Source of the DNA: Ischnura elegans | Taxonomy: Eukaryota; Arthropoda; Insecta; Odonata; Coenagrionidae | DNA length: 64,000 nt | Reading direction: 5' to 3' | NCBI RefSeq assembly: GCF_921293095.1 | Contig: NC_060249.1 | Span: 73,791,907-73,855,906, forward strand | Shown: piece by piece, positions 1 through 64,000 of the stretch | Position numbering within the stretch: the first letter of the stretch is position 1 | Layout: every line of letters starts with the position of its first letter | The notes under the pieces: generated by a model | Seen by the model: only the letters and a program-made list of their open reading frames with translations | Told to the model about the DNA's origin: nothing | The model's database searches: none | Translations under genes and position numbers: made by a program

Positions 1-599
1 AACCAATGTTGAATAAGTAAATTTGGCATTGAGTCATGCTAGCTCGTTGTCTGATCCGAATGTTCCCGGGCAGCTGTCACTTATTTTTGTCATAAGCATA
101 TTGTTAACAACAAATATAGTTTGGTATGGAGTAGTTATTACAGCCACAGACTCGTATTGTAGCCTACATTACTATTGAGTGTGACGGAAGAAGAGAAAAT
201 GTAAATATCTAAATATTTTCTCAAAATCCATTCATGATTTAACTAGTTGCCACTAAATTTTATTTTTTAATATAGTACGGTTATGTGCCTAGATTATAAA
301 ATAAAAGTTAGGGGAAATTCTGAGAAATAGTACTTGATAAAGGTTAATGAACAATCTTTTAACATTTAAATATATGAAAAACAGGGACGGGGATTTTATA
401 ATATTTTACGCAGCATTTTATGCAAAGTCATAGCTTCAAGTTATAAATCATGGCTCATCGAAAATTTGGTAATGAAATAGGAGGATTTGTATAACTCAAG
501 GCACGTTTTTGTTTTCAAGGCAAAAATGCGAAAAACATTCATACGCGCAAAAAACGGACGAAAACATTTCTTCGTAAAACGATCTGCAATTATTTAGCT
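1..599. other. AT-rich DNA, no feature seen
   Basis: No protein similarity, RNA gene or repeat structure is recognised. Open frames here are short and of chance composition. Confidence 0.5.
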
Positions 600-1240
600 G
601 GAGGTGAATGAATGAATGAATATTTTTATTATGCTCTATCTCAAACCTATGAGAGCAAAAAATAGAAAATACAGAAAATGTTCTACTCTTAATAAAAACC
701 ATTTTGACAAAAATATGGCATTATGGATATTATTGCTGGGCTAACAAGTAGTAGATATTTAGACAAAAAATGTAAAATATTCAATACTAATAACATAAAA
801 ATATAAGTTTTAACACAGATAGTAATGAACACACACATACATATACACATTTATGTAGAGAGTTTTGATTACATCACAACTTTACGATGATAACTTCAAT
901 GAGTTGAGGAGACTAACTTAAGCCCCAGACTTCAAATAGGAGTACAGCCTTCCTTTAAACGACTGAAGTGATTGTGACGTCTTTATATTTGGCGGTAGAG
1001 AGTTCCAGAATCTAGATGCAATTAGATGAAAAGATTTGAAATGCATGGAGGTGGATATAGACCCAAACAGAATTTTCATCAAAATCTGAGACCTAAAGGG
1101 ACAAACGTTAGTTGAATTGAGTCGAAAGAACCATTCGAGATCGACTGGAACAATATCCATGGAGTGTGCGAAGTTAATTCTATGAAGCACCGATTTTATC
1201 ACGATTCCCCACGAAGCTGAGCTGAAAAGGAAGCATCACT
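600..1240 (-). mobile_element. LINE 3' end with reverse-transcriptase C-terminus
   Basis: On the minus strand a frame ending near 918 encodes the typical last segment of a non-LTR retrotransposon ORF2. The visible signature is HLIASRFWNSLPPNIKTSQS followed by SFKGRLYSYL, the 'ASxxWNSLPxxI' block found downstream of the RT domain in Jockey/CR1-like LINEs. An untranslated tail follows and ends in tandem CATT units on the plus strand at about 608-622, read as (AATG)n on the element's own strand. The copy is heavily 5'-truncated, beginning near 1240. The clade is not resolved. Confidence 0.75.
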
Positions 1241-1384
1241 ACTTCTATATAGGGCTTATTTTTTCTTTTTTTTTACAAACGCAGAACTAATTTTAATGCT
1301 TAGGCCATCAACTTGAAATATTCAAGCAATAGACTACAAATCTTCGTCAATATTTGTATGTATCTCAAATTTAAAAACAGCTTC

Positions 1385-1548
1385 TTGAGGGAAACCAAAA
1401 ACTTGTTGTGCAACACGAAATTTTGTTTTATAACGCAATGTTACATGAAATATGTTACAAGGATTTGTAACTTTTCGCAAAACACGTTGTATGCAACTTG
1501 TTATATATGTATAACATGTTACAAAGTGTAGGCTCACCTTTTTATGCG
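1385..1548 (+). repeat. diverged direct repeat, copy 1
   Basis: A block containing AAATTTTGTTTTATAAC, then TGTTACATG and ATGTTACA words, and ending in AACATGTTACA and a CACCTTT-like word. It recurs in the same order and orientation at about 2325-2463. The short words TGTTACATG and CATGTTACA are inverted relative to each other. No coding potential is recognised. Confidence 0.6.
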
Positions 1549-2324
1549 CTGATGAATTAAAGACGATAAAATTAGTTTTCAAGAGAAATATGTCACTACG
1601 AAGACTGGTCGAACTGGAAGGATGGGTTCTCTTAAAAGTTTGTACAAGAACAGCTTTGTGACTACGAAGCTCTTCCAGTAAAAGGAAAGAAAAAACACAC
1701 GCTTATGTAAATGAGCACACACGAAAAAAAAACATTGCGGCGTCCGTAGCTGAGTCACGAGCTCGTGCTTTCGTTTGGAAATATTTATCGTAATCTTTTT
1801 TCTGGAGAAAAATCTTGGGAGGCAAATGGTTGGTGAGTCAACACTCTAGTACCGTTAGTCTTGAAGAAATGAGGTTTTCACGTGAGAAAAAAAGAGTATG
1901 CTAAACAGTCCGATTCGTATTAAACAAAATAACTTTGTTAATGTCACATATTTAATTTCACACCACGGGATGATGTCGCACTGCGACGAAGCAGCCCGTG
2001 TGAAAATAACGAAGTAATTTCATTCAATAGGAAGCAATGCAACTAAGTAACTCCAGATATTATTGACTATGCCAATGCGCCTAGCTGACAATATCAGTGT
2101 AAGAATAATTACAATTTATTTTACAATAACAACAAAAAGCATGGCTGAAGGAAAACACGGTTATTATTTAAGGATTGTTGAATCAGTGACTTAAATGCCT
2201 GCTCATGAAATTCAATACTCTAGTGAGGAAATGTAAAGATTGCTGTAAAATGTCCGTAAAAATTGCCGTACATAAGACTTCAATTCATCGGTTCAATACG
2301 AATCAAATCTAACATGTTTTTGGT

Positions 2325-2463
2325 TTTCCACTTCGTCAGGAAAATTTGTTTTATAACACATTGTTACATGTACCATGTTACACGGGTCTGTAACTTTTTC
2401 GTAAAATATGTCAAATATAATTTGTTTTATATAACATGTTACACAGTGTTAACGTACCTTTAA
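2325..2463 (+). repeat. diverged direct repeat, copy 2
   Basis: Second copy of the block at 1385-1548, about 940 bp downstream. It has the same order of words (AAATTTGTTTTATAACAC, TGTTACATG, ATGTTACA, GTAACTTTTTCG, AACATGTTACA, ACCTTT) with many substitutions. The roughly 780 bp between the two copies holds nothing else I recognise. Confidence 0.6.
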
Positions 2464-2489
2464 GGAGGTAGCCTAAGAAGTGACCATTA

Positions 2490-2945
2490 GTTTTGGATTC
2501 TGTCAGACAATTTTGATAGACGTTTTGGGAAACGCGCGTCGTACCAAAATTCGTCCCTCATGATGGCGTTTCCACCACGATAACGCGTCTACTCACACGC
2601 TATTCAGGACAGGGTTTTTCGCCAAAACCAGAACTTCCGTGATCCCGCAGCCACTCTACTCTCCAGACGTGGCTCCATCAGACTTTGTTGTCTCCAAAGA
2701 TAAAATCAACCTTGAAAGGGCACCGACTCGACTCTATAGCGGATATTAAAACTTGTACGACGGACCTGAAGAAGATCCCTAAGGCGGCTTACCAGTCAGG
2801 ATTCGAGAGCTGGAAGAAACGTTTGTAAAGGTGTGTCGTCAGCCAAGGTATGTTTTTTGAGGGTGACATGTTCGATTAAGCTGTATCCATTGAAATAAAC
2901 AAGTTATAAAACCAATACGGTCTTTTTTTGATCACGCCTGACACA
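2490..2945 (+). mobile_element. mariner-family transposase C-terminus (decayed)
   Basis: Mariner elements encode a DDE/D transposase that moves them by cut and paste at TA sites. Here the reading frame is broken by stops and shifts, but the C-terminal third is recognisable. It shows TLKGHRLDSIADIKT, then DLKKIPKAAYQSGFESWKKR at about 2760-2827, then QGMFFEGDMFD ending in a stop at 2877. These correspond to the conserved end of the family, including the 'xFxxWxKR' and 'GxYFEGD' segments. A weaker upstream stretch resembles the HHDN region. About 60 bp after the stop, the sequence around 2917-2940 ending in TTGATCACGCCTG resembles a 3' mariner terminal repeat. No left end was found. It cannot make an active enzyme. 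Confidence 0.8.
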
Positions 2946-3899
2946 AATGCTTCAAAAGATGAAAAAAACCTGAAGCTTATATGTATATTATTCATTGAGA
3001 TCGTTGCTATTTAAAAAGATAGGCATAGGATGTCGACTAGAATATTAAACGAGCGTGCCGCGACTTAAGAATGTTTCCTGGAGTCACCTTGCTGCTAATT
3101 GAATGCTAGCAACTCGTCACCACTTCGATTTCTTCGGTAAATCGTCCTTCGCGTCCCTGGAAATGTTTCGCAGACGTAGATTAAGAGACAGAGAAAAATA
3201 TCAGAGAGTTTTTACGACCTTACCGAGATCATATACATAAAATTTAATTCCGTATAGCTTGACAATAATTTTATACGCATGCTTCTATGCTATCTCAGAA
3301 GTTTAAAAAAATAATTTCCGACAATATATGCCCAAGAATTTTGAATCTGAAATTCCTGCCACTCTGACGTCTAGCCCTATTTTTGTGGGCTAAATCAAAT
3401 TTGAAATTCATTTAGTTAGATAACAGAGAAACTGATTAGTATCTACATTTTTCCATTGAAACGTATGTACACTCTTCAAATATTTATTTTCTGTTAGCGT
3501 AAAAAAATTATTTTAGGATTTCAGTTAGCGTAGAGGAAGTTGCCTGCGTAGCTGCGAAGGCCTAAGGTAAATGATCAATTCACGGCAATGGTTCAATGTT
3601 TCCTGATAGAATTTCATGTTGGGGTTCATTAAAATTTCGAACAGAAAACATTTAATCTGAATGAGAGAAGAGATTATATACTGTGTACGTTACAGAAGTG
3701 GTTTTGAAATATAACATACGTAAGATAAAGATGTTTATTTATGGTTGATTCATTCACGAAGATGTAAGATGGATAAGGGAGACTCAGGATTTCTATGGTG
3801 AAATTTTGAAGGCTGTAAAATAATGAGTTCGTTTAAAGAAGACATATTGTGCGCAAGTAGAGAATCACACGAATCAAAAATATTTCTGGTGGTATGGTA
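2946..3899. other. intergenic DNA, nothing recognised
   Basis: AT-rich sequence without recognisable coding, RNA or repeat signals. Confidence 0.45.
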
Positions 3900-3959
3900 T
3901 TTGGAGGAGGCGACCGATAGCTAAGGTCATTCGCGCGATGAGGGAGGGGTAGGGAAGGA

Positions 3960-4195
3960 AGGTAGGAGAGAAACACGGTGTCGGCATTAGCCTGCTAATG
4001 AAAGGCGCCATGGGGACCATGGCTTAACGTCCCATCCAACGGATGGTGTGCTGCGCTTCTTGGTTGCCTCCACACTTCATTCAAGTAGGGATCGCGCAGT
4101 CTATGAAAATTCTCCACCACCGCCGCGCCGGGATTTGAACCCGAGCCCGCGGGGTGGAAAGAGTACACTCTAGCCACCACACCAACCCGATTCCC
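3960..4195 (-). mobile_element. tRNA-derived SINE
   Basis: Read on the minus strand, a tRNA-like head lies at about 4120-4195. It has an A-box-like region (GGTGTGGTGGCTAGAGTG) and a clear pol III B box (GGGTTCAAATCCC, complement of 4131-4143). The body includes GATGGGACGTTAAGCC at about 4024-4039, a word also seen in altered form in the element near 61.7 kb. The head is followed by a non-tRNA body, so this is a retroposon and not a tRNA gene. The exact 3' end and target duplication were not resolved. Confidence 0.7.
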
Positions 4196-4640
4196 TTAAA
4201 CAATATTTATACGAAACAAATATTATGTTTGGCTGAAAGAGAAATGTCTCCTAACAATCAACAATATGTTTTAAACTTTAGCAAAACAATTACTAAAGGA
4301 TAAGCATATAAAACGTAACAGAAGCTGATACCTGATAACTCTGGAGACCCATTGCAGACATTATCTTATTAGCAATTAATGATTGACGCTAAAATAATAA
4401 CAGTTTAAAAATATTGGTGCACCTCACCCAGAGAAGTTAGCCGAACATAAACTAAGCGTGATAAATAGGTCGGGAAATCTAAAACGTATTTAATGAATCC
4501 ATGAGCACATGCCATCTCATTGCTAGATAGTTTTATGCCACGGATGGTAGGCAGTATGTAGCTCAGTTCGGTGCGGTGGAATTGACTTTTGACCCCACCG
4601 ATTCCCATACATCCCACTTTATTCTTCGAGGTCCCTCTCT
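4196..4640. other. intergenic DNA, nothing recognised
   Basis: No supported feature. The 70-codon minus frame at 4405-4617 has no recognisable domain. Confidence 0.4.
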
Positions 4641-5105
4641 CAAATTAACCGCAATCTAGGGTGAACACAACAGCAGCAACGTGTCGACTGCGATGAGAAA
4701 GCATTTCGTGCCACCGGTACATGGTTATTTTTTTCTCGATACCTGAACTGTTCTCTTTACGGAGGTGCAGCGGGAGGCGGTCGGTGGTGGAAAACACGAC
4801 CGTGGAGTGGCCTAGACCTTCGCGGCAAGCCTTTTCTCTTCCTGTCGGTGTGAAGCCGACGAGAGATCGGCGGGAAGGAGAGGCCGACTTCCTAGTGGGG
4901 AGGGGGGCCCAAGGCTCCCACACTCGGTGCATTCCCCCGGCAACCGCGATCTCTCTCAGCGGAGTCAGCGGCCGATGACTCTCGCAGCTGCACAAGACGA
5001 TGCGGTGGCTCGAGAAGTGTCTATTTCAACTCCTTTTTCTCACCTAAGAGGATGCAACACTCCCACTCAACCAGTCGCTCATATTCCATTCATAACTCGT
5101 TTAAA
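4640..5105. other. GC-rich, CpG-containing island
   Basis: This block is clearly more GC-rich than its surroundings and contains many CG dinucleotides around 4760-5010. Frames are open on both strands for 85-116 codons, as expected by chance in GC-rich DNA, and neither product is recognised. It could be a promoter, a first exon or an old element. There is no decisive evidence for any of these. Confidence 0.35.
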
Positions 5106-8100
5106 ATAATGGATGGGTCGAGGCGTGACTTCGTAAAATTGCTTCATATCGAATCAAAAAAGTTCGTAAATTTCACATAAAAAATATTAATATCGAACAC
5201 TTGCGTCTCACAGCGAAATTAAAAAGTATAATCTATGGTATACTATTAGATGTTTTCAGAGCCGTAATTTCTCTAAAATATAGCATAAACTTTTTTATTT
5301 AGAATTAATGCATTTAAAAAGACAAATTTACAGCATCTTTACACGTCAAAGATTTAAGCCCTCGGCAAGCCGACAATGCTTTCGATTCGCGCTTGGTGAC
5401 ATAAATTTTCCTATGGATTTTGCTAATGAAGAGATTCCCTGACTTTTTAGTTTTTACTGATTTCCTCCACCAATTTCAAATGCCCTACTTATCTATAATT
5501 ATCATGATTCCCCTAACATGCAACAGCCACGCAATATTTTCTCATGTGGAAAATTTTTGCTTAGAATACGCAGGCCAATATTCACAAAGGTCAACTCTGT
5601 ACATCCCGAAAGATTCAAGAAGTTAGCCTATGTTTTAAACAACAAATACGACGAGACGATGCACTGGTTATGTAGGAGTGACGCGTCCACATAACATTTT
5701 AGCACTAAAACATTTCCTTTTTTCAGCTTCGGTTAAGGATAACAAGCTGCATTTCGACCAATTCGGGAGGGAAAACTTTCGGGGTGTAATATGAGAATGG
5801 ATTTCCGTAAGACCACTCCTTTTAATTTCATCGAGTGTAGAATATTGAAATTAAATACATCATAATAAGGCGGCAATAATACATAATAATGCGGCAAAGT
5901 ATATATGAAAAAGCGATTAAATGGAATTTTAAAATACGTTATACTTAAGTTTCTGTCAAATGTTCCTGACGCGTACGTGTAATCTGCGTAGCCTCGCTTT
6001 GCCACATTTTGCAAAAAATATATAAATTCTTACAGACAGGGAAGTTCCTTGAGTTATTGCAGGTCCTAAAATCAGTAGAAACATGACCATCAGTAATTTG
6101 ATATTTTAAGTTAATGCCTTATGTCGGTATCGAAAAGGCTCACTTAGCGGTCGACATCGGAGCTCATCTAAAGCAATGCAAAATCATAAATCATGAATTC
6201 ACTAGTAAGGAAATAGAAATGGGACACTCCGCATTGACAAAACCGTGACAAAAGGTTACTGGGGACAATGGCAGATCGTGTCGCTGATGAGCAACACTTT
6301 TGAACTGCATCACTGTTTCAGTGACTGCGGGGTGTTTCCTTATCTCGCAGTCTCAGTCAAAGGATAGATTTCGTCATTAGAATGAAACAAAGGGAAACCG
6401 GTCGGAATACAGAGGAATACACTCGAACTGATTCACGCCGTTTGTCGAACAGTCTGTCTTGAGTAATGCCTCCAAGTATACTCTATCCAAATGCAACTAC
6501 AAAATCGCTGTGATACTGCAGTTACCAGTACCCTGTGAGCAACCTTAAATACAGTGGGTGGGGATGAGTCACCCACCCTGCAATGCGCTATCTTTTGATT
6601 CAAAATCCACTGGAATAGGAAACGTATACATGTGTACCCCTGTGAGGCGGCGAAAAATGTTTTCATGTCATCATTAAATACAGCAAAAAATAACAAATCA
6701 CGCGTTTTACAATCAAATGACCTATGATTCTTCCACTACAGTGTTTGACTGAAGAAAAAAAGCTCCAACTCAGTGATTATCCAGCCAAACATTCGCAACC
6801 TAATGCAAATGAGACTTGCTACCGACCAATTTGCAAACATTTTTTCATTAGAATTCGCACTTCTCCATAAATTGCTGAACAGAGCTACGACCAAAATATG
6901 AAAATTATGGTAGACAGATATTTGATAATTATAGATAGACGAATGAAAAATGAAAAAAGAATTGAGCTCAGCCCTGCCAGTTGAGCAAGGTGACTTGTAT
7001 AGTAAACCGTTACCTCTGGACCGACACGCATAGTATGGCGGCGCTGATTTTTATGCTGTCACATAAGAAGTTATAGTTCGAGCAATTAACTAACGAGAAT
7101 GGCCTAAAAGTGTCTCAGTGGCTGCATGCCAAAACCATCTATGAGCCAGCCTGTGCAGCGAGAAGTTCTACTCTTCATCATTAGGCATACTATAGCCACC
7201 TCGTATTATAACCACTTCCTTAACATACCAGAGATCAACTAAGCAACCTCCACAATCACAACAGAATTTAAAGTGGACTTACTATGGTAATATTTATGTC
7301 ATTTTTGAATGGTACCGTGATAATTTGGGCAAAGCACATAGTAATACTATTGGCATATACTATTGTTGAATTTACTTGGTGTGACAGAAAAATTCCCGAA
7401 TTCTCGTTCTCTTTGATATTTAGCTACTTTAATGTCAAAGGGAATAAGACCAAAAGTAAAATCCGAGGATTCCGGCGAAATCGAATGCAATATGCTTTCA
7501 GCGAAAGAATAATTACAAGCTATTTCCCACAAAATATATTTTTTTAAATTACATGCTATCAGGGAATCCTTCACTAAAACCATACAGAGTTTCTCGGGCG
7601 GAGTAGAGGTGTAAATTTGAGACCAATTAAAGAAACTTATAATGTGATCAATAAAGAAAACCTAATTAATTGGTAAAATACCAGTGAGCTGTAATATTAG
7701 GCTGACAGCTGTAATTTAGTATTCCTTGAATCAGAACCAGTGATGGTAAAAGATTCATGCAGCTGAGTTCAAAGTTTCACCATGGAATTTCTTGACCTGC
7801 AAAGATACTGCGAGCATGATGGAGGCCCATTGACACACTTCGCGGAGGACTGATTTCCAATGAGAAAAGAAAATCACCCGCTTATATAGAGAGAATAAAT
7901 GCAATAAATTCGCTTTCTAGCCTTCTGAAGTCGTTTAGAGATGGCAAAATTATAATGGAAATTAATATGGATTCTTTGATTTTCGATGAAGGAAGCATAG
8001 AGTTATTTCATATTCAGTAAAAAATAAATGAATGAAGCAGATACTTTAAGTGAAAATAAATGTTTACAGGAGTTTACGTCCGAAATCTAGTAGCTTAAAT

Positions 8101-8284
8101 CCTCTATAGATGATTTCCTGGTTACCAAAACTTAGCACAACAATGCAACTGGCGCAGGAAAATAAAATGGGACTCTTGCCTTACTGGTTTGACAAAATCA
8201 CACAAAAATGGCTTAGCAAGTCATCAGAATTACCTTCTCTTATTAATGTCAATATACGGGGTACAAGTTGATAAATCATTAAGT
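5106..8284. other. 3.2 kb AT-rich stretch, nothing recognised
   Basis: Several frames of 60-93 codons occur on both strands, for example minus-strand frames at 5733-6014 and 6433-6696. They lack recognisable domains, splice context or codon bias. No terminal repeats or target duplications were noticed. Confidence 0.4.
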
Positions 8285-8577
8285 TTCAAAAAGTCTTTGT
8301 TTTCTTTTTATTTTTATGATACCTGAATTTATATAAGCGTCTGCAACTTGCAATTTTTGGGTTTGTATGTTTTTTGTATGGTTTTTGATTTTGTTTCATG
8401 TCTTTGGAAATCTGTATACAGGTGGTTGTTTGAGTTGGTTGGTTAAGTGTTTCATGATTTCTTCTTTTTTTTTATGTTAACCTTCTCAGCCTGAGTGTTT
8501 ATGATTATGTATTAATTTAGGCTCCAAAGGAAAGGATTCCTAGAGCCAATAAAGTTTATTTATTATTTATTATTATT
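8285..8577 (+). mobile_element. LINE-type 3' end
   Basis: A T-rich untranslated stretch is followed by AGGCTCCAAAGGAAAGG, a complementary-looking CCTAGAGCC, an AATAAAG signal and a tail of ATTT/ATT units at about 8548-8580. This is the usual form of a non-LTR retrotransposon 3' terminus. No coding portion is attached, so the copy is severely 5'-truncated. Confidence 0.5.
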
Positions 8578-8631
8578 TAAGTTTCAAAAATCTACTTCTG
8601 GAGGTCTACCCTCGTTTTTCGTGGTAAGCTG

Positions 8632-9275
8632 GAGAATAGGGTAGTTTCCTTCATCAAAGAAAACGAAAGGAATTGATTGCGATTCGTTACCCACCATTAG
8701 TGTATTCATAATATACAAATTATTTGGTTTTATAAATCCCAGTTTAGACGAATGTTAATGGCCAATTTTAACTTCATTTTAAAAAGGCCAGATTGGCGCC
8801 CATACGATGCCACTCCACGTGACGTCACAGGGATGCTATAAGAGTAGTCAGGAGTTTAACATCGCCTAAGATTACCAATGCATGCATGAGGCACAGAGCT
8901 CAGGCAAACATCTATTAATAACAGCCTATAAAAAATGCCTATGGTCGGAAAGTTTCCTTCGTTTAATAGGGTATTAAGTAGCCTTATTTAAGCCAAGCGC
9001 CAACTGCTAGTAGCCTGCATCGTAGCGGCGCTCATAGCCTCACACCAAGGTGGCCTCACGGCGGCAGCCGGAACCAGAATGACGTCACACGGGCTTTTCC
9101 CACCATTCATACTGTAGCCGTCACGTTTTCGCGCGCTTGAAATTTCTCACTTTTCATTTAATCGCGAAAAATAGGTATCGTCATTTAAAAATCTAAAAGC
9201 GTGAAATACGTACTCCTTGAGTAATAACCTTTCAATTCATTAAATAAAAAAAAAAACGGGAAACCACCCTATTCG
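8632..9275. mobile_element. non-autonomous DNA element with AATAGGGT terminal repeats
   Basis: The left end GAATAGGGTAGTTTCCTTC at about 8634 is inverted at the right end (complement GAATAGGGTGGTTTCC at about 9255-9273). Between them, GC-rich blocks contain two TGACGTCAC palindromes, near 8819 and 9081. No transposase frame is present. A target duplication could not be settled, so the superfamily is open. Confidence 0.5.
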
Positions 9276-9417
9276 CGAGTGTACCGTGACTCATGTGTAC
9301 TTATAGTGGCACTCAAAATAATTTCGGTTACGTTGCTGGAATGATGATTACGGCTTCGTTACGTACGAGAATGTGTACATTGAGTGGTTTACATACAAAG
9401 TTTCACAGAGAGCCAAG

Positions 9418-9430
9418 TATGTAAGTGGTT
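9418..9430. repeat. target-site duplication, left, of fold-back copy A
   Basis: TATGTAAGTGGTT is repeated exactly at 10062-10074. It ends immediately before the left arm of the insertion. Confidence 0.75.
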
Positions 9431-10061
9431 GTGACGAATATTTCTCGGGTTTTCAGCCAGGTCAATGCTTTTATGTAAGCCGACGTGTGAAATTGGACTT
9501 CCATGAAGTAACACAGCCTTGAGGATGGGAGACAAGTCGTCTCCCGAAACGTCGCTAAATAACTTAATGATGTTCGTATTTTTGTTTTTTAATAAAAAAT
9601 GTATAATTTACTGGTTAATATTTATGTTAACAATAATTTTAATGCTATTTCAATGTTATATTACAAATAGCATATCAAATCTATTGACATTGCTGCATCG
9701 ATTCAACTTTTTAAATTTAAAATTGAGCCAATCGGGTAGCTGTAGAGCTGTCTTGAAGATCGGAATATTTCGAAGCGAGAGGGATTCTATGAACCTCAGC
9801 TGCGCACCTGTCACTTTGCCAGTGATTTATACGAAGATGTGCATACTTACTTGCTTTTCAAATTAATTTTTCAGCGGCTCAAATCAGTGTCTTCCCAACC
9901 ATGATATGAAAAAACAAAACCCCAAACTTTTATTTTTCTAATTATGACCACCTTTTTTGGATTTGGTCCCACTGTGCGTCGGCTTATATAAAAGCATTAA
10001 CCTGGCTGAGAACCCGAGAAGTATTCGTCACAAGTATTCAACAGGAACAATTAAAATCGTA
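9431..10061 (+). mobile_element. fold-back insertion A (long form, Penelope-like terminal repeat)
   Basis: Inverted arms of about 55 bp at 9431-9485 and 9977-10031 match at roughly 50 positions. The right arm is followed by a one-sided tail at 10032-10061 (30 bp). The whole is flanked by an exact 13-bp duplication (9418-9430 and 10062-10074). Just inside the left arm, at 9518-9553, is a stem-loop core: CTTGAGGAT, then a perfect 7-bp helix GGGAGAC/GTCTCCC closed by AAGTC, then GAAACGTC. Unlike the other copies, about 490 bp of interior remains between the arms. Its longest frame, 9519-9866, is not a recognisable protein. The architecture matches copies B-G. The Penelope assignment is inference from the inverted terminal repeats, the tail, the variable target duplication and the hammerhead-like core. 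Confidence 0.7.
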
Positions 10062-10074
10062 TATGTAAGTGGTT
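10062..10074. repeat. target-site duplication, right, of fold-back copy A
   Basis: Exact copy of 9418-9430, starting where the 30-bp tail ends. Confidence 0.75.
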
Positions 10075-11619
10075 ATTCATACACAGCCTTACACTATTGA
10101 CGTGGCTTCCGTTGTGCCATACGAATGTAAATCTCAATTAAGTGGTAATCTCTCCCCTAACATAATATTTTACTCGCTTTTGTTCTACCATAACGGTCCA
10201 GCCCATGCGACCGACTTCGATAAAAACCCTTCTCTGCTGCGTGGGGGTCTTGACCCCGACTTTGAAAATTACCAACGCTTAAGTGGTGTCAGTGCAGTGC
10301 CCGTAAAGCGGTCTCGTTCCCAGTGATAGCGGAGGCTAGAGGACATGATTTATGGAACACCTCGACGTTTACCGTACTGATGGAAACTTCGCAAGAGCGT
10401 CGGATATTAATTTATGCTGACACAGAAGCACAGTGAGCAATTCATAAATGTCTCTTTGGGAAACACCTTTACTCCCGCCCGCTTGCAAAATCATAGCGTT
10501 TCTCTCTGTTCCACTAGGATGTTATTCGTTACATACCCATCGATTTTTTGCCCACGGCTTCATTAAGATCGACAGAAGCTTAATATTAGGTTAGATTAGG
10601 AGACTTTTCTATCATTTAATCGGCAGTGCGAAGTATTGCTCGGTCTGTTTTTAAATCCAAAGCTTAGAATAAATATGAACCATCATACTAGCATTTTGAA
10701 TCGTTCCAACCAATAAAGTAATGCTCAAGATTTCATTATTTCAGATAGATTTCTCATTCGTTGCGTTAAATTGGGACCTCAGATACCAAGAAACTAGGGA
10801 GAAGGTATTATATCATATGACCAGTAATTTTATATTGAAAATTGACTATTTACACCAATGCTCACGGAGGAAACTTTTATCAGTGCAAAAATCAATACAA
10901 ATTTTCAATGCTACTTACGATAGATAGCAGCATGGTTTTTCGAAATCACGCATTATTTTCTCCCGATCATCATCTTTCGTTTTAACTGCACCTTTCAAGT
11001 TTCATTGTGTATAATGTTCTGAATTTGAAAGCTAAGTGCAATTATTTAACCTAACAATACTCTATGTACGTTGCGTAGCACCCTCGCCTTGCGTTACATT
11101 TGATCAAGTGGGGAATGACTCACATGCTTACGCCGCAATTTTATGAATCAAGTCGGAATCTACTTCCAAATTCAATCGCTTCTTATTTTCCTCATAGTAA
11201 GGCAAAGTGTTATTTTTTCAACGCACTGGAGCAAGATATAAATCACTTGTTAACTAACGGAGAGTTAAGTGGTAGTACTTTGGTTTCAGAACAATTATGT
11301 CCTTGTCAGCGAGATGTAATTGCTCCTAGAGGCAAACAAATTTTCATATCCATAACAAATTATATCGAAATCATATTGGTAGCTAACAGTAGTGAATATC
11401 TTTCCCAATGCATTAAGACTGGGATAAAATCGTCCGCTGTTATAAATTCCGTGAAGCGACTCTGCGGGAAGGTAGAACACACATAGACTGACTTGCAGTC
11501 CTAAAATTTTGTTGTAAATTCTTTTCCTTTTATAACTACCACCGTAGAAAGAAAAAAAATCGTCGAAATTAACAGCACCACTCCGAATTAAGCGTGAAGG
11601 TCCGAGTTTATGGTTTTCT
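10075..11619. other. intergenic DNA with an unrecognised 128-codon frame
   Basis: The plus frame 11100-11486 is open for 128 codons but has no recognisable domain, signal peptide or splice pattern. It could be chance. Nothing else is supported here. Confidence 0.35.
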
Positions 11620-12115
11620 TAAGGCCAAGGACTTGTACGAGGCAGAATTTTCCTCTCGGTTAATTTTTTTGCCAAATTGCTGATGCCCAGGTTGGACTGA
11701 AATGCCTCCGATCTCTTCAGGTGCTCGTCATTTCGAGAGCAGCTCGTCTGCCTAGCGTGACCAGATTCACGCAACCAAAGATCCTCATCTGGACCTTGTG
11801 AAGGTCATTCCAAGTTACCCGTGGCAGAGTCGCGAGACGGAATATTAACATTAATTTGTACGAGGTTTTCGAGAGGAAGCTGGTTAATTACATCGATTAG
11901 ACTGTTGCTTTAGACTAACAGCTGAGGTCTCCCTCCTCTTTTTGTTTTCTGGCCTGCCTTGAATTTCATTTTTAAGATGGTAGCTTCCATGCTGGTTTTT
12001 TTATTTTAACCATTGAAGTTACCTAAAGCTCGATTAATTTCGTGTTGTTAAAAAAAAGTGTACATTCAAGGTTGGAGTAATAAATTCATTCATTCAATTC
12101 ATTCATTCTTCACTA
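11620..12115 (+). mobile_element. probable LINE 3' region with ATTC tail
   Basis: A moderately GC-rich stretch passes into a T-rich untranslated region, an AATAAA-like signal (GTAATAAATTC at about 12077) and a tail of ATTC repeats at about 12085-12112. This mirrors the (AATG)n type tail of the minus-strand LINE at 0.6 kb. Coding similarity in the upstream part is too weak to assign. Confidence 0.45.
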
Positions 12116-12689
12116 GTGTTTAGGTATGTGAAGATGGTAATATTGTCGCTGTCATTGTTTGCGAACAAAAGGAAGAATATAGACGAATTTCGGTCTTATC
12201 TTATGGAGGGACTCAGCGCTACCTAGAGAGCTCTTAATACGACACATCACTCCCCCTTGACCGATCTTTTCCATGACGCATCGTTATTTTAAAAAAGTAT
12301 GCTGTCAAATTGAAATGTTCAGAGTATATCGAGTAAATCATACTAAGTATTCGCCTGTGTCTCAAATTTTAAAACTATGCCTAACTATTTTCGCGGATAA
12401 AAAAATTTTACGTTTGATATAAAGGTAAATGTTGAAACGGCCCAACTCAATGCACCTTGAAAAGCTCAATATGACGGCTTCAGATTTAAAGATGTCCCAA
12501 AAAAGACAAAACACGACAGGCCGAGGGAGAGAAACACGTTCTCTTCATTAGAGATTTTCTTCAAATACATATACAAAAGGTTAAAAAAACTCACCATTAA
12601 AATATCATTCGACTTCATCAAGATGCGAACCCTAATCTCACAGTTTCTTCACACTTCTATTGCCAACGTAGCCAACTGACCTCTACGCC

Positions 12690-13030
12690 GCTTTGACTAT
12701 TCCCGTTTCAATACTATCCAACCATTCCTCTTCAGTCTGCATATCTTATAAGTTTCAGATACTATTTTCCACTATTTCCTAGTATTCTCTCCTTATAGTC
12801 CCCTTCAGAGCTTCTACGTTCCATTTACTAAATGCTCTAATTTTCATAATTCTTATGAATCTTACGCTGCATGCCGTAATCACTAGGCTAAGGTAAAAAT
12901 CCGCATCCGCTGCAGGGAAGCTGAGCGAGTTTTTCACACTATTCCTGAATATTTGTCTTACCATGATGTAGTCTATCGGATATCTCGCCGTGTCCCCTAG
13001 ACTTTTTCATGTGTACCTTTACCCTTTATG
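12690..13030 (-). mobile_element. LINE endonuclease-domain fragment
   Basis: The minus-strand frame at 12779-12964 reads IMVRQIFRNSVKNSLSFPAA followed by DADFYLSLVI and, further on, SKWNVEALKG. This is the end of the APE-type endonuclease of RTE-like LINEs. There the motif is normally '(S)YPGADxxSDHxLV', in which SDH is catalytic. Here that histidine-containing triplet has become FYL, so the enzyme would be dead. The link to the RT domain (KWNVEALK) follows, but the RT itself is not attached. Confidence 0.65.
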
Positions 13031-13439
13031 ATGATTAAACCAAGTGTTTGTGATGAATAACTTGTTTCTCCGGCAAATACCTACCGTTCTCTCTCCCCGG
13101 TTGTTTCGCATTCCTAATCAAAATTTTCCCTTTTCGTTTCCATTCCTCTCTTCCCCTACTGAGGCGTCCCCCACCCAACATTCCAGTCCCCCATCACCAT
13201 TAGATTTTTATCGCCCGAGATTTGGCTAATTATTTCCTCGAGCAGTTTAGACACCCCATCCACTTCTTCCTCCCAATGATTGCGAGTGGGCATGCAAAAC
13301 TTGAACGCGCATCAATTTCTATCACCAGAATCCTATCTCTTACTTGATCTATACCTACCACTCTATCACCCATCTTGCTGTTTAATACCCTCGTCGACTT
13401 TCCTTCTACCACTTTATGTATCCCACAATCCTTCCACAG
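13031..13439. other. pyrimidine-rich stretch flanking LINE relics
   Basis: CT-rich on the plus strand, probably decayed LINE sequence, but no motif is clear enough to assign. Confidence 0.3.
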
Positions 13440-14110
13440 CACTTCGCATAATCCTTCCCCCAGTTGTAGTTGGTGATCATCAAATACCGTTCAGCGACTC
13501 TGTTCGCACTCTTGGACAAACCCTCACACAAAATTTGTCTTGGAACTAACATGTCAATGACATCTGTAATAAAGTCATTATCACTTTCTATCAACTAAAA
13601 CTTCATACCCACTTACTTCCTATATCCACCCGAAAAATTTTAATCTCTACCTTAGTATCCCCTTCCTTTGATTATTTTAGTCTTGTTTATAATGACATGC
13701 CTAAAGAGCTGGATAAAAAGTGACAAAGGCCACTTAATTCATGTGTAAGATATGTATTTAATTTAAGAAAATATGTTCATGTATTATAGTACAGAATCAG
13801 CCTTGGTTGGCTAAATATTTGTAACCGAAGAAAATTCGACTCGGTGCTCTTCTTTTGAAGATATTCAGAGAAAGAATCCCTAATTATCTCCGGGAAATTT
13901 TTATGAACAGATAAGTAACCACTCAGATGTCATCTCGCAAAGAGGACTATTTACGTTAACCTACTTTACGTACAACTGCCTACCACAAATCATTTATAGT
14001 TACGGCATCTAAATTTTGGAATTTTCTCACTCAGGGTCTAAAAAAAAGGAATCCAACCATGCATTTAAATATAAATTACATATTGCTTTACTCAATGGAG
14101 AGCGGAAGAG
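13440..14110 (+). mobile_element. LINE reverse-transcriptase C-terminal fragment (decayed)
   Basis: The plus-strand translation, broken by stops and shifts, shows the post-palm part of a Jockey/CR1-like RT. FSDSVRTLGQTLTQNLSWN (near 13490-13549) is the 'LGxxxDxxLxWxxH' block. Then come HVNDICNKVI, STRKILISTLVSPSFDY ('KxxLxxSLxxPxxDY'), NDMPKELDKK, NSCVRYVF, and a late ATKFWNFLTQGLKKRNP-like segment near 14010-14050. Loss of the W and G positions and several in-frame stops show that it is inactive. The RT catalytic FxDD box is not included. Confidence 0.65.
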
Positions 14111-14598
14111 GTCACCATAATTCCAATTGCAGAAAAATGCGCGAAAATTTGGTTTTTGCTCACACAAAAAACCGTCACTAAAACAGCCTTACCTAACGAT
14201 AAAATGACTGGATAGAAAAATTAAAGTTTCTTCAAAAGTTTGCTGTAAATTCTATTCTTCCGCAAGCATTTTCACGCCCCTTTCTCACCTAGTTTGAGGA
14301 ATCCGCCAGTTTCGAATTAGACAATGCGACTTCGACACAGACAATGAGAATCAGTGGAGATAAAAAAAAAAAAAGGCTTACTGCTCAACTGCATCAGCAT
14401 TTTAGCTCATCCCAAGGCTGTCCGCACAGTATAATTCTCATCAAAATTATAACCTCCCTTGTGTATGTTTTACCTTTTACCACGTGGAATTTGACATTGT
14501 ACGAACAGGATGGATGATTCCCCATCTTATTTTCTCGCAGACTATAAAGATAATCCTAGATTCCCCGATAATTTTGGTTAAAAAATAATTCTAACCAT

Positions 14599-14630
14599 CT
14601 GATGAAGAGGGCAAGACGCCTTCGAAGATG
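14599..14630 (+). ncRNA. solitary hammerhead-ribozyme-like core (candidate)
   Basis: An exact CTGATGA (14599-14605) is followed by a 6-bp helix, 14607-14612 (GAGGGC) with 14618-14623 (GCCTTC, one G-T pair), loop AAGAC, then GAAGA. Canonical hammerheads have CUGAUGA, helix II, then GAAA. Here the last A of GAAA is G, which should reduce or abolish cleavage. No flanking arms or target duplication were identified. Confidence 0.35.
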
Positions 14631-15587
14631 AATTTCAAGTAAGTAAGATTTGCCATCTTTCCATTTTCTGACCCCTGTGCTCGTGTTAGGAAAACAAACT
14701 TCGACGAAACAATGAAATGAAGCTCGAACGATCATCACTCAGACTAGTGCCTTTGCATCACAGCAAGAAACAAACAAAAATAAAATCAAGAAAGAATCAA
14801 ACAATGAGAAAAACAAACAGCAGAGATGCTCACAGATTGGAATGTGAAACTCATGCAAGCGAGTAGCGGATACCAGATCCTTCCTTTACGTGAAAGTTTT
14901 TTTTTTCCGGAACATCAGACATTCCATTTCATCTATGTTATACCATTTCAGCTTACAATCATTAAGTTATAATTTAATTTATAGATTCAACCTATAATTT
15001 ATCTCTATTGTATCTTTCAATTTGAGCAAATGAGTAAGGGTGCTCGGAAATTTTCAAATGCTGAAAAGTAGTTCCTTAGGAAATGCTTCCACCACCAGTC
15101 AATATACGATTTATCTCCACTGACAACAAGGGAAAGGGAAAAATATCTCTTTAAAGACATGAAAGTCATAGTTTACCCGTATTCAAGAACCAATATACAA
15201 GTTTTATTTAACAATCATGCATTGCCACAGCAAATCTGTATGCCAAATTTTCGTTCGCGTTTGACGAATGACGGGCGAACGCGGCGGATTCGAAAAATGT
15301 AGATGTCCTTGATGCACATTTTTAATTGAAAATACGGGATACAAGGTGCGTGTTTTAATTCGGATACTAAGTGCACGAAACGACATTTTTTTTTGTTTCG
15401 GCGGCGAGACACGCACGGAACAGAAAGCCACAATTCGGCGAGCGGGGAACTCAATCTGCTTGGCGACGGTCAACCGGTTCAGGCAAAAGATCTGTCACTC
15501 AACCATCTCTCAACCAGTCTATCAAGTCTCAATCAAATCGAATCTTTCATCAATCAAAACTTAGGTTATCATATTTTTATAGCCAGG

Positions 15588-15595
15588 GTATACGG
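15588..15595. repeat. 8-bp target-site duplication, left
   Basis: GTATACGG, repeated exactly at 15969-15976, flanks the hAT MITE at 15596-15968. Confidence 0.8.
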
Positions 15596-15968
15596 CAATG
15601 GCGGATCTAGGGGGGACAAGGGGGGGGCTAAGAGGGGGTTAAAAAGTGGGGCTCGGAAAAAATTACCATTCTATCTAGTGTAAATTAAAAGATACAGTGT
15701 CCGGCATGATACGGTGGAAATCTTTGATGTTCAGCTTATTAAAACCACTTGTCTGTTTTCACACACTCTTATTTACACCGACCATGGTTTCGGCAACTTG
15801 CGCCAAGTGACCTTGATAATGGCACAAGTTGCCGAAACCATGGTCGGTGTAAATAAAAGTGTGCGGAAACAAACAAGTGGTTTTAATAAGCTGAATAGTG
15901 TAAATTGGATACCCAAGGGCGCGCTATAGTCCCCTTGCCCCCCCCCCCCCCCCATAGATCCGCCACTG
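15596..15968 (+). mobile_element. hAT-type MITE (family CAGTGGCGGATC), interrupted
   Basis: The left terminus CAATGGCGGATCTAGG and the right terminus CATAGATCCGCCACTG are inverted repeats. The perfect 8-bp duplication GTATACGG is diagnostic of hAT superfamily insertion. The interior contains poly-G and poly-C runs and the segment GGAAAAAATTACCATTCTAT shared with the copy at 29591-29760. The element is split by fold-back copy B at 15687-15895, so without it the length would be about 150 bp. There is no coding capacity, so it would have depended on a hAT transposase supplied elsewhere. Confidence 0.85.
15687..15895 (-). mobile_element. fold-back insertion B, nested in a hAT MITE
   Basis: Long inverted arms at about 15730-15806 and 15822-15895, separated by a very short loop, form an almost perfect hairpin. 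A one-sided tail of about 43 bp lies outside the left arm (15687-15729). The 11-bp direct repeat TAGTGTAAATT occurs at 15676-15686 and 15896-15906. The hAT MITE copy at 29.6 kb has this site once and uninterrupted, so it serves as an empty-site paralogue. The core is at 15813-15839: TTGATAA, helix GGCA/TGCC with loop CAAGT, then GAAACC. It is the clearest proof that the fold-back is an independent mobile unit. Confidence 0.8.
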
Positions 15969-15976
15969 GTATACGG
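15969..15976. repeat. 8-bp target-site duplication, right
   Basis: GTATACGG, exact copy of 15588-15595. Confidence 0.8.
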
Positions 15977-16487
15977 AACATTTCTTCACAGCTAAATTCA
16001 TTTCACATTTTCTCCACCATTAATCCCAAATTTTTTGATACGAATCTTCCACGAACCACAATTTATCTCCATCCTTATTGGACTGTGAGGCTCCAAGCAC
16101 TTACTTTCATCCGCAGGCTCTCCGTCCTTTTAGATGCATAGCGGTGTGTCGAGAGAGGTAGAGGTAGAGAGAGAGACTGGGAGAATGAGAGGAATACAGA
16201 AATAGTCGTGACGGCGATTTAGCTGAGATGGTTTATTATTCGAGTGGCAGCTATGGGACCATAAGCATAACCCTGTCTTTCGAAAAATAAACAAAGAGAG
16301 GTGAAAGGAGGCATTTCGCATACGATGTCACGAGTATCTACTGAACGGCCAAAGAACCCTTCGGAAAAACCGAAAGAGCTTTTGAAAAGCTATTTCATTG
16401 CGCAATGGTTTTAGCCTTTTTCTACTAACATAAGGACTTGGTGAGACAACGTAATTTTCAGTGATAGACCCTAAAAATTGAAGATTA
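15977..16487. other. intergenic DNA, nothing recognised
   Basis: Includes a short GA-rich run at about 16146-16195. No gene or element is recognised. Confidence 0.4.
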
Positions 16488-16983
16488 ACAGTAAACCCCG
16501 CTTATTATGTACTTCAGGGGACATGTTCTATTTTGTTATAAATGGGATTTTATTACATCCATAATAAAGGATTATATACTTTACAGGATTGCCGCCTACT
16601 ATTCTGTAAATCATCTTTATGTAAGCAACAGATCCGTAACATATAACCGTCGTCACACCCTCTCCATCAAACGGCTATCAGGGTGAGGATTTTACGATCC
16701 AGATTAGAACTAGTGGTGAGGGTCACAAGTAAGGACAACTGATAATAAGGTAAGGAACGGTTAAGTAACGAAGATGGCCGTAATTTTTTTACAAAAGAGA
16801 AAATAATTCCCCAAGGCACCAAGGAATAGTTCGTAATACCGGGGGGGATCTTGTATCATCCAAACACGTTAAATGAGGGAAAATAAACATTGGCGATCAT
16901 ATAAAAGTCCAAGGGACCGGGTACTCACCTCGTTATAAGTGAGATTTCGTTACATGCATGATCGTTATTAGCGAGTTTTACCA
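16488..16983. mobile_element. pogo/Tigger-like MITE
   Basis: The left end ACAGTAAACCCCGCTTATTA and the right end, whose complement reads TGGTAAAACTCGCTAATAAC, are imperfect inverted repeats. Each abuts a TA dinucleotide (16486-16487 and 16984-16985). Subterminal words resembling TTATAACGAG...AGGGACC occur at about 16915-16950. This is the pattern of pogo-like elements, whose ends begin CAGTAAAACCTCG or similar and which insert at TA. There is no transposase frame. Confidence 0.55.
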
Positions 16984-17329
16984 TAGCTATTTTTAAGTCT
17001 CCTGCAAAATATTTTGGCAGCAGATTTATACCACAGCGTATATCGACTTATTTCAACTCAATAAATAATTGCAGAGAAAATATGAACAAGAATGATTTTC
17101 GGCTTCTGAAGCGTAAAAAACCGAGATCATGTGATGAGTCTGATTGCCTTGATACGACAATAACGTTATTTCCATGTTGTTTATGCCGATTTAAACATCA
17201 TTTTCACTAAATTTAATAATCACGGAGAAGAAATTACAGATCTGTAAATATTTGTACATAATAATGTATTAAATACACATATTAGTACTTCATCTTTGAA
17301 CTTGTCCATTTACAAAAATAAGACTGAAG

Positions 17330-17945
17330 ATGGTGCTAAATACTGACCTCGGCTTTTACTTACCGCGCAGCCACCTCGAGAACTGTAGAATATATTTACT
17401 CTACGACATCAGCAAGAGAATTGCATTAGCAAAGGAGGCGTTCATGAACAGTAAGGAGGCTATGAGAGGTTCGAATTTATGTAAGAATTTAAAGAAAAGG
17501 TTAGAGAAGAGTCTGATATGGAGTGTGGCGCTTTACTGTGCAGAAACGTAGACACTTAGGTAGGAGGACGAGAGAAGACTGAAGGCATTCGTGATGTGGG
17601 TGTGGCGAAGAATGGAGAGGGTGAAGTGGAAGAAGAGGAGAAGGAGCTACGAAGTGCTGGACATGGTGAGTGAGGAGAGGTAGCTTTTAGATGAAATACG
17701 GAGAACACAAGGTGTGGATGGAGGGAGTACTTAGCGGGGAGGAGATGTTGAAAACAGTGCTGGAGGGTAGAATGTTAGGTAAACGAGGGAGAGGAAGGAA
17801 AAGAATGGAATTTTTAGATAGAATGAAAGGGAGTAGACCTTACTGTGAATTGAAGAGGGAAGTGCTTGATGGAATTGGAGGCTTCCAGAATTCTTCTTAA
17901 GCCCTCCATCGAAACCTACTTTAATCGGTAGAATACTTTAATAAT
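17330..17945 (+). mobile_element. LINE reverse-transcriptase C-terminal fragment (family 1)
   Basis: The plus-strand frames read LCKNLKKRLEKSLIWSVALY-CAET, stop, TLR, stop, then EDERRLKAFVMWVWRRMERV and VLDMVSEER. After a frame shift they continue GVLSGEEMLKTVLEGRMLGK and RGRGRKRMEFLDRMKG. This is the conserved tail of the RT of an abundant insect LINE type ('ETWTLRxxDxxRLxAFEMWxxRRMxRVxW'). At least three TAG stops (17549, 17558 and near 17680) and one shift make it a pseudogene. The element ends near 17945 in an AATAATAAAA tail. Related pieces lie on the minus strand at 37.5, 38.5 and 39.2 kb. Confidence 0.8.
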
Positions 17946-18439
17946 AAAAGGGAATTACTACGTGGATCAGACCGAGGGACATCTGAGCGACTTCCAATGG
18001 TAAAGTAGCATCGATTAGATCGACGCTGAATTTTATTTAGTCAACTTAGTCACCCAATCCTCCCCTGTCGTGATGTTTGATGGCAAAATATCAATAATTT
18101 AGACTCTTTTTCATCTTCACTTCATGGCAAACGAAAACCCCATTAATCTAGCAACAAGTTTTCAACGATATTATCTTAAATTTCAAATAAACATTCTGCA
18201 GACATTTCATTGGAAAAAGTAGTGAAATGTTGTTTTTCCTCTTCCAAAAGTAACTACGCTACGAGTAAAGAATACGTGACGCAAAAAGCGAAATTCTGAC
18301 AGCGGAATGCGACCTTTTCATTCAAGTAAAGCGAAAATTATCCAACTAGGAAAATTAATTTATAATAAATCCACAAGTCTGCATTCTAACAATGAATTTT
18401 TTTTAAATAAAATCCTTTTGTGATTCGAGAAGAATCGGG
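17946..18439. other. AT-rich DNA, nothing recognised
   Basis: No supported feature. Confidence 0.4.
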
Positions 18440-18712
18440 TCCTACAAAGGGTCAGATTAAGGAAATTATTTGGGGGGGGGGGTATTTGTTATTTACCGCA
18501 GCACCTTTGTAATATGCAATATCTCGCAGTGATTACGCCCGTGAGGTTTGATATGCGTAGACAAGAGGCTTTTAGATATTCATCAATTATTTAAAAAATT
18601 GTTTTTTAGGCATGTGAAAAAAACTTAAAGAGCCACCTTGAAAATTAGCTCGATTTCAATTTTTCCAGAAATTCCGAGGGGCGGCCACTCCCCCCCCCCC
18701 CTCAATCCGTTA
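18440..18712. mobile_element. possible hAT-type MITE relic with poly-G/poly-C ends
   Basis: A G run at about 18472-18482 is mirrored by a C run at about 18690-18701, which is followed by CTCAATCCGTTACTG. Similar poly-G/poly-C subterminal tracts mark the hAT MITEs at 28.3, 29.0 and 29.6 kb. The outer ends are only weakly inverted and no convincing target duplication was found. Confidence 0.3.
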
Positions 18713-21700
18713 CTGTACCGCTATCAAAATCAGCGTTTTGATGACCGACATATTTATTACCCTCGGGGCTCTAACACCGAGCATTGGCTCATATGTGACG
18801 TATTTAGGTCATACGCGGTGCATCTCGCGGCCGCGAGGAAGACAAACTGGTCCGTCATCGATACACCTTAAGAAGTAGAAGGACCTGAACTTCATCCACA
18901 CGCTCACTATTGACATCACATTTTCAGTGTCAGCAACACGGAATCGTTAGACACCCCACAAACTTTAAATAATTATTAATAATGATTTTAAATCATGCCG
19001 GGTGTTATATATTGGATGTAGAACGCTATACTATATGCTTATACTCGCTACACCTTTAGTAAGTAAACATACTTCACAGCATTTTATGACATACCACGTG
19101 GGTCACACGAGATCAGTTCATTGAGTACCAAAATTGTACACATTCATAAGGACATATTTCATTTGCTATCCGGCAGAATTGATTTCGGAAAACATTTCCA
19201 GAACTAATACAAGTTTGGAAATTCGGAGTTTGTGCATTGATAGAACGTTTAGAACTAATATCGGTAGATTCTACAAAATGTAGCTTGCCATTATAACTTA
19301 TATGCTTACGAAAAATTTTCGCAACTAAAAAATAATTCAGGAAATATACAAAATGTTCGCACCAACCAAAAACAAACACTAAATATAAATTTTGTTGCAC
19401 GTAAGTAAAAATTCCCCCAAAAGATGTATCAAATATCTTTCTGAGAGCTGCCAACATGTTAACAAAAAATAGTTTCAGTAAAAACATTACATAAAGAGTT
19501 CCAATAAATTGCATGATAATAATCCACATCCCTATTATTTTCAGACCCTGTTTTATTCCCTACAAATACTTTCCTCCTACATTTGACCTTCGTTCTAAAG
19601 AGAACCTGATGTCCCCTACAGTGAACCAAATTTTGACCTTGTTCTCTTTTGTTGAAGACGGTTTATTAGGGTGATTTGCCTAAACACTTCGATATGAAAA
19701 CGTCGCCATAATTTTTTTTATTCTCTCTCTTCTCAAGGTAAATAATTGCCGAAACATTTATAACTATTCAAGCATGGACACATTTGTCGACCCTGGGATT
19801 CGCTACCATCTTCCCCGTGATTCTTAAGACATGATTCCCTGCATAATTGACTCCATAAATTTATCTAAATTTTGTTTAATCGTCAGTACCTAAAGGAATT
19901 TTGAATCTTAATTTTGAACAAAAAAATGAAATGTATAGATGAAGATCGAAACTGGCATTCAAAATTCACATGGAATATTTCATCAGTTCTTCGGAGATAC
20001 CACCCTAAACTAACTGGTTCTAAAACGTATTTATTAAACGAGGTTTGGGAAAGGCTAGAGCTAAGTTTTCCTCATTTCTGATTGGTTAGGGACAAAATGA
20101 ACACGTGACTCATAATCTCAATTTATGATTTTTTTGAAAAATCGCGAAAAGGAAGATAACGACATATTTCGCAACCGTCGACAATGAAAAACAACTATCG
20201 TATCTTCTTTAATTCAATAATTGCCAGTGGAAAACAGAACTTAGTTTGTTGAAAAATCAGTTATGTTAAAGTAAAATTTCATCATCACGATAGTGCAGGT
20301 ACGTCCATGAAAAACGAACTTTCATGCCACCAAAAATTGCCACCCATACTAGAATGTAATGGCAACAAAGATTAACAGACAAACGTCCATATGATTCAAG
20401 AAACAAGTCTACAATATCGGAGTTCGGAAGTACGGTTCAACCTTGGATTATTTTTTTACACCTAAGCTAAGGCCATCATTTACTCGTTCGTGTACTTTCT
20501 CATTAAAAGCGGAACCGACGAATTAAAACTAAAGGTTGTTTCCGGATGACCTTGGATCAAGCGTAGAATTCGAACGATGAATTCGAAAATATCACATAAA
20601 TTTTGCACTTTCCATTTCCATCGAGAATACTTACTTTACTATTCTTAATAAAGACCTCATAAGTGTAGAAAATCCCTCCTTAAGAAGCTTCAAAAACTAC
20701 TATTTCCGCAAGCAAAGCGGTAAGAGACCTCATTGCGTCTAGGGGAAAAATAAAGGTATACTCCTGGATGCAATAGTCTACTTGGCGGCCGATACGGCAA
20801 AAGGGACATTATGTAGAGATAAAAATTTTGGACTATATCTATAATGAGTGTTTTCTGCTGATACAAACTGAGCACGTGCGTGCCGACGGATGTGAACACT
20901 TCCTTTTCCCTCGCTAGCTCATTAAGTAACATACTCGTTGGAAAAGCTCCCAACTGGAGTTAATCGGCTAACCTTCGAACATGAGACGGGACTTCGCTAA
21001 ATTGCAGGACGAAAATCTCTCGTGATCTTAAACCCGACCGATCAGTTCTTTCATGACCCCGAAAACTCCAAATTGCAAAAACGAAGGTTTAAAAAGCATT
21101 TTACTTTAATGAAAATAAGATGAGAAAAGAATAATCACCAATTAAATTTATATATAAACATATTCACGCACAATTCCAAGAGGTAACAAATAACGGAGAA
21201 AATAGCAAAGAGCTAAATAAACGAAGGAAAAATGAATAATTTCCGCCAAATTTGAGACAATGGTGAGATAATTTTAATGGAACTTTAGAACTGGACAAAT
21301 TATTATGATTACTGTTGTTTTGGAGCATATTTATTTTGTTCCCGGACAGTAATTTCAGGTAAATTGCTCACAATAATCGCGGGCCTTTCCACAAAGATTC
21401 AAGCGCAGTACCCAACACAGTAGAACAGCCGAAGGTTCGTGTTTACTATAGACGTTGTGTAGCATTCTTTTCACTTCGTCAGGTTTTTTTTAATGATTTG
21501 AGGATTGAATAAGTGAGGATATTAAATCACATAAATAACACCCTCCTGCTTCACTTGATTCAAACTTAGCTATAAATAACGCTTCTATTAATATTTTTCC
21601 GTCCACCTGGAATGAAAATATATTTATTGCCCTGGATCTATTATATATATGTAATTAATAAGATGGATAAGCTGCATAAGAAACCTCAGGATGTCCCAAA

Positions 21701-21802
21701 AAAACAAAAGTTCCCCGATAACTTTTTGAGAGACGGTATTTAGCCTAGACCTCTGATGAGCAGAACAATACTTTATTCTCAAATTTCCCACGATGAATAC
21801 AC
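18713..21802. other. 3.1 kb AT-rich stretch with a hydrophobic 138-codon minus frame
   Basis: The minus frame 19113-19529 (138 codons) is rich in F, L, V, I and Y and would give two or three membrane segments in its first 80 residues. AT-rich DNA produces such peptides by chance and no family is recognised. Positions 19828-19877 are duplicated exactly inside the MITE at 21.8 kb. Nothing else is supported. Confidence 0.35.
19828..19877 (+). repeat. 50-bp donor copy of filler DNA
   Basis: This 50-bp stretch, starting GACATGATTCCCTGCATAAT and ending ATTTTGTTT, occurs again without mismatch at 21839-21888, inside a hAT MITE. Confidence 0.8.
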
Positions 21803-22037
21803 CCAGTGGCGGATCTAGGGTAGGGACAAGGGACATTGGACATGATTCCCTGCATAATTGACTCCATAAATTTATCTAAATTTTGTTTTTTCTTTTCTAT
21901 TCTAGAGATGCTAAGTAGGGGTCAATCTACCAGCATTTGTGGTTGTCCAGACAGAATTACAATTCCAGCTAGTCTAAATTGGATGCCCAAGGGGGGACTA
22001 TAGCTCTCTAAGCCCCCCTCCCCCCTTAGATCCAGAG
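21803..22037 (+). mobile_element. hAT-type MITE with filler DNA in its centre
   Basis: The left end CCAGTGGCGGATCTAGGGTA and a degraded right end (CCCCTTAGATCC) match the family at 15596 and 29591. The flanks GAATACAC (21795-21802) and GGATACAC (22038-22045) match at 7 of 8 positions. After GGGACAAGGG the family sequence is replaced by about 120 bp of foreign DNA. It then resumes at about 21962 with TCTAAATTGGATGCCCAA. The first 50 bp of the foreign part are an exact copy of 19828-19877; the remainder has no source in the window that I can see. This is the pattern of interrupted gap repair with template switching. Confidence 0.7.
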
Positions 22038-22139
22038 GGATACACATGATAAAAGAAAATACGCACTTAAGTAATAAAACATTGCATTCATTCACCTAAA
22101 GGTTCAGCATTCCTGTTATGCACCATTAAAGGACGCAAG

Positions 22140-22430
22140 ATTGAATACAACTGGAAGGCCTACCTCGGAAGGTGTCATGTATTCTCGGGTCTACCAGTAT
22201 TTTTCCACTGGTGAACCCGAAGGGTATCAAGGGTCTTCTGACAAAAATAAAGAAAATTGGCCGCTGAGCCGTGAAAAGGTCTAGTTATGTTCTTTAGAGG
22301 TGAACCTTAGCTCAGGCCCTTAGCACCTGTAATGACAGGTTGGTTATAACAGCGGCGGCTGAGAATTTGAACCCGGGCCCATGACAAGGACATCAATACA
22401 CCAGAGAGTCAACATTCTACGGAAGATCAG
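22140..22430 (-). mobile_element. SINE-like, tRNA-derived fragment
   Basis: The complement of 22365-22385 contains GGGCCCGGGTTCAAATTC, a good pol III B box. It is followed on the minus strand by a non-tRNA body that includes hairpin words (AACCTGTCATTACAGG). The A-box region is degraded. It resembles the SINE at 4 kb in type, but family identity is not proven. Confidence 0.45.
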
Positions 22431-22439
22431 AATATATAA

Positions 22440-22772
22440 ATAAAATAAGAGAGATAGACTGTAGAGCAGCCAGATTCAGAATGTCTTTTTTTCCACGATC
22501 AATAAGAGATTATAACGGCAGCGTTAGAATTCACAAATAGATTAAATGACTTGTAGTGTAGCCTACTAACTTATGTATAACTTAATCATGTTTCGGAATT
22601 TTATTATTATTTCTAACAGCATATGGTAGTATAATTTGTTAGCATGCGTGACGTTTTTTTGACCGTGTGGTGTGTATGTGGGAGTCCAATTGCATGCGGG
22701 TGATTGATCACCCCCTGCCATACACCCTAGAGGTAGTTGGCAGGGTATTATGTAGATGTAGATGAGAGTCAA
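22440..22772 (+). mobile_element. LINE 3' end, TAGATG tail
   Basis: A short frame reads AARFRMSFFPRSIRDYNGS and stops at about 22540. This is the 'FFPRTIRxWNxL' terminal block common to non-LTR retrotransposon ORF2 proteins. The untranslated region ends with a hairpin-like CCCCTGCCATACACCC / GGCAGGG and the tail TATGTAGATGTAGATG at about 22749-22764. The copy is strongly 5'-truncated. Confidence 0.65.
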
Positions 22773-25700
22773 GGATTCAACGCATAGAAATCAAGAATCT
22801 TGCATTGTTGTTCCAAAGATCTTTATGCTGCCGCAACGTGATCCAAGATATAATTACTCACTGGTTGAAAAAAAAATAGAATTGTGTTTTCATAAGCTGT
22901 ATTTCTACCAAGACAAGCAACGGTTTTTCACGATATGAGCAAAAGCTCCCGAACGATTATTATCGTTAACAGTCAAAGTAACCTGAACGAATTCATTATA
23001 CATTAGTCTCGAGTGTTGTGTACCAAATCTAAGGTTTGACCCTATAGATAAGGAGCACGGCCTTGGCCAGCGAAAACACGTTAACACGAAATAAAATAGT
23101 CAATCTATGGTAAGCAACAAGTTATGGTCTTTTATCTAAACTTCAAATCCACCCCAGGGCTACTTTCTTCATGTGTGATGGCAACATAGAATGGCACCTC
23201 CGTGTTATTACTAAGTTCCAACATATTAAAATAGAGTAATCTTTTCAACTACATCATAAAAATATTCTATATTTATAACAAAATTAACTTTAACAAAAGT
23301 GCTTATCGCTAATTAAGACGGAAATATTTCTATAATATTTCTAAACTTATCGATTCAAAATCGGAGATTATGTACAAACGAATGCAGTCTTTGCCGCCTT
23401 CGATTTTTGCTAAATGTATCGCTAACTTTCTCAAATGAGGGTGACTATCTCCGTAGTGGGTATCTCAAAATTGTTCACATCAAATACGATATATTATAAG
23501 ACGTAGAGATCGACGGTTTGGGAATTGTTTGATTGAAATAAGAAAAAAATACGCAAAACAAAAAATTAAATAAAACTGTTCAAAAGAAAAAAGTGGTGAA
23601 AATAAAGACATACTATTGCAAAAAAATAAAAAAGAACAAAACGCATAACAATGCAACAAAAAAATCAAACGCCACGCCGAAATTTCCTTTTTTGATTTTT
23701 CACTGCTCCCAGCCAACTGGCTGTCCACAGTGCGGTTCAATAATTTTCATCTCTTGATGAAATTAGTCACATAAAGTCACAGTGTGGCAGATAGGTATTT
23801 AAGGGGAGGCGATGGAGTGGGGGGCCAGGGCATATTCTGGAATTTTGTACTTCTCATTTTTATTGGGGGAGTAATTGAAAAAAATGATACTTCAAATTTA
23901 AAAAATGTTTTGGGCCAATCAGGGCCTTTTTCCGACTTCTGTTGCCGGTTAGCTTTAGTTCTTCTAAATTTAGTGTGCTTTTACACGCGCTCACTAGAAG
24001 CCTGTCTTTCTCATTCTCCTTCACTGACAGTGGAAAGGTTACACTGGTCCCCTTTACACTTGAATTGTCATTTTTTCCCTGCGTGAGTACTTGCTCATAT
24101 TCATCGCCGCTGAAGAGGTGGAAAATATTGAAAAAATAATTAATATAAAAAATTAATAAAAAATAAACAACCAAAAAATAATAAAACAAATAGTTATAAT
24201 TTAATAACATTGATTGATACCAATGTGATGGCTATCAAAAAGCCAATTCTACTGTTGTAAATATTAGTTTCTATTTCACACAGACAACACATTACACCCA
24301 CAACAGAACACGTGCACCATTTTTTCAATTAACAAATTGTTAACTGGTTGGTTGGGGTGAGCCAAGGCTCACCGTTACAGCAAGTACTTCAACGTGATGG
24401 GGACGGACGGTCATGAACTATAATTTTTGTGTTGAATTGTTTCACAGAAAAGAATTACCTTGGACCAGATGTCGAACGGTGGAAAACCGCATTTTCATAA
24501 ATGCTTTGCACGCTATGATTCACTTCCCAGACCGGTTGGCTTTCTGTCTGGTGGATTATAGTTGGTGTATGAACTAGTTTTATGGGGGCTGTTCAGTCTT
24601 TAAACTGATTGGGAAACTAAGGCGATATACAGTAGTGTAGTACGTAATTATTAAGTACATACATAAGTATTAAGTGCGCATAGTACGTAAATTTTCAGTC
24701 ACAAAAAACGGCTGTTTACACTTTATTCACGGAACATTCCGTTCGTTCAATAACACAGGGCATACGAGGAGTCCATCAAATAAAAAAACTAAAGGTTCTA
24801 ATTTAAATTTACACAACTTAACTATTTCTACCACACTGCAGCAGCACTTGATGGCATGAAATCTCATTTCACTCACACGAAATTTACATAGCGACCTCGA
24901 GACGTTTTTCAATTAAATACCCCGTGTAGACACAACGCAAAGTAACAAGTTGAACCAGTGTAACACCCCTAGTCGTACATGAGCGACGAAGGAGTCAAAA
25001 CAAGCATTCGGGACGGAGGACACAACTTTGTGAAGACGGAAGAATGGACTAGTCTAGACAGCGTCACTTAACACGGGACGGTTGGTCACTACGGTTGTCA
25101 ACATAGTAGACCCGGAGGGTATAATTCACCGAAAACAGCAATGTAATTCATGACTGAAAGCTTACAGAGGCCTGCAAGATGGGAGACCACAACTCTATGA
25201 TGCTTTCGTCCCATAGCAGTACATAATCCCGAACGCACATCTTCATAAGGGGATGTATCTACGTGATTCATATATTGAAAATAAGTAACTTATCCCAATA
25301 TCAACTAATTTAACTTTTTTAAATTATGGCATATTTCGACACCAATCTTAACTAACGCGATCGACATACATTCGAGACTCAAGCGAATCATCGTTGTAAC
25401 TACCCTATCAGTCAAATCACATACTCATTAATATTCTCCGCGGAATGGATTCTTCCCAACCCAACCAAAATCTGTTTCGATTAGGGGTGAGTATCATGAT
25501 AAAATCTCAAAATTATCAACTTGTATTATTTCTGACAGCAAAACAAAAAATTTACCGTGTTACGACATTGACAGACAGTTGAAATTAATAGAAAAATTAC
25601 TTGGACGGGGAAGGAGAAATGGACCTCAAGATATCAAGATAAAATTTTTCTTCGAAAAGTGGCACCGTAAGCTACCGCATGAAGTTCGTTTCCCGGTCCA

Positions 25701-26620
25701 GCAAATTATTCTCCAGTGGCCACTTCCGTGTATCTACATTAACACGGCTGACTTTTTTTTTAACTTCACTCACTATACCTTCAAAAAAGAGACATTTTTC
25801 ATCACTCACATGGAAGAATGCGCAATTAACTCAACGAGAGTCATCAATTCTCCATAGCTCGCACTAGGAAAATCACATTTCTCCACAAATATATTTGAAA
25901 TTGAGAAGGAATCATGCTATTCCACGGCCTGTCCCCGCATTTTTCTTATTTCATCGTCAACACAATAGTAGTTCTTCCGTCGGACTTTTGCCGTTAACGA
26001 TTTCACATGTCAATTTTATTTAGGCTTCACCGCGTGTTATTATCAGTAAATTCCAACGTTTTGCAACCCCAAAAATTCCCTCAGAAGAGGCAATCAGCAG
26101 GGTTTGCGACACGTCATAATTTTCCTTAAAAAAGGCGGTAACACCGGAAAAAAGTCACTCTTATCAAAACGATAATATATTTCCACCGAGAGCTGGGCAA
26201 AAGGGGCGCAAGTAGGGCGACTGGGAACACAATTTTGGTATATGGAATCACAAATTCCAGGGGGATTTGAAGAATAAGCAAGAAAATATTCTCAAACTTC
26301 GAGCACCCGCTAACATTAATTTAAAACGCAGTGGGAAGTTTCCATCACATACGAAAGCTAAACGACAACTATTTAACCGCATGCTACGAGTCGGTACGGT
26401 TCGACACGCCATCAAATTTTAGCCCTGAGTACAAGGATTTTTGTTTTGAGAGCATTTCTCCATAGTGATTGGGGGACATGAGCACAGTCGTTTCCGTTTT
26501 ACCAAAACGCACACGTCGAAATGAATAAATTAACACAAAAAAACTAACTAATCTAGACTTATTGCATAGAAATGTAGTACACTACCAATGGAAAAATAAT
26601 TACGGGAGTGTTCTACAAAA
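22773..26620. other. 3.8 kb AT-rich stretch, nothing recognised
   Basis: Frames of 60-116 codons at 23480-24210, 24674-24912 and 25579-25867 are AT-driven and unrecognised. If the minus-strand ABCG-like first exon at 27.3 kb is real, this stretch could be its first intron. I saw no second exon with a Walker A motif by eye. Confidence 0.35.
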
Positions 26621-26636
26621 TATTTTTACTATTTAA

Positions 26637-27115
26637 GACCCGTTTGAAACATCTTCAGGTAGATATATATGCCAATAGGAAAGTGAAAAAATCTGCTAAC
26701 ACTAGGAGAAGCTTATCGCGACGACCAAAAATATTTTGCACAAGGCTACAATAACGATTAAACCACGGCGCCGCTGCAACGATAACACCGAAATATAGTC
26801 TGCAGAAAATACAACCGTAAATCTCTGGGAATATAATCAGAACTAAGATGCATTACTTGAAAAATATTTTTCGACCCGTTTGAAATACCCCCAGGTAGAG
26901 ATATACATCAACAAGAGGGTTAAAAACATCTGTTGACACTTGGTAAAAACACACGACCAAAATATTTTGCAGAAGGCTATAATAATGATTTAACCACAAA
27001 CTACATTAGAGCCCCATCACGGCGCCAACACCCAAATGTAGTCCACGCCGCAGAGTCTGAAGAAAATACGAACGTAAATCTGCCAGAATATAATCAGAAA
27101 AAGGATGCGTATTCG
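26637..27115 (+). repeat. imperfect tandem duplication, two units of about 240 bp
   Basis: Unit 1 (about 26637-26872) and unit 2 (about 26873-27115) share, in order, GACCCGTTTGAAA, CAGGTAGA, ACGACCAAAA-ATATTTTGCA, GGCTA-AATAA-GATT, CGGCGCC, GAAAATAC and GAATATAATCAGAA. Spacing between equivalent words is 236-257 bp because of indels. Neither unit encodes a recognised protein. Confidence 0.75.
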
Positions 27116-27313
27116 ACATTCATACTTGTTTTTAGTACTTCTTCGTTCTTAGCACTCAATTTTTAATCTTTGGTAACCATAGTAACCCGGACGCCACCGA
27201 AGTCAAATTTTTAGTCGACACAAATGTCTACCACGAACACAAAACACGATGAGACAACCGCGGGTGATTAATGCACATTTCCGGGAAATCCGAGGAGGAA
27301 AACCGAAAAAGAA

Positions 27314-27496
27314 TTATCCGGAATGCGTCGCCCGCTTACCGCTGTTCCTCCAACTACGCGCAGTGTAGCAGAGGTCCTCGAAGCCCACGTCTATCCTGGC
27401 GAGGGGCTTCCGGGCGCAGAGGGCCAGTTCCTCACAGCCTTCCTCCATTGCCAGGCGGAGAGAGGTCAGCGCACTGCTCGTCACTGCCGGCTCCAC
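27314..27496 (-). CDS. candidate first coding exon of an ABCG-type half-transporter
   Basis: ABCG proteins are ATP-binding-cassette half-transporters that dimerise to export lipids or other hydrophobic compounds. Their N-terminus leads into the nucleotide-binding domain through a segment of the form 'VDIxFxDLxYTV'. This minus-strand frame starts at 27496 with MEPAVTSSALTSLRLAMEEG and reaches LARIDVGFEDLCYTARSWRN, which fits that segment. Right after WRNS comes a strong splice donor (AGCG|GTAAGC near 27336). The exon therefore ends there, in phase 1, and the remaining codons to the stop are intron. Balanced codon use and a CpG-rich setting support a real 5' exon. Walker A and later exons would lie at lower coordinates and were not seen, so they may be outside the window. 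The assignment rests on about 15 residues and could be wrong. Confidence 0.45.
   Translation of the reverse strand: MEPAVTSSALTSLRLAMEEGCEELALCARKPLARIDVGFEDLCYTARSWRNSGKRATHSG
27335..27342 (-). other. candidate 5' splice site of the ABCG-like exon
   Basis: Minus-strand G|GTAAGC directly follows the conserved DLCYTARSWRNS segment and matches the metazoan donor consensus through +5. Confidence 0.4.
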
Positions 27497-27580
27497 TCAC
27501 AGACTGCTTACACACAGCCCCTCTCTCTCCGGAAGGCGCGATGCTCTGCAGCGGCAGTGGTGGTAGGAGCTGTGCCGTTC

Positions 27581-27613
27581 ACGGGTGAGTCGTTCTCTGA
27601 ACGACTCACCCGT
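27581..27613. repeat. perfect 15-bp palindrome with 3-nt loop
   Basis: ACGGGTGAGTCGTTC, loop TCT, then GAACGACTCACCCGT. It lies about 85 bp upstream of the candidate ABCG start codon, so it could be a 5' UTR hairpin or a dimeric transcription-factor site. Each arm contains TGAGTC/GACTCA, the core half of an AP-1-type site. Confidence 0.7.
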
Positions 27614-28150
27614 ATACATGTACCGACTCCATTGAAACAGTCGATAAGATCGCCGAGTGACCGCACACTCCACAATTCACCTGTCCTATACCTAATGAAA
27701 AAAATTACAACATGTGGACTAACCGGTGAGCACCCGCAGAACGTTCAATAGACAATTTGCACCAGTTTGTGTCGTCCATGCGCGACCATATTTTTCAGTT
27801 CAAATCCTTCAGAATGCCTATTGTATCATCAGGGAAGTTCATGTGTTTGTCATGTATGAAGTTTGATTCGTAAAATTATTTTTTTTTCCGTCCCTTTGAG
27901 TGATAACTCAAGCGATAGCTTTTCAGGGACCAAAGAAATGATCGCTCGACCCGTCATTTTCTGAATCACACGGTCATTTCAACCGTCCCTTTTTCTATCG
28001 CTTATTCCGTCACTTTCCGTAGTTACAGCAGTCGTTCAATTAAAAGACAATCGTGGCGTTACAAACGCTGTTAGCGGCTGATGGGCAGTGCCCGAGGATG
28101 TTGTAAATATCTGGAGACGCTGTTTCCGAGTTTTTGGCGGGGACAATGTT

Positions 28151-28160
28151 CCGCCATCTT
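28151..28160 (-). promoter_or_regulatory. possible AAGATGGCGG promoter motif
   Basis: The minus strand reads AAGATGGCGG, a motif recognised by YY1/Pleiohomeotic-type factors and frequent near transcription starts. It lies about 650 bp upstream of the candidate ABCG start. This is a single motif match only. Confidence 0.2.
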
Positions 28161-28292
28161 TGTTAGACAATTTTTGGACTCGGTTTCCGACTGATATTTT
28201 GAGTAGGCTGATTTTTGTTCTAAAAATGAACGTAATTAAGTGAAAAATGCTACCGTAATCATTAGTATTTCGCCGGTGATTGCCATCGGATT

Positions 28293-28576
28293 TTTCCCAT
28301 CCGTGGCGTAACTATGGGGAAGGGGATAGATCCCCCCTCCCAAAGCCTCAGAGAAACAAAAAAAATATTTAAAGACATTGCCTTGATTTGACTAATAATT
28401 ACTGCATCTGCTTTAAGTTAAATTTTATGTGACAAAATGATGTAAAATGTATTTCCAGGCAAGTCATTTTTCAAAAATTTTCCCGGAAATTGTGTTGCTT
28501 GGGGGGGGGGGGGTCGCCACCTCAGGCCATCTCAACCCCCCCAAAGCATATTCCAAGTTACGCCACTGTTTCCCAT
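28293..28576. repeat. 8-bp target-site duplications around the 28.3-kb MITE
   Basis: TTTCCCAT occurs at 28293-28300 and again exactly at 28569-28576, bracketing the element at 28301-28568. Confidence 0.8.
28301..28568 (+). mobile_element. hAT-type MITE (family CAGTGGCGTAACT)
   Basis: The ends CCGTGGCGTAACTATGG and CCAAGTTACGCCACTG are inverted, with one change in the outer bases of the left end. The flanks are a perfect 8-bp duplication. The interior has GATCCCCCCTCCC near the left end and a 14-G tract plus CAACCCCCCC near the right end. There is no coding capacity. Confidence 0.85.
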
Positions 28577-28966
28577 AATTAGCTATACTTCTTTAATGCA
28601 TAAATTCTTTTTCTGTTAGCCACTGTACTGGTGGGGATATCATTGACAATATACTTTTGCACTGTAATTGTTATATTTACGTTGGCTATAAAAATTTAAT
28701 ACCAGTATAAGTGCAGGGAAATGACTACTTAGTTTGCAATCGTAAAATTTTATTTTCAGCCAAGATGGTTGTAGAACGTAACCGCGATTATTGATTATAA
28801 TTTTTCCCTGGGAAAAGATTTGAGTCATAACTTCGCGAAGGCTACCAATAAAGTAAGAAAAAAAGGTTTACATTGTGCGTTCCGTAGTTTATTTTAATGT
28901 ATTAACGAGTGATGACCAAAAATTTCAGCAAACAGCAAGCATTGACCCTTATGGGATTGTCAATGT

Positions 28967-29237
28967 CAGTGGCGTAGCCAGGGGGGCGGTCCGGGGGGTC
29001 CGGACCCCCTCCCCCGAAATATAAAAGCACAATTACTTTGCTTCATAAAAGAACAGAAAATATTGAAAATTGATGAATTTACAAAAGATTTATTTGTCCA
29101 ATGAAGTTTTCTTTTAAATTATGAAAAGTGTTTAAAATTAGTTAAAAACCCTCTCCTGAGTAATCTTTTTTTCAAAAAATTTCCCCTTATTTTGACCCCC
29201 CCCCCCCCCAAGAACGAAATTCCTGGCTACGCCACTG
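28967..29237 (+). mobile_element. hAT-type MITE (family CAGTGGCGTAGCCAGG)
   Basis: The terminal inverted repeats CAGTGGCGTAGCCAGG and CCTGGCTACGCCACTG are perfect for 16 bp. The flanking duplication GTCAATGT (28959-28966 and 29238-29245) is also perfect. The subterminal GGTCCGGGGGGTCCGGACCC is self-complementary. The well-preserved ends suggest a relatively young insertion. Non-autonomous. Confidence 0.9.
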
Positions 29238-29245
29238 GTCAATGT

Positions 29246-29582
29246 TTTGGTCAAAGTGGGCGTGGCTTGTCCTACCCAGAAACGCCCATTCTGGACACAC
29301 TTCGCTCCACGCTCGAAACCAGTGGTGCCCCCTCCAGGTATTTACAACCTCATTGACAGTAATGGCTTCAGCGACGGAAAAAAGGTCGTGCCGATTTAAG
29401 GAAAAAGGTATAGAAATCCCACCCTTGGAGCTATCGCGGGAAATGAACCCCTGAAACGGTAATTTTTTCGGCCATAATTAGAGCGATTGCTGTATCTGTC
29501 CCTCCAAAGGGATGGAAAACAATGATCGCAACATTCAGGCTTTACATTTCGAGGGGAGTGCATTTGATGGCAGTGAACAGTA
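29246..29582. other. short unassigned stretch between MITEs
   Basis: A 70-codon plus frame (29242-29454) starts inside the MITE flank and has no recognisable product. Confidence 0.4.
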
Positions 29583-29590
29583 ATCAGAAT

Positions 29591-29760
29591 CAGTGGCGGA
29601 TCCAGGATAGGGACAAAAGGGGAGGGGCTATGTGGGGTTAAAAATTACAGCAGTAGTTGGGTTCGGAAAAAATTACCATTCTATCTAGTGTAAACTGGAT
29701 ACCCAAATAGTGTAAATGGGCTATAGTCCCCTTAGCCCCCCCTCCATAGATGCGCCACTG
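29591..29760 (+). mobile_element. hAT-type MITE (family CAGTGGCGGATC), uninterrupted reference copy
   Basis: The ends CAGTGGCGGATCCAGG and CATAGATGCGCCACTG are inverted repeats. The flanks ATCAGAAT (29583-29590) and AGCAGAAT (29761-29768) match at 7 of 8. At 170 bp it is the complete form of the family seen at 15596 and 21803. It carries the undisturbed site CTATCTAGTGTAAACTGG into which fold-back B inserted at 15.7 kb. Confidence 0.85.
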
Positions 29761-29768
29761 AGCAGAAT

Positions 29769-30209
29769 CACCAAAAAATTTAGGGGGGTTGATACTCTTA
29801 AACCAAAACCCCAGCATTGCTCAGTCGGTAGATTTGCGCTATACCCGAGCGCTAATCCCTCTGCGATTTTACGAGAATTTTAAACAGATAAATTCTCAAC
29901 TACATTTATTAATGCTAATAGTGGATTGTTTCCCGTAAACAATTATTTTGAATGTAAATAATGACCCAGCCTCTGGCGATTCGCAATTTTTTGTTGAATT
30001 GCACGAACGGTAAATCCATATTTGGCATGAAAGCTGAATACTTTCGGATGGAAGGGGGGAGGGGTCACACTCCATTCCATTTCCTCCAATCGTTTCGTAG
30101 GGGGTTTTAACATCTTGACGCCCCTCTCCTGGAATCATTTCGCTCCTTATGAACGATTTAAAGAATTAAATCATTGCTAAGAACGAAGTCAAATGATCCG
30201 AATCATGAG
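29769..30209. other. intergenic DNA
   Basis: Contains a weak tRNA-like A-box word (TTGCTCAGTCGGTAGA at about 29817) without a matching B box. Not enough to call a tRNA or SINE. Confidence 0.35.
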
Positions 30210-30455
30210 AACGAAATCCCCACCTCTCCGTCCTAGGACTGGGGAATTGTGGCGGGGCCGGTGGGTGGGGGCGGTAGGCGGTCTCTCCCAAGAGAGGAGC
30301 GTATAATACGGTGGTCAGGGACAGCTCAGAGGAGGCAGAGATGAGGGTTGAGGTTGCCGTTCCGCAAGGCTTCCATCTGGCGGACGAAAGGGCCAACTTA
30401 ACGGAGTCTCGCAAGAACTCGTTCGCCTCACACCCTCAGGGAACGAACTAGTAGT
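30210..30455. other. GC-rich patch with a small plus frame
   Basis: This GC-rich block has a plus-strand frame from ATG 30340 to TAG 30450: 36 codons beginning MRVEVAVPQGFHLADERANL. A TATAATA-like word (about 30302) lies 30-40 bp upstream. It could be a first exon or a small ORF. No family is recognised and minus-strand frames also run through. Confidence 0.25.
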
Positions 30456-30545
30456 AACTTTGTCTTTTCTTTCCTGCGGGAGGATAACGAAAAAAAGGAT
30501 GGGCCGAATATGTGACATACGTTGACTCTGTGATGCGAACTAAGT

Positions 30546-30786
30546 CAAGGGCGTACCCAGGATCAAAACAAGGGAGGGCAAGCCATGGCTGTTCAAGTTG
30601 TCGGTAAGATTTAAGAATGGAAAAGGTGAATGAAATCAACATTTTAAGGAAACTGTAACAGCTCTTTAATAGTTTTTAAAATTATTTGCTTGAAAAATAA
30701 TATTTTCCTTAAAGACATTTGCGATTTTTGCTTCTGGGGGGGTGGGGGCAGCTGTCCCCTCCTGCCCCTCGCTGGGTACGCCCATG
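30546..30786 (+). mobile_element. hAT-type MITE (family CAWGGGCGTACCCAG)
   Basis: The left end CAAGGGCGTACCCAGG and the right end CGCTGGGTACGCCCATG are inverted repeats with one terminal mismatch. The flanks AACTAAGT and AACACAAG are only partly alike, so the duplication is eroded or the boundary is off by a base. A G/C-rich subterminal block lies at about 30736-30770, as in its neighbours. Confidence 0.65.
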
Positions 30787-31599
30787 AACACAAGTGCACA
30801 ATGTGATATTTCCCGGTCGTACCCCGCTGCTATTGACGGCCGGGACGGCGACGATCCACATTCTTTACTTTCAATGTCCGCGCCGAAAGCGCGTTTGAAA
30901 ATGCGGTACCATTGAGTCCAATACTCACCCCAAACAGCTACTTTACAGTAAGTATGGGATTTCCAGTTAGTTAGTATGTTTGTTTTTTGGGGTGCGTCGA
31001 CAGCAAAGGTCATTTTGCACCACAACCGTCCTTACGTAAAACAATTTAGGTGTTTAATGGAACATTATAAAGGGTATTAATATAAAAAATAAAAAAATAT
31101 GCTCAATCTGTTTAAATTAATTTACAGTTTATTAAAAACGCTAATTTCCTTTAATAAGGCAATTACTCGAGACAAACGCTCCGGACAACCACCGAGGGTA
31201 TGATTTAAGGGGCCGTTAAGGGCCTAATTCTTTCGATGGTTTTTCGGTTTGTTTATTATGTTTAGATAATAACTGCGCACCAATCCCAACTCATCACGCT
31301 CCTCTACACTCTATTCTAATAAACCTAATAATCATCCACGTTTTATTCTCCGAGTGATGAGATGCTTATTTTTTACTTTTTAATGCATTTTATACTGTTT
31401 TCGGAAAAAGCGTGTTTTCTTAATTTTTTTAAATTATATTTTACTTAACCCTTTCTGTCAGATATGCAGATATAGTAGGATTCTAAGATAATGCCCTCAG
31501 AGTCGATCAAAAAGATACCTGTTTGATACATGCTCAAGCAATCTAAGCCTAAGACTTATCCTACGAACTCCCAGGCTAATTCATCAAAAAGCTGCGTAA
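30787..31599. other. intergenic DNA, nothing recognised
   Basis: The minus frame 30666-31025 overlaps the MITE end and has no recognisable domain. Confidence 0.35.
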
Positions 31600-31619
31600 C
31601 TCTATCTGTTTGGCGAACA

Positions 31620-32050
31620 TTGTTCACAGATTTTAACGAATCCTGCAGCTTTCATTTGCATTTTATTTAGTTCATGGATCAATTTTTGTCGCGCCGGATC
31701 CTATATGCCAGCAGCCTATTCAAGGTGCGGACTGACGGGTGTGAAATAGCACCTCTCATTCAAAAAGGGTTTGATTCTTTTCCGCCAAATGGTGGCTGTG
31801 AATGCCCCTCGGGCTTTCCACCGGGTTTGGGGACTTCATTTCTGCCGACGTTTCGATGAAATACTTTTCCATCGTCCTCAGGGCTCGGCATCCACCAGTC
31901 CTGAAGAAGATGGAAAAGTATTTCACCGACACGTCGGCTGAAATGGAGTCCCTAACCCGGTGGAAAGCCCAAGAGATATTCACTGTCACCTCTGATTTAC
32001 TTTCTCCTCATAAAACCTTCCTAAAACACACGAGACGAATCCTGGAGTTA
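31620..32050 (-). mobile_element. LINE reverse-transcriptase fragment split by a fold-back
   Basis: On the minus strand, 31987-32045 encodes TPGFVSCVLGRFYEEKVNQR. After the 226-bp fold-back C is skipped, 31760-31625 continues as HLE-stop-AAGI-stop-DPARQKL and NKMQMKAAGFVKI. The same order is uninterrupted in the related fragment at 59.5-59.7 kb (GRFSNEKVKERCYSALVRPH, LEYAASIRDP, KAAQFVKNC). The segment is the RT 'LVRPxLEYAA...W.P...IxxxExxQRxAARF' region. Stops make it a pseudogene. Confidence 0.7.
31761..31986 (-). mobile_element. fold-back insertion C, nested in a LINE
   Basis: The inverted arms run from about 31798 to 31890 and 31900 to 31986, both containing GGGCTTTCCACCGGGTT and GCCGACG. 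The tail of about 37 bp lies outside the left arm. The duplication CACCTCTCATT (31750-31760) / CACCTCTGATT (31987-31997) matches at 10 of 11. The paralogous LINE at 59616 carries the site once (CACCTCTCCTT), an independent empty site. The left-arm core, read on the minus strand, is CTGAGGA, a helix of about 8 bp with one bulge, then GAAACGTCGG. The arm sequence is shared with copy D. Confidence 0.8.
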
Positions 32051-34990
32051 ATATATCCTTGCTTAAAATATTCTTCTTTTCCCCTGTGATAGTTTGTGTC
32101 TAGATAGTCTGTGATAGTTTCGGAGTTATCGTTACTCCCAGATATTTTAATTCTTTCGACGCTAATAAGTTAACTCCAAATAAACTAATTTGGTGGGGTA
32201 AATTAAGAGAAAGAGGAACGCCAAAGATTCATTAAATTGCCGATATTTTTTCCGATAAAACCTAAGTAGAACGTGATAGTTTTAATAAAAGGTTGGTAGC
32301 GTATCTCTCACATTTCCTCTTCATACCAGTTATTCGGAAGCTAATCAGAGGAAACTAATGTTCTCCATTCTTTCCCGTGCCTTGCGCAACGATATTCCGT
32401 GAATAATAGCAGCATACCGCGTAACCAAACCCAGAAGAAACTGATTTTAGGCGCCTTCCAACCAAGTCCTTTAGCTGGTCTTGTTACTTTTTCAATTTGC
32501 TGGTGAACATCTTGACAGCTGGTGGCGTTATTTCTCATTTTATTAAGCGTTTTATGTTCTCATATGAGGGGTTTTCAGCGTGGCGCGTTCAACACGCCGC
32601 GCCGTTTAACTAGCGCGAAGTAGCATCAACAATTTAGCTTTCCATGCGAGATCTTCCCTTAAATACATACATATGATGTGATGCATGAATCGGAAGTCCA
32701 TATGGTGAAGAAAGTCATTAGGACACTCAAGTGCTATGCAAACCACAGGATGTTTACGGTTAACAACAAGACAGCTACCGCCATCCTTCCTTTCCGGTTG
32801 TGTGCGGCATAACGGCGGCGGAAGCGCATCAACAAAATCCTCATGTTGTGTGTATCGCAGAAGGCTGGGAACGATGTAGCTCTTATTCTGGGATTTCCGC
32901 CGCGTCGATTCTTTTCTACAACACTTTCGTCAACGTTTGAGCAGGCGTATTTACCTGTGAAATGACTTCACTTTCGAGAGCGCAATCTCGAATGCCGCGT
33001 TGCTTCGGTGACATTGTGATAATACACTGAAGTATGCGATTAAATTTCCTAAAATAAACATCTGTGCGAAAATTTTCATGCACTTTTGATAGTTAAAAAT
33101 AAAGATAATAAGTGGTAATAACAAATATTTAATCGCAAGCTCCACATTTTCCAGGATGAGATTTGATGAATGAGATTAGTAGCGATACGGTAACTTAAAA
33201 TTTACCGAGGCAGACGATGTATAGTGGAAGGACATCCTTATTCATGAATAAGGGATATGACAACTTTCTACAAATTCAAAGATAAATTTGAGGAAAATTG
33301 CAATATTTCTATTTCATTAATTAACGGTAACTTTAATTTTAGTAAACATCTTCCCTTCGGAATAAACGGAATACTCTGTCATGCTTCTACCTACCAACCT
33401 ATTCAATCTTCGTTTTTTTCTTGATTTCTTATAACGGTATTCTCTCCCCACTCACATAGCCCGTGACTTACACGTTTACTTACCTTTTACGTCCATTCAG
33501 ACCCATCGAGAAAAATAACAGGCTCCTGAGCAAACATGGCGTGAGGGCACCAACCTATCCTCTAGCCGTTTAAAGACGTAGGTTCCAAAACTTTCAGACG
33601 AAAGGACTACAAAAGCACTCTTTCTGATGCTACCCGGGAAAAATACATACATAATTTTATACTATACCGAGGCGATTATAGCCAAATAGAACTTTTCAAA
33701 TTCAAACCTTGAAAGACGAGACAAATAAGTCAAATATAGGTACTAATTAACAAATTATAGAATTTAAAAAAAGTTTTCCAAAAAATGGAAAACAATAACA
33801 CGCATTTGGTGTTAAAAAAGAATACGTTGGTTACATTTATTTAATGAAATAAGAACACAGAGAGAAACTCCTTGTGTTTATTGTCTAAACTGAAAATAGA
33901 ATTATTAAACTCATGAAGTTTAATTAATTTAAATATCGTTATGAATACAAGGAACAATGGAGCTACCTATAGCTCACCATTAAGACGATTCTGAGTGGCG
34001 TATTCGAGAATGTTACCCCTTTACCCTTTAAGTCTTGATCCCGACTCAAACTCTACTCGCTTTTCATGTTGATATTAGGAGACCTCACTAGAGTTCCAAT
34101 TCAAATTGAGTCGCCAAGGTCCAAGATGTCCGCCGTCATCTCCTCACGTTTTTTAGTTGAAATATCCGTAGTAAATTGCTTCCACGTAGATGTCGTACTG
34201 CAGTAAAGCTAATATTTGATGAGCAGGAGACTATGGATGAAAATAGTTTAGGTAAATGCATTATTTTGCATAAATTTTACCGCAATTTGTCCAGCTCAAC
34301 AGCATTTAGCTGAAGTTCGCTATTAAAGTACGCACTCTTACTCAAACTCAATCTGAGTTTGAGATCCGAATTCCAGGGGAAGGATGAGGACTCAAGTATG
34401 AGTCAAGTTCTAGAATACGGCCCTAAATGATAGAATTTAGATTTTTTCAGTTCTACTTGATATACTAAGGATCTGGGCGCCTGGGAAAGGATTCTCCCTA
34501 ACGGATAATTCCATTCGACGCCCGCAAAGAGTCCCCCCCCCCCAACCTCTACTCGGGTCTACGCCCCTTGCTGAAGCGACCACTCAACACCCACACCGAA
34601 GCATGTGTAAAATCGAAACGATCTTTTAAATGGATGAAGTAGTTAATATCAGCCATTTACTGCTTTAATCTGACTGATAATCGGCTGTTAATGCCAAAAT
34701 GTATTTTATATAAAAACAATTCATGAGCAAAGTATTAGCCATGAAGTGTACAAAGGCACCTCACCATAAGTTCTAAGTAAATCCTAAGGGGAAAGTCAAT
34801 GCATATAATACCTAGACACAAAAAGATGAGTGTCTGCAATCAAAACATGGAGCCGAAGAAATGCAAACAATAATAATTATTAATTTATTACTCCAAAGGG
34901 ATAAGATGGTAAAATCTGAACTAGGCTGGATTCTTATTTGGAATTATGCACTCGAATGTAAATATTTAGAAACCCCTTTAGCGAAAGTTT
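32051..34990. other. 2.9 kb without recognised features
   Basis: Short unrecognised frames only. A weak GGGCG-type relic with a C run at about 34465-34570 may be a decayed hAT MITE, but its ends are not convincing. Confidence 0.35.
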
Positions 34991-37529
34991 TAGATGCCTA
35001 GGTGGTCCCACGATCCTTTTATCGTAGAAAACGTGTTTTTTCGAAAAACATTTTTCCTGAGTGATTCTTTGCTTTAAAAAATCTGAAAAAATTCATGAAA
35101 ATATACTTTTATGTCAAAATCTCTCTGATTTTTTTTCATACTTTTTGGGTCAAAATTGAGTTTAGGAAAAATATTTGAATTTTTTAATGAATTTTTACGT
35201 TATGTAAGTAATCTTTGGCAAACTTTTATACAATGTACAATTTTAATAACAAAAATAAAGGAGCCATAGAAGGTAACTTCAGCGGTTAAAACACCAATGC
35301 GGATCGATCCTTGAATTTCATTCAATGCTCCTCACACCAAAAATTTATTTTTTATACATTATAAATACATATAAGAAATATGAACGTGGAAAAAATATAT
35401 CATGTGAAGAAATATAAAGAGAATTAAAATGAATTATATGTGAGCGGACCAAAAATGATAAAAAGCCAAGCTTATCACAACTATGTAATTAATGCCATCA
35501 ATTTATCTATGCGTGTGTTTTTTTTAAGAAAGCTAATCTGGACTCAAACATCAGGATTCGATGAAACGTGCACTTACATGGCATGAAAAACCTCCACTGT
35601 CTTCACCATAGACCATTTGAGAATCGGTGTCTTGAAGCAAAACATAAAAACGGTGAATGCTGAGCGTTAAAACCCACACAGCTTCAATAGCCTTACCGCG
35701 TCGCGGCTAATCCAACTCCCGACGCGCGGAGACGAACCCGGCCGCGCGATCGAAAAATCAATGTGATTTCCGGCAACGCAAACTTATTTCATAGAAAGTT
35801 GCATAAACACCTCAAGAAATCTTCAAAGAATGCTCTCATATAAGTTACTCTGCGCGACCTTGACGAAAACCTATTTGAAACTCTACTTAAATGTAAAACT
35901 TCGTCGAAAAACAGTATCCGCCATTTTGTTACTGCACGGTAAGAATTTATGGACTGTATTCTTTAAGATTACGGAAAAATAAAGAAAAAACATCATGCCA
36001 ACAGATTACGTGGTTTTTTATTCGGCAAGAATCCTTTCATAACTTCACCATCCACTTACTTTGAAAGATTTTCAGAGAAAATTGAAGACGGGCGTTTTTA
36101 TGGAAATTTGCTCACGTTTGAGCCTCTGTATCTCAGAAACGGGTAAAATCAATGTCAAATGAAGTACATATCAATAAATTTCAATCATTTTTGAGTATAT
36201 CTGCGAAGTTTAAAGCTTATAACTCAAAAAAAGCCATTTTGTAATTTTGTCCGGCTTTTTCCGATTTCCGCCCACTGTGCGCCGCCGCGATGGGAGCCCG
36301 CCGACGCCTCTGGGAGGGGATAGGAGCGGAAGGGAGGGGACGGGGAAAAACACCTTAACGCTATAGAAGCGAAAAGGGCCCACTAAATAGCGAAACCAAG
36401 CATACGCAATTAATTTTCTACCAATTCTAGTGGATTTTCCTATGAGCAAGAAAAAGCCATCGATCGAATCGGTAGATAACTCTGAGGGACACAGTAAGAA
36501 CTACTACACAGTTCTCCCGCTCCGTTCGGGACGTCCGATGAACTAGGTACAAAGCTAATGGAAAGTAACTCCCCCGTCGCATGGCGGAAAGAACAGCGTA
36601 CTAACGCAATTGGAAAGCACTGATTGACGTAAGAAACGTATAAAATGTATTAAGAGGCCGTAATATTATTTAAGAGCTCGACGAAAGTATCCCATTAGCG
36701 AAGCATCATAGATTTGTGAAATTTTGCACGCTGATTTGCGACGTTACACAACAATCTCAGACGAGGCAAGGGAAAACTCGTAATATGCAGGTTATAAGAA
36801 AAGAAGCTACTCGTTAGGAAATTTTCGTAAAATTACCTTGAATTTCATCTCGCGAGAATTGCTTAGTAATTTACCAAAGCAATGCAGGAAAAACACCGGT
36901 AAAAATTTTCTGCGCAGAAGGATGATGAGTCCACGAATATTGGTGATAGCGCTGAAGGTTAGCGGTGTGAGATAAACTGCATATCACTTGAATAAATTAT
37001 GCGTTGAATATCTAAGGTTCTGCCCATCCTAATCAAAATTCACCACAGATATTAACATTACTAACTAAACAAAGTATTTTGTGACTCACTAAACATTCAC
37101 TTTCATTCATCCATTAAACTCTCAGTCAATGATTACATTTTGGGGCATGGGAATCAGGAAATTAGCTTCCTTCACTAAAATCTACCAAATATTAGTTTTT
37201 TCACCAATCTGACTCCCTTCAACCAGAGCATGTAAATGAGCGAGTTTCTTAATCACACGCAGCTGAAATTGGTGAAATAGCTTGACGGTATCCTTAGTAA
37301 GTACCGATGTAAACCTACAGGTACGTAGAATGGGTACGTGTACATACTATAGGACTACGAAATAAATGTCGATATTTATTACACATACTACTGAAATAAT
37401 TATAAAAAAGTAAAGCTTAAGCCTAATGAAAACAATTTATGTTTCATAATTTTCCTGGGGCGATAAATTTCTCCTAATCCATTATCGACTACATTCCAAA
37501 TTGGCGATCTACCCGGTCAGTGACGTTCA
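34991..37529. other. 2.5 kb AT-rich stretch with low-complexity A/T runs
   Basis: 35020-35220 is very rich in TTTTT/AAAAA words. 36240-36350 is a short GC-rich patch with an unrecognised minus frame. No terminal repeats, RNA genes or coding similarity were recognised. Confidence 0.35.
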
Positions 37530-37700
37530 CTTGGTAAACTTGTCTCAATCCCGCATTCTATTTAATTCTTCAGCAATGAGCTTCACCTTCTTTCCCCGCT
37601 TCCTCAACATCCTCTTCTCCATCACGATGTTCGCCATTCCCTCGCCACTAAACATACGCTTAGATCACAGCCCCTACCTTTTTTTTAACCTCTCAAGTAG
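37530..37700 (-). mobile_element. LINE RT C-terminal fragment (family 1)
   Basis: The minus-strand translation FSGEGMANIVMEKRMLRKRG then KKVKLIAEELNRMRD and a stop. It aligns with the RT tail at 17.7-17.9 kb (LSGEEMLKTVLEGRMLGKRG). Only this last block is preserved. Confidence 0.5.
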
Positions 37701-37983
37701 TTTTCCACCTAATAGCAACTATTGTTGGGGCTTAAATTAAAGCTACTCACCTGATATGGGATGCCAGTCGAGGAAAATTATTTCTCTGAGGAGTTTTCGT
37801 ATAACATGGACAATTACGGGAGACTATGTTAAGGTAAGACGTTGGCTATTCCGCGGTTATCTACATACAATAAAACCCACTTCCGACTACTGAATGACTG
37901 ATTCATACAAATGTTTGGGGTGAACGAGACGAGATATGACAAAAAGTCATGGAATCTATATCTTAAAACAATTTTCAGTGGGA

Positions 37984-38155
37984 ATATAATCGGGTGTTTT
38001 CCCGGCGTAGGTGTTGGATGAAAAATTCTCGTGCTTTCCACCGGGTAATAAAATCCTTCTCCGCCGACGTTTCGATGTCTGTCCCCTGATGGACATCGAA
38101 ACGTCGGCGGAGAAGGATTTTATTACCCGGTGGAAAGCCCGAGAACTTTTCATCC
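37984..38155 (-). mobile_element. fold-back insertion D
   Basis: A near-perfect hairpin has arms at about 38016-38084 and 38090-38155. A one-sided tail of about 32 bp (37984-38015) lies on the left. The direct repeats AATTTTCAGTGGGA (37970-37983) and AATTTTCAGTGGGGA (38156-38170) flank it. At the hairpin centre both strands read CTGATGG, a four-base helix, then GAAACGTCGG (plus strand 38086-38107). The host site is itself palindromic: GACAAAAAGTCATGGAATC near 37938 is inverted at 38172-38190. Confidence 0.8.
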
Positions 38156-38207
38156 AATTTTCAGTGGGGATCGATTCCATGACTTTTTGTCGTTTAAACC
38201 CTAGGAA

Positions 38208-38449
38208 CAGCGGCGGATACATATGGGGGGCGTAGGGGGCGCGTGCCCCCCCCCTTGCGGGGCCACCCGCATTGCCGAACCACAATAATAACTTTTTTAT
38301 GTCATAATATGGCATTGTCTTGTTTATGCGTATTACCAGTTTATATTAAAAGGGACGGCATGAGACTTAATTTTTTTTAATAACGACAAAAAAAGGTAGC
38401 TCAAGATATCTTTTGCGTCTCCCTTGAGTTTTCTCTGCATCCGCTGCTG
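38208..38449 (+). mobile_element. hAT-type MITE (CAGCGGCGGAT ends)
   Basis: The ends CAGCGGCGGATACAT and TGCATCCGCTGCTG are inverted repeats. The flanks CCTAGGAA at 38200-38207 and 38450-38457 are identical. There are poly-G/poly-C tracts near the left end. It sits 37 bp from the target duplication of fold-back D. Confidence 0.8.
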
Positions 38450-38514
38450 CCTAGGAATAGTTGTCTAAACATAAGATTTTCTATCTTGATATAGAAAGTA
38501 ACGTGAGAAGTTAG

Positions 38515-38770
38515 TTTGTTAGCATTCCCTCCCCGCTTTACATTAGCTCCATTCAAACCCTCTTGTCTCCTCCATATCTCGTCTAGAAGTTTCCTTTCTA
38601 AGCCCGTCACGTCTAGCACTCCGTCTTCTCCTCTTCGAGCACCTAAGTTTCTTTCTTCTTTTCCAAACCCATACCTCTCCTACCCTCCGTCGCTTCCCCG
38701 TCCTCCTACCTCTACGTCCATGTTTCTGCAACGCAAATCGAATGAAAAATTTTAGATGACTCCTCACAAG
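38515..38770 (-). mobile_element. LINE RT fragment (family 1)
   Basis: In three minus-strand frames the pieces CVAETWT, EDGEATEG, VLDVTGLERKLLDEIWRRQE and GLNGANVKRGGNA follow the family order 'CAETWTLRxEDERRL...VLxMVxEERxLLDEIRRxQ...GG'. The reading frame is destroyed by stops and shifts. Confidence 0.65.
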
Positions 38771-38903
38771 TCTTTTCTTAAAAGTATTCAGTTAAAGATC
38801 CTTTAATCAGCTCTCTCCATTTCGTGAAAGCCTCCTTGATACTCTATTCTCTTTCTGAAATCCTTGGTGCTGCGTCCGTTTTCTTCTACATCATGCAAAA
38901 ATT

Positions 38904-39105
38904 GCCGACCTCGGTGGTGGCAGGGTAAAGACTTCGCCTGCCAAGCAAGAGGTCGCGGGTTCGAGTCCCACCTGAATAGGTTGCCCCTCTCCAGGGCATG
39001 ATTGTTAGCGCGTGTGTGATTGCTGAAAAAAAACGATGTAAAGGGCCAATATGTGCTGCTTTCGGTAGTATGAGAAGAAATAAATATAAATAAATAAATA
39101 AATAC
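38904..39105 (+). mobile_element. tRNA-derived SINE
   Basis: A tRNA-like head at 38904-38980 has an A-box region (GGTGGCAGGGTAAAGA) and a canonical B box GGTTCGAGTCC (38958-38968). An unrelated body follows, and then an (AAAT)n tail at 39074-39104. It is pol III-transcribed in type and mobilised by a LINE in trans. It lies between two LINE fragments. A clear target duplication was not found. Confidence 0.8.
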
Positions 39106-39169
39106 CAAGGGGAAATAATTTTAAAATTCAATATAATAAAGCGTATTTTCCTTTATTATCTAAACCCAC

Positions 39170-39480
39170 GACCTATGATCATTCCTATATCACATAGATT
39201 TCATCATCCTTTCTTCCAATGGTGAGTGGTCCATCCACACCTAATGCCTCCTCTCCACCTCTTATAGCAATTCCCTTTCTTTACCCGGAGCGTTAACCAC
39301 TTACTTCAGCCTTTCCATCACCGCCCATCTCACCATTTCCTTCCTCCTTCACACCTCCACCTCGACCGCCTGGACTCGCCATTGGCGCAATTAGAGGTCC
39401 GCATGAATCCAAACCCATTTCCAACTAATCTCTTTTAATAGTTCCTTCTTCTCGACAGCCGTGTTGAGCACTTCCTTCTC
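39170..39480 (-). mobile_element. LINE RT fragment (family 1)
   Basis: The minus strand reads EMVRWAVMERLK, then ERELL, stop, EVERRH, stop, VWMDHSPLEERMMKS. This follows the family block 'MWxWRRMERVKW...EERxLLDEIRRxxxVWMEHxLxxExMLK'. It is decayed, with at least two stops. Confidence 0.6.
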
Positions 39481-42316
39481 ATTTTTTCCAATCGTTCATC
39501 CTACCTTCTCCATCTTCGTGCAAACATATGGTTTAATAATTGCAATACAAAGGATAGAATATAATTGTCAATGCATTCAAATTAATCCTAGATCAGTACT
39601 GGTGGGAGCAATAACACTTTCTTCATCGAGAGTCACCATGGTAACATAGGTAGAAGGGTAAGGGCAAAGCGTAGGGCAGTGTACAAAATGGTGTCAAATA
39701 AAAAGCAGAGTTGTAAAGAAAATCTCTCTTGGGAGAGACTTAACATAAATTCTGCCCTTGCCAACAACCACTGGTTTTTATAGCTAAACATAAAATAATA
39801 ATATTATTGTAAACCGCTGCAATTTTTCTGGAGTTCAGAACAAACCCCTAAAAAAGAGTATTTTTCCTTAAAATTAAACTTTCAGCCACGCGCTTTAATT
39901 TTTGTAATTAAATCCACATTTTCATTACGTCTCTATATTGCCAGTCGATAAACCTAATTCCCATACTTATACTAGCATCCGTATCTCGCTTTCATCAGTA
40001 TCCGTATTGTATCGTTTCTTCAGAACCTATAAACTATAGGTCGGTTTCAAAGAGACATCCACTGCATCAATACTGTGCCCGAGTGCAGACACTCGGTTTC
40101 CAGCTTAATTCTACGAAAAGCTATGTAACACTTTCCGTCCAACCGTTTTCTAAAGAAAGTTTAAAGGAAATATTTCCAGGGTTAGTATGTATGATAGAGA
40201 TCTCTATCATTTAAATTTATCTATCCGAGCACTTGCTCAGTTGAAAACATGTTTTGCCAGTTTTTGCCTCCGTCATGGAACACGTGACATGGAAATCAAA
40301 AAGGTCAACCAATCAGATGATGGAAATAAAGTTGGCAACAAATATGACTGTCAACCAAATGAAGATGCTAAGCATTAAGGAAATTATGCTCGCATTTATA
40401 AGCAAAAAATGACCGCACCTATCGCAATAGGTGCACGTTCAGTCATGGATCGGAGAAGATTTAAAAATATTTCCTATCGAGTAAGCTCTTGCTAAAAAAA
40501 ATCCCTGGACACGACGCGATGTGAAGAATTATGACGAGAATTGCGCTTCACACAGTAAGTACAAGAAAAAGGTCATTGCTGGTAATCTCGAAGAAGTTCT
40601 CGGAGTAAACCGATAACTCTAAGGCAGGAGATGGAAATTTAACTTTTCATTGACACCTATGTCCTCAATCACAAATTCCCCGCCTAATCTCGCAAAACAA
40701 AATACCCGTCAAACTACTATATTTGAACCATTACCTATTTACCAAACATTTACCCACACAATTCGTCTCCAATAATAAAGATTAGCAAAACGGGCCTTCT
40801 AAGCAAATGTATCCGGCTAACCACGAGAAAAATGTAAATACTCGGTGACCCGGATATTAGTCACCACTGGAAAACAACTTTAATACATTATATTTTAAAT
40901 CATATCCTTAACATGAGCATACCTAACCGTGTCGTATGTATCGTCCCGCTGACTGATAAGTAGGTTGATTAATACAATTCCCGAGTCTATAGTCACCACA
41001 AATGTGCATCATTTGTAATATAGCGCCCTGGATCGACGGATTGTTTGACAAATGCTAAATTTAGGATTTTTTCTGTACTTTCGAAAAAAGTTACAAATAA
41101 TTCTCTGTGTGATTTCTAGCTGATACCACTACTGGCAGCGTTCACAAATTCAAGATCCAGCCATGATGAACGCACTAGGAATGCAAGTCTTTTGCAATTA
41201 AAAAAGAATAACCTGTTGGTGTGTCAACCTAAACCACCGCTTTCCCATTCTTGCTGTAGAAATCTATGAAGCAATAACTTTTCTATACCATCACCTTGAT
41301 TTCATCCTTATCACTTTATTCTTTTAGTTTTCGCTCTCCCGTCGCTTCTCTAAAGAACTCGATACAATCTTGACACTGCGCAATGCACAGAGGAAACCGA
41401 ATTCCAAGCTCAGGGCAAATAATATTTACTTTCGATGAGGAATGGATATTTCATACAGCAAGTGCTCACGCATTTCTTGTGTGCACTTTAGAACGGCGTA
41501 ATTCTGCTCGTCGAGGAGAACTGCTTCACAATATAGACCTCCGACATTGCTGTTATGCAATATCTCCATGAATACCATAAAACAGCGGTTAAAAAAACGA
41601 ACAGGAAATGAACCGGTGTGTACAGGAAAATATGAAAATTGGTCTTCGGCATGACAGCCAAGAGGGCGAGAAACAATTATTTTTCCATGTTTTCCTCATT
41701 TTGAAAATTTAGCCTGTAATGGTGTGATGTAATAGTTTTTGATGTTGTACATAAAGTTCCCTCTTTGCAGAACAGATATTCTTCTCACTTTCAATTCATA
41801 AAAAGGCCACCTTCACAAAAATGAACAATATTACGTACACTCCGCACCATCAGAATTTTCAAAAGAATATAGGCAAGCTGTTTGTTCACCCAAATTTCTT
41901 CTCTGCAAATGCACTTTACAATGCCCATCAGTTTACTATAATTGCTATTAACTTAAATTTCTTAACCTATATTAATGATATTAAATATCTTAACCTATAT
42001 TCATATTTACCTTATGGCCATAGGGAAACCTATGCTGACTTGACCACCAAATGGTCAATTATCAAATTTCTTTCTGGTTTCTTACGTAGTTCTCGATGCT
42101 ACGTAAGAAATGACACGTTACCGTTACTACTCGCACGTAGAGAATAATATAAATAGACACTCGTCTTACAGTATTATGAAAACGGCTAATCTTTTTTTTC
42201 GGACGGCATAACCCATGAAACTCGGCTCAATCAGTTTTCAAATTTCTGCTGAGGCCGCTTTGATAGAAATGATGTCGAATATTCAATTAAACTGGTAGTT
42301 TTTGTTTGTTTTATTA
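39481..42316. other. 2.8 kb without recognised features
   Basis: Frames of 60-108 codons (for example plus 41821-42147) are AT-driven and unrecognised. Confidence 0.35.
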
Positions 42317-42549
42317 TGAGGGGGTGAGAAGACAAGGAGTACAAGAGATTTTTCCTAAACAGAGTTAGGTTGATAGAAGAACTTGGTTGCCGAGGGATTC
42401 GATTGCGTCTCTGTTCTGTGCTGACATCGAGTTGAGTACAAAACGCACTACTAAATATTGATCTCCTTTGTTTTCTTTACCTAATTTTCGCACCTAATTC
42501 TGTTTAGAAAAAAGAAATCACTTGTACCCCTGGGCTTCTCGCCCACTCA
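42317..42549. mobile_element. Tc1/mariner-type MITE, copy 1
   Basis: Imperfect inverted ends of about 55 bp: TGAGGGGGTGAGAAGACAAG and, as complement, TGAGTGGGCGAGAAGCCCAG, each continuing through AAACAGA-TTAGGT. The element is flanked by TA on both sides (42315-42316 and 42550-42551), the target of this superfamily. A second copy lies at 59905. There is no transposase frame. Confidence 0.75.
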
Positions 42550-42551
42550 TA

Positions 42552-43100
42552 TGTGATTTACCTAATTCTGGAAAATAACATTAAGATTACATCACTATAT
42601 TAAAACTGATGCATTAGGATATTATGCACTTTTTTCGCCACCAACTCCGTAAGTATTTGCCTAAATTCTGTTTCCTTGAATCAAGTCTCAAACACCGATG
42701 AGGCTTTCTTTCACAAATGTCCACTCCAAGACGTAAAGCCTCGAAACAATAGGAAATTCTAATAAATCCTATGGCACTTAATGGAAAACTGGTTGATTGG
42801 CTGGAGAAATAAAGAGCGAAATGAAAGCGCGGATCAAATCATACGGATATGAGAGAACTTCACAATGCAAGAGCCGACTCATTTCTGTGAGTTTTTATGT
42901 ATCTGAAATGAAATTATAAAAACGCAAGCCTCGAAATATGATTTGGGTTTAAATGTCTACGCTTATTTGCGACTACGGATGTAATTTAGATTCGCGAAGG
43001 AAAAGCGCAGTGAAATAAAGCATAAAAGTCGACAAGTTCCGGACCTATCGGGTACTTTGAAGGATCATTCCCAAGCCCCGTACCATTTATGGTTGGATCC
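42552..43100. other. intergenic DNA, nothing recognised
   Basis: No supported feature. Confidence 0.35.
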
Positions 43101-43128
43101 GCTCGGAAATTGCGTTACTTGGCATTAA

Positions 43129-43272
43129 TCCACACAAATGCTTATAGACCCAACCGGTTTCAATAACAGCACGTCAACACTAATTCCAACTTGCCCCCAG
43201 ATAATGCCACAGTGTCTGAAACCAGTTGGATCAGTCTGGGATGTAATCTAGCATTCGTAAGACAGTTTCCAT
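43129..43272. mobile_element. possible degenerate fold-back
   Basis: CCCAACCGGTTTCA (about 43148) and TGAAACCAGTTGG (about 43217) are inverted, with CAGATAA and GAAACC flanking a weak stem. GCATTAA at 43122-43128 recurs at 43273-43279. It resembles copies A-G, but the arms are eroded and the tail is not clear. Confidence 0.3.
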
Positions 43273-43279
43273 GCATTAA

Positions 43280-44948
43280 ACTAAACCGCATGCAAGCAGT
43301 TATGGATAGAATTGTCCTTGACAAGCTCTACATATGAAATTATTTATTTGACGAGAATTATCATAGCCCGAGTAGCATCAAGTAATGGGTTTCCTATAAA
43401 ATATTAATTTTTTTATGGTTATCGATAGCTTAACCGTGGGCTCAGGGACATGATAAGAATAGCATCAAGTCTCAATCATCATTGTTACTGTATTATTTCA
43501 CCCCTTTTCCTATGAGACAATTCCACCAGGTAAACTATGATAAATCCTTTATCCTGGAAAACAATATCCAAAATGAGAGAGAGTAAAACGAGATCAATAA
43601 TTACGATTGGTTTCAGTGCCAAAAAATATATTGACTCTTCAGAGTGAGTTTGATTAAAACAGGAAAACGAAAGATATGTTTAAAAAATTAGGTACACTTA
43701 CCGTAGGATTCTCCCTTGGAAAGATTGCAGGATTCAAAAGTTTACTTCCGTTTACAATATAACTCTTACAATTAAAATCAACGAATAACTTAATTATTTA
43801 AATGTTTTTTGACTTAATTATTTAAATGTAGTCCAATTAATTCTACGTATGAATTTCAGTATGCACGGTAAATTTATAAATAATTCATGAATAATACATT
43901 TTTCCACTGATATTATACGATTAATTTCGAATGGATATGAATTCATTCCTTGTGATAAATTGCATACTTTGCCCAAATTAAATGTCATCGATTCACAAAC
44001 GATAATTTTGATTCCCAACGAGAAGTGTAATGGCCTCTGAACAACAATTAAATTTAGGGTTCCATGATTAACAGCCAAGGTTGATGTAATTTGTATAGTT
44101 CAGGAAGAAAAACACCAATTCATTACCATAGTGACAGGTGTCCCTCGATATGTGGACTTCCAGATGACTCTGTCTAGTAATTTCACTCTTAAGAGTCAGT
44201 TCTGCCAAGGTCTTTCCACAAGATCTTTAAACGGACATGAGAAGATTATCCTTGTTTTACTTTCATGCGCGCAGTGTGTTTGCTCTCTTGTCCCGTCAAC
44301 AGAACCTTACCTCCACAAAAGGCCAAAACCTTGAACTGAAAGAAGTTAAAAGCAAAAATAATTCCGTAAGTTATGAGAAACAAAATAACGTTTGCATCGC
44401 TTAGATTAATATATTTTTCTATAAAATGCACAAATAAATAACGACCAAAACGAAAATAAGAGTCTAATAAATCTTTTATTTCCACTCATGGCCTAATGTT
44501 ACCTTTTTGCAATGGTATGCCTAAGTGTTCAGGTGAATCTGCGTTACCTACGTACTTTTTCTGCGCTAGAAAAAATGATGGCTTGAAAGTACCTATCTAT
44601 AAGGATTTCTAGAAATGGGTTTACAACGGATCCTCCATCAGTAAAGAAAAAATCCACTTGATTCATTCACTCTGGGCTAAGTCATGTCTTTCCGTCAAGG
44701 GAATCGTCTGACGCCACTTACTCTTTCGCCATCGCACCGCACCACCCTGAATTTAAGCTGATGAAAAATTATTTCTACTCATTTTTTCAATAGTGATTCA
44801 TTCCACTCTGATTTTCTATAACTTTGTAAATATTTTCATTGCCTGCATCACGATTTACGTACAATTTTTCCAAGTAAAAAAAAATAACTTTAAAAGAAAG
44901 TAAATAGTACATAAAAATAAAATTTTCATTTCTGTGTGCGATATATCA
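43280..44948. other. 1.7 kb AT-rich stretch, nothing recognised
   Basis: No supported gene or element. Confidence 0.35.
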
Positions 44949-45060
44949 ATTTTTATTACTTATTTTCCCCATTTTTATTACTTATTTTGCCCATTTTTAT
45001 TACTTATTTTACCCATTTTTATTACTTACTTTACCCATTTTTATTATTTATAACTTATTT
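44949..45060 (+). repeat. 22-bp minisatellite, about five units
   Basis: Tandem units of ATTTTTATTACTTATTTT plus a variable CCCC/GCCC/ACCC end. The last unit is degraded. Confidence 0.85.
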
Positions 45061-47608
45061 ATTCCACTACCTCATACATTTATAGGGCTCTCATGCATAC
45101 TCGAAAGCTCACTTACCATCTTCTACCTTCCAATGCTTTTATTTGTGCCACTTGGTCCATTTTTGTTGCTGCATTCGTTGCAGTGCTCCTCATCTGGACG
45201 ATCATCCTCATTAACATCTTCTATCTTAAGTATCCACCTGTTAATTAGATATTAAATGACAGTTGAGTGATGTTTCTAGACTGGTAAAACTAAATTTGTA
45301 AATTTGTGAAATTATAAAAAATCGAATGCCACAATCTGAAAGTAACAGGACTTCAGGTAGACAGCGACATCTTCACATGCTCAGATTACACGACTATTAG
45401 CCTGAGCGACGAATTAACTGTATGCTAACTAACATCCAAGCATAATCTAATTAATTGCATCAAATTTGCCGCCTACAACCATCGAAAATACGTCTAGTTT
45501 ATCTCACATTGGTCATGCAGTGAATACCTTGATTAAAAGTAGTTGCTAATTAACGGTTACAGGGTCATTGTAAGGGCTGTTTTGATATCACTCATGTCGA
45601 AACAGCAACGAATATTTGCAAAAATAACATTGAAACACTTGAAAACGAATCCTATACACATAGTAGAATAAAATTTAGGAATAAAACCGCGATCAATAAA
45701 TAGAAGTTTAATAAAAGAGAAAACGAAGGCAATTACTTATAGCTAAAAGAACGACTCCTTTGAAGAAACCGCAAGGAAAACTGATGAAATGGGTTAATTA
45801 ATAATTTTTCTAAGCCTCATAATCAACTTTTCACGAAAAGAACCTTAGTAACTTTAAAATTTGATCATGGTAAAGTGGGAGTGACAATAGTACCTTTGAA
45901 AATTTCATTATATGAATAGGAGCTATTGTATCCCAAAAAAATAAACTAAGGGAGAAACGGTTTTTCTGATTCGTGAAACGTATTTGACAGAAGTAGCCTA
46001 TGCCTCAATAAAAAGAGATAATATGAGTTGAAGAAATCATAAAGTACTCAAAACTAGAGAAAAATGCATTCAAATTTGTTTAAGACAGCAAAGAACATTT
46101 CAAGAACTGTTGAGCAAATACCCCTTAATTTAAGGGATGTTCAGATGAGAAAATGAAGAAGTGGATTGGTACCATCTCTTCAAAAATATTCAATTTCTCA
46201 GAAAAATTGTCCTTGTTGGTAGATACAGAACCTTTCACCATAGTTATAAATTCCTTGGGTTTATGCCCGTAATTTCACGAAAATGACTTCAAAATTCAAA
46301 GATGATAAGGTAAATGCTTCTCTCTATCTCCCTAAAATCAGTACGTGCGAGAGCAGGCAAAGCCGAAAGAGATTTTCATACAAGCGAATTCTTCGGGATA
46401 GGCCTCGCGTCCTTGCCGGGCTTGGTCAATTTTTCCCCCTAGAGAGCCACTTTCCACTGCATGAATTTTTCCTTCTCGTTTTTTCGGGAGATTTTCCCAT
46501 TTACGTTTTTTTATGACCTCGCCGAAGGAAGTTACTTCGTCATGGACGGTGAGGCTTGCATGAGGGAGGTCTGATGCTGCACTGATTACAACCCTCGAGG
46601 GCCGAGACTCGTGCGAAGATTAGGCGAGCCAGGAAATTAGGTGGCGGCATTCGATAATATTAGCGAACATCAAGGCCGAGGAGGAGAAAAAAATCCAGCA
46701 ACGAAATGAAGTGTTTTGTGGCGGTTAAAACAGAGTAAATGAGAGAAATGAAATGAGGCAAGTGTAAGAAAAAACCCATTAAATGGTCAAGCGGACAATC
46801 CCTAATTACCAGAGCACTTCGAACTGAATTCGAGCTCAAGGCGTGTCCGCTACGTGACGCCATTTAATCATCGAATTGCAGAATATAAGCAATTACAGGT
46901 GGCAATATCGGCAATCCAATGTGATGATCGCTTCTGTATCTCATAAAAAATAGCAACAATTAGGCCAAATAACAATATCCCATAATAAAAGTAACCGATT
47001 TTCTTGCAGACCGACTGTGATTGTATAAACTTTGTCGGGACACTTTTCCCATGGTACAATACAGTTAGGCCTCAAAAGTGCAAGTTTAAACTAGTTCCGA
47101 ACCAATACTTTGGCGAGCAGTTTCAGAACCGTTCACATGATGCTCCAGTTCAGAGCAGCTTCGCCGATGACTCTGTTCCAAACCAATTCCCCGGTGCAAG
47201 GTCTGGTAAGATAGCTCTAAGAAAACCTGAACTGCTGCTTCGAAAAATTGCTTAGCTTTAAACGTAGGTAAGAAGAGGACTTTTCTCACGATTTTCTCAT
47301 AAATCCAATAAAAAAGGGGTTTCATCATGGTTAGGCGGCTGATATACTTTACCTGCCTAGGTTTCTACAATTTGTTCCCATTCTCACTAGATAGCTCCCT
47401 TACATAGAGTTACGGAGCAATATGCGTTCAATTTTAACCACCCTAAAAGGTAAACTAACTCCATGTCTCAGAAAATATTTTTGGACCTGAGCTTGAATTT
47501 GTAAGAAATTTTTTTCACGATGGCTTTTGATTATACTGCACAAAACGCATAAATAAAATTCGAATCCGGAGGAGGCAAATTACGACAACGAATAATGATT
47601 TTTTTCAC
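45061..47608. other. 2.5 kb without recognised features
   Basis: Only short unrecognised frames on both strands (for example 46283-46516 plus, 47086-47328 minus). Confidence 0.35.
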
Positions 47609-47611
47609 TTA

Positions 47612-47834
47612 AGGCCGTTTAACACGGTGCACGTCATTGCGCAATCTGACGTATGTACGAATTAGCAGTCGAAATAACGTCGTGCAAAGAGGTGAATTGC
47701 TAGAACGCATGCGAGAATGCATGGATGCGAGATGACAAAATAGCCCCGGCTCTAATTCGAAGCTCGCATTCTCGCAATTTTAAAATGTTATCGATGCTAG
47801 CCTGCGCAAAGATATGCCGCGTGTAAAACGGCCT
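47612..47834. mobile_element. PIF/Harbinger-like MITE
   Basis: The ends AGGCCGTTTAACACGG and, as complement, AGGCCGTTTTACACGC are inverted repeats. Both are flanked by TTA (47609-47611 and 47835-47837), the 3-bp target of the PIF/Harbinger superfamily. An inner inverted pair GCGAGAATGC / GCATTCTCGC folds the centre. No coding capacity. Confidence 0.75.
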
Positions 47835-47837
47835 TTA

Positions 47838-50800
47838 CTGTGTGTTCACCCTGCCTTAGTACCAAGAAACATTCCTCAATCCGGCAAGGAAAGTTTACTT
47901 ATGCGCACTCTTAAAACAGTATATATTTCCAAACACAAGGCTACATGTCAGAAAGGTTCAGAAAAAAATATTGCAATTGTCAAAGAAAGATGGCATGGTG
48001 TAACAAAAAGACAATAAACCGCAACGTGGTTCATACCCAATCCCTAACCGAATTACAAGTTTTATCCGGAAGTGAATCTACTCTAATTAGGCATGCTCGC
48101 ACAATTGCAATCACTCCTAAGGTTTTTCCACGTGTCATAACCAAGCTCTAATGCGGAATTCAGTGACGTAAATGATGTCAAAGAATTTTAAATTGCCAGG
48201 AATTAACATCCGTAATTGAGAGGATTTTTTTTACTCCGCAAATCTCTCGGATTCTCTAGGCGTAAGTAACTTGCTTTCCGGGGAAAATGGATGGGAGATT
48301 GGAATTGGCTTATCATCGTCATCTCGAAGTTAATATGACCGTAGTGGCCTTCAGAAATTGTTGCATCATCTCCGTCTTGTTATACAGCCTTAGAAATGGA
48401 AGAAAAAAAAAACAATAAATAACCAGCAATTGGAGGCACCTTGCAAAACCGGTACAGAGATGTTTAGGCTGTTCATTACGGTGAGTGGCTAAGAGAACTT
48501 AGAAAACTGACGAGTTAATGCTTAACGAAATATGGGTAAACGCATATGAAAAATACTTGTTTAATATTTTCCAGACTCGGACTCATTTGCATTGTATAAT
48601 GCAATTCATCTCGATATTGAGGAAATTTTACCGTATATATATTTCTATGGGTTTCCGAACTAAAAAAACTTGGATTTTAATTCACCACACTGTTACAATC
48701 AAAAATAACCTTCCGATGATTTGCACTATTCATGCGCACCACACAAAATAATTATTCGTGTCCGGATAAGGTTGATTACGACATTGAAAAGTCAGTCATT
48801 GAAATAATTCCTCCTTCGCACTGACCACCTTCTAGAGGGAAGAAGGAAAGTTGACTTACGTCTTGCACATGATGAATCGGCTTTGGACCAGGATACGAGA
48901 GAGATGACTTCGCAAAAATGAGATTAAAAATTCAAAAAGTAATTTCAATTGCAATATAATGGGACCACAAATTCTCGGATAGACAGGTATGGTGTTCCAG
49001 CCGCTAGTTTAAACCCATACTTAGCATAATAAAGCAAACTCATTGAAAGACTATAGTTGGCATGATGAGCCAAGCTCAGAAGTGATGACTTTTAGCAATA
49101 AATATTTAAAATGACTATACTTGAAGTAATTATGCATACATTTCAAAGCCACACTACGCGATTCAACTGCAAGATTCATCATCAGTTTTTGGATCTTTCG
49201 TGAAGTAACAAAAAATTGTGAAGAAGTTCCCGAGGTTTTTAATCCTTAAATACCTGTGAATGAAATGGCCATGCACAATTTCTGTTAAAACTAAATTTAT
49301 TTTAACAATTTTTCGAATCATTATGAGATCTGATAAAAATTCGGAAATTGTCACTTAAAAATCTTATAAAAATTCGAAAAATATCTCAGATGGTGACCCA
49401 GCACTCATAAGGTCTTGCACGCCAAAACTTCGGCCGATCACCTACTCTTTCAGTTATTGGCAAATTAATGATTAATAGAATTCAAATCACAGTAGTTATC
49501 TAAGAATATCGCTACGGACGGCTCAAATAGCATGAAAAATTGTTAACTTAATAAAATAAAGGTTGAATTATGCACATCTTATGTACCCTATTTTTAAATT
49601 TTGATCCAAATGTCATCTTTCGAATAATTAATACGAGATTTTTGAATTGATAAGTCATGCAAAGGTGAGAGGTGCATTCGCAACAAGTATTTGTTTTGAC
49701 TGACATAGTCGCGGCCATCTTTTCCGAATATCAGCGTCTTAAATGATGCTAAGTTCCCCGCTACACTTCCGCTAACGGCGAAATGGCCTTAGCCTTAGCT
49801 TCGAGCTGCTAATGCTATTAGTCGCCTCCTACAAATAACCAAAGTACCAAGCGAGGTTAAAACTACTAGGAAATAGGATTAAACTAGATAAATAAACCCC
49901 AACGGCCCGCGTCGTTTCCGTACGCCGCCTTTCCAAAAGTAGACAAGACCATTGCGTTGCGTGGGAAACCAATTCGATAAAACCGTACATGTCACCCGAC
50001 ATCCTGTGTCGGTACTTTTTCACGTAGCAGGTATTGCGTGTGATCGGATCGGACAACTAGCCGTTTCCTCTCTCCGACAGAGCTGAAAGCTCAAAAGCGA
50101 GCAAAGACAATGAGGGAGACTTCAAGGAAAGACGGCCGAAGGCCACATTTCTCCTCGCGACTGTGAAGCAGGGGAAGGAAGCCGGCTGCGTCAACGTGCT
50201 CTCGTCAACGCTGGCGAGGAAGAAGCGACGAGATATGCCCGTGGATGAATAACAGTCAACGTTTGAGAAGATGGCATGTTAAACATATTACGGTCCACGA
50301 ATACTAATACCGTATCTTTGTCGGAATTGGGTGCGGCATATGAACGGCAGATTCAAAACCAAAGGATGGTCAACTATGAGTGAATCATATTGTTTTGCGC
50401 GCTGCAGGTACGTTAAAGCTGTAACGGTATATCACGGTAACCCCGACCAGGTAGTAAACAAAAAAAAACATTTTGAGGTGCATTATTCTGGGTTAGGAGT
50501 AATGTATTTTTCGTGTTAGCAGAAACTGATAGATTATTATTGAGAACATTGATCAGAAAGACTTTTTCAAATAAAAATTAATAGCAGAATAAATATACTT
50601 GTACAATTTTCAATTATTTTTTCTTTTTTCATTTTAATTTAATTATTATTCTCTTTTTTCATTGTAAGTAGCAAATTTTATCTTTTTGTACGTTTATATT
50701 TTTGGGATCTTTTCTTTTCATTTTTAATTTTTTTTGCATAATTCATCACCAAATTCACTCACGCGACAATTGGCAACTTAAAACAACTAGATGAAGGAAA

Positions 50801-51610
50801 GACATAGAGAAAACTCATATATATAAGTATATTGTTGGAATTGTTGGATCATAATTCCAAATGTCTGTAAGTCAAGTGCTATTGGTCGCCTCGAGCCTTA
50901 AACTGAATTTCCATTCATTTCATTTTATCCCCTTCCAGATAAAATTCCCACATCTCAATATTTTCCACCTTTTCTTTCTTATTTAGAATATAGAAATACG
51001 TATATTTCTGGCGACTTTTAGCCACTATTCCATTACTGTCCAATTATTTCATTCCTATCCGCTTCGTTCACGTACAGCCCTTATCGTCCATTACCATCAA
51101 TTTTCTCAATCTCAAAAAACATTTTTAACCGTTTACAGCAATGTAATTTATTTATATCTGTCTCTCCTATTTACCTATTTCATTTTTCGTCCTTTTCTAC
51201 CCTTTCCACATCACTTTGTTGCATTTTTATTACATATTCTACGCAGGGAAGAGGAGAACTTCCGTCCCCTAAAAATTCACTCACTCAAGCAAATAATAGA
51301 ACGCATTTAAATTCGAAATTAACATCACTCTCAGGGAAAAGGCCGTTCATTAATAGACAAATAAAATATCGATCAGAAATTCTAATTTATCAACCAGAGG
51401 ACCTTTGACACTCCTAAAAAAAGGTCAAACTATCTAAACGGAGTTTTAATGCTCTTTATCGCCATCATAGTCATCTAAATGCCAACACAACTTGCACTTG
51501 CTGTTGAGGTATGTAGATGACTCTGGCTCCATTGACTGAAACAACAATAGAATTTCGCAGACGCATTACTTGAAAGATTACACACACTACGCCAACGCGC
51601 TTAAAATTAG
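47838..51610. other. 3.8 kb mostly AT-rich, with a GC-rich patch at 49.88-50.25 kb
   Basis: The GC-richer patch has overlapping frames on both strands (minus 49829-50056 and others) but no recognised product. It could be a regulatory or 5'-exon region. 50580-51250 is T-rich low-complexity DNA. No RNA gene was noticed. Confidence 0.35.
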
Positions 51611-51621
51611 AACTTAATTTA
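51611..51621. repeat. target-site duplication, left, of fold-back copy E
   Basis: AACTTAATTTA, exactly repeated at 51876-51886. Confidence 0.8.
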
Positions 51622-51875
51622 TGTTAAAATATTTCCTGGAGTTTAGGTCAACGTATGTTATGCAAACAAGCTATAGCCATCGTTTTTGTTTATTTAAAAC
51701 CACCATCAGGGCTTAACTTTGTACACTAGTTTGTACATTAGTTAAGCCCTAATGATGGTTTCAAATAAACAGAAACGTTGGCTATAACTTGTTTGCATAA
51801 CATACGTTGACCTAAACTCCAGGAAATATTTTAACATGTATTAAACGAGGTCAAGATGAGAAGAAAAAAATAATA
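51622..51875 (+). mobile_element. fold-back insertion E
   Basis: Arms of about 100 bp at 51622-51722 and 51733-51837 form a long hairpin; for example GTTAAAATATTTCCTGGAG is inverted at the far end. The tail is on the right (51838-51875, 38 bp). The duplication is a perfect 11 bp. The core at 51749-51776 reads CTAATGA, a short helix (GTTT/AAAC), then GAAACG. The tail is on the same side as in copy A and opposite to B-D, F and G, so the element inserts in both orientations. Confidence 0.8.
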
Positions 51876-51886
51876 AACTTAATTTA

Positions 51887-52279
51887 CGTTTCGCTCCTCG
51901 AAACACTATGAGTCTTGTTGCAATTAAAGTCTTCTAATTGTCTTTCTTGATATAGAACTCAAAATAAAACTCCGAACTCCAAAGAAAAATCATATTAGCT
52001 CGTACTGCATCCCATTTTTCACTCTCTCCTCACACAGTTTCAGTAAACTCATTGTACTATGTAACAAAGCCCACGTATTAAAACGAGAATTTAATGGGTG
52101 ACTAATTTTTTCATCTGCTCCATACGAACTTTCTCCATTTGATGATGATCCATTTGTTATCGACATGATCTGGCTGATTTATATATTCTCCACATCCATT
52201 TCAAGGGAAGAGTACCTGGGAGCATATAAATGTATTTGAAAATCCTTGATAATACTTTGGATGGAGCATTACGCCGACC
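51887..52279. other. AT-rich DNA, nothing recognised
   Basis: No supported feature. Confidence 0.35.
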
Positions 52280-52535
52280 AGACCCTTCAATTCCCCAGGT
52301 AATTTACCAAAGTTAACGGTGAAAGTTGTTGGAGACCCAAGGTCCTCCTAGGATGGCAAAGCAATGGAAAAATGATCCCATTCCAACGCTTAAGTCGTGC
52401 CTGGCGGTTTTTGCAATTTTTTCCAAACCCGATTCGTGAACGGTGGTGAAATCCACATTCAAAGTCATGAGAAAACATCCCTGGACCGAGAATCAAACCA
52501 CGTACCTTTGGCAACCCGGCCCACTCGGGAGGTTC
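52280..52535 (-). mobile_element. tRNA-derived SINE (diverged)
   Basis: On the minus strand, a head around 52535-52470 contains an A-box-like GAGTGGGCCGGGTTGCC region and the B-box-like GTGGTTTGATTCTCGG. The body includes TTTGCCATCCTAGGAGGACC (complement of about 52340-52360). A related word, GTTGCCATCCTAGATGGACC, occurs in the SINE near 61.75 kb, tying the two to one family. Confidence 0.55.
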
Positions 52536-52628
52536 TTTATACCAATAATGGCATTTTTTTCTGGTGACAAATGATATGAATCGGAAGTCGATGACAAATC
52601 ATCGTCCATAAAAAAAATTATAAAGATT

Positions 52629-52850
52629 TTGTTGCGTCGCGGAGAGAAGAGCAGGAAAATGGATGCCGTCGTCCCACTGTTGAGTGAGTGGCTACGGACA
52701 ATGGGATGGCCGTTCCACTTGGGCCTCGATGATCGGGATCACGTCGCACGTCACTCGTGCGGAAATAGTCGGGTCCGGAAAAGGCTGCGAGGCGGCAGCA
52801 ATGGGGAAAATAGGTGGGATGGCAGTGCAGAGCAGTCGCGGGAGAAATGA
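52629..52850 (+). other. unrecognised GC-rich frame
   Basis: A plus frame of 73 codons contains MDAVVPLLSEWLRTMGWPFH from an internal ATG. The minus strand is open too (52692-52991). No family is recognised. It lies directly next to fold-back F. Treat it as a non-coding GC-rich patch unless transcripts show otherwise. Confidence 0.2.
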
Positions 52851-52863
52851 TACGCTAGAGGAG

Positions 52864-53037
52864 CGGTGAATATAATCATTCGTTAGAATTACTAGCCGAT
52901 GAAATAAAAACTTGGTATTTTCCACATAATGATTTATTATGACCGACCATGGTTTCGTAACAGCGAAAACCACGAAACCATGGTCGATCATATCAATAAA
53001 TCACCATGTGGAAAAAAATTTTCATTTCTTCAACTCC
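52864..53037 (-). mobile_element. fold-back insertion F
   Basis: The arms centre on GACCGACCATGGTTTCGT and its complement CACGAAACCATGGTCGATC, with a loop of only about 12 bases. Arms extend from about 52897 to 53037. A left tail of about 33 bp precedes them. TACGCTAGAGGAG (52851-52863) and TACGATAAAGGAG (53038-53050) match at 11 of 13. The CCGACCATGGTTTCG word is shared with copy B, so both belong to one subfamily. The central core has been lost. Confidence 0.65.
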
Positions 53038-53050
53038 TACGATAAAGGAG

Positions 53051-53586
53051 TACTACCAATTGTAAGTTACGCCCGCTACTATTAATTATACTCTTTAGAA
53101 GGCTTAGAGGAAGCATCACTCCCATTCATCTGGTCGTATGTTACTACTTTTCGAGGAGTATTATTGCACTTTAAAAACTTACGCTTTAAAAAAAATCTTT
53201 AAAGGATAAATTAAACTAGGAAGGCAATGCCTTTTAGAATTTCCGTTCGTGAAACATGCTGAAAGAAACTACTTTTTACTTTCCACACAACTTTTTAGTT
53301 ACCTCCGATCGATTTCAACAACTATGTGTCATTTTCAGGGGAGGAGAGCCAACTTTGTAAGCACAAATCAGTTGGCACTCCACCTAGTAAATGACGCCTT
53401 ATTGTTGAAATCGGTCGGGTTAATGAAAAGGCTGTGTCGTAGTACAAAGTAGTTTCTTCTAACATAATTGAAAATGATAAGTTGGTACCTGACCGACTAA
53501 GTACCTTACCATCAACTAGAATATATGGGTCCGTAACCTGATCAAGTGAGATGATACTCTCATGGTGAATTCTATCCGGTTATTCT
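53051..53586. other. intergenic DNA, nothing recognised
   Basis: No supported feature. Confidence 0.35.
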
Positions 53587-54096
53587 GTGTTCAATGTAAA
53601 TCTCAAAATAAGTGGATGCATCACTTCCGCTCTATGCCTGTCGTATTTTCCGTTTTTCATAGCGTATTACTTTGCCTCTAAAGAAGCGACCAGTAGGGGT
53701 CGCGAACCTAAAGCTCTTATGTATATATTCCAATATTTCCAATCTTACTCTGACTGTTGTATTACCTCTATGGGTATTTTAGACTTCTTTTTACTCAATA
53801 GACTTTTCACCCATACTCCGAGGTCGGATGAGATAGAAACATCCCACGGCCCATGGCAGACCACGGCATACGAAGAGAATGATTGGCACATGTTTCACGG
53901 GCTGATTCACGAGTTTCTGGAATACCCTGATCAACAACGTGAGCGTGTATTCCGGAGTATTGCTTTGCGATCGGAACTCCACGACGCGAAGCTAGTCTTC
54001 CGCAATGCCAACGGCGGAATTAATTATGAGTCACTGAGATCTCAGAGAGAGGGCGCGAGCTCAACGATTGCCAATATTAAATTGCTCGCATGTTAG
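53587..54096 (+). CDS. unrecognised 169-codon open frame
   Basis: This is the longest unassigned plus frame in the window apart from retroelement pieces. The first 75 residues are hydrophobic and AT-driven. The last 90 (from TPRSDEIETSHGPWQ to NANGGINYESLRSQREGASS) are charged and more balanced in composition, as if only that part were coding. No signal peptide, domain or splice pattern can be assigned with confidence. It may be an exon extended by chance, part of an unknown element, or chance altogether. Confidence 0.2.
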   Translation: MFNVNLKISGCITSALCLSYFPFFIAYYFASKEATSRGREPKALMYIFQYFQSYSDCCITSMGILDFFLLNRLFTHTPRSDEIETSHGPWQTTAYEENDWHMFHGLIHEFLEYPDQQRERVFRSIALRSELHDAKLVFRNANGGINYESLRSQREGASSTIANIKLLAC

Positions 54097-54229
54097 AATT
54101 CTTTGGCGAAGTTAATGAATTTTTATAATGACACATGTTCTGACAAATGGCAAATGACATTTGTTCTCAAAAATGACAGAAAACGTCTTATGCCATTGAG
54201 TGATTCTCAGAACAGAAAAGTAGAAAACA

Positions 54230-54521
54230 CACATTTCTAAATTTCTAAAGACACAAGTAATTTTATCATTGCTTGCCCAGGTCATAATCACTGGTCAACA
54301 ATACTAAGATTGGTTTGACGCAGCTCTTCACTCAATTCTCGTATCAGCTAATCCTTTCGCACTTACGTATTTCTTCTCTTTCACATCTCTCTTTATCTGT
54401 TCCGTATATTTCATCCCTGGTATTCCTTCTCCGTTCTTACCATCCATTTGCCCCTCCACGATTGTTTTCATCGGGCAATCATGCCTCAAGATGTGACCTA
54501 TTATAGTCTGTTCACTTTATG
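54230..54521 (-). mobile_element. LINE RT C-terminal end (family 2)
   Basis: The minus strand reads QTIIGHILRHDCPMKTIVEG, QMDGKNGEGIPGMKYTEQIK and KGLADTRIE, stop, RAASNQS. This is the 'GHxLRHDxxxKTIxEGxxxGKRGRGRPRxxY...ADDRxxWR' terminal block of RTE-like LINE proteins. One TGA replaces the tryptophan codon. The upstream half of the same protein appears at 56335-56584, suggesting that one copy was split by the intervening DNA. Confidence 0.7.
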
Positions 54522-54699
54522 TCTGCGGGTGATCTTTCGTGAGAGCCCGGACACTCTCGGATGGCTTCGCTTATATGGGAGGGGTAGTACCGAGAGAAAG
54601 AGAGGAGCGAACACAACGTTGCCAAATGTACATAGCCGCCCTAATTTGTCACTGAAAACGTGTGAGTCATAGGTGGGCACAGGAATTTTGGCCCCGGCG

Positions 54700-56010
54700 C
54701 AGAGACAATATAATAATAATAATAATAAATTCGTTTATTTCGTGGGCCTGTGGCCCATGAGAAAACCATTGCACAACTTTCACATGTTAAGCATGATATT
54801 ACATTCCCAAAAGAAAAAAAAATAAAAAGAAACACATAAGATACACTTGTTGCGGACAGCCGCCAACTTACAAACAATTAGGCAAAAACAATACCAACGA
54901 AAGGAGAAACAGTTTCCAAAATGGAGATACTTTAGTTTCCCCTCCTTGGTGACATCATATTCATAAGGAAAAACAAAAAATGAAAAGAAATACAAAACAT
55001 TTAATCGTTGTAAACCGCCGACAGCACACAGACAATACGGCAAAACAACAGCAACACAAGGGAAAACATCATACTGCGGAGTAACTGACCAACCATCGCA
55101 AGAAATCAAGGCGATAATTTAATATAACAATAGTGTCAGACAAACAGTATTAAAAAAACAAAAAAAGTAAATAACAACTTAGTATGACACTCAAATTTAA
55201 CATAATTTTACACTCAATTTTCTGCAACCATATGTTAGAGCCATTCGATTTAACACCGTTCTAATTTTACTTCAATCAGTTTTAGACAGACAGCATTTTA
55301 GGGTTATTTATTAAGATATCGTACACCTGGGTTTTGAAGGCATGTATGGATTTAGTATTTCTAATTTTGGATGGTAGGGAGTTCCATACTCTAGAGGCGA
55401 TTATTGTGAAGGATTTAGTTACGTGAAGTGTGCTATGTTGAGGGATGTGAAGATCTACGGAGTGATTCCTAGTGGGTACTGCATGTAGATCTTTTTTCCA
55501 GGTAAATCTAGCAGCTAGGTAAACGGGATTACGAGTGGATAAAATTTTATAGGCAAGCAGGATCACATGGTATAAACGACGCTGTTTTAGTTTCAGCCAA
55601 CGTAATCGAACGTAAGTATCAGATATCCTATCCCATTTGTTTAGGTCATAAATGTAGCGCATTGAAGAGTTCATTGTTACTTGCAATTTGTTGTTACTTT
55701 CTTCGCAGAGATTAGTAAACAGAGAGGAGCAGTAGTCAAGGTGAGGAAAAATTAGTGACTGAACCAAGGTGGTTCGAATTTTGGGCGGAACTATGTTCTT
55801 GGTTCTATACAATTGATGTAGTATGCTCAGACATTTCTGTTTTGTGACATGGACTTGTTTTTTCCACTTGAGTTCCTTATCAAATATTATACCAAGGTTT
55901 TTAACCGTTTCTTCGTACGGTATTACACGATTTTCTAATTGAATTTTTCCAAGAGCGGATTCATCAATTTGAGTAATAAGATGTCTAGGACCAAATATAA
56001 TACATACTCA
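54700..56010 (-). mobile_element. LINE, 5'-truncated, with intact RT C-terminal frame (family 3)
   Basis: The minus-strand frame is open from about 56003 to 55282, well over 200 codons. IFGPRHLITQIDESALGKIQ is followed by VKNLGIIFDKELKWKKQV (the 'LGxxxDxxLxWxxH' block), LVQSLIFPHLDYCSSLF ('SLxxPxxDYC'), LRWLKLKQRRLYHVILLAYK, DLHIPQHSTLHVTKSF and ASRVWNSLPSKIRNTKS, ending at a stop. Palm-domain motifs and endonuclease are missing because of 5' truncation. A 3' UTR of about 550 bp leads to a (TTA)n tail (plus-strand TAATAATAAT at 54710-54728). The lack of stops suggests a fairly recent insertion. Jockey/CR1-like; the exact clade is open. Confidence 0.8.
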
Positions 56011-56227
56011 TAATAATAATATACATACTCATTTGGAAGGTATTGTGGATAACCCTTTCACAGGAGCCCATGACATTGTCAGCTACCACACTGAATGAGG
56101 CACCGTTGGTGGAAGGCATAATTAGTTACATGCAAGGAGAACGCGTGAGGTATGGCAACACTGCTCCACGAGCAAATTCACGATGTTCACTCGACGGAGG
56201 CCTGAGAGCAAATGACTGAGGCCACGC

Positions 56228-56584
56228 CTACTGTCTGCTGATTGGCAAAGGCAAAGTCACATGTCGAGATACTTTCCCTCCCCTCATCTCCACTTGCTTT
56301 GGCCACACCAGCTCACCCGCAGAGATAAAATGAACGGAATATAGGTTGGTCCGTCGTTTTATTAAAGTACTCATGAGGCTTCTCTTTTCTCCTTCTCTTT
56401 TCAGGGCTTCCTCATTACTCGGCCGATTACATACCCGGCCGATCCATTTGATCCTCATCATTCTTCTGTAGCACCACTTCTCGAATAGTTCTATCCTTGA
56501 TTTTTCCGCTGCTGTCCTTGTCCATGCCTGACTTCCGTAAAGAAGCATGCTCCATAGCAAGGGGGCAGAAGACAAATATCTCAA
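56228..56584 (-). mobile_element. LINE RT fragment (family 2)
   Basis: The minus strand begins LLYGSQAWTRTAAEKSRIEL and continues FEKWCYRRMMRIKWIGRVCN, EEALKREGEKRSLMSTLIKR and RTNL. This is the 'YGSExWTxxxxxxxRLxAFExWCYRRMLRIxW' region just downstream of the RT palm. Family likeness ends after RRTNL near 56335, where the next expected block (IGHILRHD) is found instead at 54520. The rest of the open frame, down to 56228, is unrelated. Confidence 0.75.
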
Positions 56585-56599
56585 TGTTATTGAATTAAT

Positions 56600-58344
56600 G
56601 GTTACTTCGCTTTATTATTTCTTCCATGCCCAGACACTATCTAAAATATGTAAGAGTGGAAATTTCATAAATTTTCAATCTCAAGAAGTGGCCCATGTGT
56701 AATAACTGAATGTAAATTATGCCTGGCGGCTTAATTCAGTACGTTGACAACTTGGCGTGCAGCCATAAATTCGCTTCGGCAGGTGATCGGGTGGTATACG
56801 GGATGCCCGTACTAGTAATTAGTTTCAAGATTTCTCGCATTGGGAAAACATAAATTTCATGAAATAAGCGAAATATTTCTTTTGTATAGTGATGAAGTCT
56901 ATCGTGATCCTTGTTTTTTGTCGAAATGGACGCCTTATTATGACTTGGTCTCCAAAAGCGGTTGTTCTCGATATCCGCCTAATTTAAAAAAAGTTTTTTT
57001 TCAATTTTTGGCCAAGAATTATCTCTATGTTTCTTCCAAGCTATTCTATGGCAGACATTATGAAATATAACTTTGTCGCAAAACGGATCGTCAAAGGAGA
57101 GGTGCACCTAGACCAGGGGCCTTCTCAGCTTACGCATCGCGGGCAATCTCCATCAGGGGTCACAAAAGCTTTTGCGAGGGCAGTCTGAAGTCTCCTAAGT
57201 CTTACCCTGGTTACGCGCCTATTTACCACACTTCTTTATCACAATAGAAAAAATATGCAGTTAGATAATGTAACTAACCAGGAGACAATTACTTAAAACA
57301 TAAGCGAAAGTGATCTACAGTGGCATATGTTCGCCAGTTTCTACATGATAATCGCATTTATCGATAGTTCCGTAGTGACAGCATGTAGTAAATAGACTTA
57401 TCCATAGCCAATTTAAAGTTAAAGTAATGCAACTCATCCATCTTAGTTTTTGTTGATATTCATGCCAAAAGAATTGCCGATTCAAAGCGTTCTATTTTTT
57501 AAAATACTTATGAGCGAATATAATGCATACCTATCACTCTTGGCTATGGCGTTTCATGAAACAAACAACAAAATGAATGTCTTATTCGTGAATGCCCCCA
57601 ATGCCAAAAGGGTTTAAAGGGTTATTAGTGAGAGAACACAATTTTTCCCTCCCACGAGCTGTTTTTCATGACACTTGCTACTTCCGTCAAAAACCATTTT
57701 CGACTAATCAATTTTATCAAAACCAATACCCATTTTTAAAAAAGGCAAATACGGTGTTAAACCGGCAGCCTTATTACGTCACAAACTTAACCAGTGAGCG
57801 TGATCTTTTCCGAATTTCGCCCATGGGTGACTGTATTCACGCAGAAGATGTGGTGATTTGGTGAAAAATCTGTTGTAAAGGCGATCCAGCTAAACCATAA
57901 ATTAAATATCGAATTCTGGTGAGATGAAACAACTAAATGAATTCATTTCAATCAAAAGTAGGGAATTTTCCTCCCGAGTGCATAGTATTCATTCAATCAC
58001 ACAAATGGCAACGAAGGGTTCAAGAACCAATATCTTCGCGAATAAGGGATTATTGGAAACATTGAGCCTTAGAATCGATAAGAAACATCAACATTCCACT
58101 AAAAATGCCGCCTCAATAGGTGAGTGGCGGGGGGTGATAGGATACCATCCATTACAAAATAAAAACAAAATTTTCAAACGAAGTTCCGCTAAGCATTTAT
58201 TAAAGTCCTTCATTGTTCGGGGAAAAAACGAATTCCCATACCGATGCTCGTAAAAAATATCACACTTAATTTATCGTTTCTGTCGGACCTGGAAATATAA
58301 TGGGGTTCTAATATGATGTTCCCCATGTCTCTCTGAAAGATATC
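56600..58344. other. 1.7 kb with unrecognised frames
   Basis: Plus frames 57592-57864 (90 codons) and 57924-58253 (109 codons) have no recognisable domain. A weak terminal-repeat relic may lie at 57100-57222 (ACCAGGGG / CCCTGGTTACGCGCC). Confidence 0.3.
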
Positions 58345-58356
58345 TGTCCTCAATTG
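58345..58356. repeat. target-site duplication, left, of the fold-back/Hsp90 chimera
   Basis: TGTCCTCAATTG, matching TGTCCTCCATTG at 59382-59393 in 11 of 12 positions. Confidence 0.7.
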
Positions 58357-58507
58357 ATGAAGAATCTGAGCTTTTCCCGGTGAATAGCATGGATGAAAGC
58401 TTCTTGGGTTTCCAACCGGGTCAAAGTCTGCATGGTGTAGGCAGACGTTTCGTTGGGGGACTTTCCCAACATCATCTGCCCTGAGGATATTGGGAAAGTC
58501 CCCAAAC
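58357..58507 (-). mobile_element. fold-back insertion G (truncated), 3' half of the chimera
   Basis: From the left: a tail of about 35 bp with TTTTCCCGG and GGATGAAA words shared with copy D, then an arm with TTTCCAACCGGGT and GCAGACGTTTCG. A hairpin follows (TTGGGGGACTTTCCCAA with TTGGGAAAGTCCCC). The right arm stops at CCCCAAAC near 58507, where Hsp90 sequence begins. On the minus strand the core at 58440-58480 is GGCAGATGATG, helix, CGAAACGTCTGCC. CAGATGA differs from CTGATGA by one base, and GGCAGA pairs with TCTGCC as an enclosing helix. Confidence 0.75.
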
Positions 58508-59381
58508 ATAGTCCTTCATCCTACCAACATAGTCCTTCAATGCACAGGCCTCATCCCCTGATGCGGAAGTGTGATATCGGAGGAGCTCACTCAGTTTCTC
58601 GCGGTTCTGGCAGTCCTCATGAATACCCAACTTCAAATTCTTGCCAAACTGCTCGTAGCACTCGCGATAATTCTCTTTGTCCTCTGCAAGCTCTTCAAAT
58701 AGCTCCAAGCAATTCTTCACCAAGCTCTTCCTGATGACCTTAAGAATTTTGTTCTGCTGCAGCATTTCACGGGAAATGTTAATTGGCAGATCCTCTGAGT
58801 CCACCACACTCTTGATGAAGTTGAGGTACTGCGGAATGAGATCTTCACAAAAGTCCATAATGAAGACCCTCCTCACGTATAGCTTAATGTTGTTCTTCCT
58901 CTTCTTGTTGTCAAACAGATCAAACGGTGCCCTCCTTGGAACGAACAGCAGGGCCCTGAATTCCAATTGCCCTTCCACCGGGAAGTGTTTCACAGCCAAA
59001 TGATCCTCCCAATCATTGGTGAGAGACATAAAATTCGCCACATTCTTCCTGGCTAATGTCATCAGGATTACGAGTCCAAATTGGCTTGGTCATGTTCAAC
59101 TCTTCGTCCTCTGTATACTTCTCCTTGATAGTCTGCTTCTTCTTCCCCTTCTTATCCCCACCTTCTTCCTCGTCATCTTCAACGTCCTATATCTTGGGCT
59201 TCTTATCCTTTTCGTTCTCCTCTTCCTCCTCCTTCTTCTCCTCCTCCTCGTCGTCAGAGACTTCCTTATCACGCTCCTTCTCCACCATCAATTTGATGGG
59301 ACAGCCAATGAACTGAGAATGCTTCTTTACTACATCCTTGATTTTCCTTTCCTCTAAAAATTCTGCTTGATCTTTTTTTTA
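58508..59381 (-). pseudogene. Hsp90 (pseudogene): Hsp90 cDNA fragment (linker and middle domain)
   Basis: Hsp90 is a cytosolic ATP-dependent chaperone. The minus strand encodes, without introns, the end of the N-domain ([20 protein letters not shown]), the acidic linker ([20 protein letters not shown]) and [11 protein letters not shown]. The middle domain follows ([72 protein letters not shown]) as far as [10 protein letters not shown]. This is roughly residues 200-490 of about 720; ATPase and C-terminal dimerisation parts are absent. It is disabled by an in-frame TAG in the linker (near 59190), a 2-base deletion in the codon before SLTNDW (near 59031) and an extra A near 59375. The 3' end joins fold-back G and the 5' end coincides with the target duplication, so it arrived as a reverse transcript. 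Confidence 0.9.
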
Positions 59382-59393
59382 TGTCCTCCATTG
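59382..59393. repeat. target-site duplication, right, of the fold-back/Hsp90 chimera
   Basis: TGTCCTCCATTG, 11 of 12 with 58345-58356, beginning exactly where Hsp90 similarity ends. Confidence 0.7.
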
Positions 59394-59479
59394 CTCAAGC
59401 AGTCTAAGCCAAGCGCACAGGCTCCGTGTATTTACCACCTACCAGCCGCTTAATTCGTGTAATACATTTAGCGCTTCCT

Positions 59480-59740
59480 GTAGGCCACTAGCAGTTTTTG
59501 ACGAATTGCGCAGCTTTCTTTTGTATTTTATTAAGGTCACGGGTTGAATCTTTCTGCGCCGGATCCCTTATGCTCGCTGCATATTCAAGGTGTGGCCGGA
59601 CGAGTGCGGAATAGCACCTCTCCTTTACTTTTTCATTTGAAAATCTTCCCACAACGCGCTTGACGAATCCCAGGTTCTTTAGGGATCTGCCACATATATT
59701 TCTTATATGTGTTCCACACGAATAACGCATCCCTTCAAGT
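59480..59740 (-). mobile_element. LINE RT fragment, paralogue of the one at 31.6-32.05 kb
   Basis: The minus frame reads KNLGFVKRVVGRFSNEKVKE, RCYSALVRPHLEYAASIRDP and LNKIQKKAAQFVKNC. This is the RT thumb-proximal 'LVRPxLEYAAxxWxP...IExxQRxAARFV' block. It lacks the palm motifs. It contains the undivided CACCTCTCCTT site (59616-59626) that is split by fold-back C at 31.76 kb. Confidence 0.75.
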
Positions 59741-59904
59741 TAACCAAAACTGTGGGGCTTATTTTAAGCTATGAACAATCATATGAAAATGATTTGAAAA
59801 AACCCAGCGTGATATCAGAGACTGAAAGAATATAGGAAAATAAAAATTCATAAATAAAATTAACCATAGATTCCCGTATAAATTACTATATCCACCATCA
59901 ACTA

Positions 59905-60162
59905 TGAGGGGATGGGAAGCCAAGGGGTACACGTGATTTTTTTATAAACAGAGTTAGATACAGTTAATTGTTGGAAGAAATATACAAAAACTTGGTTGAC
60001 AAGGGATTCGAGTGAGACTGTTCTGTGCTGACATCGAGTGGAAAATAAAATGCACTATTAAATAAATAATTGGATGTCCTTTGTTTTCTTTACCTGATTT
60101 CTATACCTTATCTGTATAGAAAACAAAAATCACTTTTACACCTTGGCTTCTCACCCACTCTT
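59905..60162. mobile_element. Tc1/mariner-type MITE, copy 2
   Basis: Same family as 42317-42549. It begins TGAGGGGATGGGAAGCCAAG after TA and shares internal words TTCTGTGCTGACATCGAGT and CCTTTGTTTTCTTTACCT. It ends with an inverted terminus around CACTCTTA. The right end has a small indel, so the last base is approximate. Confidence 0.7.
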
Positions 60163-60510
60163 ATAATGAAAGGTAGAGCAAGAAAAATTACGGGATAGAA
60201 ATATCAGAAATCTATTTGAATATGATGCTTTGGGTTCACTCCGCTGTTGCTGATGCGAATCGCAATATCCGCGTCTCTATAATAAAGATCAATACTTCCT
60301 GAGCTACTTTAAACACCAAATCTGTGTGTGTCACGTTGGATGGTTGAATTCGAAAAAATCTGAATTATGCAAAAAAAATTGAAGCAGACTGTAAACATGC
60401 TTTTTCCCTGAGGTAATAGTTTTCTTTATTTGCCAGTCAGGATCAAACATGTCATGACCATCAGCTATGAAACTGCCCGCCAAAATAAATAAATAGCCTG
60501 GACGTATTTA
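60163..60510. other. intergenic DNA, nothing recognised
   Basis: No supported feature. Confidence 0.35.
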
Positions 60511-60766
60511 CTAGCGTTCTCTTGCATTAATCAAACTGGTGTTTCCTTTCAGTTCAGCTTTTATAATCTGACCGGCCTTGATGCCAGCCCATTTCCACGT
60601 TTCTAAAACACGTGAGGTATCTATCTTCAATTCAATACTCAATAACGCCGCATTTTGCTCGTCCGGATCTTTCTTCATCCCTCTCAATGAATCTTTGCCG
60701 TTTGGATCATTCTGGGGGTGTCTACATTTAACTTTTTTTTGGTCAGAGTCGCCATGAAACCCTAAG
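60511..60766 (-). CDS. candidate terminal exon, unrecognised product
   Basis: The minus frame ends at a TAG at 60511. An acceptor-like T-rich TTTTTCTTAG precedes GGTTTCATGG at about 60766, giving an exon of about 80 codons. It is hydrophilic: GFHGDSDQKKVKCRHPQNDP, GKDSLRGMKKDPDEQNAALL, SIELKIDTSRVLETWKWAGI, ending KGNTSLINARER. Composition is less AT-biased than chance frames nearby. I do not recognise the family. The alternative is an open frame starting at ATG 60792 with a hydrophobic leader (MSMYFIMFFLGF) that is really intron. Confidence 0.3.
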
Positions 60767-60792
60767 AAAAACATGATGAAGTACATGGACAA

Positions 60793-61599
60793 TAAATATT
60801 GAAGATGAATGGAATAAAATTTAATTGATACATCTCATCGATAAGTGTGAATTCTATCGGGTTTCGATCGATTCACAACCAAGTAATATAGGAGGAAAGA
60901 AACTGGTTTATGTTATAACATGTAGGAAACATACGTGAAATTAATATTAAGTGGCAATCAATGATCTAACTGGTCCACGGGTTCTTGTATCACGCGTCAC
61001 CATAAGCGAATGTCAACGCGGAACATAGCTGCGGTTTCGCTACCGCATGGCCAGCGCATAAAAATGATTAATCGGGAATGTGAGCAACATGATGCCACGC
61101 CTCGAATTAGAATAAATATTATTCTACACACGTCCCTGTTACAGTTAATCACCGAGTACTTGTTTTTTACCACAAACTTACGGGATAATAATCCGTAATA
61201 CATAATATTGGAAGTCGCAAAGAGAGCGGTGGATCAAGGAAACACTCACGTAAGAACTATGCGGCGCTTCAGAAAACCCCGAAATCAATTTCAAGCGATC
61301 CAAAAGTATCACTCACACACTCCTTTACATAGAAACACGTTTTTTTCTATTTTTGACCGCGATGTTCACAATAATACGCTTCACGTGCCAAAACTATCCG
61401 TTGACTTTTGACATCGTAACGAGATGCTAATTCGGAGTAACTCACTCCACTCAACGGAATTGTCGACGCGACGTGCGTATTGATTGGGAACTTGCAATAT
61501 TGTAGATATTAAGAAAGCTTTGAAGTTTTTTTTCCATTCGTTTCACTATCCATCAACCAGTAACAGAGAATAACCGCTATTCTAAAGAAGTTCATCATC
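60793..61599. other. intergenic DNA, nothing recognised
   Basis: Short unrecognised frames only. Confidence 0.35.
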
Positions 61600-61800
61600 A
61601 TCAATTGCCATAAGAGAAATTTTCCCAGGATGGGGAATCGAAACAAGAACATTTGGCTTTCCGGGCCACTGCGAAGATCAGTATGCTATACAGGTTCCTG
61701 AATTCCCATGGCAATTGTACTGAGGCTGATGGTACTCGATGTTAAGCCCTCGCGGTCCATCTAGGATGGCAACGCGAGGGAGAAAGGCCTTCACAACCGG
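61600..61800 (-). mobile_element. SINE-like sequence (diverged)
   Basis: The minus strand contains TAGCATACTGATCTTCGCAGTGGCCC (A-box region, 61690-61665) then a B-box-like TTGTTTCGATTCCCC (about 61640). Upstream, 61800-61715 carries the body word GTTGCCATCCTAGATGGACC shared with the SINE at 52.3 kb. The order suggests the tail of one SINE joined to the head of another. Confidence 0.45.
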
Positions 61801-62073
61801 TTGAGAATCTAAAACCTGCGATACACATTGAACCTTTTGTTTATAGACTCTTTAAAATGGCGACTCCGGCGAAACCGATGGAAGGAAAATTGTCAGCGTG
61901 AAATACTTCGTTGTTCTATCTATCCCCATACAAAACTTAGCCCACAGTTAATACCGCCGAAAAAAGTTCTGGCCACGCGCCTGTAAGGGATCGGCCGTAG
62001 TCACCAGCATCGATAGCAATAATCCCCATAAAAAACGAATCAGCCAATCTAACCTTTCCGGAGGTGTGATGAC

Positions 62074-62565
62074 CAGTGCTTAATTTTAGCCATAACGCGT
62101 CGGAACGGCGCGGCGCGGCGTTCCGTTACCTCTCACAGAAAATTGGGTTGTGTCAAAATATTAAATAGTTTTTTTTTAATGCTTGGTAAAACATGATTCT
62201 TCATTGCAACTTTTATTAAAAGTTAAAATAATCGAAATTATTAGGAGGGGGTCTCATATTTGAAAATCGTGTGATAGAATGTGTTTTCAATTTAAAATTG
62301 TGCGTGTGGAAAATTTTAGCCTGTGTGCCTTGGTGTCTACGTGTGTGTATGAGTGAGAGAGCGCCAACGCTTGTCGGTTGAGGAGGCTGTGTTGGGTCCC
62401 TGCAGTCCTTTTCCATCTTCGCAAACCATTGCAGCAAACCCGGGTCGCTGTAAAACGGACAAGTGTAACTCGTTACGACTTTTGGAGGACCTAATTTTAC
62501 ATTTTCGTGTGATAGAATGTTTTGGTATGCGTCCCAGTACTTAAAATTTAAGACATTAAGCACTG
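62074..62565. mobile_element. hAT-type non-autonomous element (CAGTGCTTAA ends)
   Basis: The ends CAGTGCTTAATTTTAG and ATTAAGCACTG are inverted. The flanks GTGATGAC (62066-62073) and ATGATGAC (62566-62573) match at 7 of 8. A GC-rich hairpin (GGAACG...CGTTCC, 62101-62123) lies near the left end. The words CGTGTGATAGAATGT at about 62268 and 62507 are a direct repeat. The 124-codon minus frame 62216-62590 runs through the element and past its end and resembles no transposase, so I do not call it a gene. Confidence 0.75.
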
Positions 62566-62573
62566 ATGATGAC

Positions 62574-64000
62574 CTGTAACGTGGTCTCACATTTTATCAT
62601 TTCAATATTGGTATATGCGGAGAAGGCGAAAATCACTCTTTTATAATTTTTAAAATACCTGTTTCTCTGATTAATCGATTGTTTACATTTATTCTGAGGC
62701 TTTACCTAAAAAAACACTGAAATCACGTGAAAAACTGATAACTAAGTTTCAAAGGCTTTTCATCAACTTTGTGCAACGTATGAAAGACTAAGAATTGTTT
62801 TATTCCCCTGTATTTACCATGCTTCACATTTTCACTCCCCTTTATCTCTTTGATATTCAGCGAACGGTTCCCATTTCCTAAGACAGAAAGGCCAAGGGCA
62901 TAAAATTCCAACCTTGACTGTGGTTTTTATTTCCAGCAAAGGCGCTATAGATCACTTCTGATGGAGTTAAACAGCGTTTAAAATCAAATCATTCCTCTTT
63001 CATAGGGGAATATTTTATAAGCCCGACGTCAAGTTGAAATAGAGTGTCTGTCACTTTGTGAGTTAACTGGAATTTTTCTTGGAATTTCTAATTCTTATGT
63101 TTTCAAAGCACGTACAGTTAGGTTACACAGTCAATGATAAAGAAGGAGGTACAGCAACGACTCCGCAATAAAAACACTCTTATCGCAAGAGTTGCCTACC
63201 ACAGTTATGTTCGGCATCACAAACGATATTCATGTAGCTTATGAAACAAAATTAGGGCATGCAGAATGAGTATAATTTAATTCTTATATTTTTAATTCAA
63301 AACTTCCAGCTGTTTGAAAGTTCCGCAGCTCCATTTTCAATTGAATCCAGCGATTTTACTTAAACTGAACCGTTCACTAGTTTATAGCTCAAATGGGTAC
63401 GAAGTGACATCCAAAAAGTTTTACTTTTATCATGATAGCTATTTTATGAAGCAATTTATACACTTATTTTTGGCGAAATAACATAAATATTCGCATTAGC
63501 CCATATTTTTACTCAAATCAGAGAAGTACCGTCATTAGATCTTAAGGTATATAATGACATGGACTCTCAAATGCAATATCCCGAAGATATAGCGAGTAAA
63601 ACATATTGGTTTCGTCGTCAATCAATGGAAGTACTAAAATAAAAAGAGTACATTTGTGACATTTGCATGAAACGTAAATAAACTGCTTAGTTTCTAAACG
63701 ACTATAAAATGCAGAACGCGATAAAATTACTATGCTCTTTCTCAATGGATTACCCTTCCAATTAGTATTAAATTAGCTGTACACATATGCATCTCATAAA
63801 ATATTTAACAAATAATAAACGAACATTATGAACTAGTAAAAGACCAAGGGGAAGAAAATGTTTCTCGTGATAACACTGCTTTAGTTTTTGGCGGATGACT
63901 TAGCAATTTACTATCTGTGAAATCACCACGAACTCAAGCTACCTTCATGCTGTGCCTACTCCTGGTGCATTCATCAGGGGACGTGAGGGCCGCTAAGGTT
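62574..64000. other. 1.4 kb AT-rich stretch, nothing recognised
   Basis: Minus frames 62723-62911 and 63542-63745 have no recognisable product. No repeat or RNA gene was noticed. Confidence 0.35.

Follow-up and report, generated by a model that had tools for sequence, protein, structure and literature searches.

A stretch of Hsp90 coding sequence on chromosome 4 of Ischnura elegans adjoins the end of a repetitive element, which raises the question whether both parts arrived together and which machinery joined them. The locus is contained in a window of 64,000 nucleotides (C4:73791907-73855906; "the window" denotes this whole stretch). In the initial annotation it had been described as a truncated fold-back element fused to an intron-free Hsp90 fragment within one target-site duplication (TSD), attributed to a reverse transcriptase that started at the tail of the element and jumped to Hsp90 mRNA. 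The coordinates and strands given there are correct to within a few bases. The refined layout (Table 1) comprises a spliced Hsp90 cDNA and the terminal portion of a Penelope-like element (PLE), which have the same sense and both lie within a single 12-bp TSD; their entry into a pre-existing LINE copy in one insertion event is supported.

Table 1. Features of the composite insertion and its target (positions within the window)
Feature	Position	Strand	Basis
Left flank of the target (old LINE reverse-transcriptase ORF, 3' part)	58200-58344	-	LINE-like frame across the site by eye; joined flanks match 39 other LINE copies
Left TSD copy, TGTCCTCAATTG	58345-58356	.	Sequence; empty-site comparison
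PLE end: inverted remnant, pLTR arm and tail; 3' end of the element at 58357	58357-58507	-	88-93% to many genomic copies; tail word
PLE tail word	58359-58381	-	209 + 214 genomic places at ≤1 mismatch; reversed control 0
Head-to-head palindrome: left-arm remnant (58480-58507) versus right arm (58452-58479)	58452-58507	.	82% self-complementary over 56 nt
14-nt repeat at the PLE/Hsp90 joint, copy 1	58505-58518	-	
14-nt repeat, copy 2, 21 nt away, within Hsp90	58526-58539	-	
Hsp90 cDNA fragment, internal coding part	58512-59378	-	Gene alignment; Pfam HSP90 1.3e-87
Exon-exon joint; 94-bp GT..AG intron here in the gene	58738-58739	-	Gene alignment
2-nt deletion versus the gene (frameshift)	59027-59028	-	Gene alignment
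In-frame stop codon in the Hsp90 fragment	59187-59189	-	Gene alignment
Right TSD copy, TGTCCTCCATTG	59382-59393	.	Sequence; empty-site comparison
Right flank of the target (same LINE ORF, upstream part)	59394-59600	-	Frame by eye; LINE-copy matches
Related LINE copy without insertion at the homologous site; gaps of 2 + 3 nt there	31377-31760	-	

Alignment of the Hsp90 part with the Hsp90 gene on chromosome 5 (C5, L031), as had been proposed, bears out the initially noted lack of introns: a 94-bp GT..AG intron is cleanly missing from the insert, i.e., the partner of the element is a copy of a processed RNA, as expected of a template-jump chimera. The similarity extends on the minus strand from 59378 to 58512, refining the span of 58508-59381 given before; up to three further bases are ambiguous at the right border, while 58507-58511 form part of the 14-nt repeat at the joint. 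The fragment is internal to the coding sequence, both ends being cut off, and differs from the gene by 46 substitutions in 867 aligned bases (26 silent, 20 replacement), one 2-nt deletion and one stop. Since the prevalence of silent over replacement changes indicates more constraint than expected of a neutral copy, an older allele or a paralogue since lost may have served as template. A further Hsp90 retrocopy was rejected as the source, since a genome search with the Hsp90 part alone, which detects DNA similarity and could be escaped by a strongly diverged paralogue, yielded no copy besides the C5 gene and the insert (both of the two candidates scored). Poly(A) is absent from the composite insert; instead of terminating at an mRNA 3' end with poly(A), as LINE-1-type processed pseudogenes do, Hsp90 ends in coding sequence and is followed by the PLE.

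A blind scan of 1.5 kb returned as best duplication candidate exactly the pair TGTCCTCAATTG / TGTCCTCCATTG, the 12-mers by which the composite had been delimited initially. By score alone (9) this pair is weak, as 70 of 590 mismatched controls also reach 9; the TSD is settled by the target, because the joined flanks match other LINE copies whose empty sites hold one 12-mer. With the flanks joined at one duplication copy (364 bp), 39 further LINE copies can be aligned from position 1 to 364, and in 37 the aligned span is exactly 364 bp (40 scored of 7874 candidates); the composite's own locus is matched by the right flank only. In each of eight LINE copies read, a single 12-mer (CATTCTCAATTG in seven, TATTCTCAATTG in one) occupies the site, with no gap in the surrounding 75 columns. 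The empty site sought in the initial annotation is thus available in paralogous form, and by this comparison both parts were inserted together within one TSD, as in template-jump chimeras. The continuation of Hsp90 beyond the duplications, named there as counter-evidence, was also checked: both flanks are LINE and contain no Hsp90.

Both TSD copies of the composite start with TGTCC, whereby G at position 2 and C at position 4 set them apart from all eight empty copies, and the initial T from seven. Since these shared bases are absent from most or all empty copies, the two TSD copies can be regarded as having arisen by duplication of a single local sequence; the deviating C in the right copy is most simply a later change. 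The more distant LINE copy at 31377-31760 of the window is likewise uninterrupted at the site apart from two gaps, of 2 and 3 nt. In this comparison the real left flank scores 92 versus a maximum of 56 in 1000 shuffles; among 2000 segments sampled at random throughout the window, also from the target region, 9 likewise reach 92. Divergence is roughly similar across the parts, amounting to 46/867 for Hsp90 (versus the gene), 5 differences in the PLE arm of 83 (versus the majority of copies) and 1/12 for the TSD.

The repetitive part (58357-58507) matches many genomic copies in the same orientation (88-93%), and its tail word occurs at 423 places (209 + 214) at ≤1 mismatch, versus none for the reversed control. 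Altogether 118 unique tails were examined: 27 from 28 similarity-search loci, which favour a composite-like shape (L026 yielded no tail), 90 from 90 of the 100 listed pattern places, and one second tail (L096). Sequence following the tail is matched upstream with a score of at least 10 for 89 of the 118 tails, compared with 20 of 590 mismatched pairings; the composite, scoring 9, is outside these 89. After six were set aside by hand for doubtful TSD or structure (L057, L081, L084, L096b, L098 and L112), 83 clean insertions remain, with TSDs of 10-16 bp (median 13) and, in 68 of 83, the inverted arm GGATGAAAGC at the left end (within 3 nt, ≤2 mismatches). The left end of the composite lacks this arm, and its bases -4 to -2 are T, G and A, one of three fitting the A-richness usual in the family. 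The PLE tail of the composite adjoins the TSD just as elsewhere in the family, in line with the earlier view that the tail side is the 3' end of the element and the start of synthesis.

Assignment of the family to the Penelope-like elements is supported by several features. At L047, a reverse transcriptase and an endonuclease-like region are enclosed together with pLTR and tail in one TSD, and the ORF matches RVT_1 (6.2e-8, Pfam). Its 120 listed reverse-transcriptase relatives mostly carry RVT_1 and/or PF26215 and include proteins of I. elegans, Hetaerina and Anolis, the top named ones being from I. elegans and Hetaerina; two of the listed relatives (P0141, P0217) carry GIY-YIG (PF01541). The reverse transcriptase is thus of the PLE type, and pLTR with optional tail, inverted pLTR and short TSD are found in the 83 clean insertions. 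The family's own endonuclease-like ORFs give no Pfam match, and a motif GIYRIPCECG..VYIGE is recognizable by eye. Hammerhead ribozymes have been reported from the pLTRs of PLEs, though they are not known to be required of every PLE copy; in the window no Rfam hammerhead match was obtained up to E = 1, and a CUGANGA..GAAAC-like core is visible by eye. The Penelope-like partner suspected initially is supported by the reverse transcriptase and its relatives. The "truncated fold-back" is to be corrected to the pLTR-and-tail end of a PLE with a short inverted remnant.

Several side observations concern the family and the window. Among 39 fold-back copies with both arms scored, variants shared within a copy number 8, whereas 200 shuffles averaged 0.87 and never exceeded 4; since within-copy sharing exceeds that between copies, the arms of one copy tend to come from the same template. 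By eye, from their translation, L096b and L112 seem to extend beyond the tail within the PLE's own frame, so that the tail would be located in the first part of the ORF (MQTLTRLETREAFIHAIHREKLRFF...); the fillers of these two copies, initially taken for foreign, thus appear to belong to the element. Further PLE-like fold-backs are located in the window at 37970-38170 and 31791-31990, the former seemingly flanked by CAATTTTCAGTGGG repeats (by eye). A search of viral contigs for the arm word of a related fold-back gave no match, and the Rfam candidates mir-253 and mir-569 score far below their gathering thresholds in the window. In addition, the window contains two repeat copies, 82-87% alike (42411-42498 and 60018-60111), and a minus-strand ORF of 241 aa (55282-56007) that by eye resembles the end of a LINE reverse transcriptase and has no Pfam match.

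Read from the tail, the cDNA strand passes from PLE antisense through a brief fold-back at the pLTR head into Hsp90 antisense. The inverted remnant deviates from the family majority at 3 of 22 positions. The joint word AACATAGTCCTTCA is present twice, 21 nt apart; both copies read GAC where the present Hsp90 gene has GAA, which fits a template carrying GAC. These features of the joint are compatible with a template switch by a reverse transcriptase. According to the mechanism proposed, the PLE protein would cut the LINE target, and reverse transcription would be primed at the tail site of the PLE sense RNA. The nascent cDNA would copy the pLTR, fold back over ~22-28 nt at the pLTR head and, by way of a short AAC/GTT homology, change over to Hsp90 mRNA that was spliced and in sense orientation. 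Landing at AAC, copying to TCCTTCA, slipping to TGAAGGA 21 nt downstream and copying again would produce the 14-nt repeat with every base templated; alternatively, the repeat could be a product of repair synthesis. After ~870 nt of Hsp90 had been copied, the 3' end of the cDNA would be linked to the opposite side of the cut.

The search for other joints of fold-backs and mRNAs, suggested in the initial annotation, was run among the family tails, with filler classes covering 89 TSD-bearing inserts plus the composite (of 118 tails) and captures detectable up to ~1.5 kb (~0.65-1 kb for L104-L123). In this set the composite is the sole recognized case of a spliced-mRNA filler, no second mRNA capture being found. 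At L099, a filler of 116 nt is identical to DNA ~250 nt beyond the tail; as similarity elsewhere in the genome is ≤89%, a jump to LINE RNA was rejected. At L048, the filler of 73-74 nt is 97% like DNA ~1 kb away, among the nearby DNA compared. Both fillers are joined through short homologies, as judged by eye. L081 was rejected as a chimera because the 11-mer TTTTTTTGGCA abuts the arm on one side and follows the tail on the other (by eye); at L101, a short stretch is partly explained. At L093 on chromosome 4 (C4:102292500-102294500), a 15/15 TSD encloses the ends of two PLE families, the composite's and a second one, with each tail adjoining one TSD copy. The tail word of the second family occurs at 561 places at ≤3 mismatches, and at least 14 outward-facing tail pairs, spaced from a few hundred bases to ~1.4 kb, are found among 100 places listed. 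L093 and these pairs suggest that both cut ends are primed independently. Insertions of the composite's PLE family thus contain a second template in some cases, which is seldom a message.

Of the initially proposed tail-primed jump, the single event, the spliced origin, the tail-side start, the Penelope-type partner and the common sense of Hsp90 and the element are supported by whole-genome evidence; the jump from PLE RNA to Hsp90 mRNA itself is a step that we infer. Overall, a single insertion by the PLE machinery, with a template switch from PLE RNA to Hsp90 mRNA and integration of the joint cDNA, is considered quite probable. Against it count the recognition of just one mRNA capture among 118 tails, the missing inverted arm and poor fit to the A-rich pattern at the left end, the deviations of the inverted remnant, the prevalence of silent changes and the local fillers of L099 and L048. 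Patching by repair is a live rival for the joint, since the fillers of L099 and L048 match nearby DNA, but not for the cDNA nature of the Hsp90 part, the single event or the role of the PLE in it. In its specific form, microhomology end joining would have inserted a separate Hsp90 cDNA, the product of any reverse transcriptase, into a break that the PLE had opened, without a jump of the enzyme. The short homologies at the two fillers agree with this, as does the repeat at the joint, short templated repeats being typical of such repair. It is nevertheless rather unlikely: a free Hsp90 cDNA is needed, the sense of Hsp90 fits one continuous cDNA, and the traced fillers are 116 and 73-74 nt long and probably local, whereas the Hsp90 filler comprises 867 nt, is spliced and has its gene on another chromosome.

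A spliced, same-sense insert in one TSD would also result from 5' transduction, i.e., from a PLE residing in an Hsp90 exon or retrocopy whose spliced Hsp90-PLE transcript was copied whole. No corresponding locus was found, as the Hsp90 gene (L031) continues past that place without a PLE and the genome search by DNA similarity revealed no second Hsp90 copy; moreover, the 14-nt repeat is not explained, making transduction very unlikely. LINEs are abundant, with 7874 first-look candidates for one fragment, and make such chimeras (PMC2104539, PMC13174262), so that a LINE reverse transcriptase might have primed and jumped, the PLE RNA being just one more template; but the insert starts at the PLE tail, its TSD is within the range of the PLE family, and neither a LINE 3' end nor poly(A) is contained in it, which leaves this explanation highly improbable. 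Two separate insertions touching by chance were rejected and retain practically no probability: nesting does occur, the target itself being a TE copy, but a single TSD surrounds both parts, the paralogous empty sites hold one 12-mer, and neither a TSD of either part alone nor an outer PLE arm beyond Hsp90 is seen at the locus.

Chimeras of LINEs with U6 are known. Template-jump chimeras of LINEs with mRNAs and other RNAs are established (L1, PMC13174262; Magnaporthe WEIRD/MGL, PMC2104539) and resemble the composite in that two RNAs are joined in one insertion inside one TSD; they differ in that here the driver would be a PLE with internal start at its tail, and poly(A) is absent. The anatomy of the present family agrees with that outlined for PLEs in PMC3846280 and PMC11167929, i.e., pLTR, inverted pLTR, optional tail and short TSD. 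According to the former, Penelopes of the rotifer Adineta vaga, which with an inverted pLTR and a 31-bp tail are similar to the family studied here, moved host genes, and PLE terminal repeats and TSD enclose host sequence as in the composite; however, introns were kept and the gene lies between pLTRs, whereas here a spliced, partial message is joined to one PLE end. In the latter, the tail of PAc (Anolis Poseidon) corresponds to internal start sites of reverse transcription and both target strands are extended, similar to the present family, but this was observed in vitro and the excerpted text contains no host mRNA chimera. Thus, LINE/mRNA chimeras and intron-keeping capture by PLEs are known, while a PLE joined to a spliced host mRNA was not met among the open-licence publications listed in the literature searches.

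The composite suggests that PLEs, a poorly understood class, might copy ordinary host messages into DNA. Whether PLE reverse transcription starting from the tail of the sense RNA can switch mid-synthesis to spliced host mRNA, such that PLEs can seed intronless host copies besides the intron-keeping ones reported from rotifers, is judged to be evenly balanced. A PLE/mRNA joint with clear borders represents a natural record of template polarity, start of synthesis and targets of switching. If the proposed reading is true, a single strand that crosses both the PLE and a spliced message would speak for sense rather than antisense RNA of the PLE as template, a point that PMC3846280 leaves undecided, and LINEs would not have to be the source of the intronless gene copies found in genomes rich in PLEs.
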